From Elusimicrobia bacterium CG_4_9_14_3_um_filter_62_55 (GTDB taxonomy: Bacteria; Elusimicrobiota; Elusimicrobia; UBA1565): 37,533 nucleotides of DNA. Location: assembly GCA_002790095.1 (NCBI GenBank), contig PFUL01000146.1, positions 1 to 37,533 of the forward strand, written 5' to 3'. How positions within the stretch are numbered: the stretch's first letter is position 1; each line of letters opens with the position of its first letter. Under the pieces are notes generated by a model. That model ran no database searches and had not been told where the DNA came from. It saw only the letters and a list, made by a program, of their open reading frames with translations. The translations under genes were made by a program, and so were the position numbers. Shown here piece after piece: positions 1 to 37,533 of this stretch.

Positions 1-414
1 GCGGGGCATGTTGAGTTGGGTCTTGATGAAACGGATGCCGAAACGGACCCAGCAGACGCCGAGGAAGGCGAGCATGGGGTGGAGGATTAGGACGGAACGG
101 GGGTATTTGCCTTGGCGGATGAAGAGGATGGCGGCTGCGGTGAGGACGGCGGCGAGGGCGACGGCTTTGGTGATGTTGAGGAGGTCGGAGAAGGAGGAGT
201 AGTAGTAGATGCCGCGGTAGAGGCCGAAGAAGACGAAGGAGGAGAAGTAGATGATGATGGCGGTTGGGAGGCCTGTGAAGAGCGGCGCCAGTACCTGGTT
301 ATCCCAATTGAAGTCGAAACGGAGGATGAAGGCTAGGATGAGGGTTAAGGCGACGACGGTGATGTCGAGTAGGGAGATAAGGATGCGGCGGCGGCTGACA
401 CGGGTTGGGGACAT
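1..414 (-). CDS. FlaA1/CapD-like nucleotide-sugar dehydratase/epimerase, N-terminal part (cut by window edge)
   Basis: The 138 visible codons form a membrane anchor: a short basic start (MSPTRVSRRR) followed by four hydrophobic stretches at about residues 11-31, 44-66, 80-98 and 107-127, with an LRFD-type motif near residue 35. This is the usual N-terminal four-helix module of FlaA1/CapD/WbpM/PglF proteins. Their cytoplasmic Rossmann domain, here outside the window, dehydrates or epimerises UDP-GlcNAc-type sugars. The family is identified only from the anchor, so the reaction is inferred. The ATG at 414 is favoured because a TATAAT box on the same strand ends 8 nt before it. It is divergent from the aldolase-stub operon, with an insertion sequence in between. 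Confidence 0.72.
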   Translation of the reverse strand, partial: MSPTRVSRRRILISLLDITVVALTLILAFILRFDFNWDNQVLAPLFTGLPTAIIIYFSSFVFFGLYRGIYYYSSFSDLLNITKAVALAAVLTAAAILFIRQGKYPRSVLILHPMLAFLGVCWVRFGIRFIKTQLNMPR

Positions 415-422
415 GTAGGGAT

Positions 423-428
423 ATTATA
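423..428 (-). promoter_or_regulatory. -10 box (TATAAT), probable leaderless promoter of the FlaA1-like gene
   Basis: A perfect TATAAT on the minus strand ends 8 nt before the ATG at 414, which places the transcription start at or next to the start codon. No Shine-Dalgarno sequence lies between. The -35 position (about 446-451) straddles the insertion-sequence junction and has no consensus hexamer. Confidence 0.55.
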
Positions 429-441
429 GCGAAGATGCGAG

Positions 442-476
442 ACAATAGTGGTCATGTCAATCTGCGAGGTGTAAAA
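442..476. repeat. IS left end: target duplication plus terminal inverted repeat
   Basis: The target copy ACAATAGT is at 442-449. The inverted repeat begins GGTCATGTCA at 450 and ends in GGTGTAAAA at 468-476. Directly after it comes GCGGCACG, which in the right end is displaced by 8 nt. Confidence 0.8.
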
Positions 477-1817
477 GCGGCACGCGCATGATCGATTTTC
501 AAACGACAACGGCCTCCTGCGTGCGGATTCGCGGCTGCGATTTCCACCGCCGCTTGGCCCATCTGACTTCTTGGGCCTGACTGACGCTCCAGGCGATCTT
601 CGAGACCTCGAGTTCCGAATGCATCGTGCCGGCAGGATTTAAGCGCCGACGAAGTTCTAGGTTGAACCGCTCGATCAAATTCGTTGACCGCAGCAATGTC
701 CAGAACTTTTGCGGCTCGTCGTAGAATCTTGCGAAATTCTCGAACCGATGCTTGGCGCTTTCGACGGCTCCTGGATAGCGCTTCTCCCATCGTCCTTGAA
801 GCGTTCCCAGGGCTTGGATCGCTGCTTCTCGATCGACGGCCCAGAATACTTCGTGGAAGTCAGCGAGAAAAGCCTTCCAATCGCGCTTGACGATCCTCGC
901 GCGAAGGTTGCGCAGCTTGTGGACGACGCACAACTGATGCGCAATGCCGAGGCATGAGGTGGCCGCCGCTTCGATGCCCTTGTGCTCGTCAGAAACAACC
1001 ATGTGCAAGGCATCGGCGTCGAGACCGCGGGCGAGCAGTTCTTTGATGAACGCTTCCCACGAATCCTTGCTCTCGCGATCACCGAGGAAGATCCCAAGGA
1101 CATGCCTACGGCCGTCCGGATCTACGCCGATCGCGACGAGCAGGGCCTGTCTCTTCGTGAACCCAGGACGCCGAACCGGAAGGTACAGCGCGTCGAGTAG
1201 CAGGTAGTGAAGACCCTTCGGGATCGGACGCTTCTCCCAGGCGCGCAAGGTCGGTTCTAGCGCGTTCGTGAGCTTCGTGACGGTCGAAGCCGACATCCGA
1301 GCTCCTGTCGCTTCGCGCATTTCTTCAGCGACGGCCCGCGTCGAAGCGCCTCGCAGCCAAAATCGCGCCGCGAGGACGTTGCATAGATGGCGTCCGGCGT
1401 TGCGTAGCGCGTCGACCAGCGGAAGACGGATGGATCCCTTCCGCACGACCGGACGCTCGAGGGTCAGGCCGCTAAAGAGGCCGGCGACACGAAGAGGTTT
1501 GTAACCGTTTCGAGCAGTTTTCCCGCCGCGGCGGTAGGGCTCGCGTCCGAGCGCCTCGTCGCGCTCGGCCTCGAGTTGGGCGTTAAGGGCCTGGGTAATC
1601 GCAGAATTGATTTCATTTTCCACGACATTACAGACGGTTCCCGGCTGGATGACATGCCGAACTTTAGATCGCAGTTGACGAAAAGCCTGGCGTTCGATAA
1701 GCTGATTGCTGGTGTGCATGGGCGTGGCTCCTTGGTTTGTGATTGTTTAGCGACTACATTGAACCAATCACGCCCGTGCCGCCTCAAATTTTTTACACCC
1801 GAAAATCTAACACAACC
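450..1817 (-). mobile_element. Complete IS256-family insertion sequence, 1368 bp
   Basis: The element is bounded by the 8-bp direct repeat ACAATAGT (442-449 and 1818-1825). Imperfect terminal inverted repeats start GGT at both ends and match at 17 of 27 positions, including a shared GGTGTAAAA block. It carries one full-length transposase on the minus strand. Length, repeat size and 8-bp duplication all fit the IS256 family. It lies in the intergenic region between the FlaA1-like gene and the aldolase-stub operon. An intact frame and intact target repeats suggest a recent insertion. Confidence 0.85.
499..1719 (-). CDS. IS256-family (Mutator-type) transposase
   Basis: This 406-residue DDE transposase mobilises the surrounding element. 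The family pattern is visible: D176 in LLLDALYLPVR, D244 in VVSDEHKGIEAA, E350 in STNLIERFNLELRR, and a C-x2-H pair (C264/H267) between the second Asp and the Glu. The N-terminal region (RRGGKTARNGYK, about 63-74) is the usual DNA-binding part. Length is typical for IS256 transposases (about 390-420). The start at 1719 has a GGAG ribosome site 8 nt upstream. No frameshift or early stop is present, so the element is probably active. Confidence 0.95.
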   Translation of the reverse strand: MHTSNQLIERQAFRQLRSKVRHVIQPGTVCNVVENEINSAITQALNAQLEAERDEALGREPYRRGGKTARNGYKPLRVAGLFSGLTLERPVVRKGSIRLPLVDALRNAGRHLCNVLAARFWLRGASTRAVAEEMREATGARMSASTVTKLTNALEPTLRAWEKRPIPKGLHYLLLDALYLPVRRPGFTKRQALLVAIGVDPDGRRHVLGIFLGDRESKDSWEAFIKELLARGLDADALHMVVSDEHKGIEAAATSCLGIAHQLCVVHKLRNLRARIVKRDWKAFLADFHEVFWAVDREAAIQALGTLQGRWEKRYPGAVESAKHRFENFARFYDEPQKFWTLLRSTNLIERFNLELRRRLNPAGTMHSELEVSKIAWSVSQAQEVRWAKRRWKSQPRIRTQEAVVV

Positions 1818-1825
1818 ACAATAGT
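1791..1825. repeat. IS right end: terminal inverted repeat plus target duplication
   Basis: Read inward from 1817 the repeat begins GGTTGTGTTA and reaches GGTGTAAAA at 1799-1791. An extra 8 nt then precede GCGGCACG, compared with the left end. The second target copy ACAATAGT is at 1818-1825. Confidence 0.8.
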
Positions 1826-1849
1826 GCAGCCGTACGCGTGGCGGGCTGC
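1826..1849. promoter_or_regulatory. Inverted repeat upstream of the stub-operon promoter
   Basis: GCAGCC (1826-1831) and GGCTGC (1844-1849) form a 6-bp inverted repeat with a 12-nt centre. It overlaps where the -35 region of the promoter at 1863-1868 should lie, so it could be an operator. It is short and could be chance. Confidence 0.2.
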
Positions 1850-1862
1850 CGTTCTGAATTTG

Positions 1863-1868
1863 TATTAT
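1863..1868 (+). promoter_or_regulatory. -10 box (TATTAT), probable leaderless promoter
   Basis: TATTAT is followed by 8 nt (TGACTCGC) and then the ATG at 1877. There is no Shine-Dalgarno sequence. The spacing is the same as at several other starts in the window. Confidence 0.5.
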
Positions 1869-1876
1869 TGACTCGC

Positions 1877-2086
1877 ATGAATAAACTGCGGTTGCTTGAC
1901 TGCACCTTCCGCGCCGGCGGCTATTACAACAACTGGGATTACGAGCAGGGACTCGTTCAAGAGTATCTGGAACGGGTCGGACAGGCGAAGATCGACGCCG
2001 TCGAGATGGGATTTCGCTTCTTTCCGCAGAGGGTCTACTTTAATATCCAAGCGCTGTGTCGTCCCGGGAGCGGCAGATATCCATGA
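1877..2086 (+). pseudogene. DRE-TIM (HMG-CoA lyase-like) aldolase, N-terminal remnant
   Basis: The 69-residue frame starts like the aldolases found in glycan loci, with LLDCT, GGYYNNWDY, and a later VEMGFR. Family members continue for several hundred residues as a TIM barrel, but here homology stops near residue 52 and an unrelated tail (LCRPGSGRYP) ends in TGA. The metal-binding Asp of the CTLRDGG signature is Ala (CTFRAGG), so even this part is degenerate. It keeps a promoter-like box 8 nt upstream, and its stop overlaps the next start as ATGA (2083-2086). Probably a deletion product that now serves only as a translated leader. Alternatively it is a short functional peptide. Confidence 0.7.
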
Positions 2087-3894
2087 TCGCTTTGATTTTG
2101 GCGGCCGGTTGTGGGAACCGGATGAGGCCGTTTACTGATACCACGCATAAGACGTTGATCGATGTTTGCGGAAAGCCTATCATCAATCATATCTTCGACA
2201 ACCTTATTGCCAACGATATCCGGCGGTATGTCGTGGTCACGGGTTATCGTGCCGAAGAGCTCGAGGGCCACATTCGCCGTGACTACGGCCAAAATGATTT
2301 GACATTCATCAAAAACGAGCAATTTGCCGAAACGAATAATATTTATTCTTTGGCCCTAGCCATCGGTTCTATCGAGATCAATGAGGATATTCTCCTCATC
2401 GAGTCGGATCTCGTGATCGATTCGTCGGTGATAGCCCAATTGCTGCGGTCCCCGTTCAAAAACGTGGCGTTGGTGGATAAATATCGAAACGGGATGGATG
2501 GCACAGTCGTCACGCTGAACGCCAATGTGGTCACGAGCGTTATCCCCGGCCATCTGCAAAATGCCGAATTCGATTTTTCCGACAAATTCAAAACTCTCAA
2601 TATATATAAGTTCTCAAAGGAATTCTGCAGCAGCAGCTTCAGAAAGTTGTTGACTTACTATGCGAAAGCGATTGATGACCGTTGCTATTATGAACTGATA
2701 CTTGGGATGCTCGTATATATGCAGCAGGAGGTCATACACGCGGAGATCGTCGGAAATAAAACGTGGGCGGAGATTGATGACCCTAACGATTTGGCTGTGG
2801 CCTCATTCCAGTTCGGCAAGGATCGGCGCCTCGAAATTCTAGACACCTCGTGGGGAGGGTTCTGGAATTTCGACGCTGTAGATTTCGGTTTTATCCGAAA
2901 TATGTACTTTCCAAGCAGCGGATTTTTTTCACAGCTGCGGAATAGTTTTCCGATGCTGCTCCAAAACTATTGCTCTAAGCAGAGTATTCTAAACCGTAAG
3001 CTATCCTATTTCCTATTGTGCGATGAGCGCAACATCCATGTTCTGAACGGAGCTTCCCAGGTATTCCCTATGATCCGGGAATTGTTCGGGCATAAGTGTG
3101 CCTTGCTCCCTGCCCCCACCTTTGGAGAGTATGGGCGTCTTTTCGAAAAGACAGTGATGTATGGCGATAGCGGCGATATCGATTGGGATGAGGTCGAGGG
3201 GAAGGTCAACGACGTCGATGTCGTTGTTTTCGTAAATCCCAACAACCCTACGGGAACCACACTCGCCAGCGAGAGAATTTTGAAATTCGCCAGAGGAAAT
3301 CCAACGAAGCGGGTTGTTGTCGATGAGTCGTTTATCGAGTTCTCCGGTGAGCCGTCCCTTTTGTCGCTGCTCGAGAAAACTCCTTCAGACAATGTCCTCG
3401 TGATTAAAAGTCTCAGCAAGTCCTTGGGAATCCCCGGCATGCGCCTTGGATATATCTATTCCACTGATCGTGGATTGATGGGGCGATTCGGTGACCGGAT
3501 ACCTATCTGGAACCTCAATAGCGTCACCGAACATTTTCTCGAGATGGTTCTTAAATATCGCAGAGATCTCTCCGACTCCATCGCCAGCACGATCGCCGAC
3601 CGCGAAGAATTTCGCGACATGCTCAAAGGTGTTCCGGACGTTGAGCGGGTGTTCCGCAGCGGAGCTAATTTCGTTTTGGTTTGCCTTGGTAAGCGTTCTC
3701 CGCGGAAAGATGCGCTTGCCGACCGGCTATTGGCCAGCAGGCAGATCTACATCCGGGATATTTCTGATAAGTTCTCGGACGGCAAATCCTATTTCAGATT
3801 TGCCGTGCGCTTGCCCACCGAGAATGCCGACCTGATCGCTGCGATTAAAGGGGAACTTGTCGAAGAGGTTAGCGTTACGCCAGCGAGCGCGTAG
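2083..3894 (+). CDS. Fused CTP:phospho(no)-amine cytidylyltransferase / PLP aminotransferase-fold enzyme
   Basis: This 603-residue fusion has an N-terminal nucleotidyltransferase (about 1-240) with ILAAGCGNRMRPFT, the TNNIYSL motif (84-90) typical of LicC-like phosphocholine cytidylyltransferases, and ESD and EIDD acidic motifs. The C-terminal half (about 255-600) is a class I/II PLP fold: NPNNPTG (385-391), VVDES (D414), Schiff-base K446 in SLSKSLGIPGMRLGY. The layout matches PntC-type 2-aminoethylphosphonate cytidylyltransferase-transaminases. The PLP half could instead decarboxylate phosphoserine, as the related Campylobacter capsule enzymes do. Product, inferred: a CDP-activated amino-alcohol phosphate or phosphonate for the LicD protein that follows. 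The start at 2083 is chosen because ILAAG begins at residue 4 and ATGA overlaps the stub. An upstream ATG at 2056 is less likely. Confidence 0.8.
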   Translation: MIALILAAGCGNRMRPFTDTTHKTLIDVCGKPIINHIFDNLIANDIRRYVVVTGYRAEELEGHIRRDYGQNDLTFIKNEQFAETNNIYSLALAIGSIEINEDILLIESDLVIDSSVIAQLLRSPFKNVALVDKYRNGMDGTVVTLNANVVTSVIPGHLQNAEFDFSDKFKTLNIYKFSKEFCSSSFRKLLTYYAKAIDDRCYYELILGMLVYMQQEVIHAEIVGNKTWAEIDDPNDLAVASFQFGKDRRLEILDTSWGGFWNFDAVDFGFIRNMYFPSSGFFSQLRNSFPMLLQNYCSKQSILNRKLSYFLLCDERNIHVLNGASQVFPMIRELFGHKCALLPAPTFGEYGRLFEKTVMYGDSGDIDWDEVEGKVNDVDVVVFVNPNNPTGTTLASERILKFARGNPTKRVVVDESFIEFSGEPSLLSLLEKTPSDNVLVIKSLSKSLGIPGMRLGYIYSTDRGLMGRFGDRIPIWNLNSVTEHFLEMVLKYRRDLSDSIASTIADREEFRDMLKGVPDVERVFRSGANFVLVCLGKRSPRKDALADRLLASRQIYIRDISDKFSDGKSYFRFAVRLPTENADLIAAIKGELVEEVSVTPASA

Positions 3895-3896
3895 TT

Positions 3897-4643
3897 ATGG
3901 GCCGTAATGAGTCCTTTCACAACGCTGTCGATGTTATGCGTTCCGCTGGAGTGCCATTCTGGGTCGAGCAAGGCACGCTTCTTGGGCTAATTCGGGAGGG
4001 ACGCCTGATCCCCTGGGATCACGATATCGATTTCGGTGCCTGGAACGCCCCGGGCGCCAAGGACCGCATCATCCAAGAGTTATGCCGCCATGGGTTCATC
4101 GTTGAAGAGCTCGGACCGGAATACGGCTGTCTTCACTTTTTGAAAACCGGCTCCGATATGAAAATCGATGTGACTCTTTACTCCGAATCCGAAGGGCATG
4201 CTCGGACGACTTTTCTGGTTCAGGTGTCCGGCTGGCGGCTTTCGATTAATCGAGCCGCCAAATTACTGGGCGCGGAGGAGCCCCTGGACTTGCTTCCTAA
4301 AATGCGAGGCCACGATTGGATCAATAAGGCGGGCGTGCTGTCCGCTCATGTCCTCCATCATGTGCCGCATTTTGTGCGGAAGGCATTCGCCTCGCCGTTA
4401 TTGCTGTTGTCAAAGATTTTTCCCTGTGTAATGATGTGCCGTTGGAATCTGCCCGCGGAATTTCTGTTGGAATTGCGGGAGTGTGTTTATGGCGAATCGC
4501 GGTTTCTAGTCCCCGCCGACGACGAGGGCTATTTGGCTTTCGTATATGGGAAGGACTGGCGGACGCCTAGAAAAAATTGGATATGGTGGAAGGAAGTCGG
4601 GGGGGTGGCAATGGTGCCGTATCGGGAAGGACGCCCCTGTTAA
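3897..4643 (+). CDS. LicD-family phospho-amine transferase
   Basis: This 248-residue nucleotidyltransferase-fold protein has the LicD core: GTLLGLIREGRLIPWDHDID (residues 26-45) with acidic D41, D43 and D45, and a third acidic site in KIDVTLY (D91). LicD proteins move phosphocholine or a similar group from a CDP carrier to a glycan. It starts 2 nt after the fused cytidylyltransferase-aminotransferase, the natural source of its donor. That pairing suggests a phosphoethanolamine- or aminoethylphosphonate-like decoration rather than choline, since no choline kinase or uptake gene is seen. Contains a G7 run near 4599-4605. The acceptor sugar is unknown. Confidence 0.8.
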   Translation: MGRNESFHNAVDVMRSAGVPFWVEQGTLLGLIREGRLIPWDHDIDFGAWNAPGAKDRIIQELCRHGFIVEELGPEYGCLHFLKTGSDMKIDVTLYSESEGHARTTFLVQVSGWRLSINRAAKLLGAEEPLDLLPKMRGHDWINKAGVLSAHVLHHVPHFVRKAFASPLLLLSKIFPCVMMCRWNLPAEFLLELRECVYGESRFLVPADDEGYLAFVYGKDWRTPRKNWIWWKEVGGVAMVPYREGRPC

Positions 4644-4646
4644 GCT

Positions 4647-5411
4647 ATGAATAAAACCTATCAGGATGAGTGGCAAGGTATTCCGTTTTCTGAGTTTTTC
4701 GAAACGTCGTCTTCTAGCATTGCTAGCCGTGAGTTTTATCAGGCATTTTATGTCGAGTTCTTTAAGCGCTACCAGAATTGGGAGGAACTCGCGCCATGGT
4801 GGCGTCAAGAAAAGGAACTGTGGGCGCAATTCGTTCTAGACCAAATCGACGAGGGGGCCAAGGTGCTTTCGGTGGGTTGCGGGTTGGGCGCCATGGAGCA
4901 TTTCATGCGTTCTCGCAATCCAAATCTTGATTTATCCATTCATGAGGTGGCGCCCTCAGCCTGGGGTTGGATTGCATCTGAATTTCCCGAAGATCATAAA
5001 TTCCTCGGCCTGATTCCGGACTGTTTGCCCAAGGGTATTGCTTTCGACTTTATCTTTCTTTCAGGTATAGATTATGCTCTGGACGATGATGAGATGGTCG
5101 GTCTGCTGGCCGCGATCCGGCCGTTTTTATCCGATACGGCGCAAGCGGGCCGATGCTTGCTCCTTTCCGGGAGCTTCGAGGAAACACCGGTGACCCTGAC
5201 GGCGAAGCTGTTTTTTCTTTGGCGTGCGGCGAGGAGATTTGGCGCGATGTTGCTGGATGGCTGCGGGCTCCGCCCGCGGGGCCAATTCTGGGGGTGGCGC
5301 CGAACTCAAAGGGAATATCAAGCGCTCATGCGCCGCGCCGGCTTTCGCGATATTGAAGATGGATTTATCAGCCCAGAGCAACGCCCGCACTATTGGATTC
5401 TAGGCCGGTGA
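4647..5411 (+). CDS. Class I SAM-dependent methyltransferase
   Basis: This 254-residue protein has the glycine-rich AdoMet motif VLSVGCGLG at about 73-81, followed by an acidic IHEV strand and FDFIFLSGIDYAL (motif II region). It starts 3 nt after the LicD-like gene, so it is cotranscribed. The N-terminus (NWEELAPWWRQEKELW) is unlike the commonest glycan methyltransferases. The substrate is unknown; context suggests the sugar or phospho-amine made by this operon. No start other than 4647 is better supported. Confidence 0.75.
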   Translation: MNKTYQDEWQGIPFSEFFETSSSSIASREFYQAFYVEFFKRYQNWEELAPWWRQEKELWAQFVLDQIDEGAKVLSVGCGLGAMEHFMRSRNPNLDLSIHEVAPSAWGWIASEFPEDHKFLGLIPDCLPKGIAFDFIFLSGIDYALDDDEMVGLLAAIRPFLSDTAQAGRCLLLSGSFEETPVTLTAKLFFLWRAARRFGAMLLDGCGLRPRGQFWGWRRTQREYQALMRRAGFRDIEDGFISPEQRPHYWILGR

Positions 5412-5455
5412 ATGTCGCAGTAGCATGACGGAACAAGTAACGCCGTGCTCGTAGC

Positions 5456-5461
5456 TATAAT
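5456..5461 (+). promoter_or_regulatory. -10 box (TATAAT) for the leader peptide and methyltransferase
   Basis: A perfect TATAAT is followed by 7 nt (ACGCGAG) and then the ATG at 5469, so transcription would start at that ATG. No consensus -35 hexamer is visible. Confidence 0.5.
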
Positions 5462-5468
5462 ACGCGAG

Positions 5469-5504
5469 ATGGCGCAGTCATGCCACAAGGAGCTGTCAAC
5501 ATGA
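5469..5504 (+). CDS. 11-residue leader peptide (MAQSCHKELST)
   Basis: A short frame begins 7 nt after a TATAAT box. It ends in a TGA that overlaps the ATG of the next gene (ACATGA, 5499-5504). The Shine-Dalgarno sequence of the next gene (AAGGAG, 5487-5492) lies inside the frame. The layout suggests a leaderless first cistron whose translation feeds or controls the methyltransferase. It is too short to support by homology. Confidence 0.4.
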   Translation: MAQSCHKELST

Positions 5505-6202
5505 GTAATCGGGATGCCGTATGGAAGGATATATGGGCCGAGAAGGGTTTGGAACAGGGTGTTCCGCTCCATCACGCCGACGGTTACGACCTACTTTCCG
5601 TCGATGAGTGGAATCGGATGATCCTTCAGGTTTCTCAGCCCATTGGTTTGCGCGGAGATGAAAGCATCTTGGAAAGCGGCTGTGGCGCGGGAGCTTTCCT
5701 TGCAAGCCTTCTGGCCATCTACCCCGGGTTGAAGGTGGCGGGCGTCGATTATTCGCCGTCTCTACTCGCCATCGCGCGTCAAAACTTTAAAAGCGGCGAG
5801 TTTCATGTCGCAGATATGACGGATCTAGGTTTTATCGCGAATGATTCCTATGACCATGCGGTTTCTTTCGGCACGTTCATCTATCTCTCGTCGGAGGAAT
5901 CAGCGCGACGCGCGGTGTTTGAAATGCTCCGTGTCACGAAATCGGGCGGGATTGTCTATATCGGAGAGGTCTCGGATTTGGCCAAGCGGGCGGAGGCTGA
6001 GAATATCCGTCGTGCAAGCCACGAGGCGGTGAAGAAGATCTCCGCGGCGAACCCCGATCACCTCTATCTGCCGAAGTCATTCTTCCAAAACGCAGCAGAA
6101 ATGAGCGGCTCAGGATTGAAGATTATCGACCATTCGGAATTCGATCTGGGTGATTATCAAGCGGCACGCTACCGGTATTCGGTTTATTTGAGCAAACGAT
6201 GA
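5501..6202 (+). CDS. Class I SAM-dependent methyltransferase
   Basis: This 233-residue protein has AdoMet motif I ILESGCGAGAF (about 56-66), the acidic strand end VAGVDYS, and post-motif SYDHAVSFGTFIYLS. The C-terminal RYSVYLSKR matches the final strand of small-molecule methyltransferases. The ATG at 5501 is chosen over an in-frame ATG at 5480 because AAGGAG lies 8 nt before it and the N-terminus fits the family better. It has its own promoter-like box at 5456, so it may be a unit separate from the LicD operon. Substrate unknown. Confidence 0.8.
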   Translation: MSNRDAVWKDIWAEKGLEQGVPLHHADGYDLLSVDEWNRMILQVSQPIGLRGDESILESGCGAGAFLASLLAIYPGLKVAGVDYSPSLLAIARQNFKSGEFHVADMTDLGFIANDSYDHAVSFGTFIYLSSEESARRAVFEMLRVTKSGGIVYIGEVSDLAKRAEAENIRRASHEAVKKISAANPDHLYLPKSFFQNAAEMSGSGLKIIDHSEFDLGDYQAARYRYSVYLSKR

Positions 6203-6660
6203 CATTAGGAAAATTGTCTGGTCTTGCGCTTATCCTGGAGATTGGCCCGATTATTTGAGCAGAAAACTTGTGTCGGTCGCTGTCATCCCCGCAACTAAGT
6301 ACAAGCGGTTCAAGTTTTTGGAGTTGCTCAATCGTGGGCGGCAATCTGATAACATAAAACAAGTCAAGAGCGCTGCGCATTAGCGCAGGATGGTGGTAAA
6401 GGCTGGTCGGTGCTCCCGGTTGACCCGAACGCGCCTTTCGATCGCCTGAACACAGACTATCGTGAGAATTCTCCCACTTTGTTTACCGGATGCACCTTGG
6501 AAAACCAATTACACTTGGCCTAGATTAGCGGGAGGACGTCGCCCAGCACACTCGAGAATGCGTGGCGGCGGAGGAGGACTGCTGAGAACCGGCAAGTCTA
6601 AACCATAAGGGTATCTATGCGATCAGCCAAAGCGCTGCAGTAACCGATAGAATTTCTGAT
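6203..6660. other. 458-bp intergenic region with possible gene debris
   Basis: No intact gene is supported. A frame from about 6257 to 6383 reads LSRKLVSVAVIPA and then a Lys/Arg/Leu-rich tail before a stop. The VAVIPA string recalls the start of neuA-type cytidylyltransferases, but the match is too short to call. A perfect hairpin CTGCGC-ATTA-GCGCAG lies at 6373-6388 with no T-run after it. The rest shows nothing recognisable. Confidence 0.3.
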
Positions 6661-6664
6661 TTGA

Positions 6665-6670
6665 TACAAT
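6665..6670 (+). promoter_or_regulatory. Extended -10 box (TGA-TACAAT), probable leaderless promoter
   Basis: TACAAT is preceded by the extended -10 element TGn (6662-6664) and followed by 8 nt before the ATG at 6679. The upstream string GATTTGRTAYAAT is shared with the promoter at 10339. Confidence 0.55.
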
Positions 6671-6678
6671 CAGCGGAT

Positions 6679-7710
6679 ATGGAGAATGACCTAAAACGCC
6701 TCATAGATAATGTCGAGGCGCTTAAACGCACAGCATCCGAGCGGCGAAAGGAGTCGCTTGTCTCCCTGGCGGACACCGCCAATCAAAGCATCGGAAACCT
6801 CGTTATCGGCGGGTTTCGCGAGACGGCGACGACGATCGGCACGAACTACCTTATTCGTGATTTCGATTTAGCGATTCGTTTCGTTGAGGAAATAGACGGA
6901 AAAGTCGATTTTATTCTGCTGGATGCGGAGACTAAATCAGGAAAACTCGCATCTTCGCTCGCCACCCTGGCTGAAAGGATCTCCAAAAGCAGGGTCCTGA
7001 CTTTCAAGCCCAATGACATCACGGTAGACATGATCGACGCCCTGCTGTCCCAAAAGCGAAAAATCCAAGGGACCGCGATCGGCGTACTTGGTGCCGGGAA
7101 TATCGGCGGAAAAACCGCACTTAGACTCGTCGAACGCGGCGCCGATGTTTCCCTCTATCGCCGCGACACAGCCGCGCTCGCGGCGACCATCGCCGGGATC
7201 ACCGCCATTGCAGGTCGGCATTGCCCCGGCACCGTCGCCGCCGGGACTGTCGAAGCCATCTGCCGTGAGTCCGAAATTCTCCTCTGCTGCACGCCCGGCG
7301 TCGTCTGCGTCGGCGCGAAAGAAGCAGGGATGCTGCGTCCCGGCTGTTTAGTAGTCGATGTGGGCAACGGCTGCCTGGATGAGGCCGGGATAGCGTTATG
7401 CCGCGAGCGCGGCGCCGAAGTGCTCGGCCTATTTGTGCGCCCGGCGTATATCGGCATGATGGAAACCCAGTTGGCGACAATGTCTTTGCTTGATTCCGGG
7501 ATCGGACAGATGGATATCCCCGGCGGGGCGACGGTGTGCTCCGGGGGCGCCATCGGGTCGCGAGGGACGGTCGTCGTCGATAGTCTCGCGAAGCCGCGCA
7601 CGATCATCGGGATCGCCGACGGCAAGGGCGACCTGTTGCCCCAGGACGAAGCGGTGGGCTACTCGACGGCAATCGCGGCCGCCGAACAATGGATGGCAGA
7701 GCGGGTATGA
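6679..7710 (+). CDS. NAD(P)-binding Rossmann oxidoreductase of a nonulosonate-type operon
   Basis: This 343-residue protein has a dinucleotide-binding GVLGAGNIGG (about 135-144) after an alpha/beta N-terminal domain. It has a further Gly-rich, Cys-containing part (ESEILLCCTPGVV, VVDVGNGCLDEAG). The layout resembles shikimate-dehydrogenase-, methylene-tetrahydropterin-dehydrogenase- and alanine-dehydrogenase-like folds, but no specific family is recognised. It heads the operon with two deacetylases and NeuB, so it probably oxidises or reduces a sugar precursor. ATG 6679 is used because it aligns with the paralogous start at 10352 and sits 8 nt after a -10 box. A TTG at 6661 lies in frame. The stop overlaps the next start (ATGA, 7707-7710). 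Confidence 0.65.
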   Translation: MENDLKRLIDNVEALKRTASERRKESLVSLADTANQSIGNLVIGGFRETATTIGTNYLIRDFDLAIRFVEEIDGKVDFILLDAETKSGKLASSLATLAERISKSRVLTFKPNDITVDMIDALLSQKRKIQGTAIGVLGAGNIGGKTALRLVERGADVSLYRRDTAALAATIAGITAIAGRHCPGTVAAGTVEAICRESEILLCCTPGVVCVGAKEAGMLRPGCLVVDVGNGCLDEAGIALCRERGAEVLGLFVRPAYIGMMETQLATMSLLDSGIGQMDIPGGATVCSGGAIGSRGTVVVDSLAKPRTIIGIADGKGDLLPQDEAVGYSTAIAAAEQWMAERV

Positions 7711-8393
7711 ATGTCCTCGTCGTGGCCGCGCATCCGGACGACGAGGTGTTCGGCCTCGGCGCGACGATCAAAAAGCTATCCTCGGCGGGGCATGATGTCT
7801 TCGCGGCCTACTTGTGCAGATCGGTAAAGGCCAGGAAAACCAGCCCGTCCTCAAATGAGATCGAGGGCAATATCCAGTCGGTGCAGAAGATTCTCGGCAT
7901 CAAGGATGTCGACCTGTTCGACTTTCCGAATATCCAGTTCAATATCGTCCCGAGCCTCGAGATTGTTCAGGCCATCGAATCCTCGATCGTGCGTTTTAAG
8001 CCTGAAGTCATCTTCTCGCATCACTATAACGACCTAAACGAGGATCACCGGATCGCTTACGCAGCGACGATTACGGCCGCGAAGCTCCCGGAACGACGCG
8101 GGCTTGACGGCATCAAGGCGAACATGATCCGCAAGATCCTCTGCTACGAAATCCCGTCGTCTACGAATTGGTCTCCTAAGCTGGAGAGAGCGGAGCGAGC
8201 TCCGGATGCCTTCGTCGACATAAGCGATCAATTTGACGCCAAGGTGCAAGCGATGAAGGTGTATGACCGTGAACTGCGGCCGTTTCCTCACCCGTTGTCT
8301 TTGGAAGCGATGAAGCTGACCGCGAAAATGCACGGCGGCAAGATCCATGTCCAACTCGCCGAAGCCTTTCACCTCGTCCGGGAGCTATTCTGA
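7707..8393 (+). CDS. PIG-L family zinc-dependent N-deacetylase, complete active site
   Basis: This 228-residue protein has the zinc and catalytic motif AHPDDE at residues 8-13 (H9, catalytic D11, D12). The second metal-site region is NEDHRIAY (H114), and a C-terminal HPLSLEAMKLTAKMHG segment follows. PIG-L enzymes remove N-acetyl groups from GlcNAc-type sugars. The ATG at 7707 overlaps the oxidoreductase stop (ATGA), and AHPDDE then sits at the normal distance from the N-terminus. Between the oxidoreductase and NeuB it probably deacetylates a diamino-sugar precursor or the nonulosonic acid itself, allowing a different N-acyl group to be added. Confidence 0.85.
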   Translation: MNVLVVAAHPDDEVFGLGATIKKLSSAGHDVFAAYLCRSVKARKTSPSSNEIEGNIQSVQKILGIKDVDLFDFPNIQFNIVPSLEIVQAIESSIVRFKPEVIFSHHYNDLNEDHRIAYAATITAAKLPERRGLDGIKANMIRKILCYEIPSSTNWSPKLERAERAPDAFVDISDQFDAKVQAMKVYDRELRPFPHPLSLEAMKLTAKMHGGKIHVQLAEAFHLVRELF

Positions 8394-8395
8394 AT

Positions 8396-9052
8396 ATGGC
8401 GAGGAAGGCACTCGTATTTACCGCGCACCCTTATGACGATATCCTCGCTTGCGGCGGGACTCTGCTGAAGCTCAGGGAGTCAGGATTCGAGATCCGCCAT
8501 GTCTACTTTTCGGCCGGGCCCGCCAAGGATCGGCAAGAGATCGCCAAGGGGTTGGATGCGATGAGCCAAGTGCTGACATCGCAGTTTCGCGTGTTGGATT
8601 ACGAGGTGGGACGAATTAGTGAGGAACCGAAGCGGGATATCATCGGGGTCATCGAAAGCGAGATCGCGGATTTTCAACCGGATTGGATACTGACCAACAA
8701 CGGAAATGATGTGAATATCGATCATCGCACGATTTTCGAGGCGTCGATGATCGGCGCGCGTCCCTCTCAGCCGTCGTGCGAAAAGGTACTTGCCTTCAAC
8801 CTGTATACCGGGTCGGAGTGGACCCCTCCGATCGATCGCTACGGCAACCGCAACAATTTCTACTCCGATATTTCAGGCTTTCTCGATCGCAAGATAGAGC
8901 TGTGCCGTCTTTTTCCTACCGAAATGCGGGAGAGCCCCCACCCGCGTTCGGTCGAGGCCATCCGGGGTTCGGCTATGCTGGAGGGGACGCAAGTCGGACT
9001 GCACGCGGTCGAGGGATTTCAATTGATCCGCGAGGAGGCCGTCCTCATCTGA
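8396..9052 (+). CDS. PIG-L family protein with altered catalytic motif
   Basis: This 218-residue paralogue of the preceding deacetylase has AHPYDD (residues 10-15) in place of AHPDDE. The zinc ligands H11 and D14 remain, and NIDHRTIF supplies the second His (H110). The position of the catalytic-base Asp is Tyr13. By comparison with MshB-type enzymes this should impair normal hydrolysis. It may be a regulatory partner of the first PIG-L protein, or use another base. It starts 2 nt after the first gene, with GGGAG upstream. The C-terminal SPHPRSVEAIRGSAMLEG aligns with the equivalent segment of the first copy. Confidence 0.8.
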   Translation: MARKALVFTAHPYDDILACGGTLLKLRESGFEIRHVYFSAGPAKDRQEIAKGLDAMSQVLTSQFRVLDYEVGRISEEPKRDIIGVIESEIADFQPDWILTNNGNDVNIDHRTIFEASMIGARPSQPSCEKVLAFNLYTGSEWTPPIDRYGNRNNFYSDISGFLDRKIELCRLFPTEMRESPHPRSVEAIRGSAMLEGTQVGLHAVEGFQLIREEAVLI

Positions 9053-9067
9053 CGCCGAGGAGAGAGT

Positions 9068-10114
9068 ATGTCGAGTATTGTCGAGATTGACGGAGTTCAC
9101 ATCGGAGCCGGGCAGCCCTGCTTTTTCCTCGCTGAAATCGCCGGAAATTTTGCCAACGAGGAGGAGGCTGTTCGCATCGTGGACTCGGCGGTTCGCGCCG
9201 GGGCCGACGCGATCAAGTTTCAGACGCTGGACCCGGAGACCGTCACGACAAAATCAAATCGCTTCGACATGGGTTCGGTGGGGACACGCCTTCAGTACGA
9301 GGTATTCGTCGAATCTTATACCCCCCCCGCCCTCCAGCTTTTTCTCATCGAGTATTGCCGCAAAAAAGGGGTTGTCGCTTTCTCGGCCCCCAGTCATTTG
9401 AGAGACCTCGAGTTAATGGAGCGTTTCGATCAGCCGGCGTATAAGATCGGTTCTGATCTTGCGACCCATTTACCCCTTTTAAAGGAAGTCGCGAAAACGA
9501 AGAAGCCCATCTTCCTATCGACCGGAATGTGCACGATGCAGGAAGTCCGCGAGTCCGTCGAGGCGGTGATGGATACCGGAAATGAGAACTTGCTTTTGTT
9601 TCACTGCGTCTCGAATTACCCGGGCCTTATTGAAGAACAGAATTTAAGGGCGATGGCCGCGATGAAGGCGGAGTTCGGACTGCCTACCGGTTTTTCGGAT
9701 CATATGGTGGGCATCGACGCCTCCCGCGCGGCGGTGGTGCTGGGGGCGGACATGATCGAGCGCCACTATTGGTGCGCGGGAAATGCGGCAGGCCCCGATC
9801 GCGAGATATCCTCGGACGAAAGGGAGTTCGGGGAACTGGTCGGGTTCGCGGGCAGAATACAAGCCGCTTTGGGTTCGTCTGAGAAAGCGCCGACGGCGAA
9901 CGAACTTCGCAATTTACGCACAAACCGGGTCAGCATCGTGGCCATGGAGAAGATCGCTTCCGGATCGCCGGTCACTGAGACGGCAATTGACATCCGTCGG
10001 CCCGGCTACGGTCTCGCTCCGAAGCATTGGGAGCGCATCATCGGTTCCACCGTCGTGCGTGATGTCGAGGCGGAGACGCCTTTGACGGCCGCAGATTTCG
10101 GGTGGAAGGAATAG
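9068..10114 (+). CDS. neuB: NeuB/PseI/LegI-family nonulosonic acid synthase
   Basis: This 348-residue enzyme condenses phosphoenolpyruvate with a six-carbon N-acyl amino sugar to give a nine-carbon acid. The TIM barrel (about 15-275) shows AEIAGNF, IKFQT, AYKIGSDLATHLPL, STGMCTM, FHCVSNYP and GFSDHMVGI. The C-terminal SAF antifreeze-like domain (about 285-348) includes RPGYGLAPKHWERIIG. Both match the NeuB fold and its length. The start at 9068 has GGAGAG 6-7 nt upstream. Whether it makes sialic, legionaminic or pseudaminic acid cannot be told from motifs. A C8 run lies at 9321-9328. No intact neuA follows. Confidence 0.92.
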   Translation: MSSIVEIDGVHIGAGQPCFFLAEIAGNFANEEEAVRIVDSAVRAGADAIKFQTLDPETVTTKSNRFDMGSVGTRLQYEVFVESYTPPALQLFLIEYCRKKGVVAFSAPSHLRDLELMERFDQPAYKIGSDLATHLPLLKEVAKTKKPIFLSTGMCTMQEVRESVEAVMDTGNENLLLFHCVSNYPGLIEEQNLRAMAAMKAEFGLPTGFSDHMVGIDASRAAVVLGADMIERHYWCAGNAAGPDREISSDEREFGELVGFAGRIQAALGSSEKAPTANELRNLRTNRVSIVAMEKIASGSPVTETAIDIRRPGYGLAPKHWERIIGSTVVRDVEAETPLTAADFGWKE

Positions 10115-10338
10115 CCCTCGCAGGCGGAAAATCGCTGACCCTGCTCGCGGAAGGACACGCGGGAACCAGTCGGGGACATGTCTACTCGGTTCTCGCGCTG
10201 CCCGATGCCGCCTGGGGACTAGATTTACCGCGATGGAAGCGCATCCTAGAGTTCGCGCAGCCTTCGACGAAACTTTAGCTATGGAGTGAGAACCACGTGG
10301 CCAAGGTGCCGCGCAACGCGATGGCATTAGTGATTTGG
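10115..10338 (+). other. Intergenic region with a degenerate open frame
   Basis: In the frame beginning inside the neuB end, an open stretch to about 10278 reads LLAEGHAGTSRGHVYSVLAL and then PDAAWGLDLPRWKRILEF before a stop. The GHVYSVLAL part weakly resembles the G-x-GHv-R-laLA motif of PseG/SpsG proteins, so it may be a fragment of such a gene. There is no good start codon or ribosome site. Confidence 0.25.
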
Positions 10339-10344
10339 TATAAT
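10339..10344 (+). promoter_or_regulatory. Extended -10 box (TGG-TATAAT), probable leaderless promoter
   Basis: A perfect TATAAT with extended TGn (10336-10338) is followed by 7 nt (GCCTTAG) before the ATG at 10352. It repeats the GATTTGRTAYAAT context of the promoter at 6665. Confidence 0.6.
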
Positions 10345-10351
10345 GCCTTAG

Positions 10352-10546
10352 ATGGAAAAAGAACTTAGCCGCTTCCTCGATAATATCGCGGCGATCAAAC
10401 GCGCCGGTTTCGAGCGCACAAATTTGACGCTCGTCTCTCTGGCGGACACCGCCAATCAAAAGATGGGGGTCAAGCCCCGCAAGGTCGGCCACCGCATGGA
10501 GGAGATCGAGGTGCTCGTCGGCCGCGAGATGGCCATCGGCAAGTGA
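10352..10546 (+). pseudogene. Remnant of a second oxidoreductase gene fused to an unrelated tail
   Basis: The first 39 of 64 residues are a diverged copy of the start of the oxidoreductase at 6679: MEKELSRFLDNIAAIKR against MENDLKRLIDNVEALKR, and SLADTANQ identical in both. After QKMG the match stops, and a charged tail (VKPRKVGHRMEEIEVLVGRE) ends at TGA. The parent protein is over 340 residues, so this is an internal deletion or a fusion with the 3' end of another gene. The frame stayed open and its stop overlaps the next start as GTGA (10543-10546). It may persist because it carries the promoter and the translational coupling. Confidence 0.7.
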
Positions 10547-11265
10547 CCTCCCGTCTCGTCACGATCCACCAGCCCGAGTGCTTCCCGTGGCTGGGGTTTG
10601 TGGACAAGGCGGCGCAGGCTGACGTGTTCGTCATCCTCGACGACGCGCAATACTCGAAGAACTACTTCAACAACCGCAACAAGGTCCGGACCGCCCAGGG
10701 CTGGGCGTGGGTGACGATCCCCGTTGAGACGGCCGGCAAGGCCACCCAGACCTTCGCCGAGGCCGCGATGGTAGCGGGCGGCTGGCGGCGCAAGCACCTA
10801 GCCACCTGGACGCAGAGCTACGCCGCCGCGAAGTTTGGCACGACTCATCTCCCGTTTCTCGATGACCTATACGCTCGCCCGCTGACGAAACTGAGCGACT
10901 TCAACATCGCGGCCATCCGCTACCTTTTCGAGCAGTTTGAGGTGAAGGCGGAGGTCCACGTCTCGTCTGGGCTCGGCTGTGAAGGCGCGGCCACCGACAA
11001 GCTCCTCGCGCTCTGCCGCCGGCTGGGCGCCACCGAATACCTGTCCGGTATCTCCGGCAAGGAATATCTGGATGAGACCAAGTTCGTGGCCGCGGGAATC
11101 AAGGTCCGATACCAGGACTTTCATCACCCCGTGTACGCCCAGCGATTCGAGCCCTTCCATCCCGCGATGACCGCCTTCGATCTTTTATTCAATCACGGCC
11201 CCGAGGCCGCCCGCATCCTTCGCGACCCCGCCTGCCCGCGCCTCAATGAGGTCTTCACCTCATGA
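10543..11265 (+). CDS. WbqC-family protein
   Basis: This 240-residue protein has the WbqC-like N-terminal pattern VTIHQPECFPWLGF, followed by VFVILDDAQYSKNYFNNRNK and, later, CRRLGATEYLSGISGKEYLD. WbqC-family genes are common in O-antigen and capsule loci. Their biochemical role is not established with certainty; transfer of an amino-acid-like or acyl group to an amino sugar has been considered. The GTG at 10543 is taken as the start because it overlaps the preceding stop (GTGA) and HQPECFP begins close to the N-terminus. It forms a tight set with the next two genes through ATGA overlaps. Confidence 0.75.
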   Translation: MTSRLVTIHQPECFPWLGFVDKAAQADVFVILDDAQYSKNYFNNRNKVRTAQGWAWVTIPVETAGKATQTFAEAAMVAGGWRRKHLATWTQSYAAAKFGTTHLPFLDDLYARPLTKLSDFNIAAIRYLFEQFEVKAEVHVSSGLGCEGAATDKLLALCRRLGATEYLSGISGKEYLDETKFVAAGIKVRYQDFHHPVYAQRFEPFHPAMTAFDLLFNHGPEAARILRDPACPRLNEVFTS

Positions 11266-11465
11266 GAACTTTCCGCGTCGAGCACAAAATGATGGGGCCG
11301 GATGAGCCCCGCTTCGCCATGGCCGCGTTGGGCTACAACTTCGTCGACGAGGCGGATATGCAGGACGCCCGTGACGCCGCCGCCATCGACCTGACCAACA
11401 TTCCCTCCTTAGAAGAGCTCGTCGCCCGGGCCGGCGAGCCCCTGATCTGGGAACATCTCGAATGA
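11262..11465 (+). CDS. Small 67-residue protein of unknown function
   Basis: The frame is held between two ATGA overlaps: its ATG overlaps the WbqC-like stop (11262-11265), and its TGA overlaps the PseG-like start (11462-11465). That geometry argues for a real gene. The product is acidic toward the C-terminus (LTNIPSLEELVARAGEPLIW), with no signal peptide, membrane segment or cysteine. No family is recognised. Being locked between a WbqC-family and a PseG/SpsG-like gene, it could be a small partner or carrier for either. It could also be a fragment of a larger lost gene. Confidence 0.6.
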   Translation: MRTFRVEHKMMGPDEPRFAMAALGYNFVDEADMQDARDAAAIDLTNIPSLEELVARAGEPLIWEHLE

Positions 11466-12415
11466 GTGGATTGGCGCTCGTAGCCGAGTGCAACAAGAAG
11501 GTCGGCAGTGGTCATGCTGTCGTAACGCGTAATCTTGTTGATCTTTTGACTTCGGTCGAATGCCGTGCTTACTTGACGAAAGGTACTCCCCGCAGAATTC
11601 TCAACTCGTTTCGTCGGCGTCCCAAGACGATTCCCGATCTTGCCGTCGGTACATTGATGTCTGTTGCCGTCGACGCTCGTTCTCGCGGGCTCAAGGCCGC
11701 CGTTTTAAACGCGTTGCAGGTGACGCCGGCCATGGTGAAAGCGCTCAAATCCGGCGGTCTCAAGGTCGTCGCCCTCTCCGTCAATCGGAATGTCCCCGGC
11801 GCCGACATGAGCCTGACCATGGGCCCTTCGAATATGATCCTCTCCCCGGCCATTTCTGCGCTCGCAGCCAAGCCGCGGTCGCACCGTGGGCCTGTGAAGA
11901 ACCTGATGATTCTAATGGGCGGGACCGATTCGTCCGGCTCAACGGCCCGTCTGGTGCGAGTCCTGGCCGGTCGCCTTCCTGGCGTCCGCAAGTCCGTGAT
12001 CGCCGGACCCAATTTCGCCCGCTTTGCCGAACTGCACCGCGCGCTCACATCCGCAAAGGATCGGTCCTTCGTCCTTTTTCGGTCGCCGAAAAACCTTCCG
12101 GTCCTGATGTCCCGGGTCGACGCTGCGATCACGCTCGGCAGCAACACCTCCCTCGAGCTAGCCTGCGCTGGAACACCGATGATCCTAATGGAAGAGGCCC
12201 CGCACGAGCGGCGCTTGGCGCGCTTGCTTGCGCGCAAGGGCTGCGGCCTGTTCGCCGGCTCTCAACGTGAGGCCACCTCCGAGCGGGTGCTCGCCGCGCT
12301 CAAGCGCCTTGATGATCCCGCACTGCGAGCCCGCATGGCTCGCGTCGGGCGCTCAGTCGTTAACGGCCGAGGCGCCGAGCGCCTTGCTGCGAAACTTCGA
12401 AAACTCTCCGCGTGA
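11462..12415 (+). CDS. PseG/SpsG-like GT-B fold protein (nucleotide-sugar hydrolase or glycosyltransferase)
   Basis: This 317-residue protein has GSGHAVVTRN near residue 18, matching the G-x-GH-x-x-R motif of PseG. It also has MILMGGTDSSGSTARLV (about 150-166) and the GT-B donor-site region AAITLGSNTSLELACAGTPM. PseG removes UDP from a 2,4-diamino sugar just before the NeuB-type condensation, which fits this operon. SpsG-type relatives are annotated less precisely. The ATG at 11462 overlaps the stop of the small gene before it. The stop in turn overlaps the GTG of the broken neuA (GTGA, 12412-12415). Confidence 0.72.
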   Translation: MSGLALVAECNKKVGSGHAVVTRNLVDLLTSVECRAYLTKGTPRRILNSFRRRPKTIPDLAVGTLMSVAVDARSRGLKAAVLNALQVTPAMVKALKSGGLKVVALSVNRNVPGADMSLTMGPSNMILSPAISALAAKPRSHRGPVKNLMILMGGTDSSGSTARLVRVLAGRLPGVRKSVIAGPNFARFAELHRALTSAKDRSFVLFRSPKNLPVLMSRVDAAITLGSNTSLELACAGTPMILMEEAPHERRLARLLARKGCGLFAGSQREATSERVLAALKRLDDPALRARMARVGRSVVNGRGAERLAAKLRKLSA

Positions 12416-12546
12416 GGAAATAGCACTTCGTTCTCGCTGGCATTCTGGCCCTGAGAGGCCCCAAGGGCGTAAGGGGTAAGAACATCATGAAGGTTGCAGA
12501 CAAGCCTCTGCTCGCCTGGACGATCGACTGCGCCGTGTCTCGTGCG
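12412..12546 (+). pseudogene. neuA-like CMP-nonulosonate cytidylyltransferase, 5' remnant
   Basis: Starting from the GTG that overlaps the PseG-like stop, the frame reads V-R-K-stop (TAG at 12421-12423). It then continues in frame as FVLAGILALRGPKGVRGKNI and KVADKPLLAWTIDCAV. The second part clearly matches the NeuA start (IPARGGSKG-x-x-GKN and KPLLAWTI). Arg and Gly residues of the CTP site are partly altered (ALRGPKG). Homology ends near 12546, although the family normally runs to about 230 residues. The gene is therefore dead twice over, by an early stop and a truncation. Confidence 0.8.
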
Positions 12547-12757
12547 GGAGGGCGACCGCATCGGCCGGCGCTTCACGACCCTCAAGGCCTCGCACGCCGA
12601 GGGCTTCGAGATCGACGAGTTATTGGCCGAGAACCGCGTGGATCCGCCCTCCCCGTCTCCAACATCGGGCCGCGGGTGAGGTACTCGGCGATGCGGGAAT
12701 TTTCGAATTTACAAAATCATGATTCGCTACCTACAGTTAAGTTCAGTGGCATGTCCG
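12547..12757. other. Convergent intergenic region without an intact gene
   Basis: After the neuA remnant a different frame stays open to about 12679 and reads EGDRIGRRFTTLKASHAEGF and EIDELLAENRVD before a stop. It could be the tail of a lost gene but was not recognised. The last 80 bases are AT-rich. No clear stem-loop terminator was found between the converging operons. Confidence 0.3.
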
Positions 12758-14278
12758 TTAGACTGGTTTGACGGCCCTTCGTGTGCGCTGCAATTCCGCG
12801 AGCAGTTCGGAACGCGTGAGGCCGATCAGCGCCGGGAAGGAAAGGACGAGAAACGCCATCGCGGTTCCGTAGAACGCCAAGCCGAGTGCCATCGCCGCCG
12901 GAATCGGCAAGGAGCCGCCGATACTGGCCGCCGCGCGCTGCGCCAGCCACCCGCAGGCGCCACAGACAAGCAGCGTCAGGGGCTGAAACAGCCATTCGAA
13001 TTTCCATCCCCAGAGGCGCGCGGCCACAAACGCGAGAATATTAACCTGAAGCAACTGCAGTACGACCATCTTGACGGCCAATCCTTTTGAGCTGAGAGCG
13101 AGCCCGGGGAGCGCAGCATCGGCCGGGGCGAGGACGAAGTAGGTTACCACGACGCCCGCGAACATGAAGGCAATGCCAATCTTGACCTGGAGCGCGACTT
13201 TTTCGGTGGCCAGAAACAGCGTGCCGACGATTTGCCCGAGAGATTGGTGGATCGGATACAGGAACATAACGGCTAGAGTGACTGCGCCCGAGGCGTATTC
13301 GGGCCCCAGCAAGAGGAGTACCAGTGCCTTGGACCACGGCACGAGAAAGCCGGCGACGGCCGCGGCGATAAAGAACATAATACGGGAGACGCGGTGGTAG
13401 AGACGCCGCATGCGCTCGATGTCGCCGCTGTGATGGGCCTCGGAGGATTCTTTCCAGAAAATGCGCAGCATGGCGAGCGTCGTAATCAAGGCAAGCGAGG
13501 CGACCTGGGCGCCGATGCCGTAATAGGCCTGTTCTACCGAGCCGCCGAAGCGCTGCAGCAGCCAGCGATCCCAGAACGCATAGGCGAAACCGACGATGGA
13601 ATAAAGGATGAGGGGCGTGCAATAACGGGCGTAAAGGGGTAGAACCGGCTCGGCGTCGTCTTTGGATGTGTAGGTGAAGCCGCGGTGGGCTAGAACGCAG
13701 GCGACCGTATGTTCGACGACTACCGCGGCGAAGAGGGCGTAGAGTCCAAGCGTCCCGATCCGGGCGAGCAGAACGACGACGCCTAAATGCCCCAGCGCGA
13801 CGACTGCGCCGATTCCTTGTACGCGCTGGGTGCGGCGCTGTGATTCGCCTGCCTGTTGAATTGCGGGCCAGGCGGAATTCTGGAAAAAGGCCGCCGCGAA
13901 AGCGAGCAGGACAAGAGAGCGCGGTTGCTGCTGCCAGACGGATGCGAGCCAGTGCGCCGGCAGCAGGACGCCCACGATGAGCAAAAAACCGACGAGCTGA
14001 AATGCCAGCCAGGCGAAGTAAAGGAAGACGAAGCGCCGGGAACGGGATTTCTGAGACAGGAAGGTGAAGAAGGCCGAAGAAGAACCGAGATCTAAAAGCT
14101 GGCATAGCGCGACCATGGTCCCCAGCAGAAAGGACATCGTTCCGTAGGACTCGGGGCCGAGCCAGCGCGCGAGCAGCATACCTGTCGCAAAACCGGTGAG
14201 GCCGCGCAAAAGATTTGTCCCAACGGTGAAAACGAAGCGTCGCCGAATCGACGTGCTCAAGCGGGTCGGCCCGCCCAC
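12758..14278 (-). CDS. Wzx-like polysaccharide flippase (MOP superfamily)
   Basis: This protein of about 506 residues is nearly all hydrophobic helices (12-14 predicted by eye). Its start is typical of O-antigen flippases: FVFTVGTNLLRGLTGFATGM, then ARWLGPESYG. It would carry undecaprenyl-linked repeat units across the inner membrane. It is the last gene of the minus-strand block. The GTG at 14278 overlaps the preceding gene by 22 nt. A TTG at 14260, overlapping that gene's TGA, is an alternative start. Confidence 0.88.
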   Translation of the reverse strand: MGGPTRLSTSIRRRFVFTVGTNLLRGLTGFATGMLLARWLGPESYGTMSFLLGTMVALCQLLDLGSSSAFFTFLSQKSRSRRFVFLYFAWLAFQLVGFLLIVGVLLPAHWLASVWQQQPRSLVLLAFAAAFFQNSAWPAIQQAGESQRRTQRVQGIGAVVALGHLGVVVLLARIGTLGLYALFAAVVVEHTVACVLAHRGFTYTSKDDAEPVLPLYARYCTPLILYSIVGFAYAFWDRWLLQRFGGSVEQAYYGIGAQVASLALITTLAMLRIFWKESSEAHHSGDIERMRRLYHRVSRIMFFIAAAVAGFLVPWSKALVLLLLGPEYASGAVTLAVMFLYPIHQSLGQIVGTLFLATEKVALQVKIGIAFMFAGVVVTYFVLAPADAALPGLALSSKGLAVKMVVLQLLQVNILAFVAARLWGWKFEWLFQPLTLLVCGACGWLAQRAAASIGGSLPIPAAMALGLAFYGTAMAFLVLSFPALIGLTRSELLAELQRTRRAVKPV

Positions 14279-16023
14279 GCTTCTTCTTCAAGGACGCGCG
14301 CCCAATCGCCCGCCCAATCGTTCGAGACGGCGGCGTAGGCATCGCGAAATAAAAGGGCCGCTTTCCGGACATTTTCTTGGGCCCACCAGGCGGACGGGTC
14401 GTCGAATACTTCGGCGAGCTTGCGCGCGGCTTCCTCCGGGGAGCGCAACAGAATACCGGCATGTTCCAGGGCTTCAAAGGGCTTGGCGGCTTCGGGACGG
14501 TACTCGAATCGCTCGGGGTCCCAGAAGGCGATCATGGGAATATCCGCGGCCAAGCATTCCATGATCGGAGTGGATAAATAGTCCATGACGACGATTTTGG
14601 CGCCGGCCAGCCACGGGTATATCGGTCCCGCGTCGTCGAAGCGCAGGCTGGGACAGTGGGCGGTAAGGCGCTCGCGCGGGGCTTGGCCGTAGCTGCGTTT
14701 CGGAGCCCGGGTGATAAGCGCGTCGCGCGTTTTCTCCGGCAGTGCGCTCAGAAAGCGCTGCGCCCATGCGTAGTATGCATCCCACTGCGAGCCGACGGGC
14801 GAAGGCTGGAAGCGGTAGAGATAACGGGGGTGTTCGGTGCCGATGTAGTAGGCGTATGTGCGCTCCTTCGGCGCGCGGCGGCGCAGCGCGGCCAATTCCG
14901 AGAGCCCTGGGTTCGGAAGGAATCTTCCTGGCGCGCCGTTGTTTCCCGATCCTAAAGCGAAGAAGGAATCAGCAATGGCTCTCTCATGGCGTTCCGGTCC
15001 CGAGTAGCGGAACTGGCCGTATCCCCCTCCGTGCGTCACCGTCACGAGTTTCCTGCCCGTTTCGGCGCCTGCCGCCGCGAGGAACTTGAGAGTTTCGTTA
15101 TAGTACAGTCCATTGGCGGTCACGATTGTTCCGGGTAGATGGGGCAGGCGTTTGAGCGTCGTCTCTCTTGCCTTGGCGTAATCTTCCAGTAGGATACTTG
15201 GGAGCGCGTTCGGGATCAGGCGCGCGGCGATACGCTCGAATTCATCGCGGGTTTCCATTTCGGATAGGACGGACCGGCGTTTAAGGTCAGGACTGTCCGG
15301 TGCAAACGGCCAGGAGTGCTGCACCCTCAAGGGCAGACAGCGAAAACCGCTGCGCAGTGCGATGCGCCAGGGCCACGCCCGCTTCTGCGCGTAGAGGTCG
15401 CACAGCACAGTGTGCGTTCTTGCAGATAGTAGGCCCAGCGCGTTAAAAAGCGCGTCCTGCAGCAAAGCAGATTCCTGCCAGCGGCGCGCGGCGGGGGGGG
15501 TCGGCTCAGGCAGCTTCGCCTGCAGCCGGGTTGGGAAATCGTGGCCCATGGCAACGAGGATTTCCGACATCAACTGGAGATTGCCCAGATCCTCGTAAAG
15601 CGTCTGGTAGGACTGGGGAAAATCAACCGGAATCGTGTACGCCGACGGGTCCAGGAGCAAGGTTGAAAGCCCCGGTTCGACTCGAAAGGCCTCCTGCAGA
15701 TGGACATAGCGATCATAGGCGGAATGAATGTAGTGCAGAAGCCAGGGCCCAAGGAGGATGCGCCAATAGCGCAGGCCGTGCTTTTCGCCGTGCTCCCGGT
15801 CGAGAATGCGGCCGAGTTCCCCGAGCAGATGGTCGCAGACGCGATCGGCGTAGTCGGCGGCGGCGTAGAAGCGTTCGCGGTTATCCCAGGGACTCGGCAG
15901 CACCTTGGTGTTAAGAGAGTCCCAGTTTTGGATACGGTCCCGACGCAGGCACCAAGAACCCAGACAAAGAATCTCGTCGTCCTCGTTCCAAAAATCCTGA
16001 AGCGCGGTGGTCGCCAGGAACAT
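14257..16023 (-). CDS. LIC12162-like surface-carbohydrate transferase
   Basis: This 588-residue protein opens with FLATTALQDFWNEDDEILCL, followed by YWRILLGPWLLHYIHSAYDRY near residue 105-125. This is the pattern of the LIC12162 family, named from Leptospira and annotated as putative transferases in carbohydrate loci. The C-terminal half has GT-B-like features (VTHGGGYGQFRYSGPE, MDYLSTPIMECLAADIPMIAF), where a donor site is expected. The neighbouring SpsF-like cytidylyltransferase suggests a CMP-sugar donor, but this is inference. A G8 run lies at 15493-15500 within the coding region. Start ATG at 16023, 4 nt after the preceding stop. Confidence 0.65.
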   Translation of the reverse strand: MFLATTALQDFWNEDDEILCLGSWCLRRDRIQNWDSLNTKVLPSPWDNRERFYAAADYADRVCDHLLGELGRILDREHGEKHGLRYWRILLGPWLLHYIHSAYDRYVHLQEAFRVEPGLSTLLLDPSAYTIPVDFPQSYQTLYEDLGNLQLMSEILVAMGHDFPTRLQAKLPEPTPPAARRWQESALLQDALFNALGLLSARTHTVLCDLYAQKRAWPWRIALRSGFRCLPLRVQHSWPFAPDSPDLKRRSVLSEMETRDEFERIAARLIPNALPSILLEDYAKARETTLKRLPHLPGTIVTANGLYYNETLKFLAAAGAETGRKLVTVTHGGGYGQFRYSGPERHERAIADSFFALGSGNNGAPGRFLPNPGLSELAALRRRAPKERTYAYYIGTEHPRYLYRFQPSPVGSQWDAYYAWAQRFLSALPEKTRDALITRAPKRSYGQAPRERLTAHCPSLRFDDAGPIYPWLAGAKIVVMDYLSTPIMECLAADIPMIAFWDPERFEYRPEAAKPFEALEHAGILLRSPEEAARKLAEVFDDPSAWWAQENVRKAALLFRDAYAAVSNDWAGDWARVLEEEAWAGRPA

Positions 16024-16027
16024 CGTG

Positions 16028-16696
16028 TCAGCACAGCCTCGAGATGAAGTCTTCGGTGGCCAAATCGCGGTTTTCGGCGCCGCGGACCAAGGCGCAGGCG
16101 CGGAGATAATCCTCTTCGGTATCGATAGTTAGGCGGATGTCGGGACGGCGTTTAAGGGTGGGAACCTCAAGCGTGACGGTTCGGTAACGCTCGGGATGCT
16201 CAAGGGCGACCTCGTCCAGGTGCTCGAAATGATGCGGCTGGTCGGCCTCCCGCAGGCTCTGTTCCAGAGCGTCCCGGGTGAATATCTCGGCGCCGACGCC
16301 CACGGGAAGAGCGTCCAGTGAGTGCGCGAACGCGGCTTCGGAATCCCGGTGCAGGTCGATGAGGCGATCGAGTTCCTCTATGTCGGTGAAGGGATTGTCG
16401 CCGGTTAAGCGAATAACCCTGGAGAACCCGAATCGTTCTGCGCAGGCGACGAAGCGTCCGAGCACGTTCTCCTCGCTTCCGCGAAACAGGCCGCAGCGCC
16501 TCTCGGAGCAAAACGCGGCGATTGTGTCGTCTTGGGGAAGTTCGGTGGTCGCCACGACAATGGAGGCGATGTTTTTCAGGGCGCCTAAGCGGGAGAGGAT
16601 ATGCCCCAGCAACGGGCGTCCGCCGATCGGTTTGAGAACCTTCCCCGGCAACCGCGTCGATCCCATGCGGGCCTGGATGACCGCGCCTAGGGACAT
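16028..16696 (-). CDS. SpsF-like cytidylyltransferase-domain protein
   Basis: This 222-residue nucleotidyltransferase has the classical start GAVIQARMGSTRLPGKVL (residues 4-21), the substrate-loop motif RLTGDNPF and a C-terminal RLTIDTEEDY. These mark SpsF/NeuA-related cytidylyltransferases. The ATG at 16696 is chosen because the motif then starts at residue 4 and the codon overlaps the upstream stop (TAATG). A longer frame to 16801 would add a Lys/Arg/His-rich extension copied from the neighbouring gene. It could activate the nonulosonic acid made by the NeuB operon, whose own neuA is broken. Confidence 0.8.
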   Translation of the reverse strand: MSLGAVIQARMGSTRLPGKVLKPIGGRPLLGHILSRLGALKNIASIVVATTELPQDDTIAAFCSERRCGLFRGSEENVLGRFVACAERFGFSRVIRLTGDNPFTDIEELDRLIDLHRDSEAAFAHSLDALPVGVGAEIFTRDALEQSLREADQPHHFEHLDEVALEHPERYRTVTLEVPTLKRRPDIRLTIDTEEDYLRACALVRGAENRDLATEDFISRLC

Positions 16697-17772
16697 TAGG
16701 TACCGATGGTTTGGGACCGGTTCACATAATTCTTGATTGTGATGGTCCGTCCGTCGACCACGGCCTTCTCGTCTTCGCGGATGCTGCGTGGAAGATAGCA
16801 CTTGCGGCAGGGTGCGAATTCCTTGAAGCCGTCAAGCCGTTTATGTTGGGCGCGAATGGCGTTCAACTCTTCGCCGTGCCAAATCTCATGCACGCTCTGC
16901 GCGTTGGCGTCGCCTACGGAGATGCTCCCCTCCTCGTCATTGGAGCACATCATCGCCTTGCCGTCGGAACCGATCACCAAGCGCTGATAGAGTTGCGGGC
17001 AGGAAAAACCCTCGACATAGGGAGTGAGTTCATCTTTGCCGAGATAGTCGATCAGCGGATTAAAGGCGACCATGTCGACTAGAGGCGCGAAGGTATTGTA
17101 AAAGCCTTGCGGGTCTTCGCTGATCGCGGGCCAAACCGACTGCACCTTAAGCACCGGCTTCTTGAGCCCGCGCTCGCGCTTGATCGCGGCTGCGTTCGCG
17201 ACATTCTCCAGGATTTCGGCGAACTTGATGGGCGCGCGAATGCTCTCATACATCGCCCCGGTGCCGTCGATCGACAAAGTGATCCAATCCGCCCCGGCGG
17301 CGACGAGTTCTTGGAAAAAATCGGGCTTCATGCGCGATCCGTTGGTCAAAAACGACACCTCGCGAATTCCCGAATCCTTGGCGTAGCGCAGACATTCCAG
17401 GAATTTAGGATGCAAGGTCGCTTCGCCGCGGAAGCTGATCCTAAGCGCCGGTACCTTGCCGGCGATTTCATCGACGATTTTCTTGAAGAGGTCGAATTTC
17501 ATCATCTGGACGGCGACCTTGCTCTTGAACTCGTCGGTGATGGTGTAGCACATGGGGCATTTAAGGTTGCAGGCGGAAGAGAGTTCCGCGTCGACGAGAA
17601 GCGGGTAGTCCGCGACTTCCTGGGCAAGCGGCAGCCGCGTCCAACTATCGCGGTACTCGCGGTATTCTTTTTCCCAGCCGTCCCCACGGGCGGCTTCGAA
17701 GCGTTCTTCTCGCTCCGGGCCCTCCATGCTGTAATTGCCTTTATTGATCGGAATGTGCTGTTTATGGCTCAT
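16696..17772 (-). CDS. Radical SAM / SPASM protein
   Basis: This 358-residue protein has the iron-sulfur motif C68-x3-C72-x2-C75 (SSACNLKCPMC), ISFRGEATLHP in the GGE-motif position, and a C-terminal SPASM-type cluster region with C258, C276, C322 and C325. Radical SAM enzymes of glycan loci do deoxygenation, deamination or epimerisation. Some SPASM members act on peptides, and no peptide substrate gene is seen here. It lies next to a class I aminotransferase, a DegT aminotransferase and a split transketolase, suggesting a shared unusual-sugar pathway. The exact reaction is unknown. Confidence 0.85.
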   Translation of the reverse strand: MSHKQHIPINKGNYSMEGPEREERFEAARGDGWEKEYREYRDSWTRLPLAQEVADYPLLVDAELSSACNLKCPMCYTITDEFKSKVAVQMMKFDLFKKIVDEIAGKVPALRISFRGEATLHPKFLECLRYAKDSGIREVSFLTNGSRMKPDFFQELVAAGADWITLSIDGTGAMYESIRAPIKFAEILENVANAAAIKRERGLKKPVLKVQSVWPAISEDPQGFYNTFAPLVDMVAFNPLIDYLGKDELTPYVEGFSCPQLYQRLVIGSDGKAMMCSNDEEGSISVGDANAQSVHEIWHGEELNAIRAQHKRLDGFKEFAPCRKCYLPRSIREDEKAVVDGRTITIKNYVNRSQTIGT

Positions 17773-17799
17773 TGTGTGCCCCGTCTCATAACAAGATTG

Positions 17800-18993
17800 T
17801 CATCTTAGCTCGCCCAAACGCCGACAGGCCTCCTCCAACTCCTTGTCGGTCTTAGCGAAGCAAAACCGAGCCAGCCCGTAGCCGTCCTCCGGCTTGTGAT
17901 AAAAGGCCTCCCCCGGAACCGAAGCCACCCCCGTCGTCTCCAACAAATGCATGGCCCGCTCCTTGCCCGTACGCCCCGGCAGGCGCGAAACATCGGCCAG
18001 CACATAATACGCGCCCTGCGGAACATGAGGCCTCAGCCCCGCGCGCTCCAGCGCAGCGCAGAGAACCCCCCGTTTGGCCGTCAACTCAAGACCCAATTCC
18101 CGGTAATAACTCTCATCCAGAGCCCCCAGCGCTACGGCGACGCCCTTTTGCAGAGGAGCGGGCGCGCAGACATAAACGAGATCGTTCATGTAGCCGATCA
18201 TCTTCGCCCAGTCCGGACGGCAGGCCGCATAGCCGATGCGCCAGCCCGTAATGCTGAAGGTTTTCGAGTAGCCCGAAATCGTGACCGTGCGGTCCTTGAG
18301 ACCCGGCAGAGAGGCCGGGCTTACATGCTCAACGCTGTCATAGGCGATGTATTCGTAAATCTCGTCGGTAAACACCACGAGATCGCGCGAGCGGGCGAAC
18401 TCGGCGAGGCCCTCGAGTTCAGCGCGGCTCCAGATCTTTCCGGACGGGTTGGCCGGGGTGTTGATCATGATCGCTTTCGTGCGCGTGGAGCAGGCAGCGG
18501 CGAGGGCCTCGGGGTCAAAGGACCAGTCCCCGGGCGACATCCGCACGAAGCGGGGTACGGCGCCGACGGCCCGCAAAGTCGTGACATGATAGCCGTAGTA
18601 GGGTTCAAACAAAATCACTTCGTCTCCGGGATCGAGCAGCGCCAGGCAGGCGCAGTAGAAGGCTCCGGTCGCTCCGGCGCTTACGACGATCTCCCCCTCG
18701 GGGTCGGCCTCCACGCCGTTAAAGGACAAGAGTTTCTTGGCGATGGCCTCGCGCAGTTCGGCGATGCCGTCGTAGCGCGTATAACTGTTGGGTCCGTCGG
18801 CGATCGCGGCGGCGGCGGCATCGATCAGCGGCCGCGGCAAGGGCATATCGCAGACGCCCTGCGATAGATTCACCCCGCCGAGGCGCTCGCACTCGATGGA
18901 CATGGCGCGGATTTCCGACTGAGTCAGCGTTTCGCAGCGGCTCGCCAGCGTGCTGCGCGCGGCGGCGTTACCGGGGGAAGGAGCGGATGGCAT
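17800..18993 (-). CDS. Class I/II PLP-dependent aminotransferase
   Basis: This 397-residue fold-type I aminotransferase resembles aspartate- and kynurenine-type enzymes. It has VNLSQGVCDMPLP near residue 41, YTRYDGIAELREAIA, NTPANPSG (178-185), FTDEIYEY, the PLP lysine K244 in SGYSKTFSITGWRIGY, and a C-terminal RFCFAKT arginine for substrate carboxylate. It therefore probably acts on an amino or keto acid rather than a nucleotide sugar. The ATG at 18993 overlaps the upstream gene by 26 nt. A TTG at 19002 is possible. Confidence 0.85.
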   Translation of the reverse strand: MPSAPSPGNAAARSTLASRCETLTQSEIRAMSIECERLGGVNLSQGVCDMPLPRPLIDAAAAAIADGPNSYTRYDGIAELREAIAKKLLSFNGVEADPEGEIVVSAGATGAFYCACLALLDPGDEVILFEPYYGYHVTTLRAVGAVPRFVRMSPGDWSFDPEALAAACSTRTKAIMINTPANPSGKIWSRAELEGLAEFARSRDLVVFTDEIYEYIAYDSVEHVSPASLPGLKDRTVTISGYSKTFSITGWRIGYAACRPDWAKMIGYMNDLVYVCAPAPLQKGVAVALGALDESYYRELGLELTAKRGVLCAALERAGLRPHVPQGAYYVLADVSRLPGRTGKERAMHLLETTGVASVPGEAFYHKPEDGYGLARFCFAKTDKELEEACRRLGELR

Positions 18994-20092
18994 CGATGAC
19001 AAGGTCCACTTGTTCAGGGGTTGTTTCGGAACTCATCGGCAGCGACAGAACCGCGCGGCAGATGCGGAGCGTCTCGGGCAGATCGGGCGAGCCGAGACCC
19101 AAGGCCTTATGCTCCCATACCGGCTTGGCCCAACTGACGATGGTCTCGATTCCGGACTTGCTCAGGTGAGCCCGCAGATCATCCCGGCGGTCGGAGCGAA
19201 TCGCGTAATTCTGGTAGCTGTCGCGGTACTCGGCACCCTCGAAATGCGGGAGTCCGAGTCCGGGCACGCCCACAAGACCCGCGCGGTAGCGATCGGCGAG
19301 GGCGCGGCGATGCTCGACCCAGGCGGGGAAATGGCGCAGCTTGGCGCCCAGGACGGAGGCGTGCAGGTTGTCGAGCAGCGCCGAGTAGCCGTGGTAGTGG
19401 AACTCCCCCGTCTGCCTGTCCTCGCCGTTGTAGCGCAAGCGAACCGCCATCTTCGCGACAGCCTCGTCGTCGGTGATCAGCGCGCCGCCGTCGCCGTAGC
19501 AGCCGAGGGCCTTGAAGGGATAGAAGCTGAAGCAGCCCGTCGCAAAGCTCCCGCACATTTTCCCCCGGAAGGTCGCGCCGAGGGCCTGACAGGCGTCCTC
19601 GATGACGGCGATGCCGCGGGCGTCGGCGATTTTCATGATGCGCTCCATGTCGCAGGAGCGCCCGTTGAGGTGTACGGGAATGACGGCCTTGGTCTTCTCG
19701 GTGAGGGCCGCTTCAAAGGCGTCGACATTCATGTTGAAATCGTCGGCGACATCGACAAGAACCGGGGTTGCACCGGTGTGCACGATCGCCGATATCGACG
19801 CAGCGAAGGTATGCGCGACGGTCACGACCTCGTCGCCGGGACCGACCTTGGCGGCGAGCAGCGCGAAGAACAGGGCGTGGTAGCCGCTGGCGAGACCGAC
19901 CGCGTAGCGCGCCCCGGTGTAGGCGGCGAGGTCCCTCTCGAAATCAAAAAGCTGCCGGCGATGGATGAGGTCGCCGTTTTCAAGGCAGTCGGCGATCGCC
20001 GCGTCGATTTCGTCCTTGTAATCGCGGTAGGCCTTGCGCGGGTCGACGAAGGGAACGCGAAAGCGCGCGGGGGCGTCGGTGGATTGCGTCAT
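18968..20092 (-). CDS. DegT/DnrJ/EryC1/StrS sugar aminotransferase
   Basis: This 374-residue PLP enzyme has VPFVDPRKAYRDYKDEI at the start, ASGYHALFFAL (about 68-78), PVHLNGRSCDM, VIEDACQALGA (D166) and the Schiff-base K194 in CFSFYPFKALGCYGDGG. DegT enzymes add an amino group to a keto-sugar, usually nucleotide-bound. Start ATG at 20092 has GGAG 7 nt upstream and overlaps the transketolase stop (ATGA). Direct linkage to both transketolase halves suggests that the keto-sugar it aminates is made by them. Some relatives are dehydratases that lack the Lys, but Lys is present here. Confidence 0.9.
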   Translation of the reverse strand: MTQSTDAPARFRVPFVDPRKAYRDYKDEIDAAIADCLENGDLIHRRQLFDFERDLAAYTGARYAVGLASGYHALFFALLAAKVGPGDEVVTVAHTFAASISAIVHTGATPVLVDVADDFNMNVDAFEAALTEKTKAVIPVHLNGRSCDMERIMKIADARGIAVIEDACQALGATFRGKMCGSFATGCFSFYPFKALGCYGDGGALITDDEAVAKMAVRLRYNGEDRQTGEFHYHGYSALLDNLHASVLGAKLRHFPAWVEHRRALADRYRAGLVGVPGLGLPHFEGAEYRDSYQNYAIRSDRRDDLRAHLSKSGIETIVSWAKPVWEHKALGLGSPDLPETLRICRAVLSLPMSSETTPEQVDLVIDAIRSFPR

Positions 20093-21039
20093 GGTTTTAC
20101 TCCAGTGGCGTCGATGGGGTCGCGATGAACGGCGGCAGCGGCACGGGCGATCCCTTCCGCCGTGAGTCTGTTGCGCTTGAGTAAATAGGATTGACCGCCG
20201 ACATCGCGGCAGAAGCGGTCCGGCAATCCCAGGATTTTGAGCGGAGGACGCCGTCCGGGATGCTGCGCAAGAACCTCGGCGACCGCGCTCCCGAGACCGC
20301 CGATGACGCTGTGCTCCTCGACGGTGACGATAGCCCCGGTCTGCTCGGCGGCTTCCGCGATAGCCGCGGCGTCGATGGGCTTGATGGTATGCATGCTGAG
20401 GAGGCGCGCCGAAATTCCGTCGACTTCCAGCGCGGCGCAGGCCTCGACGCAGGCCTTGAGGATCGATCCCGTCGCGATGACGGTCAGGTCGGAGCCTTCC
20501 CGCACGCGGATGGCCTTCCCGATGCGAAAGTCGATCGGGCCGGGATGCACGCGCTGCTCGCCGGCCTTGCCCAGGCGCAGGTAGAAGGGGCCGTCTGTCG
20601 TTGCCGCGGCGCGCGTCGCGTGTTCCGCCTCCAAGGGATCGGCCGGGGACAATACCGTCATGCCCGGGATCGCGCGCAGGACCGCGAGGTCCTCGGTAGC
20701 GTGATGGGAAGAGCCGAGGGCGCCGTAGGCAAATCCCCCGCCGACGCTGACGACTTTGAGATTGGCCTCGTGATACGCGCCGTCGTTTCGAATCTGCTCT
20801 AGGCAGCGCAAAGTCGGAAAATTGGCGATGGAATAGGTAAAAACGATTTTTCCGGAAAGGGCCATGCCGGCCGCGACGCCGGTCATGTTCTGCTCGGCCA
20901 CGCCGGCGTTTAGAAAGCGCCTGGGAAATTTTTCCCGAAAGGGTTCTATGACGCTAAATCCCAAATCCCCCGTCACAAAATAGATGCGCTCGTCTTGGGA
21001 GGCCATCTCCTCGAGCGTTTGCAGAAAAGCCGTTCTCAC
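20089..21039 (-). CDS. Transketolase, C-terminal subunit
   Basis: This 316-residue subunit carries the pyrimidine-binding and C-terminal domains. It has the catalytic Glu of FLNAGVAEQNMTGVAAGMAL (E49), the DxxY-like substrate region SSHHATEDLAVLRAIPGM, and VTVEEHSVIGGLGSAVAEVL. The GTG at 21039 is the start: it overlaps the N-subunit stop as GTGA and has GGAGGT a few bases upstream. A longer frame to 21105 would run back into the upstream gene. It pairs with the next gene upstream to form one enzyme moving two-carbon units between sugar phosphates. Confidence 0.92.
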   Translation of the reverse strand: MRTAFLQTLEEMASQDERIYFVTGDLGFSVIEPFREKFPRRFLNAGVAEQNMTGVAAGMALSGKIVFTYSIANFPTLRCLEQIRNDGAYHEANLKVVSVGGGFAYGALGSSHHATEDLAVLRAIPGMTVLSPADPLEAEHATRAAATTDGPFYLRLGKAGEQRVHPGPIDFRIGKAIRVREGSDLTVIATGSILKACVEACAALEVDGISARLLSMHTIKPIDAAAIAEAAEQTGAIVTVEEHSVIGGLGSAVAEVLAQHPGRRPPLKILGLPDRFCRDVGGQSYLLKRNRLTAEGIARAAAAVHRDPIDATGVKP

Positions 21040-21875
21040 GCGCCGACCTCCAGTTGGTCGATCGCCCGCGCGTATTCCTCGGCATCGGGGTTGCGGTAAT
21101 GCCACAGCAATTTGTTTTCCATGAAGTCCACGCCCTTGCCCTTTACGGTGTTGGCGATGACGCAGGAGGGTTTGCCGGGCTTAAAGGGCGCCGAGTAGAG
21201 GGTGCTCAGGATTTCGTCCATGTCGTGTCCGTCGATTTCCCGCACGGCCCAGCCGAACGCCGTCCATTTGTCCGCGAAGGGGTCGAGGTCCAGCACCTCG
21301 CGGGTCGCTCCGAGGCTTTGGATCTTGTTGTAATCGACGATGGCTATGAGATTGTCGAGACGGTGGTGGCCGGCGAACAGCGCCGCTTCCCAGGTGGAGC
21401 CTTCGTCGCATTCTCCGTCGGAAAGCAAAGCGAAAACGCGGTGGTCGGCGCCGTCGGATTTTCCGGCGTAGGCCATCCCGGAGGACATCGAGAGCCCATG
21501 CCCCAACGAGCCGGTGGAAATCTCGACGCCGGGGACGCCCTTATGCGTGGCGTGGCCGGAAAGCTTCCCGCCGTCCCGGTAGAATGTTTCCAGCCAGGAT
21601 TCGGGGAAAAATCCACGGTGGGCCAAGGCGGCGTAAAAAGCGGCGCAGGCGTGGCCCTTACTGAGAACGAAGCGGTCGCGCTCCGGCGCGTCGGGGCGCT
21701 TGGGGTCGATTTTGAGCACCGAGCCGTAAAGCGCCGCCAGCAGGTCGGCCATCGACAGGGAGCCGCCCACATGAGCGCTGCGGGCCTCGTGCACCATGCG
21801 AATGGCGCTGCGCCGCAGGTGCAGGGCGAACTCGCGGCAGCGGGCTGCGTCGGGATGCGGGGCGGAGGCGGGCAT
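21036..21875 (-). CDS. Transketolase, N-terminal (TPP-binding) subunit
   Basis: This 279-residue subunit has the thiamine-diphosphate motif LLSDGECDEG (D153) through N183 (VDYNK). It also has FVLSKGHACAAFYAAL, HATHKGVPGVEISTGSLGHG and DGHDMDEI. Split transketolases in glycan or antibiotic loci are usually dedicated to one unusual sugar rather than to the pentose phosphate pathway. It starts 3 nt after the TylF-like methyltransferase frame ends and overlaps the C-subunit start (GTGA). Confidence 0.93.
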   Translation of the reverse strand: MPASAPHPDAARCREFALHLRRSAIRMVHEARSAHVGGSLSMADLLAALYGSVLKIDPKRPDAPERDRFVLSKGHACAAFYAALAHRGFFPESWLETFYRDGGKLSGHATHKGVPGVEISTGSLGHGLSMSSGMAYAGKSDGADHRVFALLSDGECDEGSTWEAALFAGHHRLDNLIAIVDYNKIQSLGATREVLDLDPFADKWTAFGWAVREIDGHDMDEILSTLYSAPFKPGKPSCVIANTVKGKGVDFMENKLLWHYRNPDAEEYARAIDQLEVGA

Positions 21876-21878
21876 CGC

Positions 21879-22613
21879 TTAATCGAGCACCGCGAATCCG
21901 ATGTAGGGATCCCAGGGAAGTCTTTGGATTTTGAGGCTGCGCAGTCCGACGGACTCCAGCGCCGCGCTCGTTTCTCCCGGCCAGATGGGATTGTCAAGTT
22001 CGTCAAAGGCCAGCACGGCGCCCTTGGGCATGCGCGGGACGAAGGCCTCCAATGCCGCCTTGGTCGGTTCGTAGAGGTCGAAATCCATGAACAGCAGGCT
22101 CACGACCAGGTGCTGGTTGTCCTGGACGAATTTGGGGATGGTTTCGATCGCGTCACCCTTCACGAGGCGAATCTTCTCGACATGCCCCAGGAAGCGGTCG
22201 CTGTCGTAGACCTCGATAAGCGAGGCCAGTTCCGAGAAACTATCGGCTTTGAGTCCCCCCTTCTTGGGGTTTAGAAGCGGGTTGCGGTCCTTCTTTGAAA
22301 TATCCGGAAAGCCGGCGAAGGTGTCAAATCCGTAGATGCGCCGCATCAGATTCGCCGGTTCGAGTACGGCGCTAAATTGCGCCCAAGACATCAGGCCGAA
22401 ACCGCTGCGCACCCCGCATTCGATGATCGAGCCTTTGACCTCCAAAACCCTCTTGAAGACTTCGTAGAGCGCGAGATAGCGGGTTACCGTCTTGCGCCGC
22501 GCGTATTTCGGGAAGTTCTCCAACCGCGCTTCGAGCGGGTCGGCGCTGTTTGCGAAGATGCGCGAAATGCGTTCGCTGGCGACGGCTTCGGACTTGGTCT
22601 TCAGTGATTTCAT
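21879..22613 (-). CDS. TylF/MycF-like O-methyltransferase
   Basis: This 244-residue AdoMet enzyme has IIECGVRSGFGLMSWAQF near 65-80, YGFDTFAGFPD, RLVKGDAIETIP, MDFDLYEPTKAALEAF and DELDNPIWPGET. This is the order found in macrocin-O-methyltransferase-type enzymes, which methylate sugar hydroxyls. The metal-binding Asp of MDFDLY and DELDN is present. The ATG overlaps the sugar-transferase stop (ATGA). It could methylate the sugar made by the adjacent transketolase and DegT genes. Confidence 0.82.
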   Translation of the reverse strand: MKSLKTKSEAVASERISRIFANSADPLEARLENFPKYARRKTVTRYLALYEVFKRVLEVKGSIIECGVRSGFGLMSWAQFSAVLEPANLMRRIYGFDTFAGFPDISKKDRNPLLNPKKGGLKADSFSELASLIEVYDSDRFLGHVEKIRLVKGDAIETIPKFVQDNQHLVVSLLFMDFDLYEPTKAALEAFVPRMPKGAVLAFDELDNPIWPGETSAALESVGLRSLKIQRLPWDPYIGFAVLD

Positions 22614-23218
22614 GGCAGTTTCACCCGGCAGCCCAAAAGCGCGAGGGCCGTCTTTGCGAGTATTTCCAGATCGGTCGGAATGGAGCGGTTGCGGACATAG
22701 TAAAGCCCGAGCCGGATCTTCTCGGGGCGTATCAATTCGTTGTAGGCCCGGTCCGGGTCGGGGCTGCCGTTGAGAATCTCGCCTTCATTGCGAAAACGGA
22801 TCGACGCATAGTCGGTGATGCCGGGCGGCGTCGACAGCAGGGCCTTTTCTTCGGCGCTGTAGCGCGCGACATCGGACTCGACCTGCGGGCGCGGGCCCAC
22901 CAGGCTCATCTCGCCGCGCAGGACATTGATGAATTGGGCGATCTCGTCGAGCTTCGTGGCGCGCAGCAAGGCGCCGACGCGCGTGATGCGGGGATCGTCG
23001 TTGGGCGTGGACGGCCCCCCCCGTTTTTCCGCGTCGGCGACCATGGTCCTGAACTTGAGCATGGTAAACCGGGTTTCGTTGAGCCCCACGCGCTTGCCGC
23101 GGTAGAAGACCGGGCCGGCGGATTCCAGCTTAATCGCGAGGGCGACCAGCAGAAAAATCGGGGTCGCAAGCAGCAGCACCGGGATGGCCACGGAAAGATC
23201 CAAAAATCGCTTACCCAT
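22610..23218 (-). CDS. Initiating phosphoglycosyl transferase (PglC/WcaJ-C-terminal type)
   Basis: This 202-residue monotopic membrane enzyme transfers a sugar phosphate from a UDP-sugar to undecaprenyl phosphate. It has [20 protein letters not shown] as the re-entrant membrane helix, [19 protein letters not shown], the catalytic dyad D91-E92 in [20 protein letters not shown], and LVGPRPQ. It is the short PglC-like form without the N-terminal helices of full WcaJ. A TATAAT box 8 nt before the ATG suggests a promoter here. A C8 run lies at 23015-23022 (GGG GGG codons). Confidence 0.93.
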
Positions 23219-23226
23219 GAAAGGTA

Positions 23227-23232
23227 ATTATA
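23227..23232 (-). promoter_or_regulatory. -10 box (TATAAT), probable leaderless internal promoter
   Basis: A perfect TATAAT on the minus strand ends 8 nt before the ATG at 23218, in the 34-bp gap after the methyltransferase at 23253. No ribosome site is present. It may divide the long minus-strand block into two units. Confidence 0.5.
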
Positions 23233-23252
23233 GAAAATAGGAGGGCTTGAGG

Positions 23253-24023
23253 TCACTCCCTTTCGGCGACGGCGTAGATCAGTTTATGGCTTAAAACGGG
23301 CCCTGAGGAACTGCTCCACGGAATTAAGGGTTCTACCGGGATGTCGGTGTCGATCTCGGGGCCTAAGCGGCGCAGCGGGCCGTAAAAAAGACGCTTCAAG
23401 AATGCCTTTCCGACCATCGTCTTGGGCATCAGCCCCGAACGCGAGGCTAGGCGCCGCAATCGCGACAGAACGCCCCGCTGCTCAGAGACGGCGGCGGGAA
23501 AGCCGGCGTAAAGCGAGGCCTTAAATCCAAGTTTCGAGAGGGACTGCTCGAGTTCCAAGGCGGATAGGTAGCGGGTGCTGTAAGGCGAGGGAATACAGCC
23601 CTCCCATTCCCGGTTCGAGGAACTGAGCACCAACTTCCCCCCCGGGCGCAGGACGCGGCGGGCCTCGCGGAAGAACGCGTCGGCATCCGCGAAGTAATAC
23701 AGGGCTTCGAAGCACAAAACGGCGTCAAACGAGGCGTCGGCAAACGGGAGGCGGTGGGCGTCGAGGCGCAAGACGGGGATGCGCCCCTGGTAGTGGCGTC
23801 GGGCGGCCTCGACGAGGGCCATGGTGTAGTCGCCGCCGACTACGCGCTCGGCGGTTTCGGCCAGATAGGCCAGACCGCGGCCGGAGCCGCAGGCGGCTTC
23901 GAGCACGGCGCCGGTTCCGGCCGTACGGCGCGCGAGTTCGTAGCGCGTCAGGATGACGCGCAGTTGTTCCAGATGGGCTTGATTGCCTTCCAGTTCCGTG
24001 ACGGTCGAGAAATCGTCGGTCAT
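23253..24023 (-). CDS. Class I SAM-dependent methyltransferase
   Basis: This 256-residue protein has AdoMet motif VLEAACGSGRGLAYL (about 40-54), GGDYTMAL, RLDAHRLPFADASFDAVLCF and RRVLRPGGKLVLSSSN. It is of the Methyltransf_11 type, acting on small molecules or on lipid-linked glycans. The ATG overlaps the stop of the glycosidase-like gene (ATGA, 24020-24023). Substrate unknown. Confidence 0.83.
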   Translation of the reverse strand: MTDDFSTVTELEGNQAHLEQLRVILTRYELARRTAGTGAVLEAACGSGRGLAYLAETAERVVGGDYTMALVEAARRHYQGRIPVLRLDAHRLPFADASFDAVLCFEALYYFADADAFFREARRVLRPGGKLVLSSSNREWEGCIPSPYSTRYLSALELEQSLSKLGFKASLYAGFPAAVSEQRGVLSRLRRLASRSGLMPKTMVGKAFLKRLFYGPLRRLGPEIDTDIPVEPLIPWSSSSGPVLSHKLIYAVAERE

Positions 24024-25141
24024 TTTGCGGGTGTTCGCCGAAGGCTGAAGCGGCTTTCAAAGACCATGACATCGTAGGAACGCAGATGAAAGACGCCGTC
24101 TTTTTCGAGCAGGAGTTCCTTCGTGTCGCGGCGCGTCTCGAAGAGGGGGCGCCAGCGGCGGTCGAGGAGAGCTTCTGGAAAGGGAATGGAAAACATCTTG
24201 CTGCGGTTTAGCACAATCACATAGTCCCGAAAGCGATATCTCCAGGCGGCGGCTTCGAGACCGTCGGCCAACGGGAAGGGGACGGGAATCGGGGTTCCGT
24301 TGTCTAGAATCGGCAGCAGTGATTTCAGTTCCCCGGCGACGCGCGTGACGCGGCTTAGGTGTTCGGGAAAATCGAAGAGGGTGCGAGGCTCGCCATCCGG
24401 GCGGCGCAGGGTTAGATAGTAGATTCCGCGCGCGCCGTGAACGATGGCGGCGTAGGACATGAAGCGGATTTCCTCGTGGTATGGAAAACGGCCGATGCGG
24501 GGTTTGCGCGGATTGCGCTGCGGATAGTCCTTCCAGTTAAAGGATTGTAGAACGGCCCAAATGGGTTTTCCGGCAGGAACACCCTGGCGGGCGATATCCA
24601 ATTGCTGCGCCACCGATTCTAGCGGGAGATGCGGGACGGGATACCAGTCCACCATCAAGATATCAGAAATCTTTCCGTATTTTAATGCAGGAGAGCCCTG
24701 ACCGATGACGAAGGTTGTCCTCTGATTCGGGGACCATTTCTTGTTGGCGGCGTCGAGCGCGGCGAGTTTTTCGGCGGGCCACAATTTGTTCGTTCCGTCC
24801 GGTTCGTCGACGAGATACCAAGCCGCGATCGGCCAGGACTTCGCGGCTGCGGAAAAGGTCGAACTGATAACCCCTTCGGGGTAGACGACCATGTCCATCT
24901 TCTGGCGCTTGGCCTCGCGGGCCAGAATGGAGAGGAAGGCGGGATTCTTATCCCGCGTGAAGAAGGAGTTGAAGCCGAATCCCTTGAGGCGCACCAGTTG
25001 CGCCGGGCTGGAGACTCCGTACATCCCCAGGCGAAAACGAGTTAACGGAGCGGTCGATGTACATCCGAATCCCGAAAATAGAAAAATCAAGATTGCAAAT
25101 CGCCATAGACCGGCAGTGCAGGGAATTCTAGATGCGTTCAT
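24020..25141 (-). CDS. Putative glycosidase-like (TIM barrel) lipoprotein
   Basis: This 373-residue exported protein has a basic start and a hydrophobic helix (about 13-25) ending in SGFGC. C27 is a probable but imperfect lipidation site. The body has the alternating pattern of a TIM barrel: GFNSFFTRD, WYLVDEPDG (possible acid/base Glu), ILMVDWYPV, PIWAVLQSFNW, ARGIYYLTLRR. It may trim or hydrolyse the surface polymer. No glycoside-hydrolase family could be assigned, and it may lack enzymatic activity. It starts inside the last codons of the upstream GT4 gene (14-nt overlap). Confidence 0.6.
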   Translation of the reverse strand: MNASRIPCTAGLWRFAILIFLFSGFGCTSTAPLTRFRLGMYGVSSPAQLVRLKGFGFNSFFTRDKNPAFLSILAREAKRQKMDMVVYPEGVISSTFSAAAKSWPIAAWYLVDEPDGTNKLWPAEKLAALDAANKKWSPNQRTTFVIGQGSPALKYGKISDILMVDWYPVPHLPLESVAQQLDIARQGVPAGKPIWAVLQSFNWKDYPQRNPRKPRIGRFPYHEEIRFMSYAAIVHGARGIYYLTLRRPDGEPRTLFDFPEHLSRVTRVAGELKSLLPILDNGTPIPVPFPLADGLEAAAWRYRFRDYVIVLNRSKMFSIPFPEALLDRRWRPLFETRRDTKELLLEKDGVFHLRSYDVMVFESRFSLRRTPAK

Positions 25142-26330
25142 GCAATAAATCCTCGACAGGAAGACCTAGTAGTCGCAGGGCCTCCGGAATAATTTTTGCT
25201 TCATCGAATTCCTGCGCTGCTTTCAGGAGAGAAAAGCGTCCGAATTCGCCGCGGTCGGTTTCCTTTGAAAATACGAGCTTGATCGCTTCAGCGAGCGCCT
25301 TCGAATCCTTAATGGGCACAAGGAAGCCGTTCCTTCCTTGTTCGACGGTGGCGCGGCAATGCTCGCTGGTCGTGGCGATCAGCGGCTTGCCCATCGCCAT
25401 CGGTTCCAGCAAAGCGCGCGGGTATCCCCCCTCCCGATAATATGTGGGCAGCACGGCTAAATCCGAAACCGCGTACAAGGCCTTTACATCACGCTGAAAT
25501 CCCAACCAAATAAAATTCGCGTTAGCTTCAATTTCGCGGACATAGGATTCAGGCACCGCATCCTTGTTCCCGGGCTCAAGCGGCGCGACGAGAACGAACT
25601 TCAGGTTCGGATTGGAGTCTTTTAGCAGCGTCGCCGCTTCGGCGAATTCACGAACTCCTTTTTGCCATATCATCCGCGCGACCATGATGACAATAGATTC
25701 CCCCGGAATCACCCCGCAAAGTTCGCGCGATTTCTCTCGCCGTTTCTCGTCGACTAGTTCTATCGCGTACTCAGCCGTGTCAAGGTAATTGCGAGTGAGT
25801 ACGGCCTTATGTTTAGGGATCAGATTTCGGTCGATAAAAAAACGATGATCTTCGATATTCGTAAACCAAACCTTTCGGCTGCATCCGCAAGCGACGCGAT
25901 AGAGTTCGATGAAAATTCTCCGGAGCAGTCTCCCGACTGGATTCTTGGGCGATTCAAATCCGGAACCGAGCCCGACGACATGGCAATAGTTTTCCGCAAC
26001 ACCCGCGAATTTAGCGGCAAGGCTGCCGAAAATATTAGGTTTGGTGGAAAAATTGAACACGACATCGATCTGGTTTCGCCGCATGACGCGGTAAAGGCAA
26101 TTCAAATACTTCAAATCCGCGGCGAAACTGAACCAGCGATACATCGGGATGGAAACGCAATCGACCCCCAAGGCAGCGATGCTTTGCGCGTATTCTCCGG
26201 GGTCGCAATACACGAATACTTTGGCGTTGGGGATTGTCCGCAGGGATTTGATGATTCCTTTCGCGAACAGCATGACGGACAGCCCGTCGGGCATGACGAA
26301 TGCGATATTGAGCGAAGTCTTCGGATTCAC
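25128..26330 (-). CDS. GT4-family glycosyltransferase
   Basis: This 400-residue GT-B enzyme has an N-terminal acceptor domain (MPDGLSVMLFAKGIIKSL, VVFNFSTKPNIFG) and a C-terminal donor domain with VARMIWQKGVREFAEAA, WLGFQRDVKALYAVSDL and EGGYPRALLEPMAMGKPLIA. It transfers a sugar from a nucleotide donor onto the lipid-linked repeat unit. The start overlaps the upstream methyltransferase stop (ATGA, 26327-26330). Confidence 0.9.
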   Translation of the reverse strand: MNPKTSLNIAFVMPDGLSVMLFAKGIIKSLRTIPNAKVFVYCDPGEYAQSIAALGVDCVSIPMYRWFSFAADLKYLNCLYRVMRRNQIDVVFNFSTKPNIFGSLAAKFAGVAENYCHVVGLGSGFESPKNPVGRLLRRIFIELYRVACGCSRKVWFTNIEDHRFFIDRNLIPKHKAVLTRNYLDTAEYAIELVDEKRREKSRELCGVIPGESIVIMVARMIWQKGVREFAEAATLLKDSNPNLKFVLVAPLEPGNKDAVPESYVREIEANANFIWLGFQRDVKALYAVSDLAVLPTYYREGGYPRALLEPMAMGKPLIATTSEHCRATVEQGRNGFLVPIKDSKALAEAIKLVFSKETDRGEFGRFSLLKAAQEFDEAKIIPEALRLLGLPVEDLLHERI

Positions 26331-26986
26331 TTCTCTAAGGCGAAGACGGCGTGGGCTGAAAATGGCGGTGCGACCATAAAAGCGCGAACGACGCGCAGTC
26401 CTTGTGCGGCGAACTCGGCTCTAAGTGAATCCATGTCCATCGGACAGGGCGCGGGAATATGGCTAGGACGCAATTTCTTGAGGAGAGAATGCTTAAAGCG
26501 TTGGAATTTGGTATCGACGCTGCAACTGGCTATGACGAGTTTTGTGGACAGGGCCGCGATCTCTCGTATGGTTTCGCGTTTAATTTCCAAAGGGACTCGG
26601 TGCAAAAAGCCCAAGGTAACAACGCACGCAAATGATTGCCTAGGAAAAGGCGTTTTCGTGATGTCCCCCTGGGTGCAGGTTTCCAGACGGTCTTGCGGGT
26701 ATTCGGAGCGGGCCAACACCATCATCTCGGGAGATATGTCGCATGCCGTGATGCGAAACGGAAATCTATGCAAAATCGGTCCTAAAATGCCTGTTCCGCA
26801 TGGGATGTCAAGCAATCTGTCCGCCTCCGTCCAATCATACCGGGAAAGCTCGCGCGCGATAGCCCTCTGTTCCAGCCAGGTGACGAATCTTCCCCAAGAC
26901 CAGTCCGATGAATTGTAGCGCTTATATTCGCCGGCCCTCTGGGCGCTGCGATAGGCGCGGAGCGTATCTTTCTCGTAATCTGTCAT
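26327..26986 (-). CDS. Class I SAM-dependent methyltransferase
   Basis: This 219-residue protein has AdoMet motif RLLDIPCGTGILGPIL (about 57-72), ITACDISPEMMVLAR and FACVVTLGFLHRVP. The final strand is VAPPFSAHAVFALEK. It sits between a kinase-like gene and a GT4 gene, so a glycan or lipid-sugar substrate is likely. The start at 26986 lies 13 nt after the kinase-like stop with no evident ribosome site. Confidence 0.8.
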   Translation of the reverse strand: MTDYEKDTLRAYRSAQRAGEYKRYNSSDWSWGRFVTWLEQRAIARELSRYDWTEADRLLDIPCGTGILGPILHRFPFRITACDISPEMMVLARSEYPQDRLETCTQGDITKTPFPRQSFACVVTLGFLHRVPLEIKRETIREIAALSTKLVIASCSVDTKFQRFKHSLLKKLRPSHIPAPCPMDMDSLRAEFAAQGLRVVRAFMVAPPFSAHAVFALEK

Positions 26987-26999
26987 CGTTTAAAAACCA

Positions 27000-28064
27000 T
27001 CAAAATTTTCGCATTTGTTGGAGAATTTGTCTTTCGTAAAATTGATTGACATAGACGCGCGCCGCTATAGATTTGACCAAAGGAGACCAAGCCTTTTGGG
27101 ATAGGGAATCAAGCGCGGTATGCCAATGCTTGAGTTGTTCTTTCAGAACATAGAGATCAAGCAGCTTGGAATCCATGTCGGGGAAATGGCTGCTATACCC
27201 CCGAACGAAGCTGTTTTCCGCGTTGTCTCCCGGCGTCCCGAGGAGCAAGAGCAAAGGGCTCCCCCAATAAAGAATCCGATAGGTCATAATAAATCGCGCC
27301 AAATCGGCTTCCCTAAAGGACCTCTTCATTTTCCCGGGATCCAAAAGGAACAGGTTATCCCCCCGGATTAGAACATTGCGGATATCAAGTCCCTTAAACG
27401 TCTCTGTTTCCGCAGTTTGAAAACTCAATTTTTCCAATTTCGTTAGAGCGGCCGGCACTTTCATAAGGCAGGGATTTCTGGTTTGACGGGATAGTTCCCG
27501 ACAATAAAAATAAATTTTTGGAAAAATTATAGGACTGGAAACCGTCGCGGTTTTGTAGCGCTGCAAATGGAATCGCCCCAAGGCGCTTCCCAGTCGGCCC
27601 ATGTATCCCGCTAAACGATTCCCTTGAATGCAATTGCCGAGCCGGCTGCGAAAGTCCAGCGATCGAAAGATTGAAAAAGCGTCTACCGCGTCAACGCGTT
27701 CCGTTATGATCGCGTTTAATTCCTCGAGGAAGTCTACGACCTTAATCCACTCCACATTATCGGATTTCCCGTCCCAGTGATCGGCTAACAAGCGCAGGCT
27801 CTTTACCTCCTCATGGGCGAGAGCCTTGTCTTGATCGCTGAGCGGGAGTATCGTCGCCTCGCGGCGGCGGAGGTCGGTTTTGGGTATTTTGACGAAAAGC
27901 TTCCGGTGGTCGCTTTTGTCGATGGAATCGAGCTGGAAACAAAACGAGAAAAAATTTCTCTGAATCGGCCCTAGCTTGAGCCGCTCGATAGCATCGGTCG
28001 TTCCGAAGAGTCGCGTAGCCGCTTGATCCCCGATTTGCCGTTGGATCATGTTGTCGCCGGTCAC
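27000..28064 (-). CDS. Protein-kinase-fold (aminoglycoside/LPS kinase-like) protein
   Basis: This 354-residue protein carries a degenerate kinase-fold core. LFVKIPKTDLRRRE could hold the ATP-binding Lys, ITERVDAVDAF the hinge, GLDIRNVLIR the catalytic loop (HGD replaced by GLD, with Asp and Asn kept), and LFLLDPGKMKRS the metal-binding DFG-like site. Kinases of this type in glycan loci phosphorylate sugars such as Kdo or heptose. The GTG at 28064 is favoured because it overlaps the asparagine-synthetase stop (GTGA) and has GGAG 8 nt upstream. ATG 28049 and ATG 28082 are alternatives. Family assignment is tentative. Confidence 0.55.
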   Translation of the reverse strand: MTGDNMIQRQIGDQAATRLFGTTDAIERLKLGPIQRNFFSFCFQLDSIDKSDHRKLFVKIPKTDLRRREATILPLSDQDKALAHEEVKSLRLLADHWDGKSDNVEWIKVVDFLEELNAIITERVDAVDAFSIFRSLDFRSRLGNCIQGNRLAGYMGRLGSALGRFHLQRYKTATVSSPIIFPKIYFYCRELSRQTRNPCLMKVPAALTKLEKLSFQTAETETFKGLDIRNVLIRGDNLFLLDPGKMKRSFREADLARFIMTYRILYWGSPLLLLLGTPGDNAENSFVRGYSSHFPDMDSKLLDLYVLKEQLKHWHTALDSLSQKAWSPLVKSIAARVYVNQFYERQILQQMRKF

Positions 28065-29986
28065 AGCCAGCGCTCCGCCCACAATTGGAACAGCAGCATC
28101 AGCATGACTTTCTCCGCTCTGCCTCCGCGGTAACGGTAGAAGGCGTCAAGTTCAGCGGTTACGGCCTGCTCGTTGAGAATGCCCACGCGGCGAACGCTTT
28201 GAACCGAAAGATGCTGGTACGCGAGTTCTTTCCAGGGGCCGCGAAGCCAGTCATAAAGCGGGATGGAAAATCCCCGTTTCGGGGCTTGAAGCACGGATTG
28301 TGATATCCAGGGTGCAAGAATTCTCTTCATGAGGCGCTTATGTTCGCCGTCTTTGTAAATGTATTCGAGTGGAAGCGAAAAAGCGAATTCGACGAGACGA
28401 TGGTCCAGCAAGGGATCGCGGCATTCTAAAGAAACGGCCATAGACGCTCGGTCGACCTTGGTCATGATATCATCAGCGAGAAAGGCCTGAAAGTCGGTGC
28501 GCATCATGTGGTCGAAGAAGGCATTTCGTCCATTCGCGCGAGGAGTCCGTTTGAAGACCGTACCGGTCAACACGTCCGGATCCACCGCGTTTAACAGCGT
28601 GCCGACGGAATTTGTTTCCCACCCCTTTTCATTCATCACCTGGGTTAGTTCCGCCGCATCCCGAACCGACATTATCCTCAAGGATTTTTCCAGGCGAGAA
28701 CTCCATTGCGGGTTCCAACTGGGGCTATTCTGCAACGAGAGGCCGGCTGAAATCAGCGCCCTATAGGGCAAGGCATTGATCGTCGAGGCAGCGGCTTTCC
28801 TCAATGGGAACGGGAATCGATTCAGCCAATTTCTCAGCTTATCGTAATTGGGATAACTATCATAACCGCAGAAAAGTTCGTCCCCCCCATCGGCGGATAG
28901 GGCTACCTTAACGCTATCGCGAGCTAGTTTGCAAAGAATTGAGGTTGGAATCCCGGAGGTGTCCCCGAAGGGTTCGTCCCAAATATCGACGAAGTTCGGC
29001 AGGGCCGATTGCGCTTTGTCGGCGTCTATACCATTGATTGTATGCCGGAGATCCAGGTCCTTCGCGACTTGGGCTGCCTTTTCCGACTCATCGAAAGCCG
29101 GATTATCAAAACCGATAGTAATGTGTTCCAGGTCGGCATTTAGGCGTTTCTTTAGAAAGGTGGCAAGGAAGGTCGAATCGATTCCGCCTGAAAGGAAAAC
29201 CCCGACCGGGACATCGGAAACGAGACGATAGGAGAAAGCGCTGTCGCACAACTCGGTCAATCGGTCCACGGCATCGTTCTCGGTGCCGCGAAAAGAGCCC
29301 CTTTCGATGTTGTCGATGCTCCAATAGCGCGTGAGCGTTGAATCGCCTTTCGCGTCGAACGACATGAAGTGTCCCGCCGGCAGTTTGTATGTGTCGCGGT
29401 AGACGGTTTTTTCGCCGACCGCGTATCCAAAACAAAAGAACTGCCCCAACCCGTCCGTGCAGAGTTCCCGACTGAATTCAGGATGGGCGTGCAGCGCTTT
29501 AATCTCCGACCCGAACAATAGCCGTTTCGGAGATTTATGATAGTAGAGGGGTTTTACGCCCACACGGTCCCTTGCCAATGTGAGGGACCGCGTTCGAGCA
29601 TCCCAAATGGCGAAGGCGAACATCCCTAGAAATTTCCCTAGAGCCTTCTCTATTCCCCAGCAGTGGATAGCATTGAGGACTACTTCGGTATCGGTACCGC
29701 TAAGGAATCGGTATCCTAGAATTTCCAGCTCTGGACGGATTTCCTTGAAGTTATAGACTTCTCCGTTAAAAACGATCGTTAGAGAGCGGTCTTCCGTCCA
29801 CATAGGCTGGCGCCCGGCCGGGGAAAGATCTTGAATAGACAGGCGTCGATGACCGAGTCCGATCGGTCCCTCGCAGTAAAGACCTTCGTCATCAGGACCG
29901 CGGTGAACCAACGCATCGGCCATGGCCCGAACGGCACGCGGGTCGGCCGCGCCATGAAATCCTAATTCTCCCGCTATTCCGCACAT
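28061..29986 (-). CDS. asnB: Glutamine-hydrolysing asparagine synthetase (AsnB type)
   Basis: This 641-residue enzyme begins MCGIAGELG, with Cys2 as the glutaminase nucleophile, so the ATG at 29986 is required; a longer frame to 30019 would bury it. The glutaminase domain shows VHRGPDDEG, GHRRLSI, FNGEVYNF and SGTDTEVVLN. The synthetase domain has the ATP loop LSGGIDST (about 265-272) and SADGGDELFCGYDSY. In surface-glycan loci, AsnB relatives amidate carboxyl groups such as uronic acids or nonulosonic acids, which fits here better than free Asn synthesis. The start overlaps the GT4 stop (TGATG). Confidence 0.9.
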   Translation of the reverse strand: MCGIAGELGFHGAADPRAVRAMADALVHRGPDDEGLYCEGPIGLGHRRLSIQDLSPAGRQPMWTEDRSLTIVFNGEVYNFKEIRPELEILGYRFLSGTDTEVVLNAIHCWGIEKALGKFLGMFAFAIWDARTRSLTLARDRVGVKPLYYHKSPKRLLFGSEIKALHAHPEFSRELCTDGLGQFFCFGYAVGEKTVYRDTYKLPAGHFMSFDAKGDSTLTRYWSIDNIERGSFRGTENDAVDRLTELCDSAFSYRLVSDVPVGVFLSGGIDSTFLATFLKKRLNADLEHITIGFDNPAFDESEKAAQVAKDLDLRHTINGIDADKAQSALPNFVDIWDEPFGDTSGIPTSILCKLARDSVKVALSADGGDELFCGYDSYPNYDKLRNWLNRFPFPLRKAAASTINALPYRALISAGLSLQNSPSWNPQWSSRLEKSLRIMSVRDAAELTQVMNEKGWETNSVGTLLNAVDPDVLTGTVFKRTPRANGRNAFFDHMMRTDFQAFLADDIMTKVDRASMAVSLECRDPLLDHRLVEFAFSLPLEYIYKDGEHKRLMKRILAPWISQSVLQAPKRGFSIPLYDWLRGPWKELAYQHLSVQSVRRVGILNEQAVTAELDAFYRYRGGRAEKVMLMLLFQLWAERWL

Positions 29987-31203
29987 CAGCGCCCGTCTTT
30001 GCCGACCATTGAACGCCAAATTGAAGACAACCGTTCAACTTTATCGTCGATAAGGTAATCACGGTAAACGGTCCGCTTTGCTTCAGTTCCCAATTTCTTT
30101 CTAAGCGAAGGGTTTTTCGCGAGTTCTCGCCATCGATTTTCAATCGCCTTCGCATCGCCGGTGGCGACTAAATATCCGTTTTGTCCGTCTTTAATAGCTT
30201 CTCGCAGCCCGCCGACGGCGGAAGCGATGACCGGTTTTCCAAGCGCCATGGCTTCAAGAACAGCCCGGCCGAATCCTTCTGAAAGCGATGGATGGATGAC
30301 TATGTCCATCTGGGTCGTAATTGCAAGGGCGTCTTTGCGCCAGCCGGTAAAGTGGACATGTTTCTCAAGTCGATGCCGGGCGATTTGAGTTTCCAGTTCG
30401 TCTCGGTATGGACGGTATTCGTCGATGACATGGTCGCCGAGCAGGTATAAATGCAGATTTGGGAATTCCAGTACGAGCTTGGCGAGGGCCTCGATTGCCA
30501 GGTGCTGCCCCTTTGGTTTGTAAAGCTGCGCTATCACCACGGCGTTGAGCGCGTCGTCTCTAATGGACAATCCGCGTCGAATCTCGGTATGGTCGGCGTT
30601 TTCTACGGCTTCGAGCTGACTGGTATCCATACCGATTCGGAGGATATCGATTTTCCGGGCATACCAACGGGTCAGGATTGGGTATTGATCGTCGCGATTG
30701 GATTCGCAAAAGAAAAGAAGTTTGGAGGCGAGGAAGTAGCAAAGGCGATCGATGATCGGATTGGCCAATTCACCTTTAATGTAGAGCAGTGATGGAGTTC
30801 GGGTCAGTAAAGCGCCCAATCCGACGCATAATTGGGCGCGGACGCAGTTCGAATAGATGACATCGATAGAATATTTTCGGAGTAGGCGCGCAATTTGCAG
30901 GTTATAGCGGACGAGATCGAAGACAGATTTAATTTTACAGAAGATATTGGTGCGCAGCGCCGCACCGCCGTAGCTTCCAAGCACGCCCGAGGGCTTTAAG
31001 ACGACGCATTCGACTCCCATGGCTCGAAACTGTGTTAAGGCGGCCCCATCCGCGGGGGCGATAATCAGGGGTTTGAAGCGTTTTGGATCGAGACGCTCTA
31101 AGATGAGATGCTGGGTTAGAAAATTGCCCCCTAACCCCATCGGATAGGGTTCAAAAAATGCGACACGCACCAAGGATGTATTTGCCGAATGGTAGGAGCT
31201 CAT
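29986..31203 (-). CDS. GT4-family glycosyltransferase
   Basis: This 405-residue GT-B enzyme has EPYPMGLGGNFLTQHLIL at the N-terminus and a C-terminal donor domain with VVIAQLYKPKGQHLAIEAL, HVHFTGWRKDAL and the E-x7-E region HPSLSEGFGRAVLEAMALGK. The donor and acceptor sugars cannot be deduced. The ATG at 31203 lies 31 nt after the methyltransferase stop, with no strong ribosome site. Confidence 0.9.
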   Translation of the reverse strand: MSSYHSANTSLVRVAFFEPYPMGLGGNFLTQHLILERLDPKRFKPLIIAPADGAALTQFRAMGVECVVLKPSGVLGSYGGAALRTNIFCKIKSVFDLVRYNLQIARLLRKYSIDVIYSNCVRAQLCVGLGALLTRTPSLLYIKGELANPIIDRLCYFLASKLLFFCESNRDDQYPILTRWYARKIDILRIGMDTSQLEAVENADHTEIRRGLSIRDDALNAVVIAQLYKPKGQHLAIEALAKLVLEFPNLHLYLLGDHVIDEYRPYRDELETQIARHRLEKHVHFTGWRKDALAITTQMDIVIHPSLSEGFGRAVLEAMALGKPVIASAVGGLREAIKDGQNGYLVATGDAKAIENRWRELAKNPSLRKKLGTEAKRTVYRDYLIDDKVERLSSIWRSMVGKDGR

Positions 31204-31234
31204 GGAAGCGCGGCGCGAGGAGGATCAGTTAAGG

Positions 31235-32080
31235 CTAATGCTTCTTCGGATCGGACAGAATGAAAACCGTCTGCCATGCTTGCCACTTAACCCATGGAAG
31301 GGATAGCAGCAGGGCATCAACGGACTCTAAAGTCCGCAAGAGTGGTCGAAAAACAAACGGGATACGTCGAAAAGGGACTGCTGCAAGAGTTGCCAGATGG
31401 AAGAATCGCATTTCAATTTTGCCGAAGTACTTATCGAAAATCTTGAATTGTTTTTTCCGGAGTATGTGGTCAACTTCCCATTCTGTCCGAATCGTCGGCG
31501 TCAGTTTGCGGTAAAGATGAATGATGGGATTATGGCCGAGAGCCTCGGTGCAGATCATCTTTCCGCTTGGCTTTAAGACTCGGGCGATTTCGGCCATAGC
31601 CTTATCCAGGTCGATGTGGTGGAGGACGCCGTATTCCATCGCGAGGTCGAAAGTATCATTTGCGAACTGCAAAGATTCACCGTCGGCGAGGGCAAAGGTT
31701 GTTTGCTCATCGACGCCGGAGGCTAGCGCCTGCTTCCGCGAATTTGAAACGGCTGTCTCCGAGATATCAATTCCTGTGGGAAAGCCGCCGGCTTTTGCGA
31801 CAAAGATGGACTCTTCGCCGTTTCCGCACCCGAAATCCAATACCTTCTTGTTTTTTACATTGGTTGTCAGCCAGTTCCGGTAAAAGTCGAGACTCTTACG
31901 CTCAATCGCATAATATTTGAAATTTGACCACAATGGGTTGTCTTGAGTTGCAGTCTCCGCTTCAGGCGACCAGCGCTGCTCTACGCGGTCGTCCCGAACA
32001 CGGTCGTGAAACGCAGCTTCCTCTTCCTTGCGGTCTTTCATCAATTTCTCCATGGCGCCACTCTTTAATACCCGATGCAT
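31235..32080 (-). CDS. Class I SAM-dependent methyltransferase
   Basis: This protein of about 281 residues has AdoMet motif KVLDFGCGNGEESIF, PTGIDISETAVSNSR, ALADGESLQFANDTFDLAME and GVLHHIDLDKAMAEIARVLK. These are the four standard motifs of the Methyltransf_11 class. The C-terminus has hydrophobic stretches (FVFRPLLRTLESVDALLLSL) that may touch the membrane. The start is uncertain: ATG 32080 is used here, TTG 32107 gives a longer frame, and ATG 32053 has AAAGAG 7 nt upstream. Confidence 0.82.
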   Translation of the reverse strand: MHRVLKSGAMEKLMKDRKEEEAAFHDRVRDDRVEQRWSPEAETATQDNPLWSNFKYYAIERKSLDFYRNWLTTNVKNKKVLDFGCGNGEESIFVAKAGGFPTGIDISETAVSNSRKQALASGVDEQTTFALADGESLQFANDTFDLAMEYGVLHHIDLDKAMAEIARVLKPSGKMICTEALGHNPIIHLYRKLTPTIRTEWEVDHILRKKQFKIFDKYFGKIEMRFFHLATLAAVPFRRIPFVFRPLLRTLESVDALLLSLPWVKWQAWQTVFILSDPKKH

Positions 32081-32155
32081 ATCATACAAATTCTCCGAGA
32101 CGGGCAATTTTCCGCCCGAAACGCAGACGCGAGGATTTAGCCTGGTTGGATGGAA

Positions 32156-33538
32156 TCAAATCACAGGATTAGGCTGCGATGGCATATTCGAGGAAATCGC
32201 ACGCGAACGAGGAACGGGATCCGGATTTCTGCGCGCAAGCGCAATTGCGAAGAAGAAAATAGGGAAGATCGTTTTATAAATCCAACACGAATAGTGCAAA
32301 TCCATAAGCCATATCGCACTGATAATGCAGATGCCCAATTGCTTGATCTCAATAGACTTCCGATGAGCCAGGTTGCGGTTTTTATTTACGGACCTCCTCA
32401 GATTAAGAAATGCGAGAACAACTTGCCATGTGAAGATTGACCATAATGGGAGTCCTATCCGCATAATGGATTCGAAGAAACCAACATCTCCGGAAGTCCC
32501 GTAGTAAGGATTTGCGCTGAGGCCAAAACCAATCAACAATTGATGAGGGCGTGTCATTGCCTCCGAAATGAAGCGGTTAAACTCATGAATCACTAGCGAA
32601 CTGAATGAATTAGGATTGAGTACGGTATCAATAGTTAGGACCATTGATATCTGGCTCTGAATAATCCTCCAAATGAAAGCAAGGATGGATCGGACCATCT
32701 CGGCATCAAAGATTACTGTCGCGGCCATTACAGCGATCAAGGGATAGAGAATCGATTTAAAGCTAAAGAATTTGCGGTTGAAATGAAGCGAGATGACGAG
32801 AAAAGTGAAAAGAGCAGTAAAATTCTGAGTAAAGAGCAGGCAAAGTAGGGTTAGAGAAAATGCATTTCTCCTACTCGATAACCGCTGCTCCAGAGTACAG
32901 TAAGAGAAGAAACCCATAATAACCCACAATGCGGACGTCGAGTGGCGTTCCAGCAGACCAAACGAGCGGTAGGCACTGTCGATCCTGAAAGTGTTGGCCT
33001 CAAAATCGCCGAGAATAATGTCCTCAGAATGAATCGAGTAGAGATGGGCCCAGTAGCTATATTGAGTAGCCTGATTGAGGATGCGCTTATAACCGGTGTC
33101 TACGACGAAAAACACCGCTGAAATGATCCCCATTATCACCGCGCCTTTTAGAAACCACCGGATGTGGCGTTCGTGGGCCATACGCGAAAAAAAGAAATAG
33201 GTCAGTGCGGCGGAAGAAATCATGAAAAGAGTCGAAGCGATCGGCCGCAAGGTCGTTGGGCCAAATGAAAATTGAGTGATGGCAATATTTAAGAGAAAAA
33301 ACGATAGAAGGAGAAATACGATGATATCCCAGGTAGGTGTGCCTTGTGCTTTTGCAGAGGGAGTCGGTCGATCCTGTCTCAATTTTAGAGAGGGAAAGAA
33401 AATTAACGGCCATAGCAATATCGAGAGTGTCGCTGCACTAGGCCTGCCAGAAAGGACCTGAAGCGGATAACTCATGCCGACGAAAATCGGGAGTAGAAAG
33501 CATGAGATGTCACGCAGGGATAGCGGTGTATTTTTCAT
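32156..33538 (-). CDS. Wzy-like polysaccharide polymerase
   Basis: This 460-residue integral membrane protein has about 10-12 hydrophobic helices. A large polar loop (about 160-200, with YWAHLYSIHSEDIILGDF) resembles the periplasmic loops of O-antigen polymerases. Wzy proteins have little sequence conservation, so the call rests on topology, length and position between glycosyltransferases. The gene is visibly more AT-rich than its neighbours, as polymerase genes often are. A second ligase/polymerase-like gene lies at 35687-37438, so roles could be exchanged. Confidence 0.7.
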   Translation of the reverse strand: MKNTPLSLRDISCFLLPIFVGMSYPLQVLSGRPSAATLSILLWPLIFFPSLKLRQDRPTPSAKAQGTPTWDIIVFLLLSFFLLNIAITQFSFGPTTLRPIASTLFMISSAALTYFFFSRMAHERHIRWFLKGAVIMGIISAVFFVVDTGYKRILNQATQYSYWAHLYSIHSEDIILGDFEANTFRIDSAYRSFGLLERHSTSALWVIMGFFSYCTLEQRLSSRRNAFSLTLLCLLFTQNFTALFTFLVISLHFNRKFFSFKSILYPLIAVMAATVIFDAEMVRSILAFIWRIIQSQISMVLTIDTVLNPNSFSSLVIHEFNRFISEAMTRPHQLLIGFGLSANPYYGTSGDVGFFESIMRIGLPLWSIFTWQVVLAFLNLRRSVNKNRNLAHRKSIEIKQLGICIISAIWLMDLHYSCWIYKTIFPIFFFAIALARRNPDPVPRSRAISSNMPSQPNPVI

Positions 33539-33578
33539 TGGATAGGAGTTAAGGCAGATACATCCGAATCAGGGAAAA

Positions 33579-34511
33579 TTAAAGAGGCCGTCCTACCCCA
33601 CTCCTAATCGCAGGAAAAGCTCTGTACGGCAAGAAGAAACTCAAGAACAACTCTGCAAGAAATACCGGACGCGGGTTGAGGCGAAGGCTCTCGTAGTAGC
33701 ATCGCCATGTACGGTATCTATTCCCCCGCCGCCAATGCCCCCGGGCTTCTTCTCGTTTAATGTCCGCGCGGTAAGCTCTAATCTCCTCAGCGTATTCTTC
33801 CTGGAACTCGGGATGGAGCTTGCTAAGGCGGTCAATAATTTCCAGGGGTTCTTTAATAAGGTCTTCGCGGTTGGTCAAAGAGTAGTTGTTACCGTGAACT
33901 CTGTATTTAGCGAGAATTTCATCAACATAGGCGATGCGGTACTTATACGCTATGCGGAGGAACAGATCCGACTCCTCGCACATTTTAAAATGTTCAGGGA
34001 ACCACCAAGTACGGTCGCTCGGAAGAGCCGACCTTCGAATCATTACGGTGTGAATCGGAAGATAGTACGCGCGCAGAAGTTGCCTGAACGCATCGCCATC
34101 AGGGGGCCGCGATTTATAGAATAAGTCCTCCCTCCCGTCCGCTTCCCAAAACCTCAGGGAATTTGAGAAAACAAGTCCGACACCTTCCGAAAACGCCGCA
34201 ACCTGCCGCGCAAGTTTTTCCGGCAAATAGAGGTCGTCTTGATCCAAGAAACTGATGAATTCGCCTCGGCAGAATTCAAGCGCGTTGTTTCGGGCTTCTC
34301 CAAGAGGTACCTGACGCTCGGAGCGAAAATAGCGGAGTTTATCATCAAAACTCTTTGCGATATTGGGGGTATCGTCGGTGGAAGCGTCATCGTAGAGAAC
34401 GATCTCAAAATCCGAGAAGGTTTGCGCGTAAACCGATTCGATGGCTTCACGCAAAAAGGCCGCGCCGTTATAGGCATTTATCAAGACGCTGACGCGGGGA
34501 TTGGCCGACAT
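33579..34511 (-). CDS. GT2-family glycosyltransferase
   Basis: This 310-residue GT-A enzyme opens with VSVLINAYNGAAFLREAIES, DDASTDDT (nucleotide binding) and the metal-binding FLDQDDLYLPEKLARQV. A C-terminal segment (RRGNRYRTWRCYYESLRLNP) and a hydrophobic FLAELFLSFFLPYRAF suggest membrane contact. It adds one sugar to the repeat unit. It starts 9 nt after the DegT aminotransferase stop. Confidence 0.92.
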   Translation of the reverse strand: MSANPRVSVLINAYNGAAFLREAIESVYAQTFSDFEIVLYDDASTDDTPNIAKSFDDKLRYFRSERQVPLGEARNNALEFCRGEFISFLDQDDLYLPEKLARQVAAFSEGVGLVFSNSLRFWEADGREDLFYKSRPPDGDAFRQLLRAYYLPIHTVMIRRSALPSDRTWWFPEHFKMCEESDLFLRIAYKYRIAYVDEILAKYRVHGNNYSLTNREDLIKEPLEIIDRLSKLHPEFQEEYAEEIRAYRADIKREEARGHWRRGNRYRTWRCYYESLRLNPRPVFLAELFLSFFLPYRAFPAIRSGVGRPL

Positions 34512-34520
34512 AGGCAGGGC

Positions 34521-35654
34521 TTAAGCCGCGCTCGCGACGGGGCTGGCGAAAAAAGCCAATACCGCCTCAATGACGGTGTCTACTTCCGCATCGGTCAGGG
34601 CGCAGTGCATCGGCAGGGTAACGATTTCACGCCAGAGAATATCCGCCCGGGGAAGCGGCTCTTTCGCGTATTGCGAGAAAAACGGCTGGCTGTGATTGGC
34701 GATGTAATGCACCCCCGTGCCGACGCCGCGCCCCTTGAGGGCTTCCATAAACGCATCCCGCCGCTCGGCCGCGACGCGGACGATGTAGATATGGGGTACG
34801 ACTTCGTTTAGATCCAGCGCGATGGGCGTCAACCCCGGAACGCCGGTGAAGGCTTTCTGATAACGAAGCCCGATCTCGCGGCGGCGCGCAATAAATCCGG
34901 GGAGCTTTTTGAGCTGCTCCAGACCCACGGCCGCGCAAAAATTGGGCATGTGGTAGCGGTAGCCCGGAGAAACAACTTCGTAGAGGTAGGCGCGCGTATT
35001 CTTGTAGCGATTCCAGGTATCCTTGTCTATTCCGAGAATTCGCATGCGGCGAATGTCCTCGGCGACGCCATCGTCGGAAAGAACGACGGCGCCCCCCTCC
35101 CCCGTCGTGATGTTCTTGATGGGGTCGAAGCTGAAACAGGCGGCATGTCCCATGGTTCCGACCTTGCGGCCCTTGTAATCGGAGCCGAAGGCGTGGGCTG
35201 CGTCTTCGATGACCTTAAATCCCCGCTGCTCCGCTAGCGCCATCAGCCGCAGCATGTCGCAGGAGGCGCCCGCGAAGTGGACGGGCATTACGACCTTTGT
35301 TTTCGAGGTGAGTTTTTTTTCAACATCGTCGATATCGATGAGGAGGCTTTCTTCATGGGATTCCGCAAATACGGGACGGGCGCCGAGAGAAATGACGGCC
35401 TGCACGCAGGCGGCGAAGGTGATCGAAGGCAGGATGACCTCGTCGCCGGGGCCTACGCCGAAGCCAGCGAGAGCGATATGCAGCGCGGATGTCCCCGTAT
35501 TGACGGCGATCGCGTTTCCGACACCAAGATATTTTTTTAATTCTTCTTCGAATTCATAGACGGTTGAGCCAAGTCCGAGCCAACCGGATTCGAAAATCTT
35601 TTGCATAGCAAGGATTTCTTCGGGGCCGGTGACAGGTCTGGAGATGGCGATCAT
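34521..35654 (-). CDS. DegT/DnrJ/EryC1/StrS sugar aminotransferase
   Basis: This 377-residue PLP enzyme has the PLP-phosphate region VNTGTSALHIALAGF (51-65), PVHFAGASCDM, VIEDAAHAFGSDYKG (D151) and K180 in FSFDPIKNITTGEGGA. The last motif is typical of 4-aminotransferases for UDP-4-keto sugars (PseC, ArnB and PglE type). It could act after the FlaA1/CapD-like dehydratase at 1-414. Only about 30 percent of positions look shared with the other DegT protein in the window (rough impression, not computed). The start has a TATACT box 6 nt upstream. Confidence 0.92.
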   Translation of the reverse strand: MIAISRPVTGPEEILAMQKIFESGWLGLGSTVYEFEEELKKYLGVGNAIAVNTGTSALHIALAGFGVGPGDEVILPSITFAACVQAVISLGARPVFAESHEESLLIDIDDVEKKLTSKTKVVMPVHFAGASCDMLRLMALAEQRGFKVIEDAAHAFGSDYKGRKVGTMGHAACFSFDPIKNITTGEGGAVVLSDDGVAEDIRRMRILGIDKDTWNRYKNTRAYLYEVVSPGYRYHMPNFCAAVGLEQLKKLPGFIARRREIGLRYQKAFTGVPGLTPIALDLNEVVPHIYIVRVAAERRDAFMEALKGRGVGTGVHYIANHSQPFFSQYAKEPLPRADILWREIVTLPMHCALTDAEVDTVIEAVLAFFASPVASAA

Positions 35655-35660
35655 AGGGTT

Positions 35661-35666
35661 AGTATA
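35661..35666 (-). promoter_or_regulatory. -10 box (TATACT), probable leaderless internal promoter
   Basis: TATACT on the minus strand ends 6 nt before the ATG at 35654, in the 32-bp gap after the ligase-like gene. No ribosome site lies between. This is one of the seven starts with this spacing. Confidence 0.4.
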
Positions 35667-35686
35667 TGAATTCCGCTCGGGCGCCT

Positions 35687-37438
35687 CTATCGCAGCCTTC
35701 GCATAATGGCGGCATGCGTGCGGCGAACATTGATATCGATGGGGTAGAGCCTGAAGAAAGGATCGATCACCTGCAGCCCTTTGCGCAGCAGGACCACGCG
35801 GGTGGAGGGCGCTGTATCGGCCATAGCGATATAGGCCCGGGCTAGATGCACCGCGTATTGAGGGTTTTCACTCCAGGACAACGCGCGCGAGAAGAAATAG
35901 ACCTGCGACTCGGGAGGGGTCTTCTTGCCGCGGTGAAAGTGGAATTCGGAAACGAGGGGCGGTATCGAGCCGATCAGGAGGAGAGCCGCCCAGGAAATTA
36001 CCACTCCGGCAAAAAGGCGGGACTTGGCGCGCCGACCGCCCCACGAAGCCGGACGACTATCCTTGATTTTTCCCCTTGGAGGAAGAAAGAGGCCGGCGGC
36101 CAGTATCAGGAGTATCGCGTTGGCAGAGGTGCGCAATGGAAACTCGAGGCACATATGGATAGCGGCGGTGATAAGCGCCAAGAGGGCCCCGCCGGCGATG
36201 AAGTTCGGCTTGCGCGAACTTGAGACCCATGTCTTTATTCCCGTCCCAAATGCCGCAGCGAATCCGACGCCGACGATGGCTAATCCGACGATTCCTAATT
36301 CGACCAATATCTGAAGCCAATCGCAGTGCAGATGGGTCAGGACTCTTCCGGCGATAAATTCGGGTTGGTAGGGTGCGGAGGCATAGCGGAAGGCGCCAAG
36401 ACCGGTACCGATTTGCGGGAATTGGTCGCGGATCAGCTGCCAGCCGGATTCATAGAAAGAAAAGCGAGCGAGCAACTGCGGGATCCAAGCGCCGTCGCGA
36501 ACGGGGTGATAATATGGGTTCTGATAAATCAGGTATACGCCCCCCCCCCCGACGAGGAAAACCAGGGCCAGGAGTTTCCACCTGGCTTTTGGTCCGGTGA
36601 ATGCGGCGATGGTGACCAGTGAGAGAGCAGCGGCCCCGATGCCGAGGGAAAACATCCCTCCTCGGGAACCGGTCTCGAGTAGGCCATAGATGATGGTCGC
36701 TATGCCGCACAGGGCCATCACCGCCTTTGCGGCGGCATCGCCGATGCGTGCAGAGGACCCCAATCGGCGCAGATCCGAGATCGATTGCGACAGGATTCCG
36801 ATTCCAACCGCGGCGCAAAGGGCCAGGAAGAAGGCCGCGTGGTCGCGATTAACGAAGGTCCCAAACGGCATCGTTCCGCGATGCGTCAGTTCCCGAAATC
36901 CCAGCATGGGGTAACGGTAGGTTTGCCGGTAATGTTCATAGGCAACGGCGTCGTTTCTGAACGCTATCCCGGTCAGCGCGGAAATCGTGCCGATGGCGAG
37001 TATCGCCCAGGCCAGCCGTTTAGCTTTGTCGCTATCGGAAATAGTCGCGCATGTTGTAACGATCAGCGTGAAATAGGACAACCAAAGGAGCACCGCGGTT
37101 TGAGTCGCCCAAGAGGAAGTGGTGGAAAAGAAGTGGAGGTTCGGAGCATCGCCCGGTTGCAGCGAAGTCAATTGGACCAGCCCCATCAGCGGGACAGCTA
37201 AAGCGGTTCCCGCAAGGATGCGTCTGGCTTTGCCGTCCAGGCGCAAATCGCCCAAAAGCGCCGTCAAAATCAAATGGCCTGCGATCAGGATTTGCATCAC
37301 GGCCACGGACCAGGGTTCGGTGGTCGCGAAGAGCGCCGTCGTCGAGAGGAGTATCAGGTAAAGCAGCGCTTCCGAAGCCGCTTTAAGGACGCTGTTCCAA
37401 GGCGAGAATGACGCGGCGCCGTAGGAACTGCCCCTCAC
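35687..37438 (-). CDS. O-antigen ligase/polymerase-like membrane protein
   Basis: This protein of about 583 residues has some ten transmembrane helices and a Wzy_C/WaaL-type core: the NRDHAAFFLALCAAVGIGIL region, LLETGSRGGMFSLGIGAAAL, then IGTGLGAFRYASAPYQPEF and HLHCDWLQILVELGIVG. The HxxxxQ-type loop (HCDWLQ) and the SRGG motif are characteristic. A soluble C-terminal part (about 500-583) resembles the helical tails of EPS ligases. It joins or polymerises repeat units in the periplasm. The GTG at 37438 directly follows the Wzc stop. A run of 11 C at 36540-36550 (codons GGG GGG GGG GGC) lies in the coding sequence. Confidence 0.85.
   Translation of the reverse strand: MRGSSYGAASFSPWNSVLKAASEALLYLILLSTTALFATTEPWSVAVMQILIAGHLILTALLGDLRLDGKARRILAGTALAVPLMGLVQLTSLQPGDAPNLHFFSTTSSWATQTAVLLWLSYFTLIVTTCATISDSDKAKRLAWAILAIGTISALTGIAFRNDAVAYEHYRQTYRYPMLGFRELTHRGTMPFGTFVNRDHAAFFLALCAAVGIGILSQSISDLRRLGSSARIGDAAAKAVMALCGIATIIYGLLETGSRGGMFSLGIGAAALSLVTIAAFTGPKARWKLLALVFLVGGGGVYLIYQNPYYHPVRDGAWIPQLLARFSFYESGWQLIRDQFPQIGTGLGAFRYASAPYQPEFIAGRVLTHLHCDWLQILVELGIVGLAIVGVGFAAAFGTGIKTWVSSSRKPNFIAGGALLALITAAIHMCLEFPLRTSANAILLILAAGLFLPPRGKIKDSRPASWGGRRAKSRLFAGVVISWAALLLIGSIPPLVSEFHFHRGKKTPPESQVYFFSRALSWSENPQYAVHLARAYIAMADTAPSTRVVLLRKGLQVIDPFFRLYPIDINVRRTHAAIMRRLR
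36540..36550. repeat. 11-base homopolymer (C on plus, G on the coding strand)
   Basis: Eleven consecutive C residues lie inside the ligase-like gene and encode four glycines at a helix edge (VGGGGVYL). Tracts of this length are prone to slippage. Gain or loss of one base would shift the frame and truncate the protein about halfway. Confidence 0.75.
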
Positions 37439-37533
37439 TCACACCGCCGAAACCTTCTCCCCATAAGTCCGATAATACTGCTGATAATAATACCCATACC
37501 CCGCATAACTCAACCCACCCAACTTCGCCGCAT
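37439..37533 (-). CDS. C-terminal tail of a Wzc-type tyrosine kinase (cut by window edge)
   Basis: The last 30 residues of a protein read from the window edge: KLGGLSYAGYGYYYQQYYRT then YGEKVSAV and TGA. Eight tyrosines in a short span are the autophosphorylation cluster of bacterial tyrosine kinases (Wzc, CpsD, EpsB type) that control polymer length with Wzy. Only the tail is visible, so the identity rests on this feature and on its position directly before the ligase-like gene, which it abuts (TGA followed by GTG). Confidence 0.7.
   Translation of the reverse strand, partial: AAKLGGLSYAGYGYYYQQYYRTYGEKVSAV

Follow-up and report, generated by a model that had tools for sequence, protein, structure and literature searches.

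Organization of the locus

The window, by which we mean the whole stretch of DNA that was analysed, comprises 37,533 nucleotides of contig PFUL01000146.1 from Elusimicrobia bacterium CG_4_9_14_3_um_filter_62_55, a 4.3-Mb assembly of 202 contigs that is 95% complete. Close to its start lies a gene encoding a two-domain fusion protein, followed on the same strand by a gene of the LicD family and by two methyltransferase-like genes (MT1 and MT2), with 2, 3 and 68 bp separating successive members of the series. Upstream are an aldolase remnant and an insertion sequence.

442-1826, strand not assigned: IS256/Mutator-type insertion, bounded by 9-bp duplications ACAATAGTG at 442-450 and 1818-1826
499-1719, minus strand: IS256/Mutator-type transposase (Transposase_mut, 5e-72)
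1877-2085, plus strand: remnant of an HMGL-type aldolase, its first 51 aa, recognized by homology to intact aldolases; probably outside the module
2083-2817, plus strand: N-terminal nucleotidyltransferase domain of the fusion (residues 1-245), predicted CTP:phosphoethanolamine cytidylyltransferase
2818-3894, plus strand: C-terminal PLP domain of the fusion (residues 246-603), predicted O-phospho-L-serine decarboxylase
3897-4643, plus strand: LicD-family phosphotransferase (Pfam LicD), predicted to transfer a phosphoethanolamine-type group from CDP to a glycan
4647-5411, plus strand: MT1, divergent SAM methyltransferase-like protein (Methyltransf_23, below cut-off)
5480-6202, plus strand: MT2, fusion-associated SAM methyltransferase recognized by a family HMM, candidate N-methyltransferase

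The open reading frame of the fusion spans 2056-3894 (+), and comparison with homologues places its start at the ATG at 2083, giving a protein of 603 aa. A nucleotidyltransferase resembling LicC and PntC (residues ~1-245; NTP_transferase 4.5e-12 and NTP_transf_3 1.3e-11 over residues 3-123) is joined to a fold-type-I PLP enzyme (residues ~250-600; Aminotran_1_2 7.1e-24 over residues 315-583). Because full-length homologues, 46-56% identical, are found in 14 named genomes, the fusion is no chance reading frame. The catalytic residues are intact (the Schiff-base lysine K446, D414, NPNNPTG, R454 and R572) and are conserved in the 81 aligned fusions. AlphaFold predicted the whole chain with a mean pLDDT of 93.4 and a pTM of 0.87, and a whole-chain Foldseek search ranked PntC-AEPT first, although the rigid superposition was poor (TM 0.38); the PLP half modelled by itself from one sequence reached a pLDDT of 40, and that model was set aside. 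The original prediction, a fusion of a LicC-like domain to one with aminotransferase motifs and LicD directly behind it, is thus borne out by the Pfam domains, the 2-bp gap and the full-length homologues.

The region downstream contains NeuB, two PIG-L deacetylases, a CMP-type transferase and aminotransferases, together a nonulosonate-type set, along with glycosyltransferases, a polysaccharide flippase-like protein and a Wzy_C protein, which between them mark it as a surface polysaccharide region. The genes for NeuB, the two PIG-L proteins and the CMP-type transferase (7689-10114 and 16028-16801) may represent a nonulosonic acid pathway within this same region.

Upstream, the aldolase remnant corresponds over its first 51 aa to the N-termini of complete HMGL-type aldolases, which measure ~320-530 aa (highest identity 42%, E 1.5e-12), and reads RAGG in place of their RDGG; the end of its frame overlaps the fusion start in the sequence ATGA. 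That the stub signifies a lost step of the same pathway had been suggested. The stub is real, but the aldolase motif occurs in the flanks of no fusion locus, and we therefore reject a lost partner of the fusion and regard the remnant as most likely the debris of a neighboring gene. The IS256/Mutator-type element sits between this remnant and a gene cut by the start of the contig. It can also be dismissed as the cause of the truncation, since the remnant lies downstream of both 9-bp duplications.

The nucleotidyltransferase half

Among structures in the PDB, the N-terminal half is equally close to PntC (6pd1, 9e-13) and LicC (1jyk, 1e-12), and it keeps the conserved motifs TNNIYSL and W.EIDD..D. 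In the crystal structure of PntC, the primary amine has Glu104 and Glu196 close by; in LicC, both positions are occupied by Asp (PMC6697681). E107 of the window protein aligns with Glu104 of PntC and is invariant (81 of 81 fusions). This residue favors a substrate with a primary amine, such as phosphoethanolamine, and fits phosphoethanolamine and AEP alike.

The PLP half

In this PLP superfamily, a few substitutions can switch an enzyme between decarboxylase and transaminase reactions, which tempers any assignment of the C-terminal half. The best curated (NCBIfam) model is CobD, threonine-phosphate decarboxylase (TIGR01140), at 159.5 bits against a cut-off of 290.55, followed by HisC at 124 bits. 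A profile built from 36 fusions ranks SMUL_1544 (6oux) first in the PDB at 3e-72, ahead of 3ftb, 3fkd, Salmonella CobD and then HisC proteins, and Foldseek likewise places 3fkd, SMUL_1544, 3ftb and CobD above other HisC entries. SMUL_1544 is reportedly a phosphoserine decarboxylase.

The phylogeny that had been proposed as a check was run under LG+C20 on 47 PLP halves and references, with Cj1436 and Cj1437 left out. All 28 fusions in it form one clade with SMUL_1544 (support 100/99), and CobD and HisC fall on the opposite side. The topology uniting SMUL_1544 with CobD is rejected (log-likelihood lower by 45.5, AU p 0.001); a second AU test concerned the same split as the first, so that this evidence is counted once. 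The SMUL_1544 branch is long, which makes its placement less sure than the support values alone would indicate, and we regard its position with the fusions as strong but not final.

Residues at three positions are decarboxylase-like and differ from those of HisC: F417 of DESF (DEAY in HisC), W476 (Y/F in HisC) and R/K576 (G in HisC). They set the fusions, SMUL_1544 and most CobD references apart from HisC, with 3fkd deviating at two of them. A further signature, Y-x-S298, is present in 80 of 81 fusions and, among the references, in SMUL_1544 only; CobD and HisC have Asp or Glu there. The surroundings of the fusion hold surface polysaccharide genes and no cobalamin genes. Given the grouping with SMUL_1544 and the CobD-type residues at the three positions, the PLP half is most likely a phosphoserine decarboxylase. 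The idea that this half itself makes the precursor, by decarboxylating phosphoserine, was already part of the original prediction and gains support here.

LicD and the methyltransferases

The LicD protein matches the Pfam LicD model at 3.1e-10 (40.9 bits, against a gathering threshold of 22.6) over residues 16-46 only, which is the active-site stretch. It has the acidic motif PWDHDIDFG and a divergent C-terminal part, and its closest homologue is the LicD that adjoins the fusion at another locus, L024 (30% identity, E 1e-24).

No relatives of MT1 were found in the fusion loci. MT2, two genes from the fusion here, belongs to a family whose members adjoin fusions at L015, L017, L021, L022, L027 and L077, mostly within 60 bp; at L022, from the cultured Pedobacter sandarakinus, the methyltransferase and LicD come immediately after the fusion. 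MT2 scores 121 bits with an HMM of those six methyltransferases, built with the window copy left out, and no other methyltransferase of the window exceeds 41 bits. When a profile of the family that includes MT2 was run against the PDB, the top 2 of 158 matches, by a small margin, were phosphomethylethanolamine and phosphoethanolamine N-methyltransferases; a search with the single MT2 sequence did not display this preference for phosphoethanolamine methyltransferases. N-methylation of the amine by MT2 is plausible on these grounds. Should the nucleotidyltransferase half indeed prefer a primary amine, methylation may come after activation or transfer.

Supply of phosphonate and choline

The absence of a phosphonate mutase and of a choline gene had been noted from the window, and it extends to the genome: the pepM search of the whole assembly returned no PEP mutase match, and no match to choline kinase (LicA, PF01633) was found. 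The PEP mutase search is able to detect its target, since among 100 genomes of the phylum it gave matches above cut-off in 6. Of 30 further genomes that carry a fusion, 29 are likewise without PEP mutase. With the genome 95% complete and in 202 contigs, the two absences here are not absolute.

The fusion family and its neighborhoods

A genome scan yielded at least 476 confirmed relatives, of which 80 were kept; with three from the phylum, these make a set of 83 fusions from many phyla. Two clades can be told apart among them. Clade I, which includes the window protein, contains fusions 46-56% identical to it from Fibrobacteres, Eisenbacteria, Cyanobacteria, Bdellovibrionales, Actinobacteria, Latescibacterota, Pedobacter, SAR324 and others. 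Fusions of clade II share 32-36% identity with the window fusion; they are common among gut Clostridia, Bacteroidales and Spirochaetes and extend to archaeal bins. A LicD gene lies within 6 kb at 7 of 14 clade I loci and 25 of 67 clade II loci.

The two clades differ in what else accompanies the fusion. The dedicated methyltransferase family occurs mainly in clade I and an opine dehydrogenase in clade II, where it stands beside the fusion at ~20 of 67 loci (among them L008, L009, L010, L031, L038, L040, L046, L049, L059, L067, L073-L075, L081, L085, L088 and L089) and at none in clade I. This suggests that in clade II the ethanolamine may be N-alkylated through reductive amination with a 2-oxo acid; a literature search returned no paper tying carboxyethyl-ethanolamine phosphate to opine dehydrogenase. 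At L040, the opine (octopine/nopaline) dehydrogenase is itself fused to LicD. Among 100 immediate neighbors of clade II fusions, a sample from which most opine dehydrogenases had been excluded beforehand, the commonest Pfam families were LicD, OCD/mu-crystallin (10 of 100) and CDP-glycerol glycerophosphotransferase (8 of 100). The ornithine cyclodeaminase/mu-crystallin proteins, second in this order, are another possible imine-reducing enzyme.

At three loci, a CDP-alcohol phosphatidyltransferase directly adjoins the fusion (L016:9133-9981, L026:9169-9897 and L037:9233-9979), raising the question of whether CDP-ethanolamine is used there for lipid, in a possible kinase-free bacterial Kennedy route. 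The common thread between these neighborhoods is a CDP-activated amino alcohol, together with enzymes that use it or alter its amine.

Proposed pathway

We consider it probable that the fusion is a phosphoserine decarboxylase-CTP:phosphoethanolamine cytidylyltransferase that feeds LicD. The C-terminal half would convert O-phospho-L-serine to phosphoethanolamine by decarboxylation, the N-terminal half would combine this with CTP to form CDP-ethanolamine, and LicD would then attach phosphoethanolamine, or a form of it N-methylated by MT2, to a sugar of the surface polysaccharide encoded by the rest of the window. The foundations are the domain content, the intact active sites, the gene order, the families to which the two halves belong, the grouping with SMUL_1544 and the lack of a match to PEP mutase or choline kinase. 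From these we infer the phosphoserine substrate, the CTP specificity, the product, the acceptor and the N-methylation. The decoration module of the original prediction stands as far as LicC-like activation and transfer by LicD are concerned; its amino-phosphonate does not, in view of the class of the PLP half and the missing PEP mutase.

Other readings of the locus have to be weighed against this one, and two of them concern the reaction of the PLP half. It could be an aminotransferase like the capsule enzyme Cj1437, which catalyses the formation of serinol phosphate from dihydroxyacetone phosphate (PMC11800397), in which case serinol phosphate or a similar amino-alcohol phosphate would be made and CDP-serinol would be the product. 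The matches to Aminotran_1_2 and to HisC models are in keeping with this, but in the tree, which was computed without Cj1437, the PLP half sides with SMUL_1544 and not with HisC, and the three diagnostic positions are those of a decarboxylase, which together make an aminotransferase unlikely. Decarboxylation of O-phospho-L-threonine, leading to CDP-(R)-1-amino-2-propanol, would follow from the top curated model being CobD, yet the score falls well under the CobD cut-off, the window is without cobalamin genes, the tree parts the fusions and SMUL_1544 from CobD, and Y-x-S298 replaces the CobD aspartate; we judge this distinctly improbable.

The remaining two concern the module as a whole. The aldolase remnant and the IS256-type copy directly upstream might be taken as signs of an eroding island in which the fusion is now functionless. 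However, neither the fusion nor LicD nor MT2 is shortened, the fusion retains all of its conserved residues and the insertion lies outside the three reading frames, so that a decaying or unused locus has very little to recommend it. An amino-phosphonate module like that of PntC, in which AEP made elsewhere is converted to CMP-AEP for LicD to transfer, could call on the nucleotidyltransferase half being as near to PntC as to LicC and on the Glu at the position of PntC Glu104. Set against this are the PEP mutase missing here and in nearly all of the other fusion genomes searched, and a PLP half that is not a class V AEP transaminase: it matches Aminotran_1_2 and not Aminotran_5, and the sequence match to 6pd1 covers residues 3-135 only. 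We rate this reading lowest of all and reject it on the PLP class and the missing PEP mutase.

Returning to a decarboxylase-cytidylyltransferase that makes CDP-ethanolamine, its consequences would extend well beyond this genome. The usual sources given for phosphoethanolamine and phosphocholine at the surface are phosphatidylethanolamine or choline taken up from outside, and a single enzyme leading from phosphoserine to CDP-ethanolamine would constitute another route. Such an enzyme would also provide a function for a family found in hundreds of genomes, including those of gut Bacteroidales, Clostridia and Treponema, and gene neighbors alone would predict which surface polymers bear phosphates of amino alcohols. 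Fusions of this kind have probably been open to misinterpretation as phosphonate enzymes, which the present reading corrects. More tentatively, and with the balance tilted somewhat against so general a claim, this widespread and nameless family may as a whole be a CDP-ethanolamine synthase working from phosphoserine, which with the dedicated methyltransferase would allow N-methylated or choline-like head groups to be made de novo, with no uptake or kinase for ethanolamine or choline, and which in sister lineages would be paired with an opine dehydrogenase to give carboxyalkyl-ethanolamine decorations. A literature search turned up no member of the family with an assayed activity and, within a search that left subscription papers mostly outside, no description of a phosphoserine decarboxylase-cytidylyltransferase fusion.

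Comparison with known systems

The nearest counterpart in architecture is PntC-AEPT of Treponema denticola (Tde1415, 6pd1/6pd2), in which a LicC-like cytidylyltransferase is fused to a class V AEP transaminase (PMC6697681). The two share the domain order, cytidylyltransferase followed by PLP enzyme, as well as LicD-like neighbors and a role in surface decoration. However, PntC clusters carry PEP mutase, which is not found here, and the window protein has a class I/II PLP half of the CobD/SMUL_1544 type, so that the likeness to PntC-type enzymes drawn in the original prediction fails at this half.

For the PLP half, the closest relative is SMUL_1544 of Sulfurospirillum multivorans (6oux), a CobD-like decarboxylase of norcobamide synthesis that stands alone in a cobamide operon (PMC7755780). 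Fold, sequence and tree clade are shared, as are the DESF, W-N-x-N, Y-x-S and R-x-A-x-R motifs, whereas SMUL_1544 has no nucleotidyltransferase. CobD itself (L-threonine-O-3-phosphate decarboxylase, 1lc5) shares the fold and acts on a phosphorylated hydroxy-amino acid, but the window protein scores too low for the family model, branches apart from CobD in the tree and sits among different genes. A precedent for the proposed reaction in surface polymer synthesis is Cj1436 of Campylobacter jejuni, an L-serine phosphate decarboxylase that supplies ethanolamine phosphate for the capsule (PMC11800397). Cj1436, which works with Cj1435 and Cj1438, is unfused, and its ethanolamine phosphate is joined through an ATP-dependent amide bond rather than by way of CDP and LicD.

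Cytidylyl activation followed by LicD transfer is the logic of the lic operon for choline decoration, where LicC and LicD perform the two steps. The lic system requires imported choline and a choline kinase, whereas no choline kinase was found in this genome. The fusion belongs to neither the PntC nor the CobD group, and most likely operates as the first half of a lic or Kennedy pathway would, with phosphoserine as the starting material.
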